From: Hymenobacter psoromatis | GTDB lineage: Bacteria > Bacteroidota > Bacteroidia > Cytophagales > Hymenobacteraceae | Reading direction: 5' to 3' | NCBI RefSeq assembly: GCF_020012125.1 | Contig: NZ_JAIFAG010000001.1 | Coordinates: forward strand, 2,108,001 to 2,172,000 | DNA: 64,000 bases | In this document: positions 1 to 64,000 of the stretch, piece after piece | Position numbering within the stretch: the stretch's first letter is position 1 | How the letters are laid out: every line of letters starts with the position of its first letter | Program-made: the position numbers and the translations under genes | Notes under the pieces: generated by a model | Databases searched by the model: none | The model's input: the letters and a program-made list of their open reading frames with translations, nothing else | What the model was told of the DNA's origin: nothing

Positions 1-492
1 GATGCCGTAACGGCTTGCGCTCTCGTGGCCGAGATGGCCGCCGTAGCCAAAGGTCAGGGCCGCACCCTGTACCAGGAAATGCAGCAGATGTACGCCGAGT
101 ACGGCCTCTACGTGGAAGACCTCATCTCACTGACTAAGAAAGGCCAACGTGGGGCCGAAGAAATCAAAGAAATGATGGTGGATTTGCGCAAAAACCCGCC
201 CAAGATGCTAGCTGGCTCGCCGGTAGTTGAAATCCGCGACTACCAGACCGAAAAAATTCACTATCTCACCACCGGCCAATCGGGAGGTACCGGCGTGGAA
301 AGCTCCAATGTGCTGCAATTCATTACTGCCGCCGGCGACAAAATCTCCGCCCGCCCCAGCGGCACTGAGCCTAAAATCAAGTTCTACTTCAGCGTGAAGG
401 AACCGCTGGCCTCTATTGCTGACTACCAGGTTACCCACCAGAAAGCGGAAGCCAAGATTAAGCAGATTATCGAGGAAATGCAGCTGAAATAA
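1..492 (+). CDS. Phospho-sugar mutase (alpha-phosphoglucomutase type), C-terminal part
   Basis: The reading frame is open from base 1, so the gene begins before the window and only about 163 C-terminal residues are present. The last domain carries the phosphate-binding signature RPSGTEPKIKFYFSV, typical of domain 4 of the alpha-D-phosphohexomutase superfamily. The preceding stretch (YAEYGLYVEDL, then a segment ending in SNVLQF) fits the long (about 570-residue) phosphoglucomutase/phosphomannomutase group rather than GlmM. Family knowledge: these cytoplasmic enzymes interconvert hexose 1- and 6-phosphates through a phosphoserine, which would lie outside the window. Substrate preference cannot be decided from this fragment. 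Confidence 0.9.
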   Translation, partial: DAVTACALVAEMAAVAKGQGRTLYQEMQQMYAEYGLYVEDLISLTKKGQRGAEEIKEMMVDLRKNPPKMLAGSPVVEIRDYQTEKIHYLTTGQSGGTGVESSNVLQFITAAGDKISARPSGTEPKIKFYFSVKEPLASIADYQVTHQKAEAKIKQIIEEMQLK

Positions 493-500
493 GCGCTACT

Positions 501-614
501 GGTCATGGAGAGCGCAACGAAGTGAAGCGCGACAATCCTTCCTTCACGTTAGGGTTACTAATCCAACGTGAAGGAAAAATTGTCGCGCTTCACTTCGCTG
601 CGCTCGCTATGACC
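501..614. repeat. Long imperfect inverted repeat, GTCATNGCGAGC family
   Basis: Arms of about 50 bases (501-550 and 565-614) are complementary with roughly five mismatches around a 14-base loop. They fill the space between two convergent genes (phospho-sugar mutase and XRE/S24 regulator). The outer part contains a GTCATNGCGAGC core that reappears at 52727-52828, so it looks like a dispersed repeat rather than a plain terminator. A transcript from either side would fold into a long hairpin. Confidence 0.85.
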
Positions 615-624
615 ATTAAGTACT

Positions 625-1431
625 TTACGCCCGCTGCATTTGCAGCTGCTTCACCTGCTGCGTGAGGTCCAGCACCATGCTGGCTAGGTGCTCCAACGAT
701 ACGCCGCCGATGGGGAATGCACTGCTGATATAGCTCTTAGCTTCCCAGATTTCGAGCACGTCCTCGGCTTTGAGGTCGTAGGGCGAGTACACGGGGTTGT
801 CGGAGTGCAGGGCAAATAAGTGGCTCTGCTTGAGCTTGTTGAAGACGCGCTTGAACACAATGCCGTCCTTCTGGCTCACCACGATGCAGGGCGTACCATC
901 CTTGATGTTGCTCCAATCGTCCACGTAGCGGCCCACGATGGTGGTGCCGCTGGCGAGGGGTAGCATCGAGTCACCCGCGATTTCGAAGGCCCGGTAGGTG
1001 CCGGTGCTGGCCAGCATGGGCAGCCGGAAGCGGGGTAGCTCCTCAATAAACTCGCGGTCGGCGTAGCCGTTGAGGTAGCCGGCGGCGGCTTTCAGGGGCA
1101 CTAGCTCAATATTTTCCTTATTATCGGAGCCAACCGTGAAGGCTAGTACGCGCAGGGGCTTCTCTTCGGGCAACTCATCGGTGAGGGGGCCGGCTTCGCG
1201 CAGGGCAGCGGCGGTTTTGGCGTTCTTGCGCTTCGTAAAGTCGGTGGTCGCCAGCGAGTCGAGCGGGATGTTAAAGAGCCGGGCCATGTTAACGAGCGTG
1301 GCCAGACGTGGCTCGGCGCGGCCTTCTTCGTAGGCCCCTACCAGAGAGCGCTTGATGTTCAGCTTATCAGCTAGTTGCGCTTGCGTGAGGCTCAGCTCGC
1401 GGCGCCAGAATTTGAGGTTGGTATTAATCAT
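625..1431 (-). CDS. XRE-family repressor with S24/LexA-like C-terminal domain
   Basis: A 268-residue protein. Residues about 5-60 form a Cro/C1-type helix-turn-helix (LTQAQLADKLNIKRSLVGAYE). Residues about 135-245 form a peptidase S24-like domain with GDSMLP (Ser155) and IVFKRV (Lys194) in the places of the LexA/CI Ser-Lys dyad. No obvious Ala-Gly cleavage site was spotted in the linker, so whether it self-cleaves is open. The family includes phage CI-type and stress-response repressors; no prophage genes lie nearby, so this is probably a chromosomal regulator. A candidate operator lies upstream at 1505-1531. The start is the only ATG that keeps the complete HTH. Confidence 0.88.
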   Translation of the reverse strand: MINTNLKFWRRELSLTQAQLADKLNIKRSLVGAYEEGRAEPRLATLVNMARLFNIPLDSLATTDFTKRKNAKTAAALREAGPLTDELPEEKPLRVLAFTVGSDNKENIELVPLKAAAGYLNGYADREFIEELPRFRLPMLASTGTYRAFEIAGDSMLPLASGTTIVGRYVDDWSNIKDGTPCIVVSQKDGIVFKRVFNKLKQSHLFALHSDNPVYSPYDLKAEDVLEIWEAKSYISSAFPIGGVSLEHLASMVLDLTQQVKQLQMQRA

Positions 1432-1504
1432 AATGAAGGAAAACGAAGGGAGAAAAAGCCCAACGCGGCGGGCACGCGACGCACACTTTTCGGCAACACT
1501 GGCC

Positions 1505-1531
1505 GCAAGTTACTAATTCCATTAGACTTGC
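1505..1531. promoter_or_regulatory. Candidate operator (imperfect palindrome) upstream of XRE/S24 gene
   Basis: GCAAGT-TA-CTAAT, a three-base centre, then ATTAG-ACTTGC: an inverted repeat with a two-base bulge, 75-100 bases upstream of the regulator start. HTH repressors of this type usually bind such dyads and autoregulate. The assignment rests on position and symmetry only. Confidence 0.4.
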
Positions 1532-1587
1532 CAACGCTGCTAGCGTCAGAATTGTTGGGCGCGGCCGTTTTTTTATCGAAAAAGCCC

Positions 1588-1614
1588 AAAAAAACCGTTC
1601 TGGCTCAGAACGGT
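1588..1614 (-). terminator. Intrinsic terminator or attenuator hairpin, minus strand
   Basis: Perfect 9-base stem (ACCGTTCTG, 3-base loop, CAGAACGGT). On the minus strand it is followed by a run of seven T. It lies downstream of the bcp-SemiSWEET unit and upstream of the XRE/S24 gene, so it probably ends the former. If the XRE promoter lay further right, it could instead be a leader attenuator. Confidence 0.7.
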
Positions 1615-1646
1615 GGTTGAGCTTAATAATGCTTGCAAATGTCTCC

Positions 1647-1770
1647 GATAAAACGAAGAACGTCATGCTGAGCCTGTCAAAGCACCGCTACTGCGCCGAG
1701 AGAATTAGTAATTCCAATGACTGCGGTAGAGATGCTTCGACAAGCTTAGCATGACGTTCTTCGTTTTATC
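1647..1770. repeat. Long inverted repeat containing the GTCATGCTGAGC element
   Basis: Arms 1647-1684 and 1733-1770 are complementary at 35 of 38 positions around a 48-base loop. Each arm contains GTCATGCTNAGC followed by TGTC-AAGCA. A related core occurs in the inverted repeat at 31886-32017, so this is a dispersed family in this genome. It starts just downstream of the SemiSWEET stop codon. Confidence 0.85.
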
Positions 1771-1773
1771 GTC

Positions 1774-2079
1774 CTACCCCGCCTTGCCAGGGGCGGCCCG
1801 GCCGGGTGCTGCGAAATAGTGCTTAAAGAATATGAGCAGCACCGTGAAAAACAGATTGATGGCGTTGCCGAGCAGGATGGGAAGATTGTGTTCCGCCATT
1901 CCGTACACGAGCCATAATACCATTCCGCTGGCTCCTACCCCCAACATGGGGCCGCTCAGGTCGGCGGCCGAGCGCGTTTGCCAGGTATGCACCACCTGCG
2001 GAAAAAACGTGAGGGCCGATAGCGCGGCCGCTACTAGCCCAATGTCGCTGATGAGGGTAGGCGAGAGGGGAATGCTCAT
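1774..2079 (-). CDS. SemiSWEET-type sugar transporter
   Basis: A 101-residue, three-helix membrane protein. The PQ-loop motif is FFPQVVHTWQTRSA (Pro27-Gln28) at the end of the first helix; further helices lie at about 45-62 and 68-88. This length and motif match bacterial SemiSWEETs, which dimerise to pass sugars down their gradient. It lies 48 bases downstream of bcp on the same strand, probably co-transcribed, though no functional link is obvious. The substrate cannot be read from sequence. Confidence 0.85.
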   Translation of the reverse strand: MSIPLSPTLISDIGLVAAALSALTFFPQVVHTWQTRSAADLSGPMLGVGASGMVLWLVYGMAEHNLPILLGNAINLFFTVLLIFFKHYFAAPGRAAPGKAG

Positions 2080-2127
2080 GCTACCCGATACGCCAAAACG
2101 CGCCGGTTGGTCGTGCCTCTACCCCCC

Positions 2128-2580
2128 TTATTTGGCCAGCTCGCGCAGTACCTCCTTGGTTTTGCGCACGTGGTCGGTGGCCCCACTCAACGAATTGAAG
2201 ATGTAGGCAATTTTGCCCTCCTTATCAATCACGAACGTGACGCGGCCGGGCAGCAAGCCCAGCAGGGCGCGGGGCACTTCGTACTGCTTGCGTAGCTGCC
2301 CGCCACTATCAGCCAGCAGCGGGAAGGGCAAGCGGTGCTTCTGGCTGAATTTCTGGTGCGACTTCTCACTATCTGAGCTCACGCCGACCACAACCGCGCC
2401 CAGGTCCAGGAAATCGGCGTACTGGTCACGGAAGGCACAGGCTTCGGCCGTGCAGCCGGGTGTGTCGTCTTTGGGGTAGAAGTAGAGTACTACTGGCCGG
2501 CCGCGCTGCTCAGCCAGATGAAAAGTGTCGCCTTTATCAGTAGGCAGGGTAAAATCGGGGGCTTGGTCGCCTAGTTTCAT
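2128..2580 (-). CDS. bcp: Thioredoxin-dependent peroxiredoxin, Bcp/PrxQ
   Basis: A 150-residue cytoplasmic peroxidase. The active site DDTPGCTAEAC has peroxidatic Cys43 and resolving Cys48 five residues later, the arrangement of atypical 2-Cys PrxQ enzymes. It reduces hydrogen peroxide and organic hydroperoxides using thioredoxin. The full AhpC/TSA fold is present (PVVLYFYPKDDTPGC early, VTFVIDKEGKI late). It is the first gene of a two-gene unit with the SemiSWEET. The start lies directly after an AT-rich leader (TTAACTGATAAATGG), a type of sequence that recurs before several starts in this window. Confidence 0.96.
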   Translation of the reverse strand: MKLGDQAPDFTLPTDKGDTFHLAEQRGRPVVLYFYPKDDTPGCTAEACAFRDQYADFLDLGAVVVGVSSDSEKSHQKFSQKHRLPFPLLADSGGQLRKQYEVPRALLGLLPGRVTFVIDKEGKIAYIFNSLSGATDHVRKTKEVLRELAK

Positions 2581-2719
2581 TTAATAATTACCATTTATCA
2601 GTTAACAGCTTTTCTTCGACAAACAGCCGCTTGCCAGGATGAACTTCTGAATGCTTACACAACGTGCCGAGGAGGTTATTGTTAGCAGAGCTTGTGCAGA
2701 AGCCCTATGTTAACTGAAA

Positions 2720-3670
2720 CTACTTGCTTAGCCAGCCGTTGGCGGCCATCCAGTTCTTGAGCAAGTCTACCCACTGGGTGGGGGTAGTGGGGTTGGTGAG
2801 GCCGAAGCCGTGGCCGCCCTTAGGAAAAATGTGCAGCTCGGCGGGTACCTGGTGGTGGTGCAGGGCCTGGTAAAATACGAGGCTGTTTTGCACGGGCACC
2901 ACGTTATCGTCCTCGGCTTGCACGAGGAAGGTAGGCGGCGTTTGGCTGGTTACCTGGAGCTCGTTGGAATAGAGACGCTGCTGCTCGGGACTGGGGTTCA
3001 TCCCCAACAAATTATCGCGCGAGCCTTTGTGCATAATGCTGTCGGCGAAGCTGATAACCGGGTACAGCAGCACCAAAAACGCGGGCCGCACCGAAGCCGG
3101 ACCGGGGTTTGGGCCGGCGGGCTGGGCAAAGTGCGTGCCCGCAGTAGCTGCCAGGTGCCCGCCCGCCGAAAAGCCCATCATACCAATTCGCTCGGGGTTG
3201 AGGTTGTACTTAGGGGCCAGCTGGCGCACCATGCGCAGGGCCTGCTGGGCATCGAGCAGCGGCGCGATGCTTTTATCGGGCTGGCTCTGGTCGTTGGGCA
3301 GGCGGTATTTCAGCACGAAGGCCGCTACCCCCAACTCGTTGAGGCGCTGGGCCACGGCGTAGCCCTCCTTGTCGATGGCCAGCCGCGAGTAGCCTCCACC
3401 GGGGCAAATAATGACTGCGGTGCCGTTAGCTTTTTCCCGTGCGGGCATAAAAACGGTGAGCGTGGGCTGCACCACGTCGGCTACGCTGGTGTTAGCGCCC
3501 TGGCCGGTGGTAGCTTCCTTCAGCTGGCTAGGCTTCGAGTCGGGGATAGCGCCACTGTAGAGGGGTAGCACGGGCGCGGGCGTGCCGGCCACGGTGGCCT
3601 GAGCCCGCAGGCGGCCAGGCATAGTAGAGCAGACAATACCCAAGGCGAGAAGCAAAATGGCTTTTTTCAT
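2720..3670 (-). CDS. Secreted alpha/beta hydrolase, acetylesterase-like
   Basis: The start at 3670 gives a 316-residue protein with a clear signal peptide (MKKAILLLALGIVCSTMPGRLRAQA, written here only to place the cleavage near residue 24). An upstream in-frame start would bury this signal. The catalytic set is visible: oxyanion loop CPGGGY (about 89-94), nucleophile GFSAGGH (Ser168), acid in AEDDNVVP (Asp254 or Asp255) and PKGGHGFG (His287). This is the pattern of Bacteroidota acetyl-xylan/carbohydrate esterases related to the BD-FAE and endo-xylanase-associated hydrolases. The substrate is likely an acetylated polysaccharide outside the cytoplasm; that part is inference. Confidence 0.85.
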   Translation of the reverse strand: MKKAILLLALGIVCSTMPGRLRAQATVAGTPAPVLPLYSGAIPDSKPSQLKEATTGQGANTSVADVVQPTLTVFMPAREKANGTAVIICPGGGYSRLAIDKEGYAVAQRLNELGVAAFVLKYRLPNDQSQPDKSIAPLLDAQQALRMVRQLAPKYNLNPERIGMMGFSAGGHLAATAGTHFAQPAGPNPGPASVRPAFLVLLYPVISFADSIMHKGSRDNLLGMNPSPEQQRLYSNELQVTSQTPPTFLVQAEDDNVVPVQNSLVFYQALHHHQVPAELHIFPKGGHGFGLTNPTTPTQWVDLLKNWMAANGWLSK

Positions 3671-3809
3671 AAAATTTTGACTCAGTGAAAAAGGTGCGGG
3701 CCAGCAATAGGCAGGCCTGACGCGCGCAGCTACCTGCCTTTCCGACATGAAAACGAGCAATCCTGAATTTCGTTTTGACTACTGCTGGCGGGCGGCTACC
3801 TGCCATGAG

Positions 3810-3873
3810 CACTGGGCTCACAAAAAAAGGGGGTAGGCACTAGCGTCTACCCCCTTTTTTTGTGAGCCCAGTG
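3810..3873. terminator. Perfect 27-bp inverted repeat, terminator-like
   Basis: Arms 3810-3836 and 3847-3873 are perfectly complementary around a 10-base loop. Each arm contains an A7/T7 tract and a GGGGGTAG/CTACCCCC block. It starts three bases after the GAF-protein stop on the minus strand, so it probably ends that transcript. Stem length and perfection exceed what a terminator needs. Confidence 0.8.
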
Positions 3874-3875
3874 TC

Positions 3876-4574
3876 TTACTCCAGACGCCTGTCCAACACC
3901 CGCGCCACGCTTTCGAGGCAGCGGCTCACGGGCTGCCACACCTCTGGGTCGCTCAGGTCGAGGCCCTGGCTGCGGCTGGCCAGGTAGCGGGCCAGGGTCG
4001 AGCTTTCGTCCAGCGCCTGGGCCAGCTCGTGCTGCGCATCTTCCCACTCGGCCGGCTGGCTTGTCACCAGGTAGTGGTAGCGCAGCTCAATGGTGCGGCT
4101 TACGAGGCGGGCGAGGCGGGTGAGCAGGCCCGCTTCGGTAGCGGTGAAGCCCCGCACCTCCTTGTCGATAACGGCCAGCATACCCAGGCGGGCGTGGTCG
4201 GTGGCTACTAAGGCAGCACCGGCGTAAAAATTAAGGCCTACCGCCTGCGCCACGTCGGGCTTGATGAGGCTGCAGCTTTCGGGCTTGTAGTCCGATACCA
4301 CTACTTCATCGCTCACCAGGATGGCGGCCGAGCACATACTTTCGCCGCGCGCCAGGCCCGGCGCGCTACCCCCCGCCATTGCCTTGAACCAGACGTATTC
4401 CGAATCGACGAGCGAAATAAGGGCGATGGGCACGCCGAAGAGCCGCGCGGCCCAAGCCACGTAGTCGTCAAACACCAGCTCGGGTGTAGTATTCACAATC
4501 TGGTACCGATGCAGCGTTCGCAGCCGGGCGGCATCGTCGGCGGGTATTAGCCTAGCAGGAAAAATAGTAGCCAT
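3876..4574 (-). CDS. GAF domain protein
   Basis: A 232-residue cytoplasmic protein with one GAF domain at about 20-170 (FDDYVAWAARLFGVPIALIS, then VWFKAMAGG, ending around LVSRTIELRYH) and a short helical C-terminus. Family knowledge: GAF domains bind small ligands or sense redox or light; the SVxxxxWFK pattern is the type found in stand-alone GAF proteins and phytochrome-like sensors. There is no output domain here, so it may act on a partner. It follows pirin by 17 bases in the same direction and is probably co-transcribed. The ligand is unknown. Confidence 0.8.
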   Translation of the reverse strand: MATIFPARLIPADDAARLRTLHRYQIVNTTPELVFDDYVAWAARLFGVPIALISLVDSEYVWFKAMAGGSAPGLARGESMCSAAILVSDEVVVSDYKPESCSLIKPDVAQAVGLNFYAGAALVATDHARLGMLAVIDKEVRGFTATEAGLLTRLARLVSRTIELRYHYLVTSQPAEWEDAQHELAQALDESSTLARYLASRSQGLDLSDPEVWQPVSRCLESVARVLDRRLE

Positions 4575-4591
4575 CGGTAAAATGTTAATTA

Positions 4592-5314
4592 TCAGTAATT
4601 TGCCTCACTACCGGGCAAATCAATCAAAATAAGCTGAGAGTCACGGGCGGCCGTTATTTCGAGTACGTCTTCGGCATCAAGGCGGGCCTGGTCATTAGGG
4701 CCTAGCTCCGTACCATTGACCGTGATGCTTCCTTCTTTCACGTAGATAAAAGTAAGTCGTAATGGGAAAGTCTTGAAAACCAGGGTCTTTCCACTGTCCA
4801 GATTACTCCAATAGATGGTGCTGTTCGAGTTGAGGTACACCACGTCTTCGAGCACGCGCTGGCCGGTGGCCAGGGGCACCAGCTCGTTGTGATGGCCTTT
4901 CAGAAAGCCCAGGTCTTTCTGCTCGTAGCTGGGAGCCAGCCCCTTCTGGCTGGGCATAAACCAGAGCTGATAGAGATGCAGGGGCTGGTCCTGGCGGTTC
5001 ATCTCGCTGTGGGCCACGCCGGTACCGGCCGTCATGCGCTGCACCTCGCCGGTTCGGATGGTGGTGCGGTTGCCCAGCGTATCCTCGTGGCTTACCTCCC
5101 CTTCGAGCACGAGCGTAATAATCTCCATCTCGGAGTGCGGGTGCTGCGGAAAGCCATTCTGCGGCGCGATGGTGTCGTCGTTGAACACCCGTAGCGGCCC
5201 GAAATGCAGGTTGTGCCGGTCAAAATAATCGGCGAAGGAGAACAAAAAATAGGAGCTGAGCCAGGACGTAGGCGCGGCATGGTGGCGGTCGGCGGCGGAA
5301 ATGTAGGCGAGCAT
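4592..5314 (-). CDS. Pirin family protein (cupin, quercetinase-like)
   Basis: A 240-residue bicupin. The metal ligands of pirins are in place: His58 and His60 in FPQHPHSEME, His102 and Glu104 in GVAHSE. Length and C-terminal cupin fit the YhhW-like group, some members of which show quercetin 2,3-dioxygenase activity while others act as regulators. It starts a two-gene unit with the GAF protein. A TAnnTTTG promoter box on the minus strand at 5487-5494 could drive it with a long leader. Confidence 0.9.
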   Translation of the reverse strand: MLAYISAADRHHAAPTSWLSSYFLFSFADYFDRHNLHFGPLRVFNDDTIAPQNGFPQHPHSEMEIITLVLEGEVSHEDTLGNRTTIRTGEVQRMTAGTGVAHSEMNRQDQPLHLYQLWFMPSQKGLAPSYEQKDLGFLKGHHNELVPLATGQRVLEDVVYLNSNSTIYWSNLDSGKTLVFKTFPLRLTFIYVKEGSITVNGTELGPNDQARLDAEDVLEITAARDSQLILIDLPGSEANY

Positions 5315-5722
5315 AAGGCAGTGAAAGAATGGAAGTGAAGGTAAGCGGCAGCTACGCGCGCGGCGCGAGTCTGCCGCCTGTCTTAAAACTAGGAATAAGC
5401 AGGCTAGGTTGCCCTCGCCCGCCCTTGCTGGCGACTACCTGCCTCTGCCAAGGCGAGCTACTTACTTCAATTAATCCAACTGCTGGCAAAAGTACGCGAC
5501 GCAACTTACCGCAAACGTTTGCGGATTAAATAAATAATTAAAGCGAGTAAATGAGTCTTTTTTAGGGTTTTTTTGACTATTTACCTTGTTAGTATTTTGT
5601 CACAAGTCGTACTTAAAAGTAAGTTTATTTTATTATTATCTCAGAAAAAGCCTAAATTACGTTCGTTCGGAGAGGAGAAGATGGCCTAACATTGCGGCGT
5701 CTATTTCCCACCCCTCCAACTC
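5315..5722. other. 408-base non-coding region upstream of pirin and alpha-amylase
   Basis: No gene was recognised here. The right half (about 5525-5680) is strongly AT-rich with long T runs, and the region separates divergent genes, so it should hold both promoters. It contains the palindrome at 5509-5524 and a minus-strand -7 box (TACTTTTG) at 5487-5494. I could not place a confident -7 box for the amylase. Confidence 0.6.
5509..5524. promoter_or_regulatory. Perfect 16-bp palindrome, LacI/PurR-type operator candidate
   Basis: CCGCAAACGTTTGCGG is fully symmetric and has the central CG step with GCAAACGTTTGC halves used by LacI-family repressors such as PurR, CcpA and MalI-like proteins. It sits about 200 bases upstream of the alpha-amylase and about 195 bases upstream of the pirin start. 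No LacI-family gene is in the window, so the regulator would be encoded elsewhere. Confidence 0.6.
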
Positions 5723-7546
5723 ATGTCCTACCCCCTTCGCGGAACCGCACGCCTGGCTGGCGCGGCGGCCCTTTTGTGGCTCGCAGGCTGCGCCAAAAAC
5801 GCTACTGCCCCCGCTACCCCTACCCCGTCGCTGCTAAGTGCTAGCAGCAATGCCACCACCGCCAACGGCGTGCTGATGCAGGGCTTTTACTGGGACGTGC
5901 CCCAGACCACCAGCGGCCAGACGTGGTGGCAGGTACTGGGCGGCAAAGCCAGTGAGCTGAAAAGCGCCGGCATCACGGCCCTGTGGCTACCCCCCGCTTA
6001 CAAGGGCAGCGGCGCGAACGACGTGGGCTACGGCGTGTACGACCGCTACGACCTGGGCGAGTTCAACCAGAAGGGTACCGTGGCCACGCACTACGGCACG
6101 CTGGCACAGCTGCAAAGCTGCATTGGGGCGCTGCACGGCCAGGGCATTCAAGTGTATGAAGACATGGTAATGAACCACTTGACCTCAGCCGATGCGCAGG
6201 AGCAGTTCACGGTGGGCGGCACGAGCTACAACGTGTATACGAGCTTCACCTACCCCGGCCGGGCCAATAAATACAGCACCTACCAGTGGCATTATTACAA
6301 TTTTAACGGCACCCAGCAGGCACCTAATAACGGCTGGTACCAGTGGAATGCCTGGGATTTTCAGCCCTACGCCAATGGCGACGCCTACGATAATTTGCTG
6401 GGCTCGGAAATCCGCTACGCCGACCAGAACCAGGTGAACGAAACCATTAGCTGGGGCAACTGGATGACGACCACGCTGAACCTCGACGGCTACCGGCTCG
6501 ACGCGACTAAGCACATGCTTACCTCGTTTGTGAATTCGTGGCTGGATAACGTGAAGGGTAGCAGCGGCCGCTTCGCGGTGAGCGAGGCGTGGTTTCAGAA
6601 CCTGAGCGACCTCAACAACTACGCTTCTTCTACGGGCGGCCGCACGAGCCTATTTGACGTGCCGTTGCACTACACTTTTGCCGCCATGAGCAACGGCAAC
6701 GGTACCTGGGACATGCGCGGGCTGCAATTCGCGGGCTTCACGGAGGCCAACGGCGCGCTGTCGGTTTCCTTCGTCGATAACCACGATACCGACCAGACGG
6801 GCGGCGCGCTCTACTCACCGGTGGCCAATCTCAAGATGCTGGCCTACAGCTACATCCTGACCCGCGAGAAGGGCTACCCCTGCGTATTTTACAAAGACTA
6901 CTACAACTACGGCCTGGGCGCGCAGCTGAAGACACTCATCGGCATTCGGCAGGCGCACGGCTTCGGCTCGGGCTACGAGTACACCAGCGCCGACGACGCC
7001 GACGTGTATGCCTACTCGCGCGCTGGCGACGCCAGCCACACCGGCCTGCTGGAGCTGCTGAACGACGGGAGCAATGCCGCCAGCAAAGCCCTTGCTACCC
7101 CCTTCAAAAACGCCACCCTCACCGACCTCACTGGCAATACTACCGGCACCGTCACCACCGACGCCAACGGCAATGGCACCTTCTCCGTGAATGCCCGCTC
7201 CTACGCCGTGTGGGTACCCAGCGGCAGCGGCACGGGCGGCGGCGGCACTACCAGCACTACGGCGGTGAAATTCACCATCAACTACAGCAACACCGTGAGC
7301 GGCCAAAACCTGTACATAGTGGGCAGCACCGCCCAGCTCGGCTCCTGGAATACGGCCAACGCTATTCAGCTCAGCGGCGCGGCCTACCCCAACTGGACCG
7401 TAACCGTGCCCCTCACCAGCGGTACCAACGTGCTCTACAAGTACTTCCGTAAGGATGGCTCGGGTAATATCCTCTGGGAAAATGACCCCAATAACTCGCT
7501 CACGCCCAGCGGCAGCACGCAGAGCGTGACCGATACCTGGCACTAA
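5723..7546 (+). CDS. GH13 alpha-amylase lipoprotein with C-terminal CBM20
   Basis: A 607-residue lipoprotein: signal peptide with lipobox LAGC (Cys23). The GH13 barrel spans about 48-400, followed by a beta domain to about 500. Conserved regions are EDMVMNH (region I), GYRLDATKH (nucleophile Asp260), AVSEAW (acid/base Glu288) and FVDNHD (Asp355), matching the GH13_5/GH13_6-like calcium-dependent alpha-amylases. After a Gly/Ser/Thr linker (about 492-512) comes a starch-binding CBM20 with VGSTAQLGSWN and YKYFRKDGSGNILWE. It would be anchored on the cell surface or in the periplasm and cut alpha-1,4-glucans. No SusC/SusD pair is next to it. It converges with the GH31 gene. Confidence 0.93.
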   Translation: MSYPLRGTARLAGAAALLWLAGCAKNATAPATPTPSLLSASSNATTANGVLMQGFYWDVPQTTSGQTWWQVLGGKASELKSAGITALWLPPAYKGSGANDVGYGVYDRYDLGEFNQKGTVATHYGTLAQLQSCIGALHGQGIQVYEDMVMNHLTSADAQEQFTVGGTSYNVYTSFTYPGRANKYSTYQWHYYNFNGTQQAPNNGWYQWNAWDFQPYANGDAYDNLLGSEIRYADQNQVNETISWGNWMTTTLNLDGYRLDATKHMLTSFVNSWLDNVKGSSGRFAVSEAWFQNLSDLNNYASSTGGRTSLFDVPLHYTFAAMSNGNGTWDMRGLQFAGFTEANGALSVSFVDNHDTDQTGGALYSPVANLKMLAYSYILTREKGYPCVFYKDYYNYGLGAQLKTLIGIRQAHGFGSGYEYTSADDADVYAYSRAGDASHTGLLELLNDGSNAASKALATPFKNATLTDLTGNTTGTVTTDANGNGTFSVNARSYAVWVPSGSGTGGGGTTSTTAVKFTINYSNTVSGQNLYIVGSTAQLGSWNTANAIQLSGAAYPNWTVTVPLTSGTNVLYKYFRKDGSGNILWENDPNNSLTPSGSTQSVTDTWH

Positions 7547-7564
7547 GTATCCTGTCCAAAAAGG

Positions 7565-7610
7565 AAGCGATTAGTAGCACGAACTGAAAGGTTCGCGCTA
7601 CTAATCGCTT
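7565..7610. terminator. Bidirectional terminator hairpin between amylase and GH31
   Basis: A 14-base perfect outer stem (7565-7578 with 7597-7610) plus an inner CGAAC/GTTCG stem. It lies between two convergent genes, 19 bases after the amylase stop and 17 bases before the end of the GH31 gene, so it can serve both. T runs are short. Confidence 0.75.
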
Positions 7611-7626
7611 AGTTAAATTCCGCCTC

Positions 7627-10047
7627 CTACAAGCTGACCGCTAGGGCCTGGCCGGTGTAGGTCACGGTTTTTTCGACTTGGGCAGTAGCCTCGCCGCCGG
7701 TGCCGTGACCGGGCCGCACCACCACCACGCTAAAGGTGCGGCTGGCCGCCATGCCGGGGAAGCTGCCGCGCCGGGCGGTGATGCTGAACTGGCGCAGCTT
7801 GTCGTTCCAGCGCAGCTGGTAGGTGGCAAAGGCACCCTTTTCGTAATTATAGGTGTCGCCCTCGTCCTCGTACACCGTGAACTCACCGTCGGCACCGGGG
7901 TAGACGCGCAGCTCGGTGGGGCCGGTGGTGGGCTGGGTGGCGTACTCTACCTCGGGGCCGAGCGGCACGATGGAGCCGGCGCGCACGTAGAGGGGTAGGG
8001 TTTCGAGGGGCGCGGCGGCGGCAATGGTCTGGCCCCCGGCCAGCGACTGGCCGGTCCAGAAGTCGTACCACTTAGCGGCGGCCGGCAGGTACACCGGGCG
8101 GGTACCGGCCGTAGTGCGGGCCTTGGGACCGGAATACAGCTGCTCGGTAACGGGATTAACCAGGAAAGCCGGCCCGAACATATACTGGTCGGGGATGCCG
8201 TACACGTTTTTATCCTGCCGGAAATCAAACGCCAGCGACCGCATCAAGGTGTAGTTTTCGCGGGTGACGCGGGCGGCCAGCGAGTAGATGTAGGGCAACA
8301 GGCGGTAGCGCAGCTTATCATATTTGAGCAGCGTAGCCTTGGTGGCCGCGTCCCAATTGCTCGAAAACAGCGCCCGCTCGCCCTTGCCGTGGATGCGGAA
8401 AATTGGGCTGAACGCCCCAAACTGAAACCAGCGCGTGAACAGCTCGCGCGCCTGCGGGTCGGCCCAGTTCGGGATGCCCTCGGGGGCGGTGTTGGACTTG
8501 TAGCCGCCAATGTCGGAGGTCCAATACGGGATGCCCGACGCGCAGGCGTTGATGCCCTGCGGCACCTGGCTCTTGAAGGCTCGGAAAGTGGTCAGAATAT
8601 CCGACGACCAGAGCGTGGCGGCGTTGCGCTGCTGCCCCGCAAACGCCTGCCGCACCAGGAAAAACGCCCGCTTGTCGGGCACGTCCGCGCGCCAGCCCTT
8701 GTAGAGGCCCTTGGTGTGCTCTAGGGAGTAGGTATTGAAAAAATCGATGCCTTTGCCCACCGCGAAATCGGCCTTGCGGCGCTCGTCGAGCAGGGCTCCG
8801 TTATCGGGCTCGCACTGGTCTACCCACCAGGCATCCCAGCCGTACTTCTGGATGAGGCCGTCGCGGGCCTGCTGCCAGTACATGTCGCGGGCCTTGGGGC
8901 TGTGGGCATCGTAGTAAGTATCGAAGGTTTTGGTTACGAAATTATCCCAGGTGATGCTGGTCAGGTTACCGGCTTTTTGCAGGGCATCGAAGTTGGCCGT
9001 GCCCTTGCCAAACACCGGCCAGATGGAAATCATGGCGTGGATATTGGCCTGGTGCAGCGCGTCTACCATCGCCTTGGGGTCGGGGTAGCGGGTAGGGTTC
9101 ATCACGTGCGAGCCAATGGGCTGCGGCTCCCAGTAAAACCAGTCCTGCACGATGGCATCAACCGGAATGTGGTTTTGGCGATAGCCATCCTTCACCGAGA
9201 GTACCTCGGCCTGGGTTTTATAGCGGTCCTGCGACTGAAACAGTCCCAGCGACCACTTCGGAAACATGGGGGCCGCACCGGTCGCTACCCGGTACTGATT
9301 AATAATATGGTCGAAATCAGGCCCGTAGAAAAAGTAATAATCGACCTGCTTTCCGCTCTCCGACACGTACTTATACCGCGTATTCCCTTGCTCCGCGCCG
9401 TAGAAGTTCGACGCCGCATAGTTATCCCACAGCAAGCCGTAACCTTTGGTGGAAAGCAGCACCGGAATGGCCCCGGTCATATACTTGATGAGCATTTCCT
9501 GGTTGCGCCCCTTGTAGTTGATGGAGAGCGTGTCTTCGGGGTGGCAGCCCAGGCCGAAAAGACCCTCATCGGCCGGCGACTGGAAGCTGGTGGCGCAGTT
9601 GTAGGTAGCGATGCCGGCGATGGTGGCGGCCGTCATAGTTTTATTACCCTGCGCGGCCTCCGCCGCAATGGGCGCGCCGCGCAGGTCGAAATACGCCACC
9701 GCGTTAGTGGCTTTGTTGACCCGGATTTGCAGCCGAGCGGTAGTAATCGCGATTTGCCCGTTCTGGTCGGCTATTTTGAAGGGCGTTGTCGCCGACCACG
9801 GGTTGTTGACCACCAGCGAGGTTTTGGCCGGAAACGCGGGCAAAATGGTGTACTGCACCTGCACCACGTCGGGCCGGCACACCCGCACGCGCATTAGCCC
9901 CTTGTCGAGCTTAAACGTGACGTTATCCCCGGCCTGGGCGTAGGAGATAACGGTAGCCTGGGCGCTGGCAATCGAGGCGAGGCCGGCGGCCAGCAGCGTA
10001 GCCCGGCCAACCAGGCCGGGGCGAGGGAGCAGTATTTTTAAAAACAT
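7627..10047 (-). CDS. Glycoside hydrolase family 31 (alpha-glucosidase/alpha-xylosidase type)
   Basis: An 806-residue secreted enzyme with a signal peptide (cleavage near residue 29, ASAQA). The order is an N-terminal GH31 beta-sandwich, catalytic barrel (about 255-600) and C-terminal beta domains. The nucleophile motif is WWVDQCEPD (Asp410); the acid/base is probably Asp483 in LWSSD, followed by the YWTSDIGGY and FRIHGKGER blocks usual for this family. The WVDxCEPD variant of the common WxDMNE motif suggests a Bacteroidota subgroup; exact specificity (alpha-glucosidase, alpha-xylosidase or transglycosylase) cannot be fixed. With the neighbouring amylase it could take maltodextrins to glucose. 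Confidence 0.9.
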   Translation of the reverse strand: MFLKILLPRPGLVGRATLLAAGLASIASAQATVISYAQAGDNVTFKLDKGLMRVRVCRPDVVQVQYTILPAFPAKTSLVVNNPWSATTPFKIADQNGQIAITTARLQIRVNKATNAVAYFDLRGAPIAAEAAQGNKTMTAATIAGIATYNCATSFQSPADEGLFGLGCHPEDTLSINYKGRNQEMLIKYMTGAIPVLLSTKGYGLLWDNYAASNFYGAEQGNTRYKYVSESGKQVDYYFFYGPDFDHIINQYRVATGAAPMFPKWSLGLFQSQDRYKTQAEVLSVKDGYRQNHIPVDAIVQDWFYWEPQPIGSHVMNPTRYPDPKAMVDALHQANIHAMISIWPVFGKGTANFDALQKAGNLTSITWDNFVTKTFDTYYDAHSPKARDMYWQQARDGLIQKYGWDAWWVDQCEPDNGALLDERRKADFAVGKGIDFFNTYSLEHTKGLYKGWRADVPDKRAFFLVRQAFAGQQRNAATLWSSDILTTFRAFKSQVPQGINACASGIPYWTSDIGGYKSNTAPEGIPNWADPQARELFTRWFQFGAFSPIFRIHGKGERALFSSNWDAATKATLLKYDKLRYRLLPYIYSLAARVTRENYTLMRSLAFDFRQDKNVYGIPDQYMFGPAFLVNPVTEQLYSGPKARTTAGTRPVYLPAAAKWYDFWTGQSLAGGQTIAAAAPLETLPLYVRAGSIVPLGPEVEYATQPTTGPTELRVYPGADGEFTVYEDEGDTYNYEKGAFATYQLRWNDKLRQFSITARRGSFPGMAASRTFSVVVVRPGHGTGGEATAQVEKTVTYTGQALAVSL

Positions 10048-10156
10048 GGGTGGGAAATAAGCAGTTAAAATTGGGAACCAGCAGTTTGAAGCGCGCTTAC
10101 AAAGGCGAAGTAAGTCGGAATGCGCGTGGTAGCGCGTCGTAACTGGTAAGACTGCC

Positions 10157-10201
10157 TAGTATCGGTTTAAATAGTATCGGCTCAGATAGTATTAGCTGGC
10201 T
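10157..10201. repeat. Three 15-bp direct repeats between GH31 and aspA
   Basis: TAGTATCGG-TTTAAA, TAGTATCGG-CTCAGA and TAGTATTAG-CTGGCT follow one another head to tail with an exact 15-base period. They lie about 110 bases upstream of the GH31 start and 96-140 bases upstream of aspA. Regularly spaced repeats in a divergent promoter region suggest a binding site for a multimeric regulator; no regulator is identified. Confidence 0.6.
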
Positions 10202-10296
10202 ACCACCACAGTTGGCCCGCCCCGCGGCGGCGCATACGGCCTGCCTAGCGCAGCTTTGCGTAAAACGAGTACTTTTCACGCTCTCCCTTTCCCCGC

Positions 10297-11706
10297 ATGC
10301 ACTCATCCACCCGCCTCGAACACGATTTCCTGGGCGAATTGCCCATTCCCGCCGATGCTTACTACGGTATCCAGACCCTGCGGGCGCTGGAAAACTTCCA
10401 TATCACGGGCATTCCGATTAAGGTAGAGCCGCTGTTTGTGCAGGCGCTGGCCTTCGTGAAAAAGGGCGCGGCCCTGGCCAATAAGGAGCTAGGCGTGCTC
10501 GACCCCGCTATTGCTGACTACATTGCGCAAGCCTGCGACCGCGTAGCCAGCGGCGAGTTCGACAATCAGTTTCTGACCGATATGATTCAGGGTGGGGCCG
10601 GCACCTCGGTGAATATGAATGCCAATGAGGTAATTGCCAACGTGGCCCTGGAAATGATGGGCCACCAGAAGGGCGAGTATCAATACTGCCACCCCAATAA
10701 TCACGTCAACTGCTCGCAGAGCACCAATGACGCCTACCCCACTGCTTTTCGCATAGCCCTGAATAACAAGCTAGTCGGCTACCGCGACACGCTCTCGCAG
10801 CTGGCCGACGCGTTTTTTGCCAAGGGCCAGGAATTTCAGAACGTGCTCAAGATGGGCCGCACTCAGCTCCAGGATGCCGTGCCGATGAGCATGGGCGACG
10901 AGTTCAACGCCTTCGCCACTAACCTGCGCGAGGAGCTGTTGCGCATCGACGACTCGCGCCGGCTCATTGCCGAAATCAACATGGGGGCTACCGCCATTGG
11001 CACCGGCATCAATACGCCGCCCGGCTACGCGGGACTGGTAACCAAGCATTTGCGCCAGATAACGGGCCTCGACCTCAGCCTGGCCGGCGACCTCATCGAG
11101 GCTACCTACGATACCGGGGCCTACGTGCAGCTCTCGGGCGTGCTCAAGCGCACGGCCGTGAAGCTGAGTAAGATATGCAACGACCTGCGCCTGCTGAGCA
11201 GCGGCCCGCGCTGCGGCATCAACGAAATCAACCTGCCCGCCCTGCAGCCCGGCAGCAGCATTATGCCCGGCAAGGTGAACCCGGTGGTACCCGAAGTGGT
11301 GAACCAGACGGCCTTCTACGTCATCGGGGCTGACCTTACCGTGACGATGGCCGCCGAGGCCGGTCAGCTCCAACTCAATGTAATGGAGCCGGTTATCTCA
11401 TTCGCGCTCTTCACCAGCATCTCCTACATGACCAACGCCTGCCGCACGCTGCGCGAAAAGTGCGTGCTCGGCATCACGGCCAACGTGGAGCACGCCGCTA
11501 ATCTGGTTTATAATAGCATCGGTATCGTGACCCAGCTCAATCCCGTGCTCGGCTACGAAACCAGCGCCAGCATCGCCAAGGAGGCCTTGGCCACCGGCAA
11601 GTCGGTCCATGACATAGCAGTGACCGAGCGCGGGCTATTGACCCAGGAGAAATGGGACGGGATTTTCACGTTTGAAAACCTCATTCGGCCGGTGTTTATT
11701 CAATAA
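10297..11706 (+). CDS. aspA: Aspartate ammonia-lyase
   Basis: A 469-residue enzyme of the fumarase/aspartase superfamily. The signature [11 protein letters not shown] starts at Gly319 and holds the flexible catalytic serine loop. Other blocks are [14 protein letters not shown] and [11 protein letters not shown], the latter typical of aspartase/fumarase II. It converts L-aspartate to fumarate and ammonia in the cytoplasm, feeding carbon into the TCA cycle. The N-terminus ([14 protein letters not shown]) favours AspA over FumC. A near-consensus -7 box CAGCTTTG sits at 10251-10258. Confidence 0.95.
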
Positions 11707-11816
11707 TTCCAAACTTCTATTTGGTGCAGCGCCTACCCTATATTCTCTGATGCAGTGGATAAAGTGGCCGCTCGCGAGCGATGCATTGGCCAATCTGCTG
11801 TTTACCTAACCTGGAT

Positions 11817-11939
11817 TCAGGTGGTTATAACCGTGCACTGCTCAATGCGCTTGTCATAGCCTTTACCCTCAAAAATGCGCTGCACGAAAATGCCCGGCGT
11901 GTGAATCTGGTTGGGGTCGAGGGTGCCAGCGGGTACTAG
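11817..11939 (-). pseudogene. 3' remnant of 3-oxoacid CoA-transferase subunit A (scoA)
   Basis: Read on the minus strand, the 40 codons before the TGA at 11817-11819 encode AGTLDPNQIHTPGIFVQRIF and then KRIEQCTV, which is recognisably the C-terminus of the alpha subunit of succinyl-CoA:3-ketoacid CoA-transferase. The frame is open right up to the end of the insertion sequence at 11940. The rest of the gene is not found beyond the element: the flank there closes the frame after a few codons. So about four fifths of the gene has been lost, by deletion or earlier rearrangement. Confidence 0.75.
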
Positions 11940-12731
11940 GAAGTGTTAACAGTAGGTAGTAGGTTCGGGAATGGAGTATCTGTTGACCGACGCGCAGTGG
12001 GCACGTATCGCGCTGCTGCTACCGGGCCGGGTTGGTACGGAAGGCGGGCGGGGCCAAGACAACCGGCGCTTTGTCGAGGCCGTGCTGTGGCTCATGCGTA
12101 ACGGCTGCCGCTGGCGGGCCTTGCCGGTCGCGTGGGGCAACTGGCATACCACATACACCCGCTTCCAGCGCTGGACCGCCGCGGGCATATGGGCCCAGGT
12201 GCTGGCGGCGGTGCAGCAACATGATGCCTTGCACACGCTGCTGCTCGATTCGACCACCATACGCGCCCACCAATACGCGAGCGGGGCGCGCAAAAAAACG
12301 GGCCGCAAGCCCTGGGGCGCAGCCACGGGGGACTGACCAGTAAATTGCACGTCGTGGCCGACACTCGCGGCCACTTCGTACGCGGCTGCCTGACGGCGGG
12401 CCAGCGCCCTGATGCTCCGCAGGCCTTGCCCCTGCTCGAAGGCTTGGCCCCGGCCTACCTCCTCGCCGACCGCGGCTACGATTCCGACCCGCTCGTGGCC
12501 ACCCTGGCGGCGCGCGGCACCTGCGCGGTGATTCCGCCCCGGCGCAAGCGCCGCACGCCCCGCGCCTACGACGCGGCCCGGTATGCCCAGCGCCACCTCG
12601 TGGAGCGGCTTTTTAGCCGCTTAAAGCAGTTTCGGCGCGTGGCCACCCGCCATGACAAGTCGGATACGCATTTTCTGGACTTTATTCAGCTAGCCGCGAC
12701 CGTACTCTGGCTACGTGACTGTTAACACTTC
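11940..12731 (+). mobile_element. IS5-family insertion sequence (IS427-like), 792 bp
   Basis: The ends are perfect 14-base inverted repeats, GAAGTGTTAACAGT at 11940-11953 and its complement at 12718-12731. They are flanked on both sides by CTAG (11936-11939 and 12732-12735), consistent with a short target duplication as reported for the IS427 group of IS5. The element contains one transposase split over two frames. It abuts the scoA remnant and lies 140 bases from a degraded amidohydrolase gene. Confidence 0.92.
11971..12725 (+). CDS. IS5-family transposase made by -1 frameshift (DDE)
   Basis: Two overlapping frames: 11971-12336 (HTH-type N-terminus and first catalytic residue) and 12345-12725 in the -1 frame. 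An A7 run at 12292-12298 reads AAA AAA A in frame 0. Slipping back one base there yields a continuous product of about 251 residues passing through GRSHGGLTSKLH, the conserved IS5 block that neither frame alone contains. Catalytic residues are Asp93 (LLLDSTTIRAH), Asp167 (LLADRGYDSD) and Glu212 (HLVERLFSRLKQFRRVATR, the YREK-like region). All key residues are intact, so the element may be active. Confidence 0.88.
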
Positions 12732-12769
12732 CTAGTTCTAGTTTTAGAATTAGATTTTAGAAGCTAGTT

Positions 12770-12803
12770 CCCCCTCTTTTTTGGAGAGGGAGCCAGGGGG
12801 TGA
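12770..12803. repeat. C-rich/G-rich hairpin repeat
   Basis: A CCCCCTCT stretch, a T run, then GGAGAGGG and AGGGGGTGA: stem CCCTCT/AGAGGG with further C5/G5 pairing. This kind of sequence is a common short intergenic repeat in Bacteroidota genomes (from memory, not searched). It lies between the insertion sequence and the broken amidohydrolase. Confidence 0.5.
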
Positions 12804-12873
12804 AGTGTCGTTGGTGGATAACTAAGCCAGAACGTAACGATGCTTGGAATACAGGAAAATATATATTAACTCA

Positions 12874-13840
12874 TTACAAGCCAAACAGCTGCCGGGCATT
12901 GCCGCTCATAAACGCCGTCAAATATTCGGGCGGAATACTCTAGTCCAACTTCGCGAGCACCTGCTCGACTATCGGGGCGGGCGTGAAGGGCGCATCACTG
13001 CCGTAGAGAATGTGCGTGGGGTCGACTATCGTGAGCAGGGTGGGCAGCAGGCGGGACAGCGGGAAGCCGGCCAGGTCGTAATACAAGCTGCGGAAGGCCG
13101 CGAATAGCTCGTCGTCGGTGGGCGTGGGCGTGAGGCCGAGCAGCCCCGCGAAGCCCGCTACCCGGTCGGCCACCACCAGGAGCGCCGCCCCGGCGTGTGG
13201 CACGATGATGCGCACCCGCGGAAACCGCGTGGTGATGCCGCGCAGCACCAAGTTGGTCACCGAGCGGGTCATTCCAAACAAGAACTCCAAGATGGGCTGG
13301 GGGTAGCCCAGGGCCAGGTCGAGGCAACACTCGCAGGAGGGCGAGGTGGGGTGGACAAACGCCACCGCCCCGCGCTGGTCCAGCTCGGCAAAAATCTGGT
13401 CGAGGTGCTCGTCACCCAGATACACGCCGTTGGCGTTGGTTTCAAACACTACCGCGTCGGCGTGCAGCACATCGAGAGCGTAGCGCAGCTCGGCCAGCGC
13501 CCCGTCGAAATCGGGCAGCGGTGCCGCCGCGTAGAAGCCGAACCGCTCTAGGTACTGGGCTTTGAGGCGGCTGCCCTCGTCATTGACCGCCCGCGCCAGT
13601 TGGCGCGCGGCGGCATCGTCGCCGAAATGCACGCCCGGCGAGGAAACCGACAAAAAAGCTTTCCGTACGCCCAACTTATCCATCTGGGCTAGGGCGGCGG
13701 CTTCGCTCCACTGGGGTAGGGCGGGTATCCCATCGGGTTGGCTGTGGCCGGCCGCCAGGGCCGCCTCGCGGTACACGGGGGCAGGTAATGCACATGAAGT
13801 CAATGCGTTCCAGGGAATTCTGGCTCAGGTTCTGACTCAT
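12874..13840 (-). pseudogene. Amidohydrolase (metal-dependent hydrolase) pseudogene
   Basis: Read from an ATG at 13838-13840, the protein starts with ERIDF. It then needs a frame change to read HVHYLPP and a second to read VYREAALAAGHSQPDG. Two single-base deletions about 20 bases apart therefore destroy the N-terminal HxH metal site. Downstream the frame is intact for about 285 codons (FVHPTSP, PHAGAALLVVADR, ILYGSDAPFTP, the amidohydrolase-2 core) until a TAG at 12940-12942. After that stop the same frame continues as IPPEYLTAFMSGNARQLFGL to a natural TAA at 12874, the usual end of this family. Three lesions make it non-functional. It lies 13 bases after the hydrolase gene in the same operon. 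Confidence 0.85.
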
Positions 13841-13852
13841 GGATATGCGCAG

Positions 13853-14698
13853 TTAGTGGTTTAGTTTAGCCAGGGCGGCCAGCAGGCCCTGGGCAAATTC
13901 GGCGGGGTGCAGTACGTAGCCGCTCACGTGCCCGCCCGGCAGCTCCAGCAGGGGCCGGTGCAGCTGCGCGGCCAGCGCCTGCACGGCTTCATAGGGCATG
14001 GTGCCGTGCGATTCCAACCCGCCCACCGGTACTATGCGGTCGGCATAGCTGGCCAACTGGGCCATATCGAAGTGCGCCTGGGGGTAGGCGCTGGCCTCGT
14101 TCTCGAACCAGAACACGCTATTTTTCATCGCGGCCGCGTCGCGCTCACGCTGCATGAGCGGAGCATCGGCCTTGCTCACCAGCTCGGCGGCAAATTTCTG
14201 CATCACGGCCTTCATGCCTTCTGCCTTATAGGTGGCCTGCAAGTCGGTGTAGAAGTGCGCAAAGTCGCCTGCCTCGGGTAGCACTTGCAGCAGCGGGGGC
14301 TCATGGGGCACCAGAGTGCGCACCGCGGCGGGGTGGCGCGCCAGCAGCGTGAGGGCCACGATGGCCCCCGAGCTGGTGCCAAACACCGTGGCCGGCTCCG
14401 GGCTGAGGTGGGCCAGCAAGCGCTGGGCATCGTCGGCATCGGCTTCGCGCTTGTAGGGCAGGTCCTGGGGGCCTACCAATTCGCTACGCGAATACCCGCG
14501 CCGGTCGTAGGTCACCACCGTGTACTGGCCGGCCAGAAACCGCTTGATGGGCATGAAGATGTTCGCGTCGCCGTTCGCGCCCGGAATCAGTAGCAGCAGC
14601 GGCCCCGCGCCGATGGTTTCGAAGTAAAGGCGGGCACCCGGCACATCGAGGTACTGGCCGGCGACTGGCGGGGCGGATGGGATTTGGGGGGTATCCAT
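13853..14698 (-). CDS. Alpha/beta hydrolase
   Basis: A 281-residue cytoplasmic protein without a signal peptide. The alpha/beta fold is clear: LLLIPGANGDANIF (oxyanion region), YDRRGYSRSE, nucleophile GTSSGA, and a late LPGGHVSGYV histidine. Similar proteins are annotated as hydrolases or esterases without known substrate. It is the middle gene of a TetR-hydrolase-amidohydrolase unit in which the last gene is broken, suggesting a small catabolic pathway that has been lost or is being lost. Confidence 0.85.
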   Translation of the reverse strand: MDTPQIPSAPPVAGQYLDVPGARLYFETIGAGPLLLLIPGANGDANIFMPIKRFLAGQYTVVTYDRRGYSRSELVGPQDLPYKREADADDAQRLLAHLSPEPATVFGTSSGAIVALTLLARHPAAVRTLVPHEPPLLQVLPEAGDFAHFYTDLQATYKAEGMKAVMQKFAAELVSKADAPLMQRERDAAAMKNSVFWFENEASAYPQAHFDMAQLASYADRIVPVGGLESHGTMPYEAVQALAAQLHRPLLELPGGHVSGYVLHPAEFAQGLLAALAKLNH

Positions 14699-14799
14699 GC
14701 GGGTTAGTAAGGGAAAGTGGAAAGGAGGCGGTTCGTCATGAAAGCAGTGTTTATACAGCTGATTTAGTCAAATGATTAAAAGCCGGTCAAAAAAAGCGC

Positions 14800-15402
14800 T
14801 CACTCAATTATCAGGCTCATCCAGCGCACGACCAGCGCCTTACGCTCGTGCATGAGCTGGGCAAATGCGGCCTCACCGAGCGGCTCGGCGGCCTGCACTA
14901 CGGGCTTGAGGATGAAGGGAAACAGCAGCATCCCGATAAAAGTCAGGAACACCTGCACTGGCTCGGCCGCTGGCTGCCGCTCCACCAGCTGCCGGGCAAA
15001 CGCGGAATGAGCCAGCTGCTGCATCAACGGGGCCTGCTGGCTGAACCAGGTTGGGTTGGCCCGCAGCTCGCTCAGCACGAACATCGGCATCTCGGGCTGT
15101 TGCAGCAGCAGGTCGATATACTGGCTGGTAATGAGTTCGATTTTCTCGTCCAGCGTCGTGGCCGCATCGTGAAAGAGCGGCGCAACGACCCCGAAAAACT
15201 GCTGGGTATTTTCGCGCAGCACGAGGTTGAAGAGGTTTTGCTTGCTGCGGAAATAGTAGTTGAGCAGGGCCAGATTCTGGCCGGCTTCCTCGGCAATGTC
15301 GCGGGTGCGGGTCGCGGCGTAGCCCTTGCGCAGAAATATGCGCCGGGCCGCCTCTTTCAATTGTTCTTCGGCCGAAAGCTTTTCGCGTAGTGACTGGCTC
15401 AT
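14800..15402 (-). CDS. TetR/AcrR-family transcriptional regulator
   Basis: A 200-residue regulator. The N-terminal HTH (about 12-60) shows ARRIFLRKGYAATRTRDIAE and LALLNYYFRSKQNLFN, typical of TetR recognition helices. The C-terminal ligand domain (about 80-200) is of the AcrR type and the effector is unknown. It is the first gene of the hydrolase-amidohydrolase unit and may control it and itself. An inverted repeat at 15433-15502 lies just upstream. Confidence 0.93.
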   Translation of the reverse strand: MSQSLREKLSAEEQLKEAARRIFLRKGYAATRTRDIAEEAGQNLALLNYYFRSKQNLFNLVLRENTQQFFGVVAPLFHDAATTLDEKIELITSQYIDLLLQQPEMPMFVLSELRANPTWFSQQAPLMQQLAHSAFARQLVERQPAAEPVQVFLTFIGMLLFPFILKPVVQAAEPLGEAAFAQLMHERKALVVRWMSLIIE

Positions 15403-15432
15403 AAAACGCGCGGGACGGTGCAGAATGACCGC

Positions 15433-15502
15433 CTCTGGTTCTGGTTAATAGCTTTTCGCGTGGCTTTTAACGATAAGAAAAATGGCTGCGCCCAGACCAG
15501 AG
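15433..15502. promoter_or_regulatory. Widely spaced inverted repeat upstream of TetR gene
   Basis: CTCTGGTTCTGG at 15433-15444 and CCAGACCAGAG at 15492-15502 are complementary apart from one extra base, about 47 bases apart, within 100 bases of the TetR start. The two arms could be two operator half-regions. The assignment is by position only. Confidence 0.3.
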
Positions 15503-15638
15503 AATTAATTTAACTTTTCTAATTATCTGTCCCCGCTCCAAAATTAACAGGAATTACGCACGGGACGTACTTTGCTGACCGTGCAAGTATAGGTAGCCGT
15601 AGCCAGGCCCGGTAGGAGCCGCCTACTCCTACCAGGTA

Positions 15639-16723
15639 AGTACCCGTGGTTAATTAGTTTATGTTAAATTTTGAGAAATTTATTCTCCATAAATTTCCTA
15701 CTTGCGCTAAGCAACGATTAACTGCGTAGAAAAGAGTATCCTTATTAAAGTAGTCACCTGGGTCAAGCTGTTCTTTCTTCAATTTACGCCAAAGTGTTTC
15801 CGCAATATTGAGGTGTGGCGAATAAGTAGGTAAATAAAATACACGTAATCCGCGTGCTTCCCAAAAAGGTAATTGCTGCTGGATTAGCTGCGCTTTGTGG
15901 ATACTTGCATTATCTACCACAATTACTGTTGGCTTTCGAATCTTAAAAGATAATTCTTCTAGTTGTGTAAAGATAAAATTTGCGCTAATAGTCGTTTCCG
16001 TTGTTAACCAATGGGTTTGATTGCGTCGGCTAATAAGTCCCCAAATATTGATTTTATAGCCTTGCTCAACTGGTATGAAAACTTCTTCTCCTAGAAACTG
16101 CCACCCGTAGGGCACGTAGCCCGTACTGCACACATGGCTTTCATCTCCGTAAAATAAGTCTAGAAAACCTTGCTCGCAAAGTATCTCTAATTCAGTTAAT
16201 TGCGCCTTCTTTAAGGCATATAAATCCGGGCAGGGCTTGCCTTTACAGCGCCTTCTTATTCGCTTATATCGTCCGTCAAGACTTTTAAAAAAGATTTAAA
16301 GGTGCTCAAGCTAACCGATTTGTTAGTTTCCTGTTCCCATTCCGCTTTAGCCGTTTCAATACGTTGTCTATTCGCTTTGATAGCTTGCAAAACAGACTCT
16401 TTATCCTCCACTACGCTTACTACTGCTTTGCGCCCGCGTCCAGTCTTTGTTTGTAGTCCCTCAATACCCTCCTCTTGATAGCGTTTTGTCCACCCATTAA
16501 CACTTACATAAGTCATAGCCGTAAACTTGGCTACTTGTTCTGAGGTGAGCCCGATAGCTTTTAATAAAATCACTTCGCATCTAGCACGAAAACAGGGCGT
16601 CTTTCCCGTTCTAGCTCCTTGTTCTAAGGCTGACTTTTCAGATTTACTCAGTAAGGGGGGTATTAACTCTTGACATGATACAAAGCTAATCATTATAATA
16701 TAAACTAATTAGCAACAAGTACT
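15639..16723 (-). mobile_element. IS630-family insertion sequence, about 1.09 kb
   Basis: The ends form a 28-base imperfect inverted repeat (23 matches), beginning AGTAC and containing TAATTAGTTTAT. A TA dinucleotide flanks each side (15637-15638 and 16724-16725), the target duplication of the IS630/Tc1-mariner group. Base composition is visibly more AT-rich than the surroundings, pointing to recent arrival. It inserted four bases from a small hairpin (GGTAGGAG/CTCCTACC at 15611-15633). Confidence 0.92.
15654..16693 (-). CDS. IS630-family transposase made by -1 frameshift (DDE)
   Basis: Frame A (16256-16693) encodes the HTH part (LTSEQVAKFTAMTYVSVNGW, then a GRGRKA linker). The catalytic part is in the -1 frame down to 15654. 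At 16283-16289 the minus strand reads T TTA AAA in frame, a canonical -1 slippery heptamer. Slipping there joins the parts through FLKSLDGRYKRIRRRCKGKP, the block expected in IS630 proteins, giving about 346 residues. The catalytic triad is Asp184 (YGDESH), Asp261 (VIVVDNASIH) and Glu299 (HLNIAETLWRKLK). No lesions were seen. Confidence 0.88.
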
Positions 16724-16937
16724 TAACCCCTGCTTCATCGACCAAAGGGCGGAATTTAAATGATGGTTTTCAGTTCGGGTAATAATGGCCAGCAATACTA
16801 GATGAGACTTTTAATGCTACTGACAAATGTTATTAGGGAATGATAAGGTTTACCTTTCGTCCGGTATGCTACGAGGCATTTAAACCGCTTCGATTACTTT
16901 TACCTACCTGCTGGTTACCCCATCCCTTTTCCCGCCC

Positions 16938-18320
16938 ATGAACTCCCTTCGCAAGACGGCCTTGCTGGCCACTGGCGCGCTCACGCTGCTCCTTAGCTCG
17001 TTTCAGTTGCGGCCGGTGCGGGTAGTCGATGACTGGCAAAATCTCTTCGACGGCAAAACGCTCACGGGCTGGAAACGCCTGGGCGGCACCGCCGAATACC
17101 AGGTCGAAAACGGGGCCATCGTGGGCACGAGCGTGGCAGGTTCGGGCAATACGTTTCTGGTCACGGATAAGGAATACGGCGACTTCGACTTGGAGCTGGA
17201 CGTTAAAATTGACGACCCGGCCGGCAACTCGGGCGTGCAAACGCGCAGTCACTTCGACGCGGCCGCGCAGCCGGGCAAGGTCTACGGCCGGCAGGTCGAA
17301 ATCGACCCATCGGCGCGCAGCTGGTCGGGCGGCGTCTACGACGAGGCGCGCCGCCAGTGGCTCTACCCCCTCGATTTGCACCCGCAGGCCAAAACAGCCT
17401 TCAAGGTGGGTCAGTACAACCACCTCCAAATAGAGTGCCTCGGTAACGAGCTGAAAACGTGGGTCAACGGCGTGCCCGTGGCCTACGTGGTGGACCCCAT
17501 CGACCCCCAGGGCTTCATTGGCTTGCAGGTGCACGCCGTGACTGATGCGGCGCAGGCCGGCCACAAAGTTTACTTCAAAAATATCCGCATCAAAACGAAA
17601 AACCTGACCCCGAGCCCGTTTCCGGCCGATATCTACGTGGTCAATTTCGTACCTAACTACCTGAACGCCTACGAGAAGCAGCACGGCTGGCAATTACTCT
17701 TTGATGGCAAAACCAGCCAGGGCTGGCGCAGTGCCAAAAGTCCCACCTTCCCCGCCGCGGGCTGGCAGATTGCCGATGGCATGATAACCGTGCTACCCTC
17801 CGAAGGCAAGGAAGCGGCCAACGGCGGCGACATCGTGACCAAGGCGGAGTACCAAGCATTTGACTTATCGTTTGAGTTTAAGTTGACGCCGGGGGCCAAC
17901 AGTGGGGTGAAGTACTTCGTGACGCTGGCCGAAAAAACCGACGGCTCGGCCATCGGCCTCGAATACCAGGTGCTCGACGATGCCCTGCACCCCGATGCCA
18001 AGCTGGGCCGTGACGGCGACCGCACCCTGGCCTCGCTCTACGACCTGAAAACGGCCGATAAACCTGCCCGCTTCGTACACCCCATCGGGGAGTGGAACGT
18101 GGGCCGCGTGGTGGTCTACCCCAACAACCACGTCGAGCACTACCTCAACGGAGCCAAAGTGCTGGAGTACGAGCGCGGCTCGCCCGCCTTCCGCGAGCTG
18201 GTAGCCCAGAGCAAATATCACGTGTGGCCCAACTTTGGGGAGGCCCCGGCCGGTCACCTGCTGCTGCAAGACCACGGCAACCGCGTGTCGTTTCGCAGCA
18301 TCAAGCTCAAGCAATTGTAG
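16938..18320 (+). CDS. Tandem DUF1080 (3-keto-disaccharide hydrolase domain) protein
   Basis: A 460-residue exported protein with an N-terminal signal segment (about 1-26). Two DUF1080 lectin-like domains follow in tandem at about 32-225 and 248-458. Each opens with an LFDGK-x-x-GW motif and contains a NSGV(Q/K) strand. Family knowledge: DUF1080 proteins hydrolyse 3-keto-glycosides or bind carbohydrate, and are often partnered with Gfo/Idh/MocA oxidoreductases that make the 3-keto group. The next gene is such an oxidoreductase, which supports that role. Exact substrate unknown. Confidence 0.85.
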   Translation: MNSLRKTALLATGALTLLLSSFQLRPVRVVDDWQNLFDGKTLTGWKRLGGTAEYQVENGAIVGTSVAGSGNTFLVTDKEYGDFDLELDVKIDDPAGNSGVQTRSHFDAAAQPGKVYGRQVEIDPSARSWSGGVYDEARRQWLYPLDLHPQAKTAFKVGQYNHLQIECLGNELKTWVNGVPVAYVVDPIDPQGFIGLQVHAVTDAAQAGHKVYFKNIRIKTKNLTPSPFPADIYVVNFVPNYLNAYEKQHGWQLLFDGKTSQGWRSAKSPTFPAAGWQIADGMITVLPSEGKEAANGGDIVTKAEYQAFDLSFEFKLTPGANSGVKYFVTLAEKTDGSAIGLEYQVLDDALHPDAKLGRDGDRTLASLYDLKTADKPARFVHPIGEWNVGRVVVYPNNHVEHYLNGAKVLEYERGSPAFRELVAQSKYHVWPNFGEAPAGHLLLQDHGNRVSFRSIKLKQL

Positions 18321-18424
18321 GGTGCGGGGCTTGCCCCCGCCCGTCGTTGCACGATGCGCGTTTGTATCGGTCAACGAAGCGCAGATTTCATTCAACAATG
18401 GGCGGGGGCAAGCCCCGCACCCTA
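18318..18424. repeat. Perfect 25-bp inverted repeat with 57-base loop
   Basis: Arms 18318-18342 and 18400-18424 match perfectly and include GCGGGGCTTGCCCCCGC, which is itself nearly self-complementary. The left arm begins with the TAG stop codon of the DUF1080 gene. The loop has no reading frame of note. It separates two genes likely to act together, so it may limit read-through. Confidence 0.85.
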
Positions 18425-18445
18425 CTTTTCTTAGCTTTCCTTCCC

Positions 18446-19801
18446 ATGTCGCAGCCTCGTCGTGAGTTCCTTCAGCAAGTGGCCTTGGCCGGCGCGGGCG
18501 CTTTGCTACCCCGCGTTACGTGGTCGGCCAGCAGCTACAAGCGCATTATCGGGGCCAATGACCGGGTGCGGGTGGGGGTAGTGGGCTTCTCAGACCGCCA
18601 CCGCAACTCGCACATGCCCAGCTTTTTGCAGCATTATAAAGCGCTGAACTTCGATATAGTGGGCGTATCCGACATCTGGAGTAAGCGCCGCGAGGAAGGC
18701 GCGGCCCTGTGGCGAGAAAAGCTCGGCCACCCCGTGGCCGCCTACCGCAACAACGACGAGCTATACGCCAGCAAAAGCGTGGATGCCGTGTTCATTGGCA
18801 CCGCCGATTTTCAGCACGCGCTGCATGCCATCGAGGCCGTGCAGGCCGGCTGCGATGCCTACGTGGAGAAGCCCTTCGCCGAGACAATGGCCGATAATCG
18901 GGCCGCCCTAAAGGCTATTAGGGGCTCGAAGCAGATTGTGCAAATCGGCTCGCAACGCCGCAGTGGCGACAACTACCAAGCCGCTGAGCGATTCATTAAG
19001 TCGGGCAAATTCGGGCCTATCACAATGGTGGAACTGACCTGGAACGTGAACCAGCCCGGCCGCTGGCGCCGCCCCGAGCTGGTAGCCCAGCTCCGCGAGG
19101 CCGATACCGACTGGCAGCGCTACCTGCTTAACCGCCCTGCCGAAGCCTACGACCCGCGCAAGTACCTGGAATATCGGCTGTTCTGGCCTTACTCCTCGGG
19201 CCTGCCGGGTCAGTGGATGAGCCACCAGATTGACACCGTGCACTGGTTTACGGGCCTACCCCACCCGCGCAGCGTGGTGGCCAACGGCGGCATTTATATG
19301 TGGAAGGACGGGCGGCGCAACTGGGACACCCTCACGGCGGTGTTTGACTACGGCCCGGCCGCCGACCCAAGCACCGGCTTCCAGGTCACGTTTGCCTCGC
19401 GGATGGACAACGGCGATGAGCATCCGGCCGAAATATATTACTCCAACGGTGGCGAGCTGAACCTGAATACTAACCGCGTATCGCCCACTGGCGGCCTCAC
19501 CCAGCAGCACGCCGAGGCCATGCACCTGCCAGCCAACCTGCTGCCCGAGTTCAGCCTGGCCAGTACCGATGCCGCAGTAGCTTCCGCCAATACCGGCGGC
19601 GACGTGCTCACCTCCAACCACATCCGCAACTGGATGGCGTGCGTGCGCAGCCGCCAGCAGCCCCACGCGCCCGTCGAGGCCGGCTACAGCCATTCCATCG
19701 CCAACATCATGACCACCGCTGCCGCTCACACCGGCCTCAAAGCCACCTTTGATGCCCAGACGCAGGAGGTAATGGTAGGGGGTAGGGTGTTCCAGTACTG
19801 A
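18446..19801 (+). CDS. Gfo/Idh/MocA-family oxidoreductase, Tat-exported
   Basis: The start at 18446 gives 451 residues beginning SQPRREFLQQ, a twin-arginine (RR at 5-6) signal followed by a hydrophobic stretch; a longer in-frame start would place this inside the protein. The Rossmann fold begins at RVGVVGFSDRH, and the EKP motif (Lys142) marks the NAD(P)-dependent Gfo/Idh/MocA family. Export with bound cofactor through Tat is usual for this group in Bacteroidota. With the DUF1080 neighbour it probably oxidises a sugar C3-OH or acts on a 3-keto-glycoside in the periplasm. Confidence 0.9.
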   Translation: MSQPRREFLQQVALAGAGALLPRVTWSASSYKRIIGANDRVRVGVVGFSDRHRNSHMPSFLQHYKALNFDIVGVSDIWSKRREEGAALWREKLGHPVAAYRNNDELYASKSVDAVFIGTADFQHALHAIEAVQAGCDAYVEKPFAETMADNRAALKAIRGSKQIVQIGSQRRSGDNYQAAERFIKSGKFGPITMVELTWNVNQPGRWRRPELVAQLREADTDWQRYLLNRPAEAYDPRKYLEYRLFWPYSSGLPGQWMSHQIDTVHWFTGLPHPRSVVANGGIYMWKDGRRNWDTLTAVFDYGPAADPSTGFQVTFASRMDNGDEHPAEIYYSNGGELNLNTNRVSPTGGLTQQHAEAMHLPANLLPEFSLASTDAAVASANTGGDVLTSNHIRNWMACVRSRQQPHAPVEAGYSHSIANIMTTAAAHTGLKATFDAQTQEVMVGGRVFQY

Positions 19802-19846
19802 GAACGCCCTGTAGCAAACAGAGCATCTTCACCTATATCTACTGAA

Positions 19847-20416
19847 TTATACCGATGGCTGCTCAATCTCCCGCGCCAGCTCCGCGTACCAGGCCGCGCC
19901 GTACTTACGCTCCAGCGGCTCCTGCAAAAACTTATACACCGGCACGCCCAGCTTAGCCCCAAACGAGCAGGCCGGCGAGCAAATATCCCAGCGGTCGTAG
20001 TTCAGCGCCTCAAAGCCCTCGTACTTCGTCACCCGGATGGGGTAAAGATGGCAGCTGATGGGCTTCTTAAAAGTCGTCGCACCAGCCAGATATGCCTGCT
20101 CAATGCCACATTTTAGGATACCTCGCTCGTCGTAGAGCGCGTAGGCGCACTCGCGGTCATTAATCGTGGTCGTGCTATAGTCACCCTCCCAGTCTTCAAT
20201 GTAAAGTCCTTGGGCCGTAATGGCTTGCTTGCCGGCTTCGGTCAGGAAAGGCTCAATTTTGGGGTACTCATTTTTGAGAATTTCCAATTCCTCCAGCTCC
20301 AGAGGCGCGCCGAGGTCACCCTCCACGCAACAGGCTCCTTTGCAGGCATCGAGGTTGCAGACGAAGAAGTTTTCGGCCACGTCGTCGGAGATAACGGTAT
20401 TCTGGATAATAATCAT
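19847..20416 (-). CDS. DUF3109 family cysteine-rich protein
   Basis: A 189-residue protein of a family common in Bacteroidota. The cysteine pattern starts [15 protein letters not shown] near residue 20 and continues with cysteines in [24 protein letters not shown] and DICSPAC. This resembles the YkgJ-type Cys-rich cluster proteins that bind zinc or an iron-sulfur cluster. The function is not established. Its promoter probably is the TATCTTTG box on the minus strand at 20497-20504. Confidence 0.88.
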
Positions 20417-20496
20417 GACAAGGCGCGAATTTATCAGCGAGAGCAGGTAATTAGTAAAGCGCCGTCATGCGCGGGCTTTTCCTAAAAACGGTAGCA

Positions 20497-20533
20497 CAAA
20501 GATACCGCCCTACCCCCCGCCAACTTATCTTTG
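20497..20533. promoter_or_regulatory. Back-to-back -7 promoter boxes for DUF3109 and uvrD
   Basis: The minus strand reads TATCTTTG at 20504-20497 and the plus strand reads TATCTTTG at 20526-20533, both exact matches to the Bacteroidota -7 consensus TAnnTTTG. They point away from each other toward DUF3109 (start 20416) and uvrD (start 20645). A TTG 16 bases upstream of the minus-strand box could be its -33 element. No clear -33 was found for the plus-strand box. Confidence 0.65.
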
Positions 20534-20644
20534 TCTGCTAGACGTGCCTCGGTACTGCGGGCAGTTTTGGGTCGCTTTAGCCTTGCGGTCCGCATTTTCC
20601 CAAAAGCTAGCGGCTGGCAGCTACTAGCTAACCGCTTATTTTAG

Positions 20645-22891
20645 ATGGCTTTAGATTATCACGCTCTCTTAAACCCCTCGCAGGCCGCCGCCGTGCTCCA
20701 AACGGAAGGCCCCTGCATGATTATCGCCGGCGCAGGCTCGGGCAAGACGCGGGTGCTTACCTACCGCATCGCCCACCTGCTGGAGCAGGGGGTAGACCCG
20801 TTCAACATCCTGGCCCTGACTTTCACCAACAAGGCCGCCAAGGAAATGCGCGCCCGCATTGAAAAAGTCGTCGGCCCCAATGCCAAAAACCTATGGATGG
20901 GCACTTTTCACTCGGTGTTCGCCAAAATTCTGCGCTCCGAGGCCGATAAAATCGGCTATCCGCGCTCGTTCACTATCTACGACACCCAGGACAGCCGCAC
21001 ACTCATCGGCCAGATTATAAAGGAGTTGGAGCTGGATGATAAGCTCTACAAGCCCGCTACGGTGCTCGGTCGCATCTCGGCGGCCAAGAATAAGCTCGTC
21101 TCGGTGCAGCAGTACCTCAACGACCCCGTTATTAAGCAAGATGACGAGGCGGCCATGCGACCCAAAATCGGGGTGCTCTACCAGCAGTACGCCTCCCGCT
21201 GCTTAAAGGCCGGCGCGATGGATTTCGACGACCTACTGTTTCAAACTAACGTCCTCTTCCGCGACCACGCCGACGTACTAAATAAATACCAGAACAAATT
21301 CAAATTTGTGATGGTAGACGAGTACCAAGACACCAATTATTCGCAGTATCTAATTACCCGCAAGTTGGCGGCCAAGGAGCGAAATATTTGCGTGGTAGGC
21401 GACGACGCGCAGAGTATTTATGCCTTCCGCGGCGCGGATATCACCAATATTCTCAATTTCGAGAAAGACTATCCTGAGCTGAACGTATTTAAGCTCGAAC
21501 AGAATTACCGGTCTACTAAGAATATTGTGTGGGCCGCTAATTCGGTGATTAAAAATAACCAGGCGCAATTACGTAAAGACGTTTTTTCAGCTAACGAGGA
21601 GGGCAATTTAATTGAGTTGATTAAAGCCGCCTCCGACAACGAGGAAGGCAAATTAATTGCCCAGTCTATTTACGAGGACAAGATGAATCAGCATCTTTCC
21701 TACGATAATTTTGCCATTCTTTACCGCACCAACGCCCAAAGCCGGGCAATGGAAGAAGCGCTGCGCAAATTAAATATCCGCTATAAAATTGTGGGTGGCC
21801 TGAGCTTTTATCAGCGCAAGGAAATCAAGGATTTAGTGGCTTATTTGCGCCTCACGGTGAACCCGAATGACGAGCAAGCGCTACGCCGGGTAATTAATTA
21901 TCCGAAGCGCGGCATCGGCGACACTACGATTAGCAAATTAATTAACGCGGCTGAGGAAGCCAACCACACTATCTGGGAAGTGGTGAGCAATGCTGACCAG
22001 TTTTTGCCGGCGCGGGTGAGCAATTCGGTGGTGGGCTTCGCCGAAAAAATCAAGAGCTATACCGCCGTAGCGGCCAAAGAAGATGCCTTTGAAGCGGCGA
22101 AATTCATCGCTAAAAACTCGGGTATGATTGAGGAGTTGTACTCCGATAAAAGTATTGAGGGCTTGTCGCGCTACGAGAACATTCAGGAGTTGCTCAACGG
22201 CATCAAGGAATACGTGGACGACCATGAGCGCGAAGACAAGTCGCTGGGCGCGTTTTTGCAGGATATCGCGCTCGTTACCGATTCTGACTTGAAGGACGCG
22301 GCTCAGGAAGGCGAGGCCGTGACGATGATGACTATTCACTCGGCTAAAGGCCTGGAATTCCGTAACGTATACATCGTGGGCATGGAGGAAAACCTCTTTC
22401 CGAGTCAGATGATGATAACCTCGCGGGCCGACCTGGAGGAAGAGCGTCGGTTGTTTTACGTAGCTATTACCCGTGCCGAGAAAAAGCTGACGCTCAGCTA
22501 CGCCACCTCGCGCTACCAGTGGGGCACCCTGCGCTCGTGCGAGAAGTCGCGCTTCCTAGATGAGATTGACCCCCAATATCTTAACGTAAAATTTGCGTCC
22601 GGCCCGGCGGTGAGCGATTCGCCGTTTCAGCACGTTTTCGAGCGCCGCTCAAACCTGATTGCTACCCCCCCGCGTAAGACGGTAGCCACCAAGTACGTGG
22701 CCCCGGCCGACTTTCAACCCTCCGACACGAGTAACTTGCAGCCCGGCCAGCGCGTGGAGCACGCCAAATTCGGGTTTGGCCAGGTCGCTACCCTGGAAAA
22801 ACAGAACGGCACCGTGAAGGCGATTATTAATTTTGAGGAAGTGGGCGAAAAAACGCTGCTCCTGAGCTTTGCGAAACTGCGCGTGTTATAA
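20645..22891 (+). CDS. uvrD: UvrD/PcrA-type 3'-5' DNA helicase
   Basis: A 748-residue SF1A helicase. The Walker A motif is GAGSGKT (29-35), motif II is DEYQDTN (Asp225-Glu226), motif III GDDAQSIYAFRGA, motif IV/V region LEQNYRS and TIHSAKGLE, and motif VI VAITRAEKKL. A short C-terminal domain (about 695-745, VEHAKFGFGQV) is the Tudor-like region that binds RNA polymerase in PcrA/UvrD. It acts in repair, replication restart and removal of stalled complexes. Codon use in the middle third is noticeably more AT-rich than the ends. Confidence 0.95.
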   Translation: MALDYHALLNPSQAAAVLQTEGPCMIIAGAGSGKTRVLTYRIAHLLEQGVDPFNILALTFTNKAAKEMRARIEKVVGPNAKNLWMGTFHSVFAKILRSEADKIGYPRSFTIYDTQDSRTLIGQIIKELELDDKLYKPATVLGRISAAKNKLVSVQQYLNDPVIKQDDEAAMRPKIGVLYQQYASRCLKAGAMDFDDLLFQTNVLFRDHADVLNKYQNKFKFVMVDEYQDTNYSQYLITRKLAAKERNICVVGDDAQSIYAFRGADITNILNFEKDYPELNVFKLEQNYRSTKNIVWAANSVIKNNQAQLRKDVFSANEEGNLIELIKAASDNEEGKLIAQSIYEDKMNQHLSYDNFAILYRTNAQSRAMEEALRKLNIRYKIVGGLSFYQRKEIKDLVAYLRLTVNPNDEQALRRVINYPKRGIGDTTISKLINAAEEANHTIWEVVSNADQFLPARVSNSVVGFAEKIKSYTAVAAKEDAFEAAKFIAKNSGMIEELYSDKSIEGLSRYENIQELLNGIKEYVDDHEREDKSLGAFLQDIALVTDSDLKDAAQEGEAVTMMTIHSAKGLEFRNVYIVGMEENLFPSQMMITSRADLEEERRLFYVAITRAEKKLTLSYATSRYQWGTLRSCEKSRFLDEIDPQYLNVKFASGPAVSDSPFQHVFERRSNLIATPPRKTVATKYVAPADFQPSDTSNLQPGQRVEHAKFGFGQVATLEKQNGTVKAIINFEEVGEKTLLLSFAKLRVL

Positions 22892-22975
22892 TTTTTTCGC
22901 GCTGAGTTCGCGGGGATTCTCAGAATTTACACTCCGCGTACTTCCGTGAATCCCGTGCGAAATACTTTCGAAACA

Positions 22976-23725
22976 ATGACCCCTACCCCCCCCCTACCCT
23001 TTCACCTGCAACTGCTGGTGCGTGAATATGGGCAAAGCACCTACCAACTTATTCAGGGCCTGGCCCAGATTGAGGACGTGACCGAGCGCACGCGCCGCGC
23101 CGCTGGCATCGTGCAGCTGATGCTGCGCCTGCGCCCCAGCCTGCGCGAGGTGCCGGAGATTCAGACGCGCCTCTGGAACCACCTGCACGCGCTCGCGGGC
23201 ACTGAGGTGGCCCTCGACGCGCCCGTGCCCCTCGCGCCGCCGCGCCTCTACCAGGCCAAGCCCCAACGCGTAGAGTACCCGCGCCAGGCCCCCAAGCTGA
23301 AGGCCTACGGCCGCGGCGTGGAAGCGCTCATTGCCAAAGCATTGACCTTACCCGATGCTGCCGAGCGCGAGCAGGCCGCCACCCAGATTGGCCGCACGAT
23401 GAAATTTCTATACCGCCAGCACAACAAGGAAAATGCCAAGGACGTGACCATCATCCGGCACCTAGCCGAGCTATCGGGCGGGCAGTTGAAGCTGGATGCG
23501 CAGCTCATAGCCGACCAGGGCTTGTTTGAGCTACCGGCAGCAACCGCGCCAACCGTCGCACCGGCCCGCACCACCGGCGGCCAGCCGGGGGGTAGCAGCC
23601 GCTTTGAGGGCAGCCGCGAGCGTCGCGCCGACCGCCCCGAAGGCGGCGGTAATGGTAACGGTAAAAAGCGCGATAAGAAGCGCAGCAAGAAATTTCGCTC
23701 CGAGGCTCAGCAGCCGCCGCAGTAG
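22976..23725 (+). CDS. DUF4290 family protein
   Basis: The ATG at 22976 gives 249 residues; a GTG ten codons upstream is possible. The conserved part (about 5-185) shows LVREYGQSTYQLIQGLAQIED, then LYRQHNKENAKD, typical of the Bacteroidota DUF4290 family, which has no known role. The C-terminal 60 residues are low-complexity and basic (Arg/Gly/Lys-rich, ending in KKRDKKRSKKFRSE), which suggests nucleic-acid binding. It lies between uvrD and murA on the same strand. Confidence 0.8.
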   Translation: MTPTPPLPFHLQLLVREYGQSTYQLIQGLAQIEDVTERTRRAAGIVQLMLRLRPSLREVPEIQTRLWNHLHALAGTEVALDAPVPLAPPRLYQAKPQRVEYPRQAPKLKAYGRGVEALIAKALTLPDAAEREQAATQIGRTMKFLYRQHNKENAKDVTIIRHLAELSGGQLKLDAQLIADQGLFELPAATAPTVAPARTTGGQPGGSSRFEGSRERRADRPEGGGNGNGKKRDKKRSKKFRSEAQQPPQ

Positions 23726-23800
23726 CTTTGTGGTCTAATTGGACCCTCGGGGGCTTATTCCTACGCCAATTGCTCACTGTTAATTGTTAATCGAAGAAGA

Positions 23801-25108
23801 ATGGCTGCTTTTGAAGTACGCGGTGGGCGTAAGCTGCACGGAGAAATAATTCCCCAAGGCGCTAAAAATGAGGCGCTTCAGATTTTATGCGCGGTGTTGT
23901 TGAGCGCCGAGCCCATTACCATCAGCAACGTGCCCAACATCCGGGACGTCAACAAGCTCATTGAGTTACTGCGCGACCTGGGGGTGAAAGTAGGCCAGCT
24001 GGCTCCCGACACCTATATTTTTCAGGCCGAGGATGTGCGCCTCGACTACTTGGATACGCCCGAATTTGTGGCCCAGGCCCGCGAGCTGCGCGGCTCGGTT
24101 ATGATACTCGGCCCCCTGCTGGCGCGCTATGGCCGCGCCCAGCTGCCCAAGCCCGGCGGTGATAAAATTGGGCGCCGGCCACTCGATACGCACTTCGTGG
24201 GCCTCGAAAAGCTAGGTGCGCACCTCACGCTGGAAGGACCCGACTTTTACCGCCTCACCGTGCCCGGTGGTAAGCTACAGGGCACCTCCATGCTGCTCGA
24301 CGAGGCCAGTGTGACCGGCACTGCCAACATCCTGATGGCCGCCGTGCTGGCCGAGGGTACTACCAGCATCTACAACGCAGCCTGCGAGCCCTATCTGCAG
24401 CAGCTCTGCCGCATGCTGGTGCGCATGGGCGCTACTATTCAAGGTATTGGCTCCAACCTACTCACTATTGAGGGGGTAGCCGTCCTTGGGGGCACCGAGC
24501 ACCGCATGCTACCTGATATGATTGAAATCGGCTCTTTCATCGGCCTGGCGGCCATGACGGGCTCCGAGATTACTATCAAAGACTGCCAGATTCCGGAGCT
24601 GGGAATTATTCCCGACACCTTCCGCAAGCTGGGTATCCAACTGGAATTTCGCGGCGATGATATTCATATTCCGGCCCAGGACCACTACCAGATTGGCACC
24701 TACCTCGATGGCTCCATCCTTACGGTGAGCGACCACACTTGGCCGGGCTTCACGCCTGATTTGCTGAGCATTATTCTCGTTATCGCCACTCAGGCGCGGG
24801 GCACAGTGCTCATTCACCAGAAGATGTTTGAGTCGCGCCTATTTTTTGTTGATAAGCTCATCGACATGGGCGCGCAGATTATCCTCTGCGACCCGCACCG
24901 CGCCACCGTTATTGGCTTGGACAAGCGCGCCGCCTTGCGCGGCATCACCATGACCTCGCCCGACATCCGGGCCGGCGTGGCGCTGCTCATTGCAGCGCTC
25001 AGCGCCGAAGGCAAGAGCACCATCCTCAATGTGGAGCAGATTGACCGGGGCTACCAAAATATTGACGAGCGCCTGAATGCCCTGGGAGCGGATATTCGCC
25101 GGGTGTAG
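23801..25108 (+). CDS. murA: UDP-N-acetylglucosamine 1-carboxyvinyltransferase (MurA), Asp-type active site
   Basis: A 435-residue enzyme catalysing the first committed step of peptidoglycan synthesis, transfer of enolpyruvate from PEP to UDP-GlcNAc. Lys22-Asn23 (GAKNEALQIL) are the conserved substrate residues. The catalytic loop reads PKPGGDKIGRRPLDTH, with Asp121 where most MurA proteins have the Cys that fosfomycin alkylates. The Asp form is known from mycobacteria and chlamydiae and is linked to fosfomycin insensitivity. An AT-rich leader precedes the start, and a terminator follows at 25164. Confidence 0.95.
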   Translation: MAAFEVRGGRKLHGEIIPQGAKNEALQILCAVLLSAEPITISNVPNIRDVNKLIELLRDLGVKVGQLAPDTYIFQAEDVRLDYLDTPEFVAQARELRGSVMILGPLLARYGRAQLPKPGGDKIGRRPLDTHFVGLEKLGAHLTLEGPDFYRLTVPGGKLQGTSMLLDEASVTGTANILMAAVLAEGTTSIYNAACEPYLQQLCRMLVRMGATIQGIGSNLLTIEGVAVLGGTEHRMLPDMIEIGSFIGLAAMTGSEITIKDCQIPELGIIPDTFRKLGIQLEFRGDDIHIPAQDHYQIGTYLDGSILTVSDHTWPGFTPDLLSIILVIATQARGTVLIHQKMFESRLFFVDKLIDMGAQIILCDPHRATVIGLDKRAALRGITMTSPDIRAGVALLIAALSAEGKSTILNVEQIDRGYQNIDERLNALGADIRRV

Positions 25109-25163
25109 TATTTATAAATAATTCATTTTCAATTAGTTAATTACATATAATCCCATAGTACCT

Positions 25164-25194
25164 AAAAGCCCGGCCTGCAAAGGCTGGGCTTTTT
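25164..25194 (+). terminator. Intrinsic terminator after murA
   Basis: AAAAGCCCGGCCT and AGGCTGGGCTTTTT form a 13-base stem with one mismatch and a four-base loop, ending in five T. It lies 56 bases after the murA stop. Confidence 0.85.
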
Positions 25195-25592
25195 GCTGGA
25201 GATATGGGTTACCCGTATCAGGGAGCCGCATAAAGAGGCAGCTGCGCCGCTGATTTTTTTTCTTTCAGCCTTTCCCCCACTTTTCTGATAAAACACTTAA
25301 TTCATCCTATCCTGTTCGGACTGGGGCTGGTAGGGTATAGCTAAGCCAAACAAGCGACACTTTCTAAATTTCCGGCTGAAATAGCTGCTGCTCAGCTTAT
25401 TATCAGCGCGCCAACAGAGCCCGGCTCGGCGGCCAGTAAGGGCGGATGGAAAGCTTGCGGTCGCCGCAATTTGCGTGGGCTATGTGCGGAAGCGCTACGT
25501 CCGGCATCTTTCTTAGTAGAAGGGCTTACCGACTAATGCGCAGTTGCATTAACTGGTATAGCGCAGAGCTTTATTTCTTTATTAACTTGATT
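25195..25592. other. About 400 bases without a recognisable gene
   Basis: The region follows the murA terminator and leads to the DUF4349 lipoprotein. A weak GC stem ahead of a T8 run at about 25254-25261 could be a second terminator or the end of a small RNA. No convincing promoter box or protein-coding frame with family features was seen. Confidence 0.5.
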
Positions 25593-26474
25593 ATGAAGAT
25601 AATAGCTGCCATATTTTTGGGGCTAACGCTACTCGTGCAAACCGGGTGCAGCCACCAGCCGGCAGCCGGCGAGGTAGCCGCAACCACTGATTCGGCCACG
25701 TCAAAAGCTGCCCCTGCCGGGCCCGAAGCAGTAGCAAGCAGTAGTGCAGCCCCCCTACCCCCGCCCGCCCTGGTGGCCGCAGCCACCTCGCGCCTGCTCA
25801 TCTACCAGGCCGATGTGCGCCTCAAAACGGCTGCCATGCCCCGCGCCACGGCCAGCCTCGATAGCCTGGTACGGCGTAGCGGTGGCTACCTGAGTGCCGC
25901 TAACGAAACCCACATCGACGGCGAGTGGCGAGAGGAAAGTACCATTCGGGTACCCCCTGGCCAGTTTCAGGCACTGCTGAGTGGCCTGGCGGACTTGGGC
26001 ACCGTAGAAGAGAAGAAGCTCACTACCACTGATGTCACGGCCGAGCACGCCGATGTGGCGGCTCGCCTGCAAGCCAAGCGCGCCGTAGAGCGCCAATACA
26101 CGGCGCTACTCACCAGAGCCCAGAAAATTAAAGATATCCTTGCTATTGAGGAGAAGCTAGGCGAGGTGCGCGAAGAAATCGAAGCCACCGAAAGCCGATT
26201 CAACATCCTGAACGACGAGGTAGCGTATTCTACCATTACGCTCACGCTGTACCAGCCTGTACCCCAAACCGTACCCGATGCGCCCATCATATCATTGGGG
26301 AGCCGCACCGTGGAGGCTTTTTACGGTGGCTGGCAGCTCTTTATTTCCCTGCTTTTGGGCACGCTTACGCTGTGGCCACTGGTGCTGGTGGCTGGCATAA
26401 GCGGCTGGTGGCTGTGGCGCCGACGGAAAGATAATCCGAAGCCACAGCCACCAAAAACGCAAGCTCCGGGCTAA
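25593..26474 (+). CDS. DUF4349 lipoprotein
   Basis: The start at 25593 yields 293 residues with a lipoprotein signal (LLVQTGC, Cys19); an upstream start would spoil this. After a low-complexity Ala/Pro segment comes the DUF4349 domain (about 65-230): YQADVRLKT, IRVPPGQFQALL, TTDVTAEHADVAARLQ and a long helical hairpin with IKDILAIEEKLGEVREEIE. One transmembrane helix near 250-275 is followed by a basic tail. The family is widespread and functionally obscure, presumed to be an envelope protein. Confidence 0.88.
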   Translation: MKIIAAIFLGLTLLVQTGCSHQPAAGEVAATTDSATSKAAPAGPEAVASSSAAPLPPPALVAAATSRLLIYQADVRLKTAAMPRATASLDSLVRRSGGYLSAANETHIDGEWREESTIRVPPGQFQALLSGLADLGTVEEKKLTTTDVTAEHADVAARLQAKRAVERQYTALLTRAQKIKDILAIEEKLGEVREEIEATESRFNILNDEVAYSTITLTLYQPVPQTVPDAPIISLGSRTVEAFYGGWQLFISLLLGTLTLWPLVLVAGISGWWLWRRRKDNPKPQPPKTQAPG

Positions 26475-26531
26475 AAGTACAGGGCCCCGCTGAACGCCGT
26501 TCAGCGGGGCCCTGTACTTTTAGCCCGGAGC
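26463..26531. repeat. Perfect 34-bp inverted repeat with one-base centre (terminator)
   Basis: Arms 26463-26496 and 26498-26531 are perfectly complementary around a single base. The left arm includes the last three codons and the stop of the DUF4349 gene, so part of the coding sequence belongs to the palindrome. It lies between convergent genes and could terminate both. Confidence 0.9.
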
Positions 26532-26540
26532 CGAGGCAAC

Positions 26541-26879
26541 CTACTCCACTACCATATCCACGATGATAGTTACCAGCGACAAGGCCAAGCTAAAAATTAG
26601 CGTGCTCACAAAGCCCGTTACTGAGAAGCTATTCATCAGGTAGTCAGCCAGCTTGACGATGATAACGTTGATAACCAGGAGGAAGATACCCAGTGTAAGC
26701 ACCGTAATTGGAAAGCCGATTATTTTCAGAATAGGCTTTACCGTTGCATTAAGCAGCCCCATAACAATGACCAGCACGGCGGCGCTACCTACGCCATCTA
26801 GGCGCACGTTGGGCAGTAGCTGCGCCAGGCCATAGGTGAGCACGGCCGTCAGAATGAATTTGATAAGTATTTTACCCAT
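26541..26879 (-). CDS. Phage-holin-family IV / YvlD-like membrane protein
   Basis: A 112-residue, four-helix integral membrane protein. The pattern LLPNVRLDG followed by VLVIVMGLLNATVKPILKIIGFPITVLTLG is the hallmark of the mycobacterial 4-TMS holin superfamily (PF04020), also seen in B. subtilis YvlD. Despite the name these are chromosomal envelope proteins, often stress-induced. It is convergent with the DUF4349 gene. Confidence 0.9.
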   Translation of the reverse strand: MGKILIKFILTAVLTYGLAQLLPNVRLDGVGSAAVLVIVMGLLNATVKPILKIIGFPITVLTLGIFLLVINVIIVKLADYLMNSFSVTGFVSTLIFSLALSLVTIIVDMVVE

Positions 26880-26933
26880 ATCAATAAGGAGATTTTAGTG
26901 CGAATGTTAGCTGGAAAGAAGGCGCGAAATTCC

Positions 26934-28061
26934 TTACTTAGCGCCTTTACCCTTCTTGGCATTAATTTCTTCAGTAGCTCCCAGGCCTTTGGCCGCGAGG
27001 CGGCCCTGCGACACAGCCATCCAGTTACAAAGCTGGTAGAGCAGGCGGGCGCCTACAATCGCGTTCCACTCCGTATCGCCGGGGGCTACTTCGTTGAGGT
27101 CCAAGCCGATAATAGTACGCCCCGAGCGCACGATTGCGCGCAGCAGGTACACAGCCTCTTCAAACTCCAGGCCGCCGGGCACGGGCGTGCCGGTGCCAGG
27201 GCACAGCTTGGGGTCGAGGCCATCGATATCGAAGCTGAGGTATACTTTCTGGGGTAGCTGGGCGATAATCTTGCCACATACTTTCTTCCACGATTTCTTG
27301 GCGAATTTTTCCTCGCTCATAAACCGCTGGCCAAAAATAGCTACCCTACCCACCGAGCGCTCGATAAAGTCGGCCTCCTGCTGGCACATATCCCGAATGC
27401 CAACCTGCACCAGCTTTTTCACCGCCGGTAGCTCCAGCGCGTTGTACATGATGCTGGCGTGCGAGTACCGAAAGCCCTCATAAGCCGGCCGCAGGTCGCA
27501 GTGCGCGTCGATTTGCAGAATGCCGAAGCCATCGGGGTGGCGCTCGGCCAGCGCGTGCAAAAAGCCCAGCGGTGTGCTGTGGTCACCGCCCAGCACGGCT
27601 ACGGCCTTGTCAGCATCGAGCAGCGCGCCGGTTTTAGCCTTCAGCCATTGCAAAAGCTGGTCGCCCCCAGCCGTGACGCGGGCGGCCGCGGTGTCGTGCT
27701 CGGCCGCGCCGGCCGTCGGCTGGCCCGCTTCGAGCCAGCCAATGTAGTCGGCCGCAATGGGGCGCAGGTCGCGACTGATTTGGGCAATGGTTTCGTCGGG
27801 CTCCTCCATCGCTAGGCCCAGTTTCCAGGCATCGGGCAGGTCAGAGTCGTAAAGGTCTACCTGCAGCGAAGCCTCGCGAATGGCGGCGGGCCCCTCAGCG
27901 GTGCCCGCCCGGTAGCTCACGGTTACTTCCCAAGGCACGGGGACCACGACAACCTGTGCTTCTTCGGGCGTAAAGGGTAGGCCGAACAGCCCCCCGGCGG
28001 CATCACCGAGCGCATTAGGGTCAAAATTGGCTATTTTTTGTTCGAGTGAGGAAGTAAGCAC
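26934..28061 (-). CDS. Arginase/agmatinase-family ureohydrolase
   Basis: A GTG at 28059-28061 gives 375 residues starting LTSSLEQKIANFDPN, where family similarity seems to begin; an ATG 63 codons upstream adds an unlikely leader. The binuclear manganese ligands are all present: GGDHS (His161), IDAHCD (Asp185, His187, Asp189) and SFDIDGLDP (Asp278, Asp280). These enzymes hydrolyse guanidino compounds to urea. Whether the substrate is agmatine, arginine or formimidoylglutamate cannot be decided; the N-terminal extension is typical of the Bacteroidota agmatinase-family group. Confidence 0.88.
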   Translation of the reverse strand: MLTSSLEQKIANFDPNALGDAAGGLFGLPFTPEEAQVVVVPVPWEVTVSYRAGTAEGPAAIREASLQVDLYDSDLPDAWKLGLAMEEPDETIAQISRDLRPIAADYIGWLEAGQPTAGAAEHDTAAARVTAGGDQLLQWLKAKTGALLDADKAVAVLGGDHSTPLGFLHALAERHPDGFGILQIDAHCDLRPAYEGFRYSHASIMYNALELPAVKKLVQVGIRDMCQQEADFIERSVGRVAIFGQRFMSEEKFAKKSWKKVCGKIIAQLPQKVYLSFDIDGLDPKLCPGTGTPVPGGLEFEEAVYLLRAIVRSGRTIIGLDLNEVAPGDTEWNAIVGARLLYQLCNWMAVSQGRLAAKGLGATEEINAKKGKGAK

Positions 28062-28240
28062 GAGTAAAAAAGAACACCAAGCGCCGGGCACTTGGTGGAT
28101 TGAAGAAAGTATTTGAATAAAAAATAACCTGCTGAGTAAAGCACCGCTAGCGCCCAAGTAGTTAATACCGCTGTAACGAAATGGCAGAAATATTTTGACA
28201 GGCGGACGCCAAATTAATATGACGTAATTATTTATTTTTT

Positions 28241-28274
28241 GAACCCTCAATTAACCTTTAGTAATTGAGGGTTC
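28241..28274 (-). terminator. Hairpin after the chemosensory operon
   Basis: GAACCCTCAATTA and its complement form a perfect 13-base stem with an eight-base loop, five bases after the cheC stop on the minus strand. The tract following it on that strand is A-rich rather than T-rich, so it may act with help or mainly protect the 3' end. Confidence 0.65.
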
Positions 28275-28278
28275 ATTC

Positions 28279-28917
28279 CTATGCGGCCGATTGAGTCTTG
28301 CCCAAAAAGTCATATGTGCGGATAATCTCCAGGATTTTTTCGAACGTAGCCCGGTCAAAAAACAGCATCAGTGGCAGCTCAACCGAATTTTCCTTGTCAG
28401 AGAACTGGGTAATAACGGAAAAAATAAGGGGCTGAAGTGCATCGGGGTCGGGGAGCAGGCTGTGCAAGGCCGTAGCCAAGTCGCCGGTTGGAGCTTTGGG
28501 GGGGGCACCATAGATATTGGCTTTCAGAATGTTAGCCAATTGGGTTACCAAAGCTCCCGTAATAATATTGCTGATTTCGAGTAGTAGCGATTCTTGCAGC
28601 TCCGTGAGTTGCAGCGAGTCCGTGACCTGCATTCGCAGGCACACCCGCGACAGCCGCTGGATATGCTGCCCCGAAAAGAACATGAAGGTTGAGCCGTTGA
28701 AATCACCCCGAATGTCGCTCTGAATGGCTACGTAGCGCGTCTGATATTCGCGCACGCGCTCAATAATACTGGCGCTGGGCAGCAGGTCGAGGTTAGGTAC
28801 TTCCAGCAACACCCGCTCCTGGGCAATAACCGCAAAGCTGTCAGCCGCGCGCGCCAGTCCAATATTCAGAATTTCGCGAATGATGTCGCGTTCTAACTCA
28901 TTCATTGATAAAGTCAT
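28279..28917 (-). CDS. cheC: CheC-type chemotaxis phosphatase
   Basis: A 212-residue protein with the two ExxN phosphatase helices of CheC: ERDIIREILNIGLARAADSFA near 8-28 and LQESLLLEISNIITGALVTQLA in the middle. CheC removes the phosphoryl group from CheY-P. It is the last gene of the mcp-cheW-cheY-cheA-cheC operon, giving the pathway its own signal-off step. CheD, the usual CheC partner, is not in the window. Confidence 0.9.
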   Translation of the reverse strand: MTLSMNELERDIIREILNIGLARAADSFAVIAQERVLLEVPNLDLLPSASIIERVREYQTRYVAIQSDIRGDFNGSTFMFFSGQHIQRLSRVCLRMQVTDSLQLTELQESLLLEISNIITGALVTQLANILKANIYGAPPKAPTGDLATALHSLLPDPDALQPLIFSVITQFSDKENSVELPLMLFFDRATFEKILEIIRTYDFLGKTQSAA

Positions 28918-28989
28918 AACAGCTTAGTACGTAGCGGTGGCAGCCGGGGCCGGCAAGGTAATACGAAAAAAGACGGCAGGCAGGTAGCT

Positions 28990-30645
28990 TCAAGGTCGTT
29001 TGGCCAGGAAAAGCCTTGTTAGGGCCGGCACGTCGAGTACCAGGCACAGTTGGCCGCTGCCCAGCAGGGTGACGCCTCCAAACAGGTCAATGGTGTCGAG
29101 TGGCTTGCTCAAAGACTTCACTACGATACTCTGTTGGCGCAGAAAGCGGTCAATGAGGAGACCTAAGCGGCGGTTGTTGTAGCTGACTACCAGCACTTGG
29201 TGCAGGTCCTCAGCGGGGGGTAGGTCGGCGCGGGTGGCGCGGGGTAGCAGCTCATCGCCCTCGGCATAGAGGAGCTGGCGCAAGGGCACTAGTGGCACGT
29301 TCTCTTCCTGCACGCGGGTCATCAGCAGGCCTCCTACGGCAAAAATCTGGTCGTTGGCTAGCGCTAGCACGGTGTCGGTATGCAGTAAGGGCACGGCATA
29401 GGCGCGGGCATCCAGCTCGATGAGCAGAGCCCCCTTCACGGCAATGGAGGTGGGTAGGACCAGCGTAAACGTGGTGCCCTGGCCCAGCCGCGAATCGACG
29501 CGCAGCCGCCCACCGAGCGAGTCGATGGCCAGCTTCACCACGTCGAGGCCCACGCCGCGGCCCGAAATATCGGTTACTTGCTCAGCCATCGAAAAGCCCG
29601 GCTCAAACAGCAGCGCCCACACGTCCTGCTCGTCGAGGTCGGCGGCGGCGGCGGCCGTTACTACCCCCTTGCGGATGGCCTTCTGGCGCACAGCCTCGGT
29701 ATCAATGCCCCGGCCGTCGTCCCGCACTTGTATCAGCACGTCGTCGCGTTCGGTCAGGGCCGAGATGCGTAGCTGCCCGGTAGCGGGCTTGCCAGCAGCC
29801 TCGCGGGTGGCGGGGTCTTCGAGGCCGTGGCTCACGGCGTTACGCACAATGTGCAGCAGCGCGTCGGTGATAAGCTGCAATACGTTGCGGTCAATCTGCA
29901 CGTCCTGGCCGCTCAGGGCCAGTTCCACTTGCTTGTTTTCGGCGGCGGCCACGTCGCGCACTACCCTCGGAAATTTATTGAGCAGCACCCCGGCCCCGAC
30001 CAGCCGCACGTCCATGACGGAGTATTGTAGGTCGTCGGAGATGCGGAACAAATGGCGAGCGGTGGCTTGTAGGGCCGGGTGGTTCAACTCGGCGGCTAGT
30101 GTCAGGATGCGGTCGCGGTCGATGACCAGCTCGCCCACCAGGTTGAGTAGGTTGTCGAGCTTTTTGACCGGAATGGACACCAACTCCGACAATTCCAGCT
30201 TGCGGGAAGCATCGGCCTCCGACTCTTCTTCCGTTACGTGGGCTTGCTCGACTTTAGGCTCCTCGCCTTTTATCAGGCGCTCCAGGTTGTCGAGTAGCAG
30301 CTGGGCGTTGTCCGATTCCTGGCCCGCGCCCACGGCCCGAATCATGCCACCAAGCGTGTCAACGGCCCGAAATGTGAGGGCGACCAGCGAACCTGTGAAA
30401 GTGCGCTCCTGCCCACGAATCTGCCCAAAAAGCGTTTCCATCTTGTGGGCCACTTCCCCCATGTCTACGAAACCCATCGCGCGGGCGTTCGCCTTAAGGT
30501 TGTGCATGAGCCGGAACAGTTCGTTGAGCGCCGCCGCGTCCTGCGGGTTGCGCTCCAACTCGCTGAGGTGGCGCGACATGGCGTCGTAATACTCCAACGC
30601 CTCGGCCATAAAAAGCTCCCGGTACTCCTGCTCGCGTGATTTCAT
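28990..30645 (-). CDS. cheA: Chemotaxis histidine kinase CheA, short form
   Basis: A 551-residue cytoplasmic kinase. The Hpt domain is at about 5-110 with phospho-acceptor His48 (LMHNLKANA). The dimerisation segment follows (VKKLDNLLNLVGELV), then the ATPase domain with N box HIVRNAVSHGLEDP, G1 DDGRGID and G2 SGRGVGLDVV, and a C-terminal CheW-like regulatory domain (about 415-550). The linker between Hpt and dimerisation is only about 50 residues, so the P2 CheY-docking domain found in enteric CheA is missing. It autophosphorylates in response to the receptor and passes phosphate to CheY. Confidence 0.95.
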   Translation of the reverse strand: MKSREQEYRELFMAEALEYYDAMSRHLSELERNPQDAAALNELFRLMHNLKANARAMGFVDMGEVAHKMETLFGQIRGQERTFTGSLVALTFRAVDTLGGMIRAVGAGQESDNAQLLLDNLERLIKGEEPKVEQAHVTEEESEADASRKLELSELVSIPVKKLDNLLNLVGELVIDRDRILTLAAELNHPALQATARHLFRISDDLQYSVMDVRLVGAGVLLNKFPRVVRDVAAAENKQVELALSGQDVQIDRNVLQLITDALLHIVRNAVSHGLEDPATREAAGKPATGQLRISALTERDDVLIQVRDDGRGIDTEAVRQKAIRKGVVTAAAAADLDEQDVWALLFEPGFSMAEQVTDISGRGVGLDVVKLAIDSLGGRLRVDSRLGQGTTFTLVLPTSIAVKGALLIELDARAYAVPLLHTDTVLALANDQIFAVGGLLMTRVQEENVPLVPLRQLLYAEGDELLPRATRADLPPAEDLHQVLVVSYNNRRLGLLIDRFLRQQSIVVKSLSKPLDTIDLFGGVTLLGSGQLCLVLDVPALTRLFLAKRP

Positions 30646-30833
30646 AGCTGAACGGCTAACAAGTGACTACGATGCTCCCTACCCCCTCGGTACCGGCCAG
30701 CCATTGCTGAAGCGGGGCCCGTGGGCCAAGCATTAGCTAAGAAGGGGAAACGTAAAGACAAGCGAGGAAAAGTTAGCGAGCGGGGAAAAAACCGGATGAC
30801 GTGGGCCGGAGCCCACGCCAGGGGGTAGGCTGC

Positions 30834-31220
30834 CTAAGCCAGCGAGCCGTCGCCTTGCAGGGCACTCCCCACAATTTCAAGCACTCGCTCTTCCGAGAAG
30901 GGTTTGACGATGTAGGCCAGCGCGCCATTTTCAATAGCCTCATTCACAATGGTTTCCTGGCCTACGGCCGAGCACATCACCACTTTTGCGTCGGGCTGCT
31001 GCTGGCGGATGCCTTTGAGCACATCGAGGCCCGTGTTGTCGGGCAAAATAACATCGAGCGTAATGAGGTCGGGGTTGGTAGCAACGGCCATCTCGAGGGC
31101 TTGCTGCCCGTTGGCGGCCTCGCCTACCACGTCGTAGCCGGCATCGGTGAGCATATTCTTGAGCATCGTCCGCATGTAGAACGAGTCATCGACGATGAGA
31201 ATGCGCTTATTCATGTACAA
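30834..31220 (-). CDS. cheY: CheY-type single-domain response regulator
   Basis: A 128-residue receiver domain: acidic pair Asp11-Asp12 (IVDDS), phospho-acceptor Asp56 (ITLDVILP), Ser84 (MCSAVG) and Lys106 (YIVKPF). No output domain is present, so it works by binding a partner when phosphorylated. It is encoded between cheW and cheA. An ATG two codons in (31214) is an equally good start. The nature of its target is unclear; no flagellar genes are in the window, and gliding or type IV pili would be plausible targets. Confidence 0.95.
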   Translation of the reverse strand: MYMNKRILIVDDSFYMRTMLKNMLTDAGYDVVGEAANGQQALEMAVATNPDLITLDVILPDNTGLDVLKGIRQQQPDAKVVMCSAVGQETIVNEAIENGALAYIVKPFSEERVLEIVGSALQGDGSLA

Positions 31221-31277
31221 GTAAAAACTGGAAGTTAAAAGAAAAGGAAGGTTGCCACAGATAACCGGCTGGCTCGT

Positions 31278-31862
31278 CTACGGCTTTCGCGCATCGGCGG
31301 GTGCATCGGGGGTAGGTGCCGAGATTTTAGGGGCCTTGCCCGCCGCCACGGCAGTATTGCCTGGCAAACGCATTATCTCACTGGGGGTAAGCAGCTTAGG
31401 CATATTCAGCACAATAATGATGCCCTGGCCGTCGGGAAGCTTAGCGATACCTTCTAAGTATTTTTCGCGCTGGCCACTGTCTTGCACAAACTCGGGAGCC
31501 GGCTCGATGAGGCTGACCGGAATGGTGACCGGGCGGGGCACTTCGCGCACCATCAGGCCCAGGGTGTAGTCAGGGGCCTCCACGGCCAGCGTGTAGGATA
31601 GCTCGGGCACCGGCCGGCCCGCTGGCCGCAGCTGAAATCGCTCCTCCAGGTCCACGATGGCAATTATATCGCCCCGCAGGTTGGCAATACCCTTGATGAA
31701 GGGCGGCGTCTTGGGCATGCGCACCACCTCCGGGGTAATGGTTACTTCCTTCACCTGCTCGATACGGATGCCATAGTCCTCATCGCCCAGGCAAAACACA
31801 ATCAGCTGGACAACGGCCTCGGGCGCGGCCGGGGCCGGCCGGCCGGTAGCAGAATCAGCCAT
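31278..31862 (-). CDS. cheW: CheW coupling protein
   Basis: A 194-residue protein with one CheW domain (about 18-165): FCLGDEDYGIRIEQVKEV, then PPFIKGIANLRGDIIAIVDL, the conserved block that contacts receptor and CheA. It links the poly-HAMP receptor to CheA. The Ala/Pro-rich ends resemble the tail of the receptor encoded upstream. An AT-rich leader precedes the ATG. Confidence 0.94.
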   Translation of the reverse strand: MADSATGRPAPAAPEAVVQLIVFCLGDEDYGIRIEQVKEVTITPEVVRMPKTPPFIKGIANLRGDIIAIVDLEERFQLRPAGRPVPELSYTLAVEAPDYTLGLMVREVPRPVTIPVSLIEPAPEFVQDSGQREKYLEGIAKLPDGQGIIIVLNMPKLLTPSEIMRLPGNTAVAAGKAPKISAPTPDAPADARKP

Positions 31863-31885
31863 AAAATCAGTTAAAAATTGAGAGT

Positions 31886-32017
31886 TAAAAGTGCAGAGTT
31901 GAGGAAGGTCATGCTGATGAAAGGAGCATTTCTACCACGCAAGTAAATGTGTAGGATTAGTTGTGCAGTGGAGATGCTTACTTCGTCAGCATGACCCTCC
32001 CCAACTCTGCACTTTTA
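31886..32017. repeat. Inverted repeat of the GTCATGCTGA family between mcp and cheW
   Basis: Arms 31886-31933 and 31970-32017 pair over about 48 bases with several mismatches. They share GTCATGCTGA and a GCATTTCTACC/GCATCTCCAC part with the repeat at 1647-1770. It lies inside the chemosensory operon, right after the receptor stop codon. It could reduce downstream transcription or stabilise the mcp message. Confidence 0.8.
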
Positions 32018-32020
32018 GCT

Positions 32021-35000
32021 TTACTTAGCCCGCCGGGCCTTGGGGCGCGCCGGGGGGGTAGGCGCGACCTCGGGCCCAGCGGCCGGCAGGATTTGAACGC
32101 GGCGGCTGGCCTTGGCCGAGGCAGCTGGGGCGGTAGGAGTCGGGCTAGTGACTGGCCGACGAATTCGGCTGGTGGGGCTTTGGGATGGGGCGAGCGCTTC
32201 GGCTGGCGTAGCGCTGGCTGCCCGCCGAACTGGGGCCGGCCGACGGGCAGGCGTAGCTGGGGCTGGGTTGGTAGCCGGCGCGGCCCGGCGCGCTACCCGG
32301 CGTTGAAGTACGGGCGCGGGTTCTGGCGCGGGCTCGGGTAGGTAGTCGAAGAGCTGGAAGGTTTCGAGGCCGTCCTGTAGGTCGTCGGCAATGTCGGAGA
32401 GGCGTTGCGAGGAGCTGGTCAGCTCCTGCATCGAGGACGAGAGCTGGCGGGCAGTGCCGGCTACCTGCTGGGTGCCGGTGGCCGTTTGCTCGGCAATAGC
32501 TACTACCTCTTCCACGTACTTCACCACATCGCCGATGGAGGTTTGCTGCAAAGCCGTGGCCGTCAGAATATCGCGGGAAGTGCGCAGCGTTTCGCCGCTG
32601 CTGGTGGCAATGTTCTTGAAGGCCGCGCTGGCCTCGAAGGTAGCATTCTTCCCCTTCAGCACCCGGCTTTCCATCGCGCTGATGGCGCTGGCGGCGCTGG
32701 TCGTATCCTTCTTCACGTCCTCCACCAGCGTCGCAATCTCGTTGGCCGACTTGCGCGAGCCTTCGGCCAGCTTGCGAATTTCTTCGGCCACCACCGCGAA
32801 GCCCCTACCCGCCTCGCCGGCGCGAGCCGCCTCAATGGCAGCGTTGAGGGCTAGCAGGTTGGTCTGCGAGGCAATGTCGGTAATCACGCCCAACGACTTG
32901 CTGATTTCCTGCGAGCGGGTGCTCAGCACTTCAATAGTACGCGAGGTCTGGGTGGCCGCGCTGGAGATTTCCTCCATATTCTTCACCACTTCGGCCACCG
33001 TTTTCAGGCCCTGCTGCGAGGTTTGTTCCCCCATGATGGCCGACTTGTTGACCACGTCGGCCTTGTTGGCCGTTTCCTTGGTGGCCGTCATGATTTCTTC
33101 GATGAGCTTGAAAGCCTGGTCGGTTTTGAGGGCCTGGTTTTGTGCGCCCTCAGCCATTTGCTGCATGGCCAGGGCCACGTCAACCGTTACCCGGCTCATT
33201 TCCTGGCCTTTGTCCACCATTTCTTCGGACGAAGTACCCACTACCTGCGCCGAATCATTGATTTCGCCGAGCAGGGCGTTCAGCGTTTCCACGGCCAGGT
33301 TAAGGGAGTTCGACATGGCCGTGATGTCGCCCGCCGTTTGAATTTCCACCATCTGGGTCAAGTCACCTTCCGAGATGGCGCGCACCACGCGGCTTACTTC
33401 CAGCACCGGCAGGGCGATGCTCTCAATCAGGGCGTTCAGGGTATCCACCAGCTCTTTCCACGAGCCCGATACGCCGCCCACCGTGGCGCGCTCGGTGAGC
33501 TTGCCCTCGGCCCCGGCCACCCGCGCTACCCGGCTCACTTCGGAGGCCAGGCGGTTGAGGTCGTCCACCATCCGATTGATGGTCTGGGCCAGGTCAGCGA
33601 CTTCGCCGGCGGCTTCCAGCATCAGTTTCTGGGTCAGGTCGCCTTGCGATACCGCCGTCACAATTTTGACGATGCCCCGCACCTGCGTGGTGAGGTTGGT
33701 AGCCATCGTGTTTACGTTGTCAGTCAAGTCTTTCCACACGCCGCTCACGTTCGGCACGTTGGCCTGGCCGCCAAGCTGGCCCTCGGTACCTACCTCCACC
33801 GCCACGCGCGTTACCTCACCGGCGAAGATATTGAGCGAGTCCACCATCTGGTTGATGTTGTCCTTCAGGTCGAGCAGCTCGCCCCGCACATCCACCGAAA
33901 CCTTCTGCGAAAGGTCGCCGCGCGCTACGGCGGTGGTCACGTTGGCAATGTCACGCACCTGGCTGGTGAGCGAGGCAGCCATTGTGTTCACGTTGTCAGT
34001 CAGGTCTTTCCAAGTACCTTTCACGCCCGGCACGTTGGCCTGCCCGCCGAGCTTGCCATCGGTGCCCACCTCGCGGGCCACCCGCGTCACCTCGTCGCCG
34101 AACACGTTCAGCGAGTCCACCATCTGATTCAGGTTTTCCTTGAGCTGCAGCAGCTCGCCGCGCACGTTCACGGTTATTTTCTGGCTCAGGTCGCCCCGCG
34201 CCACGGCGGTCGCCACGTTAGCGATGTCGCGCACCTGGCTGGTCAGGTTCGAGGCCATCGTATTCACGTTGTCGGTCAGGTCTTTCCACACGCCGCCTAC
34301 CCTGGGCACGTTGGCCTGCCCGCCGAGGATGCCTTCGGTGCCCACCTCACGGGCCACCCGCGTTACCTCGCCAGCGAAGATATTCAGCGAGTCCACCATT
34401 TGATTCAGGATGTTTTTCAAATCCAGAATCTCGCCCTGCACGTCTACCGTCATCTTCTGCGAAAGGTCGCCGCGGGCCACGGCAATGGCTACGTTAGCAA
34501 TATCGCGCACCTGCGAAGTCAGGTTGGCGGCCATCGTATTCACGTTGTCAGTCAGCTCCTTCCAGGTGCCGGCCGAGCGCGGCACCACGGCCTGCCCGCC
34601 GAGCTTACCCTCGGTGCCTACCTCGCGGGCCACCCGCGTCACCTCGTCGCCGAACACGTTCAGCGAGTCTACCATCTGGTTCAGGATATTTTTCAAATCC
34701 AGAATTTCGCCCTTCACGTTTACTGTCATCTTCTGGCTGAGGTCGCCGCGGGCCACGGCGGTGGCCACGTTAGCAATGTCGCGCACCTGGCTAGTCAGGT
34801 TGGCAGCCATATTGTTCACGTTGTCGGTCAGGTCTTTCCACACGCCGCTTACCCCCGGCACTGCAGCCTGGCCGCCCAGCTTGCCCTCGGTACCCACGTC
34901 GAGCGCCACCCGCGTTACCTCGCCGGCGAAAAGGTTGAGGGAGTCTACCATCTGGTTGAGGTTCTGCTTGAGCTGAAGCAGCTCGCCCTTCACGTCCACC

Positions 35001-35773
35001 GTCATTTTCTGGCTGAGGTCGCCGCGAGCCACGGCGGTGGTCACGTTGGCAATGTCGCGCACTTGGCTGGTGAGCGAGGCGGCCATCGTGTTCACGTTGT
35101 CCGTGAGTTCCTTCCACACGCCGCCCACGTTGGGCACCACGGCCTGGCCGCCGAGCCGGCCCTCGGTACCTACTTCCTGCGCCACCCGGCTCACTTCGCC
35201 CGCGAACACGTTGAGGTTGTCAATGGTGCGATTGATGGTTTCGGCCATCACCTTAAAGTCGCCCGACACTGGAATCTGGAAGCTCTCGTCGAGGTTGCCG
35301 CGGCTGATATTTTTCAGCACCTTGCCCACTTCCAGCACCGGCACGGCGATGCTGTCTACCAGGCCGTTGATGTTGTTAATCATGTCGCGCCAGAAGCCTG
35401 ATGCTCCATCGGCCGAGGCGCGGGCCTTGAGGTTACCCTCTACACCGGCGACCTTCGAAATGCGTGACACCTCGCCCCCTACCCCCCCAATCATCACCAC
35501 CATCGAGTTGTACGCCTCGGCTATTTCGGAGAAGATATCGTCGTTCTGCTTGGTCAGGCGCACGCTCACGTCGCCCTTCTTAAAGGCATCGAGGGCGAAG
35601 AGCACCCGGTTGAGCTGCTCGTTCACGTAGTCAGTATCGGTCAGCTCGATATTGCGGCCGGTCCCACGCTTACGGGTCTGGTTCATGTTGCCATCAGAGA
35701 TGGCGTCCGCGTTAGCTGCGGCCGTGCCGTTGAGGTCGGGGTCAGAAACGGCTATTTTCTTGGCGGTAGCCAT
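32021..35773 (-). CDS. Soluble poly-HAMP methyl-accepting chemoreceptor
   Basis: The ATG at 35773 gives 1250 residues and fits the promoter box at 35827-35834. There is no signal peptide or transmembrane helix. Residues about 51-840 are nine consecutive HAMP-type units, mostly 92 residues long; units 2 to 8 carry variants of [35 protein letters not shown] and [19 protein letters not shown]. This is the repeat type of fungal Nik1/Os-1 kinases. Residues about 850-1135 are the MCP signalling hairpin with the tip [19 protein letters not shown]. The last 110 residues are Ala/Pro/Arg-rich and lack a CheR-binding pentapeptide. The sensory input is unknown. Confidence 0.93.
33467..35122 (-). repeat. 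Six 276-bp tandem repeats inside the chemoreceptor gene
   Basis: These encode HAMP units covering residues 218-769. Adjacent units match closely at DNA as well as protein level, e.g. the recurring stretches around the GDLSQK and [10 protein letters not shown] codons. Linker residues alternate between units. Repeats this similar can recombine, so copy number may differ between strains or be mis-assembled. Confidence 0.9.
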
Positions 35774-35826
35774 GCAGGTAGGAGCAGTAAGAGTGGGGCA
35801 AGCGGAGGCTCGCGAGGGATGCGTAG

Positions 35827-35834
35827 CAAAAGTA
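35827..35834 (-). promoter_or_regulatory. -7 box for the chemosensory operon
   Basis: The minus strand reads TACTTTTG, an exact match to TAnnTTTG, about 54 bases upstream of the receptor ATG at 35773. It is the only exact box seen in this interval and supports that start. Confidence 0.55.
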
Positions 35835-35916
35835 GGCCTGCGGGGCAATCCGGCAATGCAATCCTTCTCGAAGGTAGCTTGCCGACCCAAGTCGGCCCGA
35901 CTCAGCCCAAGTCGTG

Positions 35917-35924
35917 CATCTTTG
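35917..35924 (+). promoter_or_regulatory. -7 box for topA
   Basis: CATCTTTG matches the TAnnTTTG consensus at all but the first base, about 81 bases upstream of the topA ATG. The same CATCTTTG precedes engB at 47776. Confidence 0.45.
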
Positions 35925-36004
35925 TCCCCGTTTTCAACTTTTCGGGCGGGGCCCGCGTTCAGTAGCCACTGTCGCTTGCCTTTCCCCGCCTCTTCTGCCG
36001 CCGC

Positions 36005-38500
36005 ATGGTCAAAAATCTAGTTATCGTCGAATCGCCCGCTAAGGCCAAAACCATTGAAGGCTACCTCGGCCAGGATTTCGTGGTGCGCTCCAGCTACGGG
36101 CACGTCCGCGACTTGCCTAAGGACAATAACGCCGTGGACGTAGCTAATGGCTTCAAGCCGACCTACGTGGTGGACGCCGACAAGCGCGAGCTGATTGCGC
36201 AGCTTAAAAAGCTAGCGAAGGAAGCCGAGATGGTGTGGCTGGCGAGTGACGATGACCGCGAGGGCGAAGCCATTTCGTGGCACTTGTCGGAAACCCTTAA
36301 CCTTAAGGCTGAAAAAACGAAGCGTATCGTGTTTCGGGAGATTACCAAGCCCGCTATTCTCAACGCCATTGCTAATCCACGCCAGATTAACCTTAATTTG
36401 GTAAATGCCCAACAAGCTCGCCGCGTGCTTGACCGCCTAGTGGGCTTCGAGCTGAGCCCCGTGCTGTGGCGTAAAGTGAAGGCGGGCCTCTCGGCAGGCC
36501 GCGTGCAGAGCGTGGCCGTGCGCCTGGTGGTGGACCGCGAGCGCGAAATCAATCAGCACAAATCGGCCAGCGCCTACCGGGTGATGGCCCGCTTCGATGC
36601 CGGCCAGGGCACTACGCTGGAAGCCGAGCTGCCAACCCGCTATAAAACCCGCGAGGAGGCCGAAGCCTTTTTGGCCGCCTGCATCGGGGCCACCTACCGT
36701 ATTAATAGCCTGGATAAAAAGCCGGGTAAGCGCAGCCCCGCACCGCCCTTCACGACCAGCACTTTGCAGCAGGAAGCCTCGCGTAAGCTGGGCTTTTCGG
36801 TGGCCCAGACCATGACCGTGGCCCAGAAGCTATACGAGGCTGGCCGCATCAGCTACATGCGTACCGACTCGGTGAACCTGTCGGAGGAGGCCCGCCGCAC
36901 CGCGCAGGAAGCCATCACAGCCGCCTATGGAGCCGAGTACGCGCTGGAGCGGCAGTTCAAAACCAAGTCGGCTTCGGCCCAGGAGGCGCACGAAGCCATC
37001 CGGCCCACCGATTTTACGCTGGTGAAAGCCGGGGCCGATGCCTCGGAGCAGCGCCTCTACGACCTCATCCGCAAGCGGGCGATGGGCTCGCAGATGGCCG
37101 ATGCCCAAGTGGAGCGCACCACGGCTATTATCGGCATCAGCACCCAGCCGGGCCTCACGTTTTCGGCTACTGGTGAGGTCATTACGTTTGAGGGCTTCCT
37201 GAAAGCTTACGCCGAAAGCAAGGACGACGACGACCAGCCGGCCGATGGCGAAAGCTCGTTTTCGCGGGGCCTACCCCCCCTCAGCGTAGGGCAGCCGCTA
37301 CCCTTGCAAACGCTCACTGCCACCGAGCGGTTCTCAACCCCGCCGGCCCGCTACACCGAGGCTTCTTTGGTAAAGAAACTGGAGGAAATGGGCATTGGGC
37401 GGCCCAGTACCTACGCGCCCACCATCAGTGTGGTGCAGAAGCGCGGCTACGTGGAGAAAGACTCGCGGGATGGCAAAGAACGCAAGATTTATGCCTTGGC
37501 GCTGGCAGATGGCCAGGTAAAAACCGAGCAGCGTACCGAAACCTACGGTGCGGATAAAGCCAAGCTTTTTCCAACCGATACGGCGCTGGTAGTTAATGAC
37601 TTCTTGGTCGAGCACTTCCCGGACATCGTGGATTTTCAGTTCACGGCCAAGGTGGAGGACGAGTTTGACCAGATTGCCAACGGGCGCGAGGACTGGGGGC
37701 ACATGCTGGCCGGCTTCTACGAGCCGTTTCACGCCAGCGTGGAGCGCGGGCAGGAAATTGAGCGTAGCACGCTCAGCAGCACCCGCGAGATTGGCCTGCA
37801 CCCCGAAACGGGCGAAAAAATAACCGCCCGCCTCGGCAAATATGGCCCCTACGTGGCGCTCGGCGATACCGAAGGCGAAACCAAGCCCGCTTACGCCAAC
37901 CTGCGCAAAGGCCAGTTTATCGAAACCATTACCCTCGAAGAGGCGCTGGATTTGTTCAAGCTGCCGCGCGTGGTGGGCGAGCACGAAGGTAAGGATATGA
38001 CGGCCGCGCTCGGTCGCTTCGGCCCCTACGTTCGCCACGACAGCAAATTTTATTCGCTCACTAAGGAGCAGGACCCGCATACTATCACCGGCGAGGAAGC
38101 TGTGATTCTCATCGAGGCCAAGCGTAAGGCCGACGCGGAGCGCCTCATTAAGAGCTTCGCCGAAAACCCGGATATTCAGGTACTGAACGGGCGCTTCGGC
38201 CCCTACATCGTGGCTGGCAAAAAGAACGTGAAGATTCCGAAGGGCGAAGAGCCCGTCGACCTCACCCTGGAGCGCTGCCTGGAGCTGGCCGCCGCTACCC
38301 CCGACAAGCCCACTAAGGGCGGCCGCTTCGGTAAAAAAGCCGCCGCCGAAAAGCCCGAAAAAGAAGCCGACGCCCCAGCCAAAAAAGCCGCTAAAGCGCC
38401 CACCGTAAAAGCGGCGGCAGCCAAGAAAAAGGCTCCGGCGAAGAAGCCGGCAACGGCCGCGAAGAAGGCCGCGCCCAAGAAAGCAACCGCCAGCAAGTAG
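36005..38500 (+). CDS. topA: DNA topoisomerase I with histone-H1-like C-terminal tail
   Basis: An 831-residue type IA topoisomerase that relaxes negative supercoils. The Toprim domain lies at the N-terminus ([25 protein letters not shown] with the metal acidic residues). The catalytic tyrosine is Tyr284 in RISYMRTDS. In place of four-cysteine zinc fingers the C-terminal half has Toprim C-repeats with GRFGPYV-type motifs ([33 protein letters not shown]). The last 60 or so residues are an Ala/Lys/Pro tail ([19 protein letters not shown]), like bacterial histone-H1 homologues, probably for DNA binding. Confidence 0.96.
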
Positions 38501-38521
38501 CTTAAATCGTCAGTGTTAAGT

Positions 38522-38553
38522 AAGAAATCCCGCCCGAAACGGCGGGATTTCTT
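38522..38553 (+). terminator. Intrinsic terminator after topA
   Basis: A perfect 13-base stem (AAGAAATCCCGCC with its complement), six-base loop, ending GATTTCTT. It lies 22 bases after the topA stop. Confidence 0.85.
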
Positions 38554-38607
38554 GGTGTATAACTTCGCGTTAATTCGGCGTTGAGTGGGCAGTTATACTT
38601 TAGCCCT

Positions 38608-39447
38608 ATGCTTACTATTCGCCTGGCGCTGGCCGGCTTGGCTTTATTGCTTGCCCCTACCCCCCCTGGCCCGGTTTATCCGTGGCTGGCGACGCCGCCC
38701 GCGCCAGCGCAACGGCTGGCGCAGCGTGTGGCCCCGCCGCCGGGCAGCCGGCGCGTAGCCCTGGCACCGGGCTCGTGGGGCGAGTGGCTGCGCGGGCTAC
38801 CCCTACGGGCTGCGGGCACCCCAGCGAGGCTATACAACGGGCAATTGAAAACCAACCAGGCCGTAGTGGCCGCCGTGGTGGATATTGACCCCGGCACCAA
38901 GGACTTGCAGCAGTGCGCCGATGCCGTGATGCGCCTGCGGGCCGAGTATTTATTCAGCGTTCATCCTGCTAAAATTCACTTTCACCTGACGACCGGCTAC
39001 GATGCCTGGTTTTCGGATTTCGTGGCCGGACGCACATTTCGGGTGAAGGGCGAGCAGGTGCTGCCCGCCCCCAAGCCGGCCGAGCCCCCTACCCACGCGG
39101 CGCTGATGCGCTACCTGCTGCCGGTGTTCGGCTACGCGGGTACGCTGTCGCTGAGCCGCGAGGTGCAGCCGGTGCCACTGGCCGAGGTGCAGCCCGGCGA
39201 TGTGCTGGTGCACGGCGGCTACCCCGGCCACGCCGTGCTGGTAGCCGACGTGGCCACCAACCCGCGCACCGGCCAGCGCTACCTGCTGCTGGTTCAGAGT
39301 TATATGCCGGCCCAAAGCATTCATCTGCTGCGCAATGTAGACCAGCCGACGCTGGGCGCGTGGTTTGCCGTGCCAAACCCAGCCGCAAGGGAATTCGCCA
39401 CGCCCGAGTGGTTGTTTGCCAGCACCGAGCTAGGGCGCTTCGACTAG
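38608..39447 (+). CDS. DUF4846 family exported protein
   Basis: The ATG at 38608 gives 279 residues with a hydrophobic N-terminal signal (about 3-18); a TTG nine codons earlier is less likely. The DUF4846 domain (about 55-270) is recognised by GSWGEWLRGLPL, the LYNG start of a strand, QCADAVMRLRAEYL, IHFHLTTGYDAWF and, late, LAEVQPGDVLVHGGYPGHAVLVADVA. The late block has a histidine within a beta-hairpin that resembles NlpC/P60-like folds, but catalytic function is unproven. Its stop codon overlaps that of the opposing HAD gene in CTAG. Confidence 0.82.
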   Translation: MLTIRLALAGLALLLAPTPPGPVYPWLATPPAPAQRLAQRVAPPPGSRRVALAPGSWGEWLRGLPLRAAGTPARLYNGQLKTNQAVVAAVVDIDPGTKDLQQCADAVMRLRAEYLFSVHPAKIHFHLTTGYDAWFSDFVAGRTFRVKGEQVLPAPKPAEPPTHAALMRYLLPVFGYAGTLSLSREVQPVPLAEVQPGDVLVHGGYPGHAVLVADVATNPRTGQRYLLLVQSYMPAQSIHLLRNVDQPTLGAWFAVPNPAAREFATPEWLFASTELGRFD

Positions 39448-40115
39448 CGACCCCTACCCCCCTTGATTGCCTGAATGCCAGCCGCCGTTAGCTCCGAGAA
39501 ATCCTGAATTACGCGGTCGGCCAAGCGCAAATCCTGACCTGGCGAGTGCGGACTGGCGTAGCCCACGCAGTAGATGCCGGCCGCTTTGGCGGCGGCCACG
39601 CCGTTGGCCGAGTCTTCGATAACGATGCACTGCGTGACGGGCGTTTCGGCCAGCGCTGCCGCGTGCAGGAAAATGGCCGGGTTGGGCTTGGATTGCACGA
39701 AGTCTTCGCCGCTCACCACGTGCGCAAAGTATGGAGCCAACTCAAAGCGGCTGAAGACCCGCGCAATCGTGGCCTTGGAGGCCGAGGAAGCCAGCACCAG
39801 CTGCACAGCGTGGGCGCGCAAATCTTCGAGGAGGACGCGCACGCCGGGTAGCAAATCCAGGTTGGGGTCGTGGTCAAAAATCTCATTAAACAACGCCCGC
39901 TTGCGCAGCAGCAGGCTTTCTACGTCGGCCGCTAGGCCATATTCGCGCTTAAGCTGCTGAAATACGTTGCGCGTAGACGAGCCCAGGAAGGAATCATATT
40001 CGGCCTTAGGAACGTCAATGCCCAACTCGGCGAAGTGCGTGAGAAACGCTTGGTGATGAATAGGCTCGGTGTCGATAATGACACCATCCATGTCGAAGAT
40101 TACGGTGCGAATCAT
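39444..40115 (-). CDS. HAD-superfamily phosphatase (beta-phosphoglucomutase/GPP-like)
   Basis: The ATG at 40115 gives 223 residues beginning IRTVIFDMDGVIIDTEP, with nucleophile Asp8 and acid/base Asp10; an ATG at 40136 is an alternative. Motif II is VLASSAS, the motif III lysine is in QSKPNPAIFL and motif IV is IEDSANGV. The helical cap after motif I (HQAFLTHFAELGI) places it in subfamily I, near beta-phosphoglucomutases and sugar-phosphate phosphatases. The substrate is not determined. Confidence 0.9.
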   Translation of the reverse strand: MIRTVIFDMDGVIIDTEPIHHQAFLTHFAELGIDVPKAEYDSFLGSSTRNVFQQLKREYGLAADVESLLLRKRALFNEIFDHDPNLDLLPGVRVLLEDLRAHAVQLVLASSASKATIARVFSRFELAPYFAHVVSGEDFVQSKPNPAIFLHAAALAETPVTQCIVIEDSANGVAAAKAAGIYCVGYASPHSPGQDLRLADRVIQDFSELTAAGIQAIKGGRGR

Positions 40116-40310
40116 AGGGCCGGCCGCGGGGGCCATGAGTTGGGGCAAAGGTACCGGGCCGGCGGCCAGACTTGGGTAGACAGCGTAATTTGCGGCCTCA
40201 AGAGAGTAGTAAAAATGAGAAATTAAACGGGGGCTCATGCAAAATTGCTTGTCATTGCCTAACCACCCTCAAGTATTAATTTATCATTTTTAATTTCTAT
40301 TCTGCGCCGC

Positions 40311-41324
40311 ATGAATTTATTTTCCTATGCCACCCTGGCTGGCTACGAGTGGCAGCACCCGCACCTACTGCTGCTGCTGGCGCTGGTGCTGCTGCTGCCG
40401 CTGCTACGCGGGCTGCTGGCCCGGCGGCGGCGGCAGGTAGTGGTAGCCTTCGGGTCGGGCGGCCTGCGGCCCGACTGGCGGGCGGGCCTACGCTTCGTGC
40501 CTACCCTGGTGCTAAGCCTGAGCCTGGCACTGCTGGTGCTGGCTGCCGCCCGCCCCCAGCGCCCCAGCGAGCACCTGACCCAAACCGGTCGCGGCATTGA
40601 TATCATCCTGGCGCTCGACGTATCGGGCAGCATGGAAATTGAGGACTTGAAGCCTACCCGTCTGGCGGCAGCCAAGCGCCTGGCAGCCAGCTTCGTGCGC
40701 AGCCGGGCTGGCGACCGCCTGGGCCTGGTAGCCTTTGCCGGGCAGGCTTATTCGCTGGTGCCGCTCACCACGGACTACGACCTATTACTTACTAATCTGG
40801 CCAGCCTGCGCCCCGGCCTGATTGCCGACGACGGCACGGCCATTGGCACGGCACTGGGCGTGGCCATTAACCGCCTGCGCGAGTCGCGGGCCAAATCCAG
40901 GGTGTGCGTGCTGCTCTCCGATGGCGAGAGCAACGCGGGCAGCCTCGACCCCCTGCTGGCTGCACAGCTGGCCCACGCTTACGGTATTCGACTCTATACC
41001 ATTGGCTTAGGAGAAGATGGCTTCGTGCCCTACGGCCGCGACTCGCTCACCGGCAAGCCGCGCTACGTGCAAACCCGCCTCGACGAAACGACCATGCGCC
41101 AGCTGGCCCAGGCCGCCGATGGCCGCTTTTTTCGGGCCGCCGACAACGCCGCGCTCAAGCAGGTATTTGGGGAGATTGACCGGCTCGAAAAGTCTGATAT
41201 TCGCACTCAGCGCTACCGTAGCGTACAGGATTTTTACCGACCTTACCTAGGCTGGGGCATCTTGTTCTGGCTGCTCTGGCTGGCCTCAAAAAGCACGTTT
41301 ATGAGTAATGTACTAGAAGATTAA
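40311..41324 (+). CDS. batA: BatA-type VWA-domain membrane protein
   Basis: A 337-residue inner-membrane protein with helices near 18-36, 62-80 and 312-330. Between the second and third is a von Willebrand A domain with a complete MIDAS: DVSGSM (Asp103, Ser105, Ser107), a threonine in DDGTAIG and DGESN. This is the layout of BatA in Bacteroidota aerotolerance operons (moxR-batABCDE). No batB or moxR is adjacent here; yggS follows by 11 bases. A MoxR-like/VWA pair is encoded separately at 57.8-60.6 kb. Confidence 0.85.
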   Translation: MNLFSYATLAGYEWQHPHLLLLLALVLLLPLLRGLLARRRRQVVVAFGSGGLRPDWRAGLRFVPTLVLSLSLALLVLAAARPQRPSEHLTQTGRGIDIILALDVSGSMEIEDLKPTRLAAAKRLAASFVRSRAGDRLGLVAFAGQAYSLVPLTTDYDLLLTNLASLRPGLIADDGTAIGTALGVAINRLRESRAKSRVCVLLSDGESNAGSLDPLLAAQLAHAYGIRLYTIGLGEDGFVPYGRDSLTGKPRYVQTRLDETTMRQLAQAADGRFFRAADNAALKQVFGEIDRLEKSDIRTQRYRSVQDFYRPYLGWGILFWLLWLASKSTFMSNVLED

Positions 41325-41335
41325 ATAGTAAATAA

Positions 41336-42004
41336 ATGTCTATCGCTGAAAATATCGCCGCTTTCGAGCAAAAGCTAGCCGGCACCACTGCCCGCTTAGT
41401 CGTCGTCACTAAAACCCACCCTGTGGAAAAGCTGCGCGAGGCTTACGCGGCCGGGGCGCGCGTTTTTGGCGAAAACCGGGTGCAGGAAATGGCCGCCAAA
41501 CAGCCCGAGCTGCCCGCCGACGTGGAGTGGCACCAGATTGGCCAGCTGCAAACCAATAAGGTGAAGTACCTCGCGCCCTTCGTGCACACCGTGGAAAGCG
41601 TGGATAGCCTGCGCCTGCTGCAAGAACTGGACCGGCAGGCTGCCCGCCACAACCGGGTTATTCGGGGCCTGCTGCAATTTCACATTGCGCAGGAGGAAAC
41701 CAAAACCGGACTCTCGCTGCCCGAAGCGGAGGAAATTTTGCAATCAACTGCCTACCAAGCGCTGCGTCATGTGCGCCTGACCGGCGTGATGGGCATCGCC
41801 ACCAACTCGCCGGATGAGACACTGGTGCGCGGTGAATTTCAACAGCTGCGCCAGTATTTTGAGCATTTAAAGACAACTTATTTTGCCCAAGATAAGGAGT
41901 TTCGGGAAATTTCGATGGGGATGAGCGCCGACTACCCCTGGGCGCTGGCCGAGGGTAGCACACTCATTCGGGTAGGAAGCGCCATTTTCGGTAGTCGTGG
42001 TTAA
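41336..42004 (+). CDS. YggS-family PLP homeostasis protein
   Basis: A 222-residue fold-type III barrel protein. Lys26 in VVVTKTHPVEKL binds PLP; FGENRVQEM, WHQIGQLQTNK and the SMGMSADYPWA phosphate-binding block are all present. The family (PLPBP/YggS) buffers pyridoxal phosphate and affects amino-acid metabolism rather than catalysing a known reaction. It lies between batA and an esterase gene, with gaps of a few bases. Confidence 0.95.
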   Translation: MSIAENIAAFEQKLAGTTARLVVVTKTHPVEKLREAYAAGARVFGENRVQEMAAKQPELPADVEWHQIGQLQTNKVKYLAPFVHTVESVDSLRLLQELDRQAARHNRVIRGLLQFHIAQEETKTGLSLPEAEEILQSTAYQALRHVRLTGVMGIATNSPDETLVRGEFQQLRQYFEHLKTTYFAQDKEFREISMGMSADYPWALAEGSTLIRVGSAIFGSRG

Positions 42005-42010
42005 GTAGTT

Positions 42011-42688
42011 TTGGAGCAGCATTTTACCGTTAGCCGCACGGCGCGCTACCAGCAGCTGGGTGAGCTATCGCCCACCACTACCCAGCTGTGGCTGGTGCTG
42101 CACGGCTATGGGCAGCTGGCCGAATATTTTATTCGGCACTTCGCGGCGCTGCACACCGCCGACCCGGCCGGTACGGTTATCGTGGCCCCGGAAGCGCTTT
42201 CGCGCTTCTACCTCTCCGGCACCGGCGGGCGCGTGGGAGCCTCGTGGATGACCCGGGCCGACCGCCTGGCTGAAATCGAAGACCAGGCCGCTTACCTGGA
42301 CGCGCTGCTCGGCCACCTGCTGGCAGTGGCCCCGGCTGCTGTTCGGCTAACGGTACTGGGCTTTTCGCAGGGCACGGCCACGGCGAGCCGCTGGCTGGCG
42401 CGGGCGGTGAACCGCTGGCGGCCGGAGCGACTTATTTTGTGGGCCGGCGACTTTCCAGCTGATATTGAAGCAGATAATGCCCGGCAATTGCTAGCTGGCC
42501 TACCCGTAGCGCTGGTGAGCGGCGAGCAGGACGAGTACGTGAGCGCCGCGGTGGCAGGCGCGCAGGCGGCGGTACTGCAAGCGCACGGCGCGCGGGTCAG
42601 CCGGCACTCATTTGTGGGCGGGCACACACTGCACGCCGACTTACTGCGCCAGCTGCACACAGGCCCTACCCCCTCTACGGAGCCGTGA
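42011..42688 (+). CDS. Alpha/beta hydrolase, phospholipase/carboxylesterase-like
   Basis: A 225-residue cytoplasmic protein starting at a TTG six bases after the yggS stop. The motifs are LVLHGYGQLAEYF (oxyanion), nucleophile LGFSQGTA (Ser119), a likely acid in SGEQDEYV, and a histidine in VGGHTLHADLL. This fits the small serine esterase family (PF02230-like). No signal peptide. It probably belongs to the batA-yggS unit. Confidence 0.83.
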   Translation: MEQHFTVSRTARYQQLGELSPTTTQLWLVLHGYGQLAEYFIRHFAALHTADPAGTVIVAPEALSRFYLSGTGGRVGASWMTRADRLAEIEDQAAYLDALLGHLLAVAPAAVRLTVLGFSQGTATASRWLARAVNRWRPERLILWAGDFPADIEADNARQLLAGLPVALVSGEQDEYVSAAVAGAQAAVLQAHGARVSRHSFVGGHTLHADLLRQLHTGPTPSTEP

Positions 42689-42694
42689 GCGCGC

Positions 42695-43438
42695 TTACTG
42701 AGTCCGCTTTACGGTGGTGGCAGCCGCTTGGGCGGCCGGGAATATGATGACCTCGGCAATCTGCACGTGCGGCGGGCGCGTGACTATAAACTGAATCAGG
42801 TCGGCGATATCAGCGGCTTGCAGGGGCTGCAAGCCTTTGTAGACGCTGGCGGCCCGGTCTTCATCACCCTTGAAGCGGACTTCCGAAAACTCGGTTTCAA
42901 CCATGCCGGGGGCTACCTCGGCTACCCGGATGCCACGGGGCAGCAAGTCGAGCCGCATAGTGCGCGTGAGCATAGCCACAGCAGCCTTAGAAGCGCAGTA
43001 CACATTGCCGTTGGCGTAAGCCTCGTGGCCAGCAATGGAGCCAATATTGACAATGAATCCACCCTCGCCCATGCGCGGCAACACGGCGCGGCTCACGTAG
43101 AGCAGGCCCTTCACGTTACCATCGAGCATGGCATCCCAGTCGGCCGGGTCGCCGTCCTGAATCGAGGCCAGCCCGTGGGCATTACCGGCGTTGTTGATGA
43201 GCACGTCTACGTGGGCAAACTCGGCTGGCAACCCGGCCACGGCAGCCTCCACGGCAGCCCGGTCGCGCACATCAAAGGTCAGCTGGTGCACCGGGGTAGG
43301 CGCTACCTCTTGTGCCAACTCAGCCAGCCGCTCGCCGCGCCGGCCAGTAATAACTAGTTGAAAGCCAGCTTTGGCCAAAGCCACGGCCGTAGCGCGACCA
43401 ATACCCGACGAAGCGCCCGTAACAAATGCAGTTTTCAT
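42695..43438 (-). CDS. Short-chain dehydrogenase/reductase, YdfG-like
   Basis: A 247-residue classical SDR. TGASSGIG (7-14) binds NAD(P), NNAG follows at about 82-85, and the catalytic set is Ser134, Tyr147 and Lys151 (YCASKAAV). The VAPGMVETEFSEVRFKGD segment is typical of the YdfG group, which reduces 3-hydroxy acids such as L-allo-threonine. The likely cofactor is NADP, given TGRRGERL after strand two. Confidence 0.92.
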   Translation of the reverse strand: MKTAFVTGASSGIGRATAVALAKAGFQLVITGRRGERLAELAQEVAPTPVHQLTFDVRDRAAVEAAVAGLPAEFAHVDVLINNAGNAHGLASIQDGDPADWDAMLDGNVKGLLYVSRAVLPRMGEGGFIVNIGSIAGHEAYANGNVYCASKAAVAMLTRTMRLDLLPRGIRVAEVAPGMVETEFSEVRFKGDEDRAASVYKGLQPLQAADIADLIQFIVTRPPHVQIAEVIIFPAAQAAATTVKRTQ

Positions 43439-43525
43439 ATGGATTTAAGCTATTGGCCAGTAACTAGTAGCGTCATTCAACAAGAAGCTGTCAGCCGATA
43501 GCTATCAGCTAACAACTAAAATTTT

Positions 43526-44305
43526 CTATTCAATATTCAAGTACAGCGTTACCGTGTTCGTGCGCAGGCTTTGCAGGCTATTGCTGTACTGATTGTTGCG
43601 CGGGTCCAGCACATTGCGCAGGCCGTGCGAGAAACGTAGCTCGGGCCCGAATTTGAAGTACGGATAAAATAAGTCGAGCCCTACCCCGTATTCCAGCAGC
43701 AGGTCGTTGCGCACTACGTTGAGTTGGTTGATGGCCGGCGTATTCTGGCGCTGCGTTACGGCCGTGCTGGATTTCAGGCCGCCAATCATATAAAAGCGCG
43801 TGTTGCGGCGGCGGTTCGACTGGTACTTGAGCAGCAGCGGCAACTCCAGCTGCGTGGTACCTACCTCCTGCGTGCGAATGGTGTCGGGCTGGCCCGCGCC
43901 GACGCTCTTAAACTCAACCCGGCGGGTCAGGAAGGTGAGCCCAGGGGTGAAACGCAGGTGAAAGGGCGTACCAGGATTACCTAGCCTAATGTCACCGATA
44001 AACCCAACTCCGAAACCCGGGCTGATAATGGAATTGGCCGATACGCCCCGGCCCTGCTGGGCAGCCGTGAAATAGGCATTCGACTGCTCGATGAAAAACC
44101 GCGAGAAGTTGGGCGCGATATAAATGCCAGGCCGAAAAAACCGGTCGTTGTAGTTAGGCAGGTTATCCACCGTAATACCCCTGATTTTGCCTTTATGGCC
44201 GCGGTCAATGTCGTCGCTACGCTTGCGCTGGGCCAGCGCCGGGCCCGCCACCAGCAGCAGTACCAGTAGTAGCCCTACCCCCCCCCACCGGCCGGACGCC
44301 CTCAC
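43526..44305 (-). CDS. porT: PorT-family outer-membrane beta-barrel protein (type IX secretion)
   Basis: A GTG at 44303-44305, overlapping the ubiE stop in GTGA, gives 259 residues with a signal peptide (LLLVLLLVAGPALAQ). An ATG 16 codons earlier would overlap ubiE by 52 bases. The rest is an eight-stranded barrel pattern: GIYIAPNFSRFFIEQ, LGNPGTPFHLRFTPGLTFL, GTTQLELPLLLKYQSNRR, and ending in an aromatic-charged strand LYLNIE. The ubiE-porT order is conserved in Bacteroidota. PorT/SprT is needed for type IX secretion and, in gliders, motility. Confidence 0.85.
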   Translation of the reverse strand: MRASGRWGGVGLLLVLLLVAGPALAQRKRSDDIDRGHKGKIRGITVDNLPNYNDRFFRPGIYIAPNFSRFFIEQSNAYFTAAQQGRGVSANSIISPGFGVGFIGDIRLGNPGTPFHLRFTPGLTFLTRRVEFKSVGAGQPDTIRTQEVGTTQLELPLLLKYQSNRRRNTRFYMIGGLKSSTAVTQRQNTPAINQLNVVRNDLLLEYGVGLDLFYPYFKFGPELRFSHGLRNVLDPRNNQYSNSLQSLRTNTVTLYLNIE

Positions 44306-45030
44306 TTTTGGGCCGTGTAAATGGAGCTGATACCAAACGTAAGGGGTTGCCATGCAGGATTGATAAAGCCGACGCGACCCAGAATGGCCACGAACTCGGC
44401 ACCGTCGGGGAAAGCCTGCACCGACGCGGGCAGGTAGGTGTACGCGCTCTGGTCTTTGGAAATAACTTTGCCAAAGACCGGCAGCACCCGGCTAAAGTAA
44501 AAATTGTAAGCTTGCTTGAGCGGAAACGCCGTGGGCTTGCTGAATTCCAGAATTACGAGCTTGCCACCCGGCCGTAGCACGCGGCGCATCTCGGATAGCC
44601 CACGCTCCAAGTGCGCAAAGTTGCGCACCCCGAACGAAGCCGTAACGGCATCGAAAGAATCGTCCGCAAACGGTAGGTCTTCTGAATCGGCCAGTTCCAG
44701 CCGGATGCGATGGCCGAGCTTTTTGGCGGCTAGCTTCTGGCGGCCCACTTCCAGCATGCCAGCCGAAATGTCCACACCCGTTACCTGGGCATCGGGTGCG
44801 GCGGCACGCAGCGTTTCAATGGCGAAGTCGGCCGTGCCAGTGGCGATATCCAGGATGCGGGCTGGCCGTAACTCTTTCAATTTATTCACGGCCTGGCGGC
44901 GCCAGTAGATATCCGTGCCCGCGCTCAGAAAGTGGTTCAGGAAATCATATTTGCCGGCAATGTTGTCAAACATGCGGGCCACCTGCGATTTCTTGTCAGC
45001 GGCGTCTTCTTTGTAGGGTACTACGGCCAT
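44302..45030 (-). CDS. ubiE: Menaquinone methyltransferase UbiE/MenG
   Basis: A 242-residue SAM-dependent methyltransferase. The signatures are FDNIAGKYDFLNHFLSAGTD at the start, motif I LDIATGTADFA, and the UbiE block ASFGVRNF with LRPGGKLVILEFS. In a Bacteroidota it would methylate demethylmenaquinone in the last step of menaquinone synthesis. It is coupled to porT by a GTGA overlap. Confidence 0.96.
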   Translation of the reverse strand: MAVVPYKEDAADKKSQVARMFDNIAGKYDFLNHFLSAGTDIYWRRQAVNKLKELRPARILDIATGTADFAIETLRAAAPDAQVTGVDISAGMLEVGRQKLAAKKLGHRIRLELADSEDLPFADDSFDAVTASFGVRNFAHLERGLSEMRRVLRPGGKLVILEFSKPTAFPLKQAYNFYFSRVLPVFGKVISKDQSAYTYLPASVQAFPDGAEFVAILGRVGFINPAWQPLTFGISSIYTAQK

Positions 45031-45074
45031 AGGGGGAGTGCAAAGAACGGCAGCGCGCCGCGAAAATTGCGTGA

Positions 45075-45096
45075 GGAGCGTTTAGCTAAACGCTCC
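45075..45096. repeat. Perfect 22-bp palindrome upstream of ubiE
   Basis: GGAGCGTTTAG directly followed by its complement, without a loop, 45 bases upstream of the ubiE start. It lies between the PorE-like terminator and ubiE and could be an operator or a second hairpin. Confidence 0.5.
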
Positions 45097-45117
45097 CGCC
45101 AGCTAGCAGGACAAAAA

Positions 45118-45144
45118 AACGGCCGGACTGTTCGTCCGGCCGTT
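45118..45144 (-). terminator. Intrinsic terminator after the PorE-like gene
   Basis: An 11-base perfect stem (AACGGCCGGAC with its complement) and five-base loop, flanked on the minus strand by a run of T after it and a run of A before it. It separates the PorE-like gene from ubiE. Confidence 0.85.
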
Positions 45145-45170
45145 CGCTTTTTTTGAAAAAGTCACCCGTG

Positions 45171-47402
45171 CTACTCGGGCTTAATTTTCATTTTGGCTTT
45201 CTGGCCGTCAGCATCCTTGGCTTTCGAGTCAATCTCGCCGTCCTTGGAAACCGTTTTTGACTTCGCGCCAGCCGCGTCCTTAGTTTTCACCTTCACTTTG
45301 TCGCTGTTCTCGTCCACTTTAGTTTTCACCTTCGTACCATCGGCCATGCGCACTTTGCTCTTGCCGGGTAGCGGCGGGCCGGGGGTAACAGGCACCGTTT
45401 CCACGATGGTTTCGGTCACCGTTTCCGTGATAACAGGCATCTTTTCGCCTTCCTTCAACACCACCCGGAACTCATCGCGGCGGTTAAGCTGCATGTTCTC
45501 GGGCGAGTCATTGGGGGCAGCAGGGCGGCGCTCACCGTAGCTTACTGTGGTGAGGCGGGCGCTGGCTACGCCCTGTTTCACGAGGTAGTTCTTGGCCGCG
45601 TCGGCGCGGTTTTGGCCGAGCACCATGTTGTACTCGTCAGTATTGCGCGAGTCGCAGTTACCCTCAATCGAGATGTTTATCCCAGCGTTGGCCTTCAAAA
45701 TAGCCGCCGTGTTTTTGAGCGCTACGATAGACTCCGGCCGTAGCTTGTACTTGTCGGTGTCGAAGTAAATTTTAGCGAAGCGCGAACTGGCCAGGGCCGT
45801 TGTATCGATGTAATCGACGTAGAAATTTTTGGTAATACTCGTCGAGTCATTCAGCGAAATCGGCACCGCAAATTCCTGGGTTTCAATATTCTTACCGTCT
45901 TTGTTCACGGCTACCTGATACGTACGGGCTGAGAGCACTTTCACCTGGTAGGTACCATCTTCCTTGGTCACGTCGCGAAAACTGATGGCTGTTTTATCAG
46001 CCTGCGTGCCGTTAAATACCAATTCTACACCCGGAATAGCCTGGGTGCTATCGCGCTTCGAGAACACCGTGCCTTTCACGATAATGTTCTTGATGTAACT
46101 GATGGTATAAAGGTCTTTCTCACCGTAGCCGCCGATGCGATATGAGCTGAGGTAGGCATAGGTGCCATCGGGGGCAAGGCGATAATACGAGTCAGCATCG
46201 GGCGTGTTGATGGGGTAGCCCATGTTTTCGGGCCGGCCCCACTTGTGGCCGATGCTATCGTATTTCGACTGGAAAATGTCGTAGTCGCCCATCGTGTTGT
46301 GACCGCGCGAGCTGAAAAACAGCGTCTTACCGTCGCGGCTGATGAAGGGACTATCTTCGTCATACTTGGTATTGATGACGCTACCCAGTGATTTTGCCGG
46401 TCCCCAGTCGCCCCCAGCAGTGCGGGTGCTGTAATAAAGGTCCAGGTTACCATCTTCCGAATACCGGGCGGTCGAGAAGTAGAGTGTCAGGCCATCTGGA
46501 GTGATATAAGCGTCTCCCTCGTAAGCTTTGGAGTTAATGTTGCTGTTGAGCTTAGTGGGCGAGCCCCACTCGCCATTAGCTTGCTTTGAAGCCACGAATA
46601 TGTCGCCGTCCTCATCGCTGCGGTACATGAGCAGCTTAGTATCGTTGTCAAACAGCTGGTCCGAGGCGTCGTGACCCTTGCTGTTGAGCGCTGCCGACAG
46701 CGAGCGGGGCTTTTCCCAGTTGTCGGCATCGATGCGATGGGTTTCGACGATACCCTCGTAGTACTCCCCATCGGCCGCTGTTTTGCCCCGGCTCTTAGAA
46801 TCGAGGCCCGGAATATCGGTTGGATTAGCGCGAGTCGTGAAAATCAGCGTCTTATCATCCGATGAAATAACCGGACTGTGTTCCGAATACTGCGTATTTA
46901 CCGTCGGGCCTAGGTTCTTGACGAAGATATCCTTGGGCGAGTTGAAGAGAATTTTCGCGTTTTTGCTGTGCTGAATCAGCTGCGCTACTTCCTCACGGCG
47001 AGTATCGTTACGCTTTTTCAGGGTCGCGTTATACGCCTGGTAGTGCGTGATAGCCTCGTCAAAATTATAGTTCAGGTGGTCTACGCGACCCAGCCAGTAC
47101 TCAATATCCCGCGAAACTTTAGGCTTCAGCTTCTGCGCCTTATAGATGTAGTCGCTAGCTTTTTCCTTGTCAAAGGACAGATATGCTACCCCAGCCCGAA
47201 ACAACGCGGTGGCGTTATTAGGGTCCTTAGCTAACACCCGCTCGTAGAAGGGGATGGAAGCCCGGTAGTTTTCCTGATTAAACATCTTGTTGCCGGTTTG
47301 CAGGTCCTTGCGCGTGCTCTGAGCCTGGGCCGAGGTAGCTACGGCGACGGTCAGGGCCAGCGCGCAGGAAGCTTTCAGCAGCCTTTTGGATACGTTGTCC
47401 AT
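45171..47402 (-). CDS. PorE-like protein: TPR, PD40 propeller, CarboxypepD-reg and OmpA domains
   Basis: A 743-residue exported protein (signal peptide ending near ATSAQAQ, residue 28). The order is TPR repeats (about 30-150), WD40-like PD40 propeller (about 165-430, blades such as YITPDGLTLYFSTAR and FISRDGKTLFFSSRG), a carboxypeptidase-regulatory beta-sandwich (about 440-530) and an OmpA peptidoglycan-binding domain (about 550-670, with IEGNCDSRNTDEYN and LGQNRADAAKNYL). This is the architecture of P. gingivalis PorE, a type IX secretion component anchored to peptidoglycan. An unusual Lys/Asp/Ala-rich tail of about 60 residues follows. It lies two genes upstream of porT. Confidence 0.85.
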   Translation of the reverse strand: MDNVSKRLLKASCALALTVAVATSAQAQSTRKDLQTGNKMFNQENYRASIPFYERVLAKDPNNATALFRAGVAYLSFDKEKASDYIYKAQKLKPKVSRDIEYWLGRVDHLNYNFDEAITHYQAYNATLKKRNDTRREEVAQLIQHSKNAKILFNSPKDIFVKNLGPTVNTQYSEHSPVISSDDKTLIFTTRANPTDIPGLDSKSRGKTAADGEYYEGIVETHRIDADNWEKPRSLSAALNSKGHDASDQLFDNDTKLLMYRSDEDGDIFVASKQANGEWGSPTKLNSNINSKAYEGDAYITPDGLTLYFSTARYSEDGNLDLYYSTRTAGGDWGPAKSLGSVINTKYDEDSPFISRDGKTLFFSSRGHNTMGDYDIFQSKYDSIGHKWGRPENMGYPINTPDADSYYRLAPDGTYAYLSSYRIGGYGEKDLYTISYIKNIIVKGTVFSKRDSTQAIPGVELVFNGTQADKTAISFRDVTKEDGTYQVKVLSARTYQVAVNKDGKNIETQEFAVPISLNDSTSITKNFYVDYIDTTALASSRFAKIYFDTDKYKLRPESIVALKNTAAILKANAGINISIEGNCDSRNTDEYNMVLGQNRADAAKNYLVKQGVASARLTTVSYGERRPAAPNDSPENMQLNRRDEFRVVLKEGEKMPVITETVTETIVETVPVTPGPPLPGKSKVRMADGTKVKTKVDENSDKVKVKTKDAAGAKSKTVSKDGEIDSKAKDADGQKAKMKIKPE

Positions 47403-47813
47403 TGAAAAAAGGGTGTTTGGAGAATTTTAAAAGGAGGGCGGAAACTAATACGCAGTATAGATTAGCCTAGGGGCGCGGAGCCGCTCATTATTGGCGACTT
47501 ATACTAAAATTCAGCGATAGGGTTGGCCCGGTCGGCCAGCAGCTTGCGGAGAAAAACACTACCGCGAAGCGGCTTATCACAGCAAATATACCTGCCAGGC
47601 CGGGGTCTATAGAACATCGAATGGCACTAAAACCGGCTGGCTGCTGTCTGGAGTAGTTTTATTATAAAACAAAGGAACGGGTAGCAAACCGCACAAATAT
47701 AGTGGCAGGTTTTGAAAGACAAGGGTTTAGTGCTGGCCGGGCCGCCCCAAAACGGGTGGCACGCGCAATCTGCCCCATCTTTGTACCCATACTGCCTGCT
47801 AGGTAACCCATTT
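47403..47813. other. 411-base divergent intergenic region
   Basis: It lies between the PorE-like gene (leftward) and engB (rightward). I see no coding frame with family features. The -7 box for engB is at 47776-47783. The stretch 47480-47620 has several short GC stems (for example CCGCGAAGCGG and GGCCCGGTCGGCC) that could belong to a leader RNA, but no known riboswitch was recognised. Confidence 0.5.
47776..47783 (+). promoter_or_regulatory. -7 box for engB
   Basis: CATCTTTG, one base off the TAnnTTTG consensus, 30 bases upstream of the engB ATG. The transcript would have a leader of about 20-25 bases. Confidence 0.45.
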
Positions 47814-48431
47814 ATGCTCATCCGCGAAGCAAGTTTTTTGACCAGCAATACGCAGGTAGCTGCCTGCCCAGCCCCCGACCGGCCCGAATACGCCTTTATT
47901 GGGCGCTCCAACGTGGGCAAGTCGTCGCTGATAAATATGCTCACGGGCCGCAATGGCCTGGCCAAAACATCGAGCACTCCTGGCAAAACGCAGGTTATCA
48001 ATCATTTCAATATTAACGACGAGTGGTATTTGGTAGACCTGCCGGGCTACGGCTACGCTAAGGTGAGCAAAAGCGCGCGTGCCGATTGGGGCAAGATGAT
48101 AAACGCCTACCTCATGCGCCGCGAAAACCTGACCTGCGTATGCGTGCTGCTCGATTCGCGCCACGAGCCCCAATCTGCGGACCTAGCTTTTATGGAAAAG
48201 TTGGGGGAGGACGGCATTCCGTTCGTGATGCTGTTTACGAAGACTGATAAGCAGTCGAGTACCCAAACTAAAACCTTGCTAACCAACTACCTGGCTAAGA
48301 TGAGTGAAACCTGGGATGAGCTGCCCCGCTACTTCGTAACCTCGGCCGAAACCGGGCTGGGCCGCGACGAAGTACTGGACTTTATCGCGGAAGTGAACCG
48401 GCAGGCAGCCGCCGAAGCGGCAGGCGCTTGA
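47814..48431 (+). CDS. engB: Ribosome biogenesis GTPase EngB (YihA/YsxC)
   Basis: A 205-residue TRAFAC GTPase; the ATG at 47814 matches the usual N-terminus. G1 is GRSNVGKSS (30-38), G2 falls in TSSTPGKTQ, G3 is DLPGYGYAK, G4 is TKTDK and G5 is TSAETG. It is required for assembly of the 50S subunit. The C-terminal AAAEAAGA tail is short and low-complexity. Confidence 0.96.
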   Translation: MLIREASFLTSNTQVAACPAPDRPEYAFIGRSNVGKSSLINMLTGRNGLAKTSSTPGKTQVINHFNINDEWYLVDLPGYGYAKVSKSARADWGKMINAYLMRRENLTCVCVLLDSRHEPQSADLAFMEKLGEDGIPFVMLFTKTDKQSSTQTKTLLTNYLAKMSETWDELPRYFVTSAETGLGRDEVLDFIAEVNRQAAAEAAGA

Positions 48432-48432
48432 G

Positions 48433-48440
48433 TACTTTTG
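48433..48440 (+). promoter_or_regulatory. -7 box for the TonB-C protein gene
   Basis: TACTTTTG is an exact TAnnTTTG match starting two bases after the engB stop codon, 51 bases upstream of the next ATG. Confidence 0.55.
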
Positions 48441-48490
48441 GCCCACCAATTGCCCCCGCGCCGGCCGGCGTTGTTAGTCCCTTTTTTGAT

Positions 48491-48949
48491 ATGATGAAAA
48501 AAAATCTGTTGACCGGCCTGGCCCTGTGCTGCCTGCTGCCGGCGGCCCACGCCCAAACGGCCAAGCCCAACACGGCCCCCATGCCCAAGGACCAGCCCCC
48601 GACCGAGCAGGGCGCGGGCCTCAACCACGTGAGCGCCGAGATTCCAGTGGCCGCCTATTATGAGGGTGGGCAGGAGGCCATGTACGCCTTTATTGCCAAG
48701 GAGCTGAAGTACCCGTTAACGGCCAAGCACAACCGGATGCAGGGCCGCTGCATCATCAGCTTCACGCTGAATCCCGAGGGCACTATTCAGGGCCTGCGCA
48801 TCGTGAAGCAAGTAGGTGGCGGCACCGGAGAAGAGGCAGCCCGCGTGGTGCGCCTGCTCAAATTCAAGAAGCCCGAATATCCCGTCCTGACCAGCCTACC
48901 CATCGATTTCAAGCTGGGCGTAACTGGCACGAACACGGTGGGAAATTAA
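48491..48949 (+). CDS. TonB C-terminal domain protein, secreted
   Basis: The ATG at 48491 gives 152 residues with a signal peptide (LLTGLALCCLLPAAHAQ). The TonB-C type domain (about 60-145) shows YPLTAKHNRMQGRCIISFTLNPEGTI in pattern, followed by a VKQVGGGTGEEAARVVRLL helix. There is no N-terminal anchor or proline-rich spacer, so it is not a classical energy transducer. Such small stand-alone proteins are frequent in Hymenobacter; role unknown. Confidence 0.8.
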   Translation: MMKKNLLTGLALCCLLPAAHAQTAKPNTAPMPKDQPPTEQGAGLNHVSAEIPVAAYYEGGQEAMYAFIAKELKYPLTAKHNRMQGRCIISFTLNPEGTIQGLRIVKQVGGGTGEEAARVVRLLKFKKPEYPVLTSLPIDFKLGVTGTNTVGN

Positions 48950-48954
48950 AACGA

Positions 48955-49005
48955 GGGAGCAATGGGTAGTGAACAACAAAAATTGTTTTACTACCCATTG
49001 CTCCC
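48955..49005. repeat. Perfect 16-bp inverted repeat, terminator-like
   Basis: GGGAGCAATGGGTAGT (48955-48970) pairs perfectly with 48990-49005, with further AACAA/TTGTT pairing inside. It follows the TonB-C gene by six bases. Confidence 0.8.
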
Positions 49006-49036
49006 TGTTCATTATTAACTGTTCATTGTAAAAAGA

Positions 49037-49540
49037 ATGCCCTACGATTTGAAAGAACTGGCGGCCATCAGCGGCCAGCCTGGCCTCTACCGCTTGGTGC
49101 GCCCGGCGCGCCACGGTGTATTAGTGGAAAGCCTGGATGCAAAGGCGACGCGCTCGCTGGCCCCGGCCAGCAATAAGGTATCGCTGCTGAGTGAAATCGG
49201 CATCTACGCCCAGGACTCGGACGAAACAGTATCATTGAGCGACGTTTTTGACCGTATTCATCAGCACTACGAGGCTACCCTGCCGGTTTCGGCCAAGTCG
49301 CCGGAAACGGAGCTGAGCGGCTTTCTAGCCGAGGTGATGCCCGAGTACGACCGCCAGCGGGTGTATACCTCGGATATTAAGAAACTGGTGAGCTGGTACG
49401 GCATCGTGAGCCAGCACGTGCCCTACGCGGCGGCGGCCGAAGCCGAGCCTACTACCGACGAGCCGCTGAGCACGGGCGGCGTGATTGGCGAAATTGATGA
49501 GGCCCCTACCCCCTCCGGCAACCCGGAAGTGACGAAGTAA
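49037..49540 (+). CDS. DUF5606 family protein
   Basis: A 167-residue cytoplasmic protein. The N-terminal 135 residues fit DUF5606, a small family largely limited to Bacteroidota: LKELAAISGQPGLYRLV, then GVLVESLDAK, VSLSDVFDRI and ending VSWYGIV. The last 30 residues are acidic and low-complexity. The function is unknown. An AT-rich leader (TTAACTGTTCATTG) precedes the ATG. Confidence 0.8.
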   Translation: MPYDLKELAAISGQPGLYRLVRPARHGVLVESLDAKATRSLAPASNKVSLLSEIGIYAQDSDETVSLSDVFDRIHQHYEATLPVSAKSPETELSGFLAEVMPEYDRQRVYTSDIKKLVSWYGIVSQHVPYAAAAEAEPTTDEPLSTGGVIGEIDEAPTPSGNPEVTK

Positions 49541-49557
49541 GCGTTTTCATCCGAGAT

Positions 49558-49595
49558 AAAAGAGGCCGTTCCTGTTTGCAGAAACGGCCTCTTTT
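49558..49595. terminator. Bidirectional terminator between DUF5606 and fbp
   Basis: AAAAGAGGCCGTT and AACGGCCTCTTTTT form a long stem with one internal mismatch; A and T runs on both sides allow use in both directions. The two flanking genes converge here. Confidence 0.88.
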
Positions 49596-49614
49596 TGTGG
49601 CGGCAAGCTAAAGC

Positions 49615-50622
49615 TTACCCGGCATTTTCCTGAGCCAACAGGGCTTCGGCCTGCGCTACCAGGTCTTTACTGCCGATGAAGACGGGGCAGCGCTCGTGGC
49701 AGGCTTTAGGCTCGATTTCGAGGGTGCGCAGCTGGCCGTTGGAGCTGCGGCCGCCGGCCTGCTCCACAATGAAGGCCAGCGGGTTGCACTCGTACATCAG
49801 GCGCAGCTTACCCTCGGGGTTTTTGGCAGTAGCGGGGTAGAGATAGATGCCGCCTTTGAGCAGATTGCGGTGAAAATCGGCGACCAGCGAGCCGATGTAG
49901 CGGGCCGAAAACTGCTGGTCCTTGCAGTAGCGCACGAAGGCCGCCACGCCCGGCGAAAACGAGTCGGACGAGCCTTCGTTAATGGAGTAGACGGTGCCGG
50001 TCGCGGGCGTCTGGATGTCTGGGTGCGAGAGAAAAAACTCGCCTAAGCTAGGCTCGTAGGTGAAGCCGTTGACCCCGTTGCCGGTGGTGTATACGAGCAT
50101 AGTGCTGGAGCCGTAGATGATGTAGCCAGCCGCCACTTGGTGAGTGCCGGGCTGGAGGCAGTCGGCGCTGCTACCCTCGCGCCCGGTGGGCGAGATGCGC
50201 CGGTAGATGCTGAAAATGGTGCCGATGCTGACGTTGACATCAATGTTGCTGGAGCCGTCGAGCGGGTCAATGGCTACGACGTACTTGCCCTGGTTATTGC
50301 CGGTCTGGATAATATCCTCGTCCTCTTCCGAGATGATGGTGCAGACCTCGCCGCCGTTGCGCAGCGCCCGGATAAAGCGGATATTGGCAATCACGTCGAG
50401 CTTCTGCTGGTCCTCGCCCTGCACGTTGCGGTTGCCGTAGGCCCCGGCAATATCGATGAGGCCCGAGCGGTTGATTTCGCGGTTTACAATCTTGGCAGCC
50501 AGCGCGATATCGCGCAGCAGCTGCGACAGCTCCCCGGTGGCGTAGGGAAAATCTTCCTGCTTGCGCATGATGAAGCGGTCGAGCGTCGTGCCGACGGGCA
50601 GGGCGAGTTTGTTGTGGTCCAT
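49615..50622 (-). CDS. fbp: Fructose-1,6-bisphosphatase class 1
   Basis: A 335-residue gluconeogenic enzyme. The metal site is IISEEDED and [13 protein letters not shown], and [22 protein letters not shown] with a [15 protein letters not shown] block gives the substrate site. It hydrolyses fructose 1,6-bisphosphate to fructose 6-phosphate. A TAnnTTTG box on the minus strand at 50657-50664 lies 35 bases upstream of the ATG. Confidence 0.97.
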
Positions 50623-50656
50623 AAGGCGTAGCTGAGGGGCGTAAGTGGCGCTAGCG

Positions 50657-50664
50657 CAAAGCTA
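50657..50664 (-). promoter_or_regulatory. -7 box for fbp
   Basis: The minus strand reads TAGCTTTG, an exact consensus match, giving a leader of about 28 bases for fbp. Confidence 0.55.
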
Positions 50665-50703
50665 CCATTACCGGGCCGCGCCGCCCAAACGCGCCCTACC
50701 CCC

Positions 50704-50711
50704 TAGTTTTG
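50704..50711 (+). promoter_or_regulatory. -7 box directly before the aspartate kinase ATG
   Basis: TAGTTTTG is an exact TAnnTTTG match ending six bases before the ATG at 50718. If used, transcription would start at or next to the start codon, i.e. a leaderless mRNA. Confidence 0.5.
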
Positions 50712-50717
50712 GGGCCT

Positions 50718-52010
50718 ATGGAAAAGGAATTGGCTGGCTTGCAGGTCTACAAATTTGGCGGGGCCTCGGTGAAGGACGCGGCGGCGATTTTGAATCTCTG
50801 CCGCATTGTAAAGGAATACGGGGGGGTAGGGCCGCTGCTCATCGTGGTTTCGGCAATGGGCAAAACGACGAATGCGCTGGAGGAGATTTTCGGGCTGGCG
50901 TATGCTGGGAAGGATTATACTGCGCCGTTAGAGGTACTGGAATCATTTCACCATAATACCGCCCAGGAGTTAATTATTAATGCCAGCCCGCACCTAGCAT
51001 CTGATATTAACGTGATGCTAATTGAGACTTTTTTTGAGTTAAGTGAGCAGTTGGCTGCTGTCAATGTTAACCGCGATTACGACGAGCAATACGACCAAGT
51101 AGTGAGCTTTGGCGAGTTACTCGCTTCAGAGATGGTAGCACATGTCTTGAATGATGCTCAACAAACGCGCTGGATAGATTGTCGTTTATTAATTCGTACT
51201 GATGAAAATTGGCGGGAAGGCCGGGTGAGCTGGCCAGTTACTGAGCAAGCAATTACGCAGGCCCTACCTCCCCTTTTAGCCAAGGGTCCAGTCGTCACGC
51301 AGGGCTTCGTCGGCTCCACTGCCTCAGGCGCTACCACCACCCTCGGCCGCGAGGGCTCCGACTACTCGGCGGCCATCTTCGCCTACTGCCTGCGGGCCGA
51401 GTCGGTGACCATCTGGAAGGACGTGCCGGGCCTGCTCAACGCCGACCCCAAGCTGTTTGCCGACACGGTGCTCTACCCCGAAATTAGCTACCAGGAAACG
51501 ATTGAGATGGCGTTTTACGGGGCCAGCGTCATTCACCCCAAAACGCTGAAGCCGCTGGCCGAGCGCGGCATTCCGCTGCGGGTGCGCTCGTTTCTGGACC
51601 CGGCCGCGCCGGGCACGCTCATCCACGACTGCCAGCACGCGCCGCTGGTACCGGCGTTTATCCGCAAAGCGGGGCAATGCCTGGTTTCTTTTGAGAGCAA
51701 GGATTTTGCCTTTATTTCGGAGGAAAACCTGGAAGTTATTTTCGGGGCGCTGGCGCTGGCGCGGCTCAAAATTAACGTGATGCAAAATTCGGCCATCAGC
51801 TTTTCGGTGGTCGTGGACTTTGATGAAATGCGGCTACAACGGCTGCTGGACGCGTTGCGGGGGCAGTTTCGAGTGCAGTATAATAGTGGGCTCACGCTGT
51901 TCACGATTAAGAATTATGATGAGGGTAGCATTGCGCGGCTCACGACCGGGCGCAAATTATTAGTGGAGCAGCGCACGCGCAGCACATTTCAGTTTTTAGT
52001 GCGCGAATAA
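50718..52010 (+). CDS. Aspartate kinase, monofunctional
   Basis: A 430-residue enzyme phosphorylating aspartate at the entry of the lysine/threonine/methionine pathway. VYKFGGASVKD (Lys12) opens the amino-acid-kinase domain; VVSAMGKTTN, VTQGFVGS, LGREGSDYSAA and WKDVPGLLNADPKL follow. Two ACT regions make up about 300-430 (LVSFESKDFAFISE and ISFSVVVDFDEMRLQ), so feedback control is likely. No homoserine dehydrogenase is fused. Bases about 50930-51260 use far more AT-ending codons than the rest. Confidence 0.92.
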   Translation: MEKELAGLQVYKFGGASVKDAAAILNLCRIVKEYGGVGPLLIVVSAMGKTTNALEEIFGLAYAGKDYTAPLEVLESFHHNTAQELIINASPHLASDINVMLIETFFELSEQLAAVNVNRDYDEQYDQVVSFGELLASEMVAHVLNDAQQTRWIDCRLLIRTDENWREGRVSWPVTEQAITQALPPLLAKGPVVTQGFVGSTASGATTTLGREGSDYSAAIFAYCLRAESVTIWKDVPGLLNADPKLFADTVLYPEISYQETIEMAFYGASVIHPKTLKPLAERGIPLRVRSFLDPAAPGTLIHDCQHAPLVPAFIRKAGQCLVSFESKDFAFISEENLEVIFGALALARLKINVMQNSAISFSVVVDFDEMRLQRLLDALRGQFRVQYNSGLTLFTIKNYDEGSIARLTTGRKLLVEQRTRSTFQFLVRE

Positions 52011-52053
52011 CTACGGCGGCGCTTTTGGAGTAGTAGGTGCTAACATCATTTAC

Positions 52054-52129
52054 CGCGGAAGACGCGGAAGATTTGCGCGGAAGCCGCGGAAGCTGACGGC
52101 GCTACTCATTCATCACTACTCATTCATCA
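52054..52129. repeat. Short tandem repeats upstream of peroxiredoxin
   Basis: Several CGCGGAAG copies (about 52054-52092), then CTACTCATTCATCA twice in tandem (52102-52115 and 52116-52129), ending just before the ATG at 52137. These look like replication-slippage products in the leader. Confidence 0.6.
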
Positions 52130-52136
52130 CTAAAAA

Positions 52137-52715
52137 ATGTCCGTTCTCGTTGGTAAGCGCGCGCCTGCTTTCAAGGCTCCGGCCGTTATTGGCCAGCAGG
52201 TGGAGGAAGATTTTTCGCTCGACCGCTACCTGGGTAAGCGCTACGTGCTGCTCTTTTTCTATCCCGCCGATTTTTCGAGCCTCTGCCCTACCGAGCTGCT
52301 AGCATTTCAAGATTTGCTGCCCGAGTTTGAGCGCCGGGGTGTGGCCGTAATTGGGTGTAGCACCGACTCGCGCCAGGTACACCAGGCGTGGCTGCGCACG
52401 CCCATCAGCGCAGGTGGTGTTGAGGGCGTAACCTACCCGCTGGTGGCCGATAACGCCAAAACCATTGCGGCCAACTACGACGTGCTGGCTGGCCACTTCG
52501 ACTATAGCGAAACCGGCGAGATGGTCTTCGTGGGCCATCCGCAGGCGTACCGGGCGCTGTTTTTGATTGACCGCGACGGCATCGTGCGCCATCAGCTCGT
52601 GAATGACCGGCCCTTGGGCCGCCGTATCTCCGACTCCCTGCGCATGGTGGATGCCCTACGCCACTTTGAGGAGCACGGCGAAACCTGCCCCGCCAACTGG
52701 GAGGCAGATTCGTAG
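52137..52715 (+). CDS. Typical 2-Cys peroxiredoxin (AhpC/Prx1 type)
   Basis: A 192-residue peroxidase. Peroxidatic Cys50 is in YPADFSSLCPTEL, where most family members have DFTFVCPTE, and resolving Cys184 is in HGETCPANW near the C-terminus. It reduces hydrogen peroxide and alkyl hydroperoxides. No ahpF is adjacent, so the reductant is probably thioredoxin. It is the second peroxiredoxin in the window, besides bcp. Confidence 0.94.
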   Translation: MSVLVGKRAPAFKAPAVIGQQVEEDFSLDRYLGKRYVLLFFYPADFSSLCPTELLAFQDLLPEFERRGVAVIGCSTDSRQVHQAWLRTPISAGGVEGVTYPLVADNAKTIAANYDVLAGHFDYSETGEMVFVGHPQAYRALFLIDRDGIVRHQLVNDRPLGRRISDSLRMVDALRHFEEHGETCPANWEADS

Positions 52716-52726
52716 CTATAGGCATC

Positions 52727-52828
52727 TGTCATTGCGAGCAAAGCGCAGCAATCTTTCCTTGTCGTTCGCATCGTTGGATTTGCTACCCTGGTGGGAGGAA
52801 AGATTGCTGCGCTTTGTTCGCAATAACA
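52727..52828. repeat. Inverted repeat of the GTCATTGCGAGC family
   Basis: Arms 52727-52759 and 52796-52828 match at 31 of 33 positions around a 36-base loop. The arm starts TGTCATTGCGAGC and contains AGCAATCTTTCC, sharing its core with 501-614. This sequence is a dispersed intergenic repeat type in Bacteroidota, from memory. Confidence 0.85.
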
Positions 52829-52867
52829 AGCGGCTTTACCAGAAATTCTTCGCGACCGCGAAAGTTG

Positions 52868-52911
52868 TAAATTTGAGGCCACGCCGGGCTTACGCTATAC
52901 CGGGCGCGGCC
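52868..52911 (+). promoter_or_regulatory. -7 box followed by a hairpin at the waaA start
   Basis: TAAATTTG (52868-52875) is an exact TAnnTTTG match. It is followed by a GGCC-CGCC/GGGCG-GGCC hairpin and seven T, and the waaA TTG start codon is at 52917. Read one way this is a terminator for the peroxiredoxin gene; read the other, the hairpin is the waaA 5' leader. Confidence 0.45.
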
Positions 52912-52916
52912 TTTTT

Positions 52917-54200
52917 TTGCGCATTTTATATTCCGTAGGTCTTTTTTTGTACGCGCTACTGCTGCGCCTGCTGGCTCCCTTCGTGCCGAAGGCTGCCGCC
53001 TGGGTAGCGGGCCGCCACGGGCTGCTGGCCCGCGTGGAACAGGCGCTAGCCAACGACCCTACCCCCCGCCTATGGGTGCACTGCGCGTCGCTGGGCGAGT
53101 TTGAGCAGGGCCGACCGCTCATCGAGGGGCTGCGGCGGCAGTATCCCGACCATAAAATCGTGCTCACGTTCTTTTCGCCCTCGGGCTACGAGGTGCGCAA
53201 GAATTGGCCGGGGGCCGACTACGTATTTTACCTACCTCTCGATACGGCGACCAATGCCCGGCGCTTCGTGGCGGTAGTGCGGCCCCGACTGGCTATTTTC
53301 GTGAAGTACGAATTCTGGTACTACTACCTGCGCGAGCTGCGGCAGCAAAGAATTCCGGCGGTGGTAGTGGCAGCAATTTTTCGGCCGACGCAAGTTTTCT
53401 TCCGGCCCTGGGGCGGTTTCTTTCGTCAAATATTGGCGCAGCTCAGCCATATTTTCACCCAAAATGAAGCCTCGGCCGAGCTATTGCGCGGGTTGGGACT
53501 GACGCGGGTGAGCGTGGCTGGCGACACCCGCTTTGATACCGTAGCGGCCACCGCCCTGGCCCCGGCTCGGCCCCTGCCCCTGGCCGAAGCCTTCGTGGCC
53601 GATGGCGCGCCGACGCTGATTGCCGGCAGCATCTGGCCCGAAGACCTGCCTACGCTGGCGCCGCTACTGCGCAAGCACGCCCGCACGATGCGCTTCATCG
53701 TGGCCCCGCATGAGGTGAGCGAGGCCCACTTGCGCGAAGTGGAGGCCGCCCTTCCCGGCCTCACGGTGCGCTACTCGCGCGCTACCCCCGCCACGGTGGC
53801 CGAGGCCCGCTTGCTGCTCATCGATAACGTGGGGCTGCTCAGTCAGCTCTACCGCTTCGGGCGGTTTGCCTACGTGGGCGGCGCGTTTGGGGCGGGGCTG
53901 CACAATACATTGGAAGCGGCGGCCTTCGGGCTACCGGTATTTTTCGGGCCGCGCTACGAGCGGTTTCAGGAAGCGGTGGCGCTGGTGGCGCTGGGCTGCG
54001 CCTTCCCGGTGCGGTCGGCCGCGCAGCTGGAAACGGCTTTTGACCGATTATTTTATAATGAGGAAGCCCGGCTTAAAGTCCAGGACATCAGCCTCGACTA
54101 CGTGCACCAGCACGCGGGCGCGACGGCGAGAATCCTCTCTCAGTTATCAGGTATTAAGCAGCAATTATCACCTACTAAAGCGGGCGGTAGTGAACTGTGA
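52917..54200 (+). CDS. waaA: 3-deoxy-D-manno-octulosonic acid transferase (Kdo transferase)
   Basis: A 427-residue GT30 enzyme adding Kdo to lipid A precursor at the inner membrane. The TTG start gives MRILYSVGLFLYALLLRLL, the expected N-terminal anchor. The catalytic base is Glu61 in HCASLGEFEQGRP; KYEFWYYYLREL, AGSIWPED and the C-terminal VGGAFGAGLHNTLEAAAFGLPVFFGP pattern complete the family. It shows that the cell makes Kdo-containing LPS. Confidence 0.94.
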   Translation: MRILYSVGLFLYALLLRLLAPFVPKAAAWVAGRHGLLARVEQALANDPTPRLWVHCASLGEFEQGRPLIEGLRRQYPDHKIVLTFFSPSGYEVRKNWPGADYVFYLPLDTATNARRFVAVVRPRLAIFVKYEFWYYYLRELRQQRIPAVVVAAIFRPTQVFFRPWGGFFRQILAQLSHIFTQNEASAELLRGLGLTRVSVAGDTRFDTVAATALAPARPLPLAEAFVADGAPTLIAGSIWPEDLPTLAPLLRKHARTMRFIVAPHEVSEAHLREVEAALPGLTVRYSRATPATVAEARLLLIDNVGLLSQLYRFGRFAYVGGAFGAGLHNTLEAAAFGLPVFFGPRYERFQEAVALVALGCAFPVRSAAQLETAFDRLFYNEEARLKVQDISLDYVHQHAGATARILSQLSGIKQQLSPTKAGGSEL

Positions 54201-54261
54201 AGGCGGTGAAAAGGACCAGCCAGGTTTGGTAATTAATAACTGCTGATTGATACCTGAAAAA

Positions 54262-55188
54262 ATGGATGGAATTGTCATAAAATCTACCGGCTCGTGGTAC
54301 GTGGTGCGGGATGCTACCACGGGTCAGTTGCACCGCTGCCGGCTGCGGGGCAAGTTCAAGAACCAAGGCCTGAAGGTGAGCAACCCGCTGGCCGTGGGCG
54401 ACGGGGTAAGCTTCGATTTACCAGAACAGGCGGAAGGTGCGGGCGTGATTCATACCATTGCGCCGCGCCGCAACTACATCATCCGGCGCTCGGTGCATAA
54501 GAGTGAGCACGCCCACATCGTGGCCGCCAACCTCGACCAGGCGCTGCTGGTGGTAACGCTGGTATCGCCGGCTACCTCGTTTGGGTTTATCGACCGGTTT
54601 CTGGTCACGGCCGAGGCGTACCACCTACCGGCGCAGCTTATCTTCAATAAAGCCGACCTGTACGATACCGATACGCTGGACTACCAGCGACAAATTGCCG
54701 GCATGTACGCGAGCGTGGGCTACCCCAGCGTGCTGTGCGCGGCCGAAACGGGGGAGAATATCGCGGAGGTAGCGGCGATGCTGCCCAATAAAGTCTCGCT
54801 GCTTTCGGGCCACTCGGGGGTAGGAAAAAGCACGCTTATTAACGCCCTGGTGCCAGACCTGGATTTGAAAACGGCCGAAATCAGCGCTTTTTCCGACAAG
54901 GGCAAGCACACCACCACTTTCGCCGAAATGCTGGAAGTGGTGCCCGGCACCTACCTTATCGACACGCCCGGCATCAAGGAGCTAGGCCTCGTGGATGTGC
55001 CCGCCGCTGAGTTGGCCGGCTACTTTCCCGAGATGCGGGCACTGCTGGGCCAGTGCCGCTACCACAACTGCCGCCACGTGCACGAGCCCGGCTGCGCCGT
55101 CATCGTGGCTGCAGACCAGGGCCGGCTAGCCGTGCCGCGCTACGAAAGCTACCTGAGTATGCTGGCCGACGAGGATAACCGGCACTAG
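54262..55188 (+). CDS. rsgA: Ribosome small-subunit GTPase RsgA
   Basis: A 308-residue circularly permuted GTPase acting in late 30S maturation. An OB-fold N-terminus comes first, then G4 FNKADL, G1 GHSGVGKSTL, and G3 DTPGIKE, in the permuted order. The C-terminal zinc site is CRYHNCRHVHEPGC. The ATG at 54262 fits the family start; an in-frame TTG-type start five codons earlier is less likely. It follows waaA by 61 bases. Confidence 0.96.
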   Translation: MDGIVIKSTGSWYVVRDATTGQLHRCRLRGKFKNQGLKVSNPLAVGDGVSFDLPEQAEGAGVIHTIAPRRNYIIRRSVHKSEHAHIVAANLDQALLVVTLVSPATSFGFIDRFLVTAEAYHLPAQLIFNKADLYDTDTLDYQRQIAGMYASVGYPSVLCAAETGENIAEVAAMLPNKVSLLSGHSGVGKSTLINALVPDLDLKTAEISAFSDKGKHTTTFAEMLEVVPGTYLIDTPGIKELGLVDVPAAELAGYFPEMRALLGQCRYHNCRHVHEPGCAVIVAADQGRLAVPRYESYLSMLADEDNRH

Positions 55189-55271
55189 CAGCGCTACTCG
55201 TTTCATGCTGCGCCCGGCCCTACCCCCTACTTTCTGCGTACACCCGGCCCGTAGCGTATTTTCTACTTTTT

Positions 55272-56159
55272 ATGGCTGATAAAATTGCTTTCCTGGGTCT
55301 GGGCAGCATGGGGGCCGCAATGGCCGCCAACCTGCTCCGGGCCGGCTTTCCGCTCACCGTATATAACCGCAGCGCCGATAAAGCCGAGCCCTTACACCGA
55401 CAAGGCGCGACGGTGGCCCCTACCCCCGCCGAGGCCGTGCGCGAGGCCAGCATCGTGTTTACAATGGTGACCGACGACCACGCGCTGGAGGAAATCACGA
55501 CTGGACCCGAGGGTATTTTGAGCGCTCTACCCCCCGGCGCGGTTCATGCCTCGTGCAGCACCGTAGCCCCGGATACCAACCGCCGCCTAGCCGCCGCGCA
55601 CGCGGCCTACGGCTCGACACTGGTAGCCTCGCCCGTGTTTGGTAAGCCTGATGTGGCAGTGGCGGGTAAGCTCTGGGTAGGTTCGTCGGGGCCAGTTGCG
55701 GCGCGCGAAAAGCTTAAAGCTGCGCAAGCGGCCATCGGCCAGGGCACCCACGATTTTGGCGATGACCCCGGCGCGGCCAGCGTGGCCAAGCTCTGCGGTA
55801 ATTTCCTACTCGGTACTGTGATTGAGGGCTTGGCTGAAGCGCTGACGCTGGCCGAAAAGTGCGGCTTGGACCGCATAGATTTTTACGAGATGCTGACCAA
55901 CACACTCTTCAACAACCCTATTTACAAGGGCTACGGCAAGCTCATTGCCGAGCAGCACTACCAGCCGGTGGGCGCACCGCCCGCCATCATCCGCAAAGAC
56001 ATGAACCTGGTAGTGCAGGAGGCTTACAAAAACGCGGTACCCATGCCCTTCGCCAACATCATCCGCGACCGCCTCACTGCCACCGTGGCCCTGAACGAGC
56101 CCAACGTGGACTGGGCCAGCTTCGCCCAGCGCGTCTCGGACGACGCGGGCATGTCATAA
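55272..56159 (+). CDS. NAD(P)-dependent beta-hydroxyacid dehydrogenase
   Basis: A 295-residue member of the 3-hydroxyisobutyrate dehydrogenase family. FLGLGSMGAAMAANL (about 5-19) binds the cofactor, YNRSADKAEPL after strand two suggests NADP, and ASVAKLCGNFLLG holds the catalytic lysine. The substrate-binding DAPVSG segment is replaced by SPVFGKPD, typical of the glyoxylate/succinic-semialdehyde reductase branch. The exact substrate is not determined. Confidence 0.9.
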   Translation: MADKIAFLGLGSMGAAMAANLLRAGFPLTVYNRSADKAEPLHRQGATVAPTPAEAVREASIVFTMVTDDHALEEITTGPEGILSALPPGAVHASCSTVAPDTNRRLAAAHAAYGSTLVASPVFGKPDVAVAGKLWVGSSGPVAAREKLKAAQAAIGQGTHDFGDDPGAASVAKLCGNFLLGTVIEGLAEALTLAEKCGLDRIDFYEMLTNTLFNNPIYKGYGKLIAEQHYQPVGAPPAIIRKDMNLVVQEAYKNAVPMPFANIIRDRLTATVALNEPNVDWASFAQRVSDDAGMS

Positions 56160-56194
56160 AAAGAGCGCTGGCCGATGAAGCCAGCGCTCTTTTT
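56158..56194. terminator. Bidirectional terminator after the dehydrogenase
   Basis: AAAAAGAGCGCTGGC pairs perfectly with 56180-56194 around seven bases, with A5 and T5 at the ends. It lies at the dehydrogenase stop codon and faces the convergent fasciclin gene. Confidence 0.9.
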
Positions 56195-56227
56195 AAAGAG
56201 GAATTGTTACTTGCTACTTCTTCATTT

Positions 56228-56863
56228 CTACTTCGCCAGCGGCAGTACCACGGTATCAATAACGTGGGTAACCCCATTGCTCGAAACTACATCGGCTATT
56301 TGCACAGTGGCGGGGGCGTCTTTGCCGTTGCCAACCATTACTTTACCATCTTTTACCATTACGTGCAGCTTCTCGCCATTCACGGTGGTCAGTTCTTGAC
56401 CGTCTTTGAGGTCGGCGGCCAGCAGGCGGCCGGCGATAACGTGGTAGGTCAGTACCCCTTTGAGTTTGGCAGCTTCGGCGGGGGTTTGCAGGGCGGCTAC
56501 GGCCGCTTTGGGCAGCTTATCGAAGGCGGCGTTGGTGGGGGCGAAAACGGTGAACGGGCCCTTGCCTTCCAGCGTCGGTACTAAGCCGGCCTGCTTCACT
56601 AGCGCCACGAGCGTGCTCACGCTTTTGGCGGCCATCGCATTCTGCACGATATTTTTATCAGCGGTCATGGCTACGCCATCCACCATTACGCCGCCCGGCT
56701 TAGCCATGCGGGCCGAGTCGCCACCCATCGCGGCCATCGAGTCGGCCGGGTTCGTAGTGCTCATCTTGGCAGTATTAGTAGTTTCGGCGGTTTTGTCGCT
56801 GCCGCAGCTGGTGAGGCCCACGGCGAGCGCCAGGGTAGCGAGGGGAAAGAAAATCCTCTGCAT
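56228..56863 (-). CDS. Fasciclin-domain lipoprotein
   Basis: A 211-residue lipoprotein (VGLTSCGSD, Cys20). After a low-complexity linker rich in Thr, Ala and Met comes one fasciclin (FAS1) domain (about 70-210) with the FTVFAPTNAAFDKLP and VLTYHVIAGRLLAADL blocks and the late GVTHVIDTVVLPLAK. FAS1 domains mediate adhesion or protein contacts at the cell surface. Confidence 0.94.
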   Translation of the reverse strand: MQRIFFPLATLALAVGLTSCGSDKTAETTNTAKMSTTNPADSMAAMGGDSARMAKPGGVMVDGVAMTADKNIVQNAMAAKSVSTLVALVKQAGLVPTLEGKGPFTVFAPTNAAFDKLPKAAVAALQTPAEAAKLKGVLTYHVIAGRLLAADLKDGQELTTVNGEKLHVMVKDGKVMVGNGKDAPATVQIADVVSSNGVTHVIDTVVLPLAK

Positions 56864-57025
56864 ATAGAAAAAGGGGAAAGGGTGAAGAATTACCAGCTTA
56901 CCCTTACGTAACCGCCGAGGCTTTCGGTTATGCCGAACCCGGCCGGCAGCCGGCTGTTTTACCTTCGTAGTGCCTTGGCCAGATAGCCAGTGGCTTTTTT
57001 CACCCTATACACAGCTTATTTTTCG

Positions 57026-57490
57026 ATGAAAACCGCTGAAATTCACACGCCTAAGGGCGTTATGAAAGTCGAGTTCTACGAGCAGGATGCTCCTAATACC
57101 GTCAAGAACTTCCTCGACCTGGCCGAAAAAGGCTTCTACGACGGCACCAAGTTTCACCGCGTCATTCCCAACTTTATGATTCAGGGCGGCGACCCTAACA
57201 CCAAGCCCGGCGCGAAAGGCCAGCCCGGTACCGGCGGCCCCGGCTACAAAATAAAGTGCGAAACCAGCGGCAGCAACCAGCACCACGAGCGTGGCGTGCT
57301 GAGTATGGCCCACGCGGGTAAGGACACCGGCGGCTCGCAGTTTTTCATCGTGCATGACCGCCAGAATACCGCCCACCTCGACCGGGTGCACACCGTATTT
57401 GGCAAAGTAACGGAAGGGATGGACGTGATTGACCAGATTCGCGGCAACGACGAGATTACCAAGATTGTGGTGAAGGACGAGGTGGCGTAA
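57026..57490 (+). CDS. Cyclophilin-type peptidyl-prolyl isomerase
   Basis: The ATG at 57026 gives 154 residues beginning [17 protein letters not shown]; an earlier in-frame start is not supported by the family. The active site is [15 protein letters not shown] and GSQFFIVHD with a [11 protein letters not shown] end. It has no signal peptide, so it is cytoplasmic. It speeds proline cis-trans isomerisation during folding. Confidence 0.95.
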
Positions 57491-57508
57491 CCGAAACTCT
57501 GCCCACTA

Positions 57509-57545
57509 AGAAGCCCCACGTACCAGTTGGTACGCGGGGCTTTTC
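57509..57545. terminator. Bidirectional terminator between cyclophilin and CPCC gene
   Basis: AAGAAGCCCC-acGTACCA pairs with TGGTACgcGGGGCTT, two-base loop, followed by TTCTT. The CPCC gene ends next to it in the opposite direction. Confidence 0.85.
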
Positions 57546-57818
57546 TTATATTACGTCCGGTAATTCATCAGGAAATGGAGCGTGAATACTTTGAATAAAC
57601 ACTGCTTCACTCGCGCTAATACGGCAGAAACTGCTTTGTGCTTCGTTCAAACTGCATTCATTGGCCCCACCTGAGTAGGTAGGGTCGCTGCTTTGAATGC
57701 CATCATCTTCCCAAAAACAAACCGGACAAATTTCAAATGTGTTACCCTTTCCCTCAGGTAAGGTGAAATGCTTGCAACACGGACACTGAAACCAGCCAGC
57801 TTTATTCTGAGCATGCAT
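57546..57818 (-). CDS. CPCC-family cysteine-rich small protein
   Basis: A 90-residue protein with CPCCKHFTL (Cys12, Cys14, Cys15) and ICPVCFWEDDG (Cys31, Cys34), the two knuckles of the CPCC family (PF14206), followed by the conserved GGANxCSLNEAQ segment. The four knuckle cysteines probably bind zinc. Family knowledge: CPCC proteins are often found near polymorphic toxins and have been proposed as immunity or accessory factors; no toxin was seen here. It starts six bases after the MoxR-like gene on the same strand. Confidence 0.85.
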   Translation of the reverse strand: MHAQNKAGWFQCPCCKHFTLPEGKGNTFEICPVCFWEDDGIQSSDPTYSGGANECSLNEAQSSFCRISASEAVFIQSIHAPFPDELPDVI

Positions 57819-57823
57819 AACGC

Positions 57824-59341
57824 CTACCGCCTTTTCCGGGGCTTCTCATCCTCCTCGTCATCATCTTCCCCAAAGCTCGGCATGGTGAACATGCTGGCCA
57901 GCAGGTCCTTGAATTGCGCGCCGCCGGTGAGCTTATTGCGCGAGATGAGCGAATACTCGGCTAAACCGTAGAGCAGAAACTCCATGAGGAAATAGGTAGT
58001 TTCGGCATCTTCTTTAGCGTGCAGTTCCTTCACGATGTCGCGTAGGCCAGGCACCTTATCAAGGGCGGCGCGGTAGTCGTTGACGTGCGCATCGCTGAGT
58101 AGGTCCAGCGTATTGCCGTTGCCAAACCACTCCTGCACCGTTTTATAGGGGGAAGGGCGGCCTTTAAGCTTCTTGGCTTTATCGGGGTCGGGAAAATAAT
58201 TGAGAAACTGCGTGCGCATAGCCTTACCCATGAGCTTTTCGGCCACAATGCCCGCGCCTTCCTGCTCACCCTCGTACACCAGCTCTACCTTGCCCGTGAT
58301 GGCGGGCACGGCGGCCACGAAGTCCGACACGCGCACGTAGGTTTTCTTTTCACCGTTAATCAGTGCCCGGCGCTCGGCGGCGGCTACTACCTGCTCGTAG
58401 GCCGAGATAGTAAGGCGGGCCGATACGCCCGACTTGGCATCGACGAACTCCGAGCCGCGGGCTTCGATGGCGATTTGCTCCACCAAGTCGTGCACGATTT
58501 CGTTGGTCGTCACCAGGCCGCGCTGCTCCTCTTTGATGCGCGCTTCCTGCTTGGTAATGCGCTTACCAACCTCAATAGACTTGGGGTAGTGCGTGATAAT
58601 CTGCGCGTCAATCCGGTCCTTGAGCGGCGTCACGATGCTGCCGCGGTTGGTATAGTCTTCAGGGTTAGCCGTGAACACGAACTGAATATCGAGGGGTAGG
58701 CGCACCTTAAAGCCACGAATCTGGATGTCGCCTTCCTGCAAAATGTTGAACAGCGACACCTGAATGCGCGCCTGCAAGTCGGGCAACTCGTTAATCACGA
58801 AAATGCCCCGGTGCGCCCGCGGAATTAGGCCGAAGTGAATTACGCGCTCATCCGAATACGGCAGTTTGAGCGTGGCGGCTTTAATCGGGTCGGCATCGCC
58901 AATGAGGTCGGCTACCGTCACGTCAGGCGTAGCCAGCTTCTCGGTGTAGCGGTCGAGGCGGCTCATCCACGATACAGGGGTAGCGTCGCCTTTCTCAGCA
59001 ATCAGGTTGCGGGCAAATACCGACAGCGGCTGCAGGGGGTCGTCATTCAATTCCGAGCCTTCTACTACCGGTACGTATTCGTCGAGCAGGTTGATGAGCA
59101 GACGCGCGATGCGGGTTTTGGCCTGCCCGCGCAAACCCAGCAAATTGATGTGGTGCCCGGCCAGAATAGCGCGTTGCAACTCCGGTATCACGGTTTCCTC
59201 GTAGCCGAAAATACCGGGAAACACGTCTTCCTTGTTTTTAAGTTTTTGAATGAGGTTATCCCGCAATTCTTGTTTGACGGTGCGGGGCTGATAGCCGCTG
59301 GCGCGCAATTGGCCCAGGGTGCGGATAGTTTCGTGCTTCAT
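57824..59341 (-). CDS. MoxR/ChlI-type AAA+ ATPase
   Basis: A 505-residue cytoplasmic ATPase. The P-loop is LGLRGQAKTRI (Gly69-Thr76), a variant without the second glycine of GxxGxGKT. Walker B-like IFVINELPDL, sensor 1 FTANPEDY and the RGSIVTPLKDRID arginine-containing segment resemble magnesium chelatase subunit I. The C-terminus is acidic then basic (EDDDEEDEKPRKRR). A VWA-domain protein lies upstream on the same strand, the usual partner for such ATPases in metal insertion or protein remodelling. The target is unknown. Confidence 0.88.
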   Translation of the reverse strand: MKHETIRTLGQLRASGYQPRTVKQELRDNLIQKLKNKEDVFPGIFGYEETVIPELQRAILAGHHINLLGLRGQAKTRIARLLINLLDEYVPVVEGSELNDDPLQPLSVFARNLIAEKGDATPVSWMSRLDRYTEKLATPDVTVADLIGDADPIKAATLKLPYSDERVIHFGLIPRAHRGIFVINELPDLQARIQVSLFNILQEGDIQIRGFKVRLPLDIQFVFTANPEDYTNRGSIVTPLKDRIDAQIITHYPKSIEVGKRITKQEARIKEEQRGLVTTNEIVHDLVEQIAIEARGSEFVDAKSGVSARLTISAYEQVVAAAERRALINGEKKTYVRVSDFVAAVPAITGKVELVYEGEQEGAGIVAEKLMGKAMRTQFLNYFPDPDKAKKLKGRPSPYKTVQEWFGNGNTLDLLSDAHVNDYRAALDKVPGLRDIVKELHAKEDAETTYFLMEFLLYGLAEYSLISRNKLTGGAQFKDLLASMFTMPSFGEDDDEEDEKPRKRR

Positions 59342-59414
59342 TGAGGAGTAAACCCGCCGGGGGCGGTGGAGGTTCAGCTTGAGAAAAGGGAGTTTTAAGC
59401 CCTGCTACGTACAA

Positions 59415-59456
59415 AAAGGCTCCTGCGGCGCGACTAGCGCGCCCGCAAGAGCCTTT
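59415..59456 (-). terminator. Intrinsic terminator after the VWA gene
   Basis: AAAGGCTC pairs with GAGCCTTT, with further GCGG/CCGC and GCGC pairing inside. On the minus strand it ends in a T5 run. It separates the VWA gene from the MoxR-like gene, so the two are probably distinct transcripts or linked by read-through. Confidence 0.8.
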
Positions 59457-59474
59457 CGCTCATAACTGGTCTTT

Positions 59475-60584
59475 TTAGAGGCTTTTGCGCCGGTTTTTCT
59501 TATAGTCTTCAAATACCAGCTGGCCCAGGCCCTTCAGGCCCGAGTAGTAGGCCTTACCTTGGTTGACTTCGGTAAACTCCTCCACGAATTTCTGCAAATA
59601 CGGGTCGGAGGTAATCATAAAAGTAGTAATCGGAATCTTGATGCGGCGGGCAGCAGCGGCCAAGTTCAGGGTCTTATTCACCACCTTGCGGTCCAGCCCA
59701 AACGAGTTCTTATAGTAGCCATTACCTTCCTTTAGGCAGGTAGGCTTGCCGTCGGTAATCATAAAAATCTGCTTGTTAGGCGTTTTACGCTTGCGCAGCA
59801 AATCCATCGCTAGCTCCAGGCCCGCCACGGTATTAGTGTGATAGGGGCCTACTTGTAGGTAGGGCAAGTCTTTCACCTCAATCTGCCAGGCATCATTGCC
59901 AAACACAATCACGTCGAGCGAATCTTTGGGGTATTTCTGCTTCACCAGCTCGGCCAGGGCCATCGCTACCTTTTTGGCGGGTGTAATGCGGTCCTCGCCG
60001 TAAAGTATCATGGAGTGCGAGATATCAATCATCAACACCGTGCTGGTCTGCGACTTATGCTCGTTCTCGCGTACCTCCAGGTCGCCCTCAGTCAGCATAA
60101 AATTATCGTCTTCCATGCCGTGGTTAAGCTGGGCGTTGCGGATAGATTCGGTCATTTGAATCTGCTCCAGCGAGTCGCCGAAGCGGAACTCGCGCAAGTC
60201 AGTGCTCTGCTCGTCACCCTGCCCCGTGTGGGGCGTGCGGTGGTTACCGGTACTGCTCTTCTTGAGCTTTCCAAATACCTCCTCCAGCGCCGATTTCCGA
60301 ATTTTTTGCTCCGTCTTGGGCGTAATTTTCAATTCGCCCCGCTCCTGTTCATTTTCATCAATGTACCCTTTTTTCTTCAGGTCCTCAATAAAATTGCCCA
60401 TTCCGTAGTCATTGTCGGTAAGGCCATACTGCTTGTCCAGCTCGTTGAGCCACTGCAAGGCCTCTCCCACGTCGCCGCTGGTAATGGTAATGAGCTGCAT
60501 AAAGAGCTTAAACAGCTGCTCAAACCCTTTGTCGCCCGAGTTTTCATCAGGCACGAAATCATGAAAGCGAACGCCAATAGCCAT
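59475..60584 (-). CDS. VWA-domain protein, MoxR partner
   Basis: A 369-residue cytoplasmic protein. The N-terminal 150 residues are helical and charged. The VWA domain (about 180-365) has MIDAS residues Asp187, Ser189, Ser191 (LMIDISHSMI), a likely threonine in the HTNTVAGLELA segment and ITDGKPT. This pairing with a ChlI-like ATPase resembles CobN/ChlD- and RavA/ViaA-type systems. No signal peptide or membrane helix. Confidence 0.9.
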   Translation of the reverse strand: MAIGVRFHDFVPDENSGDKGFEQLFKLFMQLITITSGDVGEALQWLNELDKQYGLTDNDYGMGNFIEDLKKKGYIDENEQERGELKITPKTEQKIRKSALEEVFGKLKKSSTGNHRTPHTGQGDEQSTDLREFRFGDSLEQIQMTESIRNAQLNHGMEDDNFMLTEGDLEVRENEHKSQTSTVLMIDISHSMILYGEDRITPAKKVAMALAELVKQKYPKDSLDVIVFGNDAWQIEVKDLPYLQVGPYHTNTVAGLELAMDLLRKRKTPNKQIFMITDGKPTCLKEGNGYYKNSFGLDRKVVNKTLNLAAAARRIKIPITTFMITSDPYLQKFVEEFTEVNQGKAYYSGLKGLGQLVFEDYKKNRRKSL

Positions 60585-60723
60585 AAAACCTACGTAATGG
60601 TAGTGGCCAGGAAAACAACGCCCGGTTCGGCAATGTTCAAAGCTATACGGGTAGCTACTGCCAGTTGGTTACCATTCAGTGTTTTCCGCATTTTTTGATG
60701 TACTTCCCTACCCCCCTTATCTT

Positions 60724-61005
60724 ATGAAAGCCATCTGGAACAACACCGTTGTGGCCGAGAGCAACGACACCGTAGTAGTTGAGAACAACCACTATTTCCC
60801 GGCCAATTCTCTTAAAAAGGAGTTTTTTGAGGACAGCATCGCCCATACCTCCTGCCCGTGGAAGGGCCGCGCCAGCTACTATTCACTGCGCGTTAATGGT
60901 GAGCTAAATAAGGACGCGGCCTGGTACTACCCTGAAGCCAGTCCTGCCGCCGCCAATATTAAAGACCGCGTGGCATTCTGGAAAGGCGTTAAGATTGAGA
61001 AGTAG
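60724..61005 (+). CDS. DUF427 family protein
   Basis: The ATG at 60724 gives 93 residues, a complete single DUF427 domain: KAIWNNTVVAES, VVVENNHYFP, the CPWKGRASYYSL core and AAWYYPEAS. The fold is a small beta-barrel whose conserved CPWKG motif suggests a binding pocket; function is unknown. An upstream in-frame start adds 15 unrelated residues. Confidence 0.92.
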   Translation: MKAIWNNTVVAESNDTVVVENNHYFPANSLKKEFFEDSIAHTSCPWKGRASYYSLRVNGELNKDAAWYYPEASPAAANIKDRVAFWKGVKIEK

Positions 61006-61014
61006 GTCACTTGG

Positions 61015-61083
61015 TTAATGACTCAGCCCGTTGCCCGGTTGCCCTATGGTAGGGTAGCCGGGCAACGGGCTGAGTCGTTAATT
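61015..61083. terminator. Long near-perfect inverted repeat between DUF427 and cupin genes
   Basis: ACTCAGCCCGTTGCCCGG pairs with its complement across a short centre (CCCTATGGTAGGG), about 30 bases per arm with two or three mismatches. The flanking genes converge, so it can serve both. Confidence 0.85.
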
Positions 61084-61111
61084 GTATGCATAGGCAGAAA
61101 TTTCGCTTGCT

Positions 61112-61957
61112 TTAGGCTGGCTGTTTTTCGCCCAGCCGGCACACCTGCCCGGCTACCCAGGCATAGCCGTATAGAGCTACGGCTTTTAACTTACCCTCTC
61201 GTTTCTTAAACTCCCACACGTCCTGCATAAAGTCAGGGTAGTTTTTGCTGTTGAGCTGGTCGAATGCGACCGAAAGCGTCTGCGTAGTAGAATAAGCGGA
61301 ATGCCAAGTACCAGCCGGAATGAAGAGCGTTTCACCGGGGCCAATCGTGAATTTAATCGGCGTTGCCTCCCGGAAAAGAGGGTATTTCTCGTAGTCTGGC
61401 TCAAATAAATTGAGGTTTGACTGCCAGGTATTATCTGGATTCGGGTACAGCAGATGTTCCTGTCCGCGGGGAAATACAGTGAATTCTTTCTCGCCGTACA
61501 GCTGCGTTATCCAGGCATTCAGGTGGTAATAATCGAGATGCAGATACGGGAATTTTCCGCCGGGACCGCCAATGAAAAGCTCGGTAGCACTACCCCAATA
61601 CCCCCGCTCAAACATCTTATGTCGCAGCCAGTTAGGCTTAGCATAATTCAAGTCCAGCGGCTCTACCAGCGGCAAAAGCTCGGGGAGAGAGCCCGGAATA
61701 TTAAAAATGCAGGGGTAGGGTGCGGGGTTTTCCGAGCTACTATTCTTTATCAGAGCAATCAGCTCACGCATCGTATATTTTTTGCCCTTTACCTCGGTCG
61801 TGCGGTCCCCGAATTTTTCGACCAACCAATCCGGCGTAAGCAGGTTTTTAGCCTGCCAGGCATTGGAAGCGCTGGTAAAAATAACCGGAATGCCGGGGTC
61901 GTAGAACTCGGCCATAAACTCTTGGTGAGAGATGTCACCTACCCGCGTGATGTCCAT
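61112..61957 (-). CDS. Cupin-like / JmjC-type dioxygenase family protein
   Basis: The ATG at 61957 gives 281 residues. The iron site of a JmjC-like fold is visible: HLDYYH (His140, Asp142) and a distal His219 in PAGTWHSAYS, preceded by TIGPGETLFIP. A lysine in YGEKEFTVFPRG may bind 2-oxoglutarate. These cupin-8 family proteins are Fe(II)/2-oxoglutarate hydroxylases acting on proteins or small molecules; the substrate is unknown. An upstream start adds a hydrophobic leader that is probably not real. Confidence 0.87.
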   Translation of the reverse strand: MDITRVGDISHQEFMAEFYDPGIPVIFTSASNAWQAKNLLTPDWLVEKFGDRTTEVKGKKYTMRELIALIKNSSSENPAPYPCIFNIPGSLPELLPLVEPLDLNYAKPNWLRHKMFERGYWGSATELFIGGPGGKFPYLHLDYYHLNAWITQLYGEKEFTVFPRGQEHLLYPNPDNTWQSNLNLFEPDYEKYPLFREATPIKFTIGPGETLFIPAGTWHSAYSTTQTLSVAFDQLNSKNYPDFMQDVWEFKKREGKLKAVALYGYAWVAGQVCRLGEKQPA

Positions 61958-62040
61958 AGCTGATGAGATTTTAAGAGAACAATGTGTGAGTGAAAACGTC
62001 GGGCACAATAATACGCAACATCTTGCCACAGATGCAATAA

Positions 62041-62124
62041 GCCCCGCAGTTCCCTACCTCCCTTAACCAATAAAGCCCCCACTAGGGGGCTTTATTGGTT
62101 AAGGGAGGTAGGGAACTGCGGGGC
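62041..62124. repeat. Perfect 40-bp inverted repeat with four-base loop
   Basis: Arms 62041-62080 and 62085-62124 are complementary at every position, the longest perfect palindrome in the window. It lies six bases after the desaturase stop on the minus strand and about 83 bases upstream of the cupin gene. It will act as a terminator, but the length goes well beyond need. Confidence 0.93.
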
Positions 62125-62130
62125 CACCGA

Positions 62131-63117
62131 CTAGCTAATCCACTTAAACTTATACTCCAGCTTAGGCACCGTCATGCGGTCGCTAACGCGGCGCAGGCGG
62201 GCGGGTAGGGCCATCACGTAGTCGCGGGCCTTTTCGGCGGGACCGGTAAGGTCGGTGATGTGCTCAATTTTCCAGTCACTAATGAGCGTATCAAGTATGT
62301 CGGTATAGTCGGCGCTGGTGTACACGCCGATGCGCTGGGCGGCATCGGTGAAGTGGCCGAACGTCTTACCCATATCGATGCCCAGCTCGCGCATGTAATG
62401 GGCGGGCATCACAATCTTCTTGCGCATCATGTCTTCGAAAGCCAGCATCATCTCGCTAGGGTCCAACTCGAAAATCTTCTCCACAAATGTTTTATAGGCG
62501 CGGGCGTGGCGGTTTTCGTCGCCAGCAATCATACCGCAGATTTTGCTTAGGCCATCGTCACCGGCTTGGCGGGCCAGCTGGCCCACGCGGCGATGCGACA
62601 CGTTAGTGGCCATTTCCTGGTAGCTCGTGTACACGAAAGCGCGGTACGGGTCGTGAGCTGTGCCCAAGTCAAATCCGTCATTAATCAGGTGCTGAGTCGA
62701 AAACTCAAACTCACGCATATTGACCCGGCCACTGAGGTAGAGGTAGCGATTGAGTAGGTCACCATGCCGGTTTTCCTCAGCCGTCCAGCCCCGAATCCAC
62801 TGCGCCCAGCCGTTATTGCGGTCGCGGTTCAGGTCGTCCAACTCATGAAACCATGCTTCGTAGTTAGGCAGCGCCTCTTCTGTAATGGTGTCACCGATGA
62901 GCACGGCCAACAGGTCGTAGCTGAGGCTGCCAGCTTTTTCGCGCAGTTCTTTCACTTCGTCAAAGAAGGTATCGCGGCGCGAATCGGGGAGGTAATCGGC
63001 GGGCTGCCAGCTATCTTCCACCTTCTTGAGAAAGGTGTAAATATTATCTTTTAGATAACCTTCAAGCTGTTGGAGCACCTCGCCGCGCGAGATGAGAAGG
63101 TCGTTAGTGAGCATCAT
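62131..63117 (-). CDS. Acyl-ACP desaturase, soluble diiron type
   Basis: The ATG at 63117 gives 328 residues; another ATG lies six codons upstream. The diiron ligands are Glu80 or Glu81 in the TITEEALP helix, Glu115-His118 (EENRHG), Glu168 in SYQEMA and Glu201-His204 (DENRHA). This is the stearoyl-ACP delta-9 desaturase family (FA_desaturase_2), which introduces a cis double bond into acyl-ACP. It may adjust membrane fluidity. Confidence 0.93.
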   Translation of the reverse strand: MMLTNDLLISRGEVLQQLEGYLKDNIYTFLKKVEDSWQPADYLPDSRRDTFFDEVKELREKAGSLSYDLLAVLIGDTITEEALPNYEAWFHELDDLNRDRNNGWAQWIRGWTAEENRHGDLLNRYLYLSGRVNMREFEFSTQHLINDGFDLGTAHDPYRAFVYTSYQEMATNVSHRRVGQLARQAGDDGLSKICGMIAGDENRHARAYKTFVEKIFELDPSEMMLAFEDMMRKKIVMPAHYMRELGIDMGKTFGHFTDAAQRIGVYTSADYTDILDTLISDWKIEHITDLTGPAEKARDYVMALPARLRRVSDRMTVPKLEYKFKWIS

Positions 63118-63293
63118 ACGGAAGAGTGCCGCCAATGAGCGGCCGGTGAATGAACACGCGAAGGTCGGCTTTTAGTTGGGTTTAATGGGTACAATATTAT
63201 GGCTTTCCCGCATTTAGGGGGTCTGCAACGGTCAAAAATCACCTACGGTTTAGCTACCTTGCTGGTTTTGCGGCATTAGCCCAGCCGGTCCGC

Positions 63294-64000
63294 TCACGCC
63301 CCGGTTTCGGGCCGGGCCGCATAGAACGCTTGCCGCACCCGTCGCAAGGTAGCTTCGGCCGCGTCGGTGTCGGGCACGGGGGGTAGGGCCGAAGCTGCAA
63401 AGGCTGCTTCAACCTGCCCTACCAGCTTTTCGGCCTCCGCAATCAACTCAGCATACATAAATTCGCCACGCCTAATTTGTAGTAAAAATTCCCGGTTAGG
63501 ACGGCGCACCCGAATGTCGCTGAGGCGGGCGATTTCTTCGGCCATTTGCAGCAGCCGAAATACGTGTAGCATATTTTTAGCGTCGTAGTTTTTGCCGTGC
63601 TGCACGGTATTTTCGTAGCGCTCTTTATTACGCTTCTCTACCCATTCCCAATACTCCCGGAAGGCGCGGCAATACACACTATAGCCGTTGCGGTTAAAGG
63701 ACAGATAAGCCACCGGCTCCTCCCCTTTCGGCACAGCTGAAAGTAGCACATCCTGTGAGGTATCAGAGTGGCGTACCAGGCCCTGGTAGCCAAGCAGCCG
63801 AGAGGGCGAGCGGTCTACAAACAGGGCGTATAGGTCGGTAAGGTGTGGCACTCTAGCCAAGCCACATTGCTCACTCTCAAGGTCTTGATGGGTTAGCCAG
63901 GTAGCTATCGGCTGAGCTCCGGCTCCTACCGTGACGTAGCAAAAATCTAGTACTGACTTGCGGGCCGGCGGTTCAGGATAATTGATTTTCTTGTGCAAGC
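63294..64000 (-). CDS. Predicted nucleotidyltransferase (RlaP/YcgL-like), C-terminal part
   Basis: The frame is open to the end of the window and has no convincing ATG, so the gene starts beyond it; about 235 C-terminal residues are seen. KNMLHVFRLLQMAEEIA, VRRPNREFLLQIRRGEFMY and a final acidic-helical stretch ending in LPPVPD match the C-terminal half of the predicted nucleotidyltransferase family of the DNA polymerase beta superfamily (PF10127), some of which are linked to RNA repair. The catalytic GS-x-DxD part would be outside the window, so this remains a family assignment. Confidence 0.6.
   Translation of the reverse strand, partial: LHKKINYPEPPARKSVLDFCYVTVGAGAQPIATWLTHQDLESEQCGLARVPHLTDLYALFVDRSPSRLLGYQGLVRHSDTSQDVLLSAVPKGEEPVAYLSFNRNGYSVYCRAFREYWEWVEKRNKERYENTVQHGKNYDAKNMLHVFRLLQMAEEIARLSDIRVRRPNREFLLQIRRGEFMYAELIAEAEKLVGQVEAAFAASALPPVPDTDAAEATLRRVRQAFYAARPETGA

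Follow-up and report, generated by a model that had tools for sequence, protein, structure and literature searches.

The LacI family includes several global regulators, a regulon counting as global when it spans at least 7 operons and exceeds 15 genes, and CcpA, FruR/Cra, PurR, PckR, GapR and GluR are named as such in the part of the source used here (PMC4052901). Cra/FruR of enterobacteria is displaced from its operators by sugar catabolites (PMC4052901, PMC3146397); it activates pckA and affects icdA (PMC3146397). PckR of Rhizobiales, known from comparative genomics, is a predicted activator of pckA and TCA-cycle genes, has its sites before these genes, and is mostly encoded away from its targets (PMC4052901). 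CcpA is a global carbon regulator of Firmicutes (PMC4052901), and in Bifidobacterium two LacI-type proteins, AraQ and MalR1, regulate central carbon flux (PMC6882875). The sugar network of gut Bacteroides is described with a global regulator of the Crp type, with SusR, which controls starch use, and with hybrid two-component systems; the LacI regulators tabulated in the part of that source used here concern uronate use (PMC3878776).

We propose that a perfect palindrome upstream of an amylase gene in Hymenobacter psoromatis is the operator of a remote, orphan LacI-family protein, here called L025, and that it forms part of a small regulon of hydrolase and gluconeogenesis genes for which activation is the likeliest mechanism. 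Judged from sequence comparison, the probability of this reading is roughly two in three (0.68).

As for PckR, the L025 gene is unclustered with its presumed targets, and the sites linked to L025 stand before the genes for PEP carboxykinase (PEPCK) and NADP-isocitrate dehydrogenase (icd). Unlike L025, PckR belongs to Alphaproteobacteria, and the targets named for it in the part of the source used are central carbon genes, with no secreted amylases or xylanases (PMC4052901); the likeness is one of description. L025 scores 129.6 bits against the Cra model (cut-off 385) and 167.8 bits against the CcpA model (cut-off 442.35) and is placed in neither family; being far below both cut-offs, it may work like either regulator but is not filed as one. 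By analogy, its regulon would nevertheless resemble those of the Cra/PckR kind. AraQ and MalR1 are likewise comparable by description, but belong to Actinobacteria and to the phosphoketolase pathway (PMC6882875), whereas BT4338 of Bacteroides, a broad sugar regulator from the same phylum, is a member of the Crp family (PMC3878776). The word "Bacteroidetes" does not occur in the main text of PMC4052901, the part used of a review of hemicellulase regulation (PMC10766802) names no such regulator, and a literature search, beyond whose reach most subscription papers lay, returned no report of one in Bacteroidota.

The predicted operator and its genes

The window, i.e., the whole stretch of 64,000 nucleotides that was analysed (G000:C1:2108001-2172000 of a 5.15-Mb genome), contains at 5509–5524 the sequence CCGCAAACGTTTGCGG, which reads the same on both strands. 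It is an exact 16-bp palindrome with a central CG, as the first-pass annotation had stated, and this even symmetry is that of LacI/GalR-family operators. The cre site of CcpA is also a palindrome with a central CG, and CcpA controls an amylase (amyE). The assignment as a predicted LacI-type operator is based on the palindrome together with upstream conservation, the conserved part being the 14-mer CGCAAACGTTTGCG at 5510–5523 with the core CAAACGTTTG.

The operator lies in a 408-bp gap between two divergent genes, in a neighbourhood of which five genes were compared with Pfam. The presumed target (5723–7546, plus strand), whose start is 213 bp downstream of the first base of the 14-mer, encodes a GH13 alpha-amylase with an Alpha-amy_C_pro domain and a CBM20 starch-binding domain; its closest named relatives are from Hymenobacter, and a lipoprotein-like start, read by eye, suggests that it is of a secreted type. 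The pirin-like gene on the other side (4592–5314, minus strand) may be a second target. Of 75 amylase loci, the window counted, 10 have a pirin gene on the upstream side, and sites are present in the pirin-free loci L133, L134, L177 and L140 (whose contig positions match G008, G009, G020 and G073), which favours the amylase as the target. An RNA element was discarded as an explanation of this region since an Rfam search of window positions 5000–6000 gave no match.

Conservation and recurrence of the site

About one perfect 16-bp palindrome is expected in 64 kb (64000/4^8, by arithmetic), so the palindrome by itself is no evidence, and the argument has to come from conservation. We looked for the amylase in 120 genomes of the genus and obtained upstream DNA for 68 copies in 59 genomes, some second and third copies being left out. 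We refer to G000, G010, G028, G078, G080, G082, G083, G101, G104, G106 and G107 (n = 11) as the home clade, defined by the grouping together of their L025 proteins. A site with an unbroken CAAACGTTTG core is present in all ten home-clade genomes that have a close amylase (G080 has none), 213–228 bp before the start of the gene's match, and in tandem amylase arrays it precedes the outermost copy fetched.

Two blocks stand out when the upstream regions of 12 amylases are aligned. The operator columns are 0.88 identical, and a stretch with TAACATTG reaches 0.91, against 0.55 for the median 14-bp stretch. TAACATTG (5687–5694, plus strand), which begins 163 nt after the 14-mer and has one mismatch to TAnnTTTG, the −7 consensus of Bacteroides promoters (PMC7366714), is the probable −7 promoter box of the amylase. 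Among 14 upstream regions displayed, 11 have site and box 163–167 nt apart. G048 keeps a similar promoter stretch before an amylase of 88% identity and has no site; its best match to L025 is no higher than 57% identity.

A search of the genome for further copies, as proposed in the first-pass annotation, gave a divided answer. The exact 14-mer occurs once in the whole genome, and matches with up to two mismatches are not enriched (26 sites vs 27 in the reversed control), a raw count that we set aside as uninformative; within the window, two matches with up to three mismatches compare with 0.78 expected. The relaxed forms do recur. YRCAAACGTTTGYR has 6 sites in this genome vs 1 in the control, and 65 vs 3 when ten clade genomes, among them this one, are taken together. 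Across the 120 genomes CGCAAACGTTTGYR gives 234 strand hits vs 12 in the control.

Recurrent targets and promoter spacing

Of the 65 YRCAAACGTTTGYR sites, 34 were extracted together with their flanks and inspected for nearby gene starts; the others were sites already known or belonged to AraR-like clusters. For most targets one representative was compared with Pfam, and other members were matched by eye on protein ends. Near-exact sites define six recurrent targets, i.e., the amylase, a second amylase, PEPCK, icd, a GH10 protein and a GH5 protein. The regulon is thus, on these sequences, apparently wider than the amylase and takes in central carbon genes.

The second target, also a secreted GH13 amylase, has an exact site in 8 of 10 genomes and a site with one mismatch in this genome. 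The PEPCK gene is preceded by a site in this genome and in G028, G083, G104 and G106, and by one with a single core mismatch in G010 and G082; no site is found upstream of PEPCK in G078, G080 and G101 of the home clade. The icd site is among the YRCAAACGTTTGYR sites in eight genomes and present in ten if one core mismatch is allowed. Unlike these ten relatives, this genome has no operator upstream of icd (G000:C1:307490-308716); in its stead a hairpin-like stretch is seen by eye (in L404). Sites also precede a secreted GH10 protein in five genomes and a secreted GH5 protein in four. The five GH10 sites are mixed, with one A half and one G half. Singleton targets include two SusC-like receptors, GH42, GH16, a deacetylase and an SSF transporter, together with a sigma-factor-like and an arabinanase-like gene recognised by eye; the site in L365 has no gene start nearby.

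The distance from site to −7-like box is nearly the same for all sites of a target, or for most of them in the amylase (above), the values elsewhere being 22–24 nt for PEPCK (all 7 that have a site), 36 nt for icd (10/10), 54 nt for the second amylase (8/8, this genome agreeing when counted by eye) and 56–58 nt for GH10 (5/5). No promoter-like box was recognised upstream of GH5, where the sites are close to the start codon. We considered and dropped the idea that site and promoter are in helical phase; the differences in spacing between targets are not whole turns (by arithmetic), and so no phasing argument is made.

The LacI-family genes of the genome

Five LacI-family genes were found in the genome, none of them in the window. 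A tblastn search that used two LacI proteins as queries (E ≤ 1e-15) likewise finds no such gene there, nor in the 74 amylase loci, whose flanks reach up to 10 kb and are shorter in several. The earlier remark that the amylase has no local regulator is borne out as far as LacI-family genes are concerned, and the scan for such genes that it called for supplies five candidates: an XylR-like protein beside xylose-type genes, an AraR-like protein (L023, on contig 2), a LacI of a uronate-type cluster, L022 beside arabinan-type genes, and the orphan L025, which adjoins an AsmA-like gene. The assignments of the xylose-, uronate- and arabinan-type genes are largely read from sequence.

Near-identical sites stand beside LacI genes of the same genome, namely L022 (one mismatch) and the AraR-like gene (two mismatches, symmetric). 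The XylR-like gene has two overlapping copies, each with two mismatches, and the region of the uronate-cluster LacI has no near site. Since the latter lacks a near site and the site of the XylR-like protein is different, being a double and longer palindrome, both were rejected, which leaves three candidates. As a separate observation, the two core copies of the XylR-like region (L021:9677-9702) overlap in one long palindrome, CGGCAACGTTTGCGCAAACGTTGCCG, that stands before a beta-xylosidase-like gene (by eye).

Evidence for and against L025

L025 is encoded at C1:929215-930252, 1.18 Mb from the operator. In the tree, the 50 proteins of the L025 group, which come from 49 genomes, are supported as separate from the AraR-like and L022 groups (98/97); a further eight genomes were counted as L025-positive on identity alone (62% or more). 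The strongest association is with the amylase site, counted when it was 80–360 bp upstream and had no more than a single mismatch in its 10-bp core. It is present in 19 of 30 L025-positive vs 1 of 29 L025-negative genomes (Fisher 8e-7, ignoring shared ancestry), and the same rule applied to the reversed control gives 0 of 59. As for icd, examined in 52 of the 91 genomes with a match, the site is found in 10 of 29 L025-positive vs 1 of 23 negative genomes (p 0.014, ignoring shared ancestry; control 3/52). The PEPCK site, examined in 26 of the 112 genomes with a match and with the loci near contig ends in G099, G107, G108 and G115 left out, is found in 8/15 vs 2/11, an association with L025 that is not significant by itself (p 0.11, ignoring shared ancestry; control 0/26).

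Mean CGCAAACGTTTGYR hits are 2.75 in the 57 L025-positive and 1.22 in the 63 L025-negative genomes, and the motif is absent from all 13 genomes without an L025 match at E ≤ 1e-110. Some hits are near AraR-like genes (e.g., G041:C29), so that the count is not specific to L025.

The pair of residues before T[IV]SRAL in the recognition helix is PS or AS in 49 of the 50 proteins of the L025 group. In 36 home-clade sites of the amylase, PEPCK, icd and the second amylase, the second half-site base is G in 63 of 72 half-sites (A in 7, C in 2), and we infer that the helix pair reads this base, although the mixed GH10 sites speak against it.

Several observations count against L025. The amylase site is missing in 11 of the 30 L025-bearing genomes that have the gene, eight of which form one sub-clade of the L025 tree. 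Some L025-negative genomes nevertheless have sites, a weak one before the amylase in G038, one before PEPCK in both G041 and G097, and one before icd in G079, and many of them contain CGCAAACGTTTGYR hits. The absence of the site from PEPCK in three home-clade genomes and from icd in this genome also counts against L025, as does the PEPCK association, which by itself is not significant. Furthermore, 30 L025 loci inspected with 1.5-kb flanks show no site before the L025 gene itself and no recurrent sugar-gene neighbour, and hence give no direct link from protein to motif; by eye, none of the targets is present in them, i.e., the regulator is unclustered with its targets. The sole solved structure available for comparison at E ≤ 1e-40, 3ctp, provides no ligand clue. 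L025 relatives of 63–72% identity occur in one other genus of a 60-genome sample of the family.

Taken with site conservation, recurrence and likeness to sites beside LacI genes, the co-occurrence with an orphan LacI supports the suggestion in the first-pass annotation that a remote LacI-family protein controls the amylase. Two minor features of the L025 loci are a rhamnosidase-like gene (by eye) that follows L025 in G055, and an AT-rich inverted repeat upstream of L025 (L025:9100-9200, by eye), possibly a mobile repeat.

Proposed mechanism and sign of control

The binding of L025 to these sites, the sign of its control and the nature of its ligand are proposed here from the arrangement of sites and genes. 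When no sugar or sugar-phosphate ligand is bound, L025 would occupy sites upstream of the promoters and raise transcription of the hydrolase and central carbon genes. In the presence of an easy sugar, the ligand would release L025 and the genes would fall silent, as for Cra and pckA. The regulon would join two GH13 amylases, and in relatives also the GH10 and GH5 proteins, to gluconeogenesis through PEP carboxykinase, and in relatives it would also take in NADP-isocitrate dehydrogenase.

Activation is favoured over repression because in four of the six recurrent targets the site stands 36–167 nt before a −7-like box; the PEPCK and GH5 sites, which are closer in, could be repressive. An alternative, which we regard as less probable though far from remote, is that L025 is indeed the regulator but a repressor, either CcpA-like or released by an inducer. 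It overlaps with the activator reading and differs in sign only. Most LacI proteins repress, and the location of the GH5 sites near the start codon and of the PEPCK sites just 22–24 nt from the −7 box would suit a repressor, whereas at the icd, second amylase, GH10 and amylase promoters a block of the polymerase would be less direct.

Rival regulators

L022 (C1:1726195-1727301) was the first candidate, and control of the amylase and the other targets by this protein is unlikely, even though its gene is present in all 11 home-clade genomes and is preceded here by a site, CGCAAACGTTTGTG, that departs from the amylase 14-mer at one base. The orthologs comprise 90 proteins from 89 genomes, 88 of them in the tree. 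In their 61 clear own sites, 116 of 122 half-sites have A as the second base, and the recognition-helix pair is MT in 85 of the 90 proteins, not PS or AS. G078, G101, G104, G082 and G010 keep the amylase site but have no site within 450 bp before the L022 gene, whereas G018, G049 and G077 have the gene without an icd or PEPCK site. The association with the amylase site is also weak, 19/46 vs 1/13 (p 0.04, ignoring shared ancestry). L022 was demoted on these grounds, i.e., own sites, association, helix pair and half-site base.

The L022 own site (L022:9550-9563 and orthologous loci) varies across the genus. The commonest best sites within 450 bp (n = 90) are CACAATCGATTGTG (18), CACAATCGTTTGTG (12) and CATAAACGATTGTG (9), followed by CACAAACGTTTGTG (8) and CACAAACGATTGTG (5). 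With forms such as CACAATCGATTGTG, CACAAACGATTGTG and CACAAACGTTTGTG beside a helix pair that stays MT, this is a natural series of operator evolution. The genes beside L022 were considered as a pentose-phosphate operon, a view that was given up, the reading frames being a GH43-like arabinanase (read from sequence) and a transaldolase.

Control by the AraR-like LacI, or jointly by several LacI paralogs with overlapping specificity (crosstalk), is rather improbable as well. That the AraR-like protein uses nearly the same site as the targets does count against L025. Its sites, TGCAAACGTTTGCA, occur three times on contig 2, two of them flanking its gene, and match CGCAAACGTTTGCG except at the outer position of both halves. 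The helix pair, VS, AS or IS among 12 AraR-like proteins, resembles that of L025 in its VS/AS form, and where an AraR-like protein of at least 80% identity is present, the amylase site is found in 8/10 genomes vs 12/49 without (p 0.002, ignoring shared ancestry). However, G010, G080, G082, G083 and G101 have no AraR-like match at E ≤ 1e-140, and all keep sites, be it before the amylase, icd, PEPCK or the second amylase. A chance palindrome without function, to which the expectation of one per 64 kb and the flat two-mismatch count in this genome would lend themselves, is hardly credible and was dismissed on the conservation upstream of the amylase, being contradicted also by the recurrence of the site and its spacing to promoters.

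Implications and neighbouring observations

Returning to L025, it is tempting, at slightly worse than even odds, to regard it as the first LacI regulator of carbon flow of the Cra/PckR kind in Bacteroidota. It would then be an activator whose probable ancestor was a local regulator of the AraR-like type, and it would couple the secretion of enzymes that hydrolyse starch, xylan and glucan to gluconeogenesis and TCA entry, both in Hymenobacter and in one or more further genera of the family. If true, LacI-based coordination of secreted hydrolases with PEPCK and icd in these environmental relatives of gut Bacteroides would mean that the Cra/PckR solution arose independently once more. Since the candidates are limited to five proteins and the promoters to a handful, the proposal is directly testable.

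The amylase is followed in the window by a convergent GH31 gene (7627–10047). A tblastn search (E ≤ 1e-15) detects it at no other amylase locus of the 74 related ones, and it therefore looks local to this genome. On the far side of the pirin-like gene, positions 3800–3880 form a long near-perfect inverted repeat with A/T runs around GGGGGTAGGCACTAGCGTCTACCCCC, terminator-like by eye, and two groups of transposase-like reading frames, also recognised by eye, are located near the amylase region at 11971–12725 and 15654–16133.

Follow-up and report, generated by a model that had tools for sequence, protein, structure and literature searches.

Long palindromes at gene 3' ends in Hymenobacter: terminator-type hairpins with arms probably extended by template switching

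The stretch of Hymenobacter psoromatis DNA analysed here (the window, 64,000 nucleotides) comes from a genome of 5.15 Mb in 7 contigs. It carries a fatty acid desaturase gene (PF03405). A palindrome starts 6 bp past the stop codon of this gene, and its arms, 62041-62080 and 62085-62124, are complementary at 40 of 40 positions around the loop ACTA. The next gene downstream is of the cupin/JmjC type (PF13621). Coordinates given for both genes (Table 1) are those of the longest open reading frame; the true start of the desaturase gene is possibly internal, and that of the cupin gene is uncertain, the gene predictor placing it at 61957. No further copy of the palindrome was found elsewhere in its own genome, and an Rfam search of the window matched no family.

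As RNA, the palindrome folds with -92.2 kcal/mol (z = -14.9). Like an intrinsic terminator, it is a GC-rich stem-loop directly 3' of a stop codon, and its core is terminator-like (AUAAAGCCCCC-UAGU-GGGGGCUUUAU, with the terminator-like site at 62088-62076). The core stem is followed by a weak T run (GGGGG-CTTTATT), and there is no T run 3' of the full 40-bp stem. Judging from the sequence, termination of transcription is the most likely role of the core, although an uncertain one because the T run after its stem is weak.

Table 1. Genes and inverted repeats of the window; complementarity of arms is given in per cent
Feature	Coordinates	Strand	Description
REP-type dimer (listed as 501)	497-618		GTCATTGCGAGC-like family; 54-nt arms, 89%
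REP-type dimer, CGTC-tagged (listed as 1647)	1646-1771		CGTCATGCTGAGC family
Unique hairpin	3810-3873	-	Perfect 27-bp outer arms, T7/A7 tract
REP-type dimer, GTAG-tagged (listed as 18318)	18317-18425		GTAGGGTGCGGGGC...; 23 further sites in 3.6 Mb
Unique perfect palindrome	26463-26531		Arms of 34 bp, loop of 1 nt; convergent genes on either side
Degenerate hairpin (listed as 31886)	31883-32020		GGTCATGCTGA...GCATTTC core; 64-nt arms, 80%
Unique hairpin (listed as 48955)	48954-49006	+	20-nt arms (17 perfect, 19-nt inner part)
REP-type dimer	52727-52828		TGTCATTGCGAGC...GCAATC; 33-nt arms, 94%
Unique hairpin	61015-61081		32-nt arms, 91%; between convergent genes
Cupin/JmjC-type gene (PF13621)	61112-62029	-	Next downstream of the desaturase palindrome
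Unique perfect palindrome	62041-62124	-	40-bp arms, 4-nt loop
Fatty acid desaturase gene (PF03405)	62131-63135	-	3' end bears the 62041 palindrome

The initial annotation had listed ten long inverted repeats in the window, several of them as perfect over 25-40 bases; we refer to each by its listed start. All ten were confirmed; their arms are 20-64 nt long and 80-100% complementary, and the longest perfect arms measure 40, 34, 27, 26 and 21 nt. However, perfection over the whole length is confined to 62041 and 26463; the remaining eight have arms of 80-95% or a shorter perfect part. These arms exceed chance: first-order Markov shuffles of the window gave perfect arms of at most 10-11, and a second-order shuffle of 464 kb contained no hairpin above score 12, the score being the number of matched pairs minus three per mismatch. 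Nearly all of the listed repeats lie 1-12 bp 3' of a stop codon, a placement that the initial annotation had brought out in part.

The list mixes two classes, namely five REP-type dimers (501, 1647, 18318, 31886 and 52727) and five unique hairpins at gene 3' ends (3810, 26463, 48955, 61015 and 62041). The earlier statement that most of the repeats share no sequence is correct for the five unique ones, which occur nowhere else in the 3.6 Mb of Hymenobacter DNA searched. It fails for the dimers, since 501, 1647, 18318 and 52727 have 6-42 other copies there and 31886 bears a degenerate copy of the 1647 motif. The unique hairpins mostly have terminator-like cores, with complementarity running far beyond the core. 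Hairpin 3810 lies 2 bp 3' of the stop codon of a GAF-domain gene and 48955 directly 3' of a gene ending at 48949; 61015 is placed between the ends of a DUF427 gene (61005) and of the cupin gene (61112), and 26463 overlaps the last 12 bp of a DUF4349 gene.

GTAG- and CGTC-tagged classes of REPs have been described (Di Nocera et al. 2013, PMC3733652), and 501, 1647, 18318 and 52727 are likewise dispersed, tagged palindromes arranged as head-to-head dimers. For example, the word GTCATGCTGAGC of the 1647 family occurs 133 times in the genome, as opposed to 1 occurrence of its backward control. Repeat 31886 probably represents a CGTC-type dimer that has decayed and whose arms have been extended. 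Five listed repeats thus resemble the described elements in being tagged head-to-head dimers, whereas the unique palindromes are untagged and have no copies. In principle, a RAYT transposase could have placed all of the hairpins at gene ends as REP/REPIN or MITE-like elements: GTAG- or CGTC-tagged dispersed families do account for half of the list (classes as in PMC3733652), and GTAG repeats flank a Y1_Tnp (RAYT-type) gene at G000:C1:899755. Nevertheless, besides being single-copy, the unique hairpins largely lack family members in closely related strains, and relatives that have no long arms retain terminator cores at the corresponding position. We regard a mobile origin of all hairpins as improbable, and a single mobile element behind all the palindromes was rejected for the unique class on account of its missing copies.

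The orthologous desaturase 3' ends are informative in this respect. Most Hymenobacter have a terminator stem of 14-17 bp there (e.g. AAAAGCCCCGGCTGCCCCGCGCAGCCGGGGCTTTT), and in some the stem is extended to perfect arms of 29-43 bp with species-specific sequence. Such arms outside the core are found in the window, UV11 (L103), H. ginkgonis (L036), L018, L067, L076, L106 and others. A score of at least 20 is reached at this place in 24 of 86 Hymenobacter rows, with a few genomes counted twice, versus 3 of 20 from other genera of the order. The UV11 palindrome, which is probably orthologous to 62041, differs from it at several places in both arms, yet it is perfect in both genomes. In the relative H14-R3, the 13-mer CCCTTAACCAATA of the window's arm sits downstream of the strain's own terminator, which hints that the window's arm may have been derived from local sequence. 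No close sister with the pre-extension state of 62041 was found. Orthologues of 26463 likewise keep a hairpin, with arm sequences that differ and several that are perfect. Because desaturase and 26463 orthologues retain core or hairpin while the arms vary, the reading that suits the unique palindromes best is that of terminator-type hairpins whose arms have been extended.

Similarity to intrinsic (Rho-independent) terminators comprises a GC-rich stem and A and T tracts just past the stop codon, often common to two convergent genes. The difference is that complementarity in Hymenobacter runs 10-30 bp beyond the tracts, and that such hairpins are abundant. We counted them in 464 kb of the window's genome, in 800 kb each of two further Hymenobacter genomes (G082 and G010) and in 80 loci from other Hymenobacter. 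For comparison outside the genus we used 100 kb of E. coli and 20 loci belonging to other genera of the order. Hymenobacter has 54-114 hairpins per Mb with a score of at least 20, whereas 100 kb of E. coli contains none. Hairpins with a score of at least 30 number 28 in the 464 kb, or about 60 per Mb, compared with 15 per Mb in G082, 12.5 in G010 and 43 in the 80 loci. Extrapolated to the whole genome of the window, this amounts to about 300, REP dimers included.

Their location is equally distinctive. Among 259 hairpins with a score of at least 20, tandem or convergent intergenic DNA holds 131 of the 138 unique ones and 111 of the 121 that belong to repeat families, while divergent gaps hold only 11 hairpins and coding sequence 6. 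We also observed that the outer ends of unique tandem hairpins cluster 0-20 bp past the stop codon and rarely enter coding sequence.

Orthologous arms change together. In the close pair G082/G010, with a median nucleotide identity of 95% in genes, hairpins called in G082 show 1814 base pairs unchanged in G010, 111 changed on one side and 40 changed on both sides (convergent hairpins are counted from both sides). Watson-Crick pairing is kept in 30 of the 40 double changes; independence predicts about 5 doubles and about 1.6 Watson-Crick doubles, so that pairing-preserving double changes occur at about 19 times the chance level. Some of the double changes could have been added by continuing selection through point mutation.

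Further, whole loops are found inverted. At the gene pair 529/487 a loop of 7 nt reads GCTTACT in one genome and AGTAAGC in the other, with conserved arms around it; at 110/96 the loop and a stem mismatch flip together, and similar inversions are present at 377/352, 685/614 and 235/216. In the last case (loop GAAT/ATTC) the right arm and its flank are common to both genomes, and the left arm with the loop in G082 is an inverse copy of the right side. Other species pairs have loop inversions too, e.g. GATT/AATC in L045 versus L061, and in one species pair they were flagged in 7 of 61 matched hairpins. For short loops a strict rule gave 4 inverted, 0 reverse and 2 complement cases, and short-loop inversions alone could be due to chance. 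When about 500 orthologous 3' regions of G082 and G010 were scanned, 26 clusters of differences matched the reverse complement of neighboring sequence, some of them REP insertions, as against 3 for the reverse and 2 for the complement control. A fixed direction of copying was rejected, as right-to-left copying is suggested at 235/216 and in L018 versus L040/L043 and left-to-right copying in L076. The idea raised by the initial annotation, that some process such as template switching keeps creating or repairing palindromes, thus gains support for the unique hairpins from coordinated changes, loop inversions and inverse-copied arms.

The same annotation also offered strong selection on RNA hairpins at 3' ends. 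If the arms were maintained by pairing in RNA, the transcribed strand should tolerate G-U better than A-C. Terminators with a short stem (best stem 11-13) do show this, with a G-U to A-C gain of 75:21 (P = 3e-8), the background without a good stem being 412:268. Long hairpins (at least 20) have no preference (30:34), and internal mismatches of tandem hairpins on the transcribed strand comprise 58 G-U and 64 A-C beside 5317 Watson-Crick pairs. Since the G-U preference is confined to short terminators, we conclude that the core is under RNA selection and that the long arms are shaped mainly by a DNA-level process, the simplest known one being replicative template switching (PMC8794818).

RNA selection alone would mean that long stems are themselves selected, for termination or for protection from 3' exonucleases, and that compensatory point mutations keep the arms. 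The gene-end location with few hairpins in divergent gaps, the wobble preference of short terminators and the extreme stability of the 62041 RNA hairpin all agree with it. The wobble test weakens it for the long arms, and loop inversions and inverse-copied arms are beyond the reach of compensatory point changes. We therefore retain RNA selection for the short terminators and consider it unlikely as the sole cause.

We suggest instead, with a probability of roughly three in four, that these are hairpins of gene 3' ends, likely intrinsic terminators, whose arms have been lengthened, homogenized or inverted by template switching while RNA selection kept the core. During DNA replication, a nascent strand at the hairpin would take either its own arm or the opposite one as new template, copy the flank backwards and then return. 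A single step of this kind could lengthen, homogenize or invert the hairpin. RNA selection would retain a working core, and the long perfect outer arms would be mainly a by-product of repeated copying.

That the copying is replicative template switching and not some other DNA-level conversion is what we infer. Recombination between arms (gene conversion, cruciform cutting, crossing-over) would also yield loop inversion and arm homogenization, and it leaves the same inversion and copy patterns as template switching. Extension of complementarity past the original stem into unique flanks, however, needs new synthesis, and arms of 15-20 bp are below the length usual for homologous recombination; we regard it as a rather improbable source of these hairpins. 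Whole-genome amplification is known to produce inverted chimeras, but chimeric joints from assembly or library preparation are a hardly credible explanation for a pattern that is tied to gene 3' ends and is shared by tens of Hymenobacter genomes sequenced independently, including isolates with complete chromosomes.

Template-switch mutations create and maintain RNA hairpins in rRNA genes and other RNA genes, e.g. those of microRNAs (Monttinen and Loytynoja 2022, PMC8794818). Single-step perfect stems, multi-base compensatory changes and occasional inversion of the whole loop are common to those hairpins and ours; in G082/G010 the class displays reverse-complement copies, coordinated arm change and in-place loop inversion. 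There are also differences: those are RNA genes, whereas ours are bacterial gene-3'-end hairpins with arms of up to 30-50 bp, in which loop inversions are not rare. Quasipalindrome-associated template switching in E. coli has been followed by reporter assays over laboratory time (e.g. PMC7202029, PMC6357072). Replicative switching makes imperfect inverted repeats perfect there as well, in laboratory assays, whereas here we see an evolutionary outcome across genomes.

In a literature collection with few subscription journals, we found neither a paper about inverted repeats in Hymenobacter nor one about template switching at the terminators of bacteria. The template-switch mechanism and the hairpin structures are known; their density at bacterial gene ends was not found described. 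Much is known about template switching from reporter assays, and it has been inferred in the evolution of RNA genes. With a bacterial genus that has dozens of perfect palindromes per Mb in close species pairs, one could measure the rate, polarity and size limit of template switching from genome sequences alone, and the pattern would show terminators changing their whole stem in one step with the hairpin retained.

Long perfect palindromes are normally unstable where SbcCD is active, and the initial annotation had hinted that it might be missing. This is not borne out. The sbcD gene is present in 61 of 61 Hymenobacter genomes, and the window's genome contains full-length SbcD-like (421 aa) and SbcC-like (1240 aa) frames close together; the SbcC-like frame falls below curated family cut-offs and has both ATPase halves. 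SbcCD is thus encoded and looks intact, and its absence was rejected as a cause. E. coli generally tolerates palindromes shorter than about 100-150 bp. Total hairpin length in the 3.6 Mb falls from 107 hairpins at 80-99 nt to 49 at 100-119 and 5 at 120-139. This sharp drop above about 120 nt is compatible with a length cap, although part of the drop could come from the shortness of intergenic gaps and from the limit set on loops in the search; nothing in the hairpin sizes contradicts SbcCD activity. More tentatively, one can imagine that gene-end hairpins of Hymenobacter are hot spots of template switching at a rate well above that of other bacteria, that 3' ends evolve in jumps by inverted copying, and that SbcCD-type cleavage caps growth near 120 nt in total.

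Some observations concern the REP-type repeats. The Y1_Tnp gene named above (L242, G000:C1:899367-900134) has GTAG REPs on both sides (899367, 900057 and 900109), as is typical of a RAYT that has a REP family of its own, and about 30 such GTAG repeats are present in the genome. CGTC repeats have been reported without an associated transposase (PMC3733652). A CGTC-type dimer, the GTCATGCTGAGC pair at 3419712/3419790, is separated by about 1.2 kb from a second Y1_Tnp gene (L241, G000:C1:3418278). In some REP-type hairpins (offsets 126391, 143851 and 440398 in the window joined to L113-L132) the perfect arms reach beyond the REP into unique flanking sequence, as though the same arm extension had been seeded by the REP.
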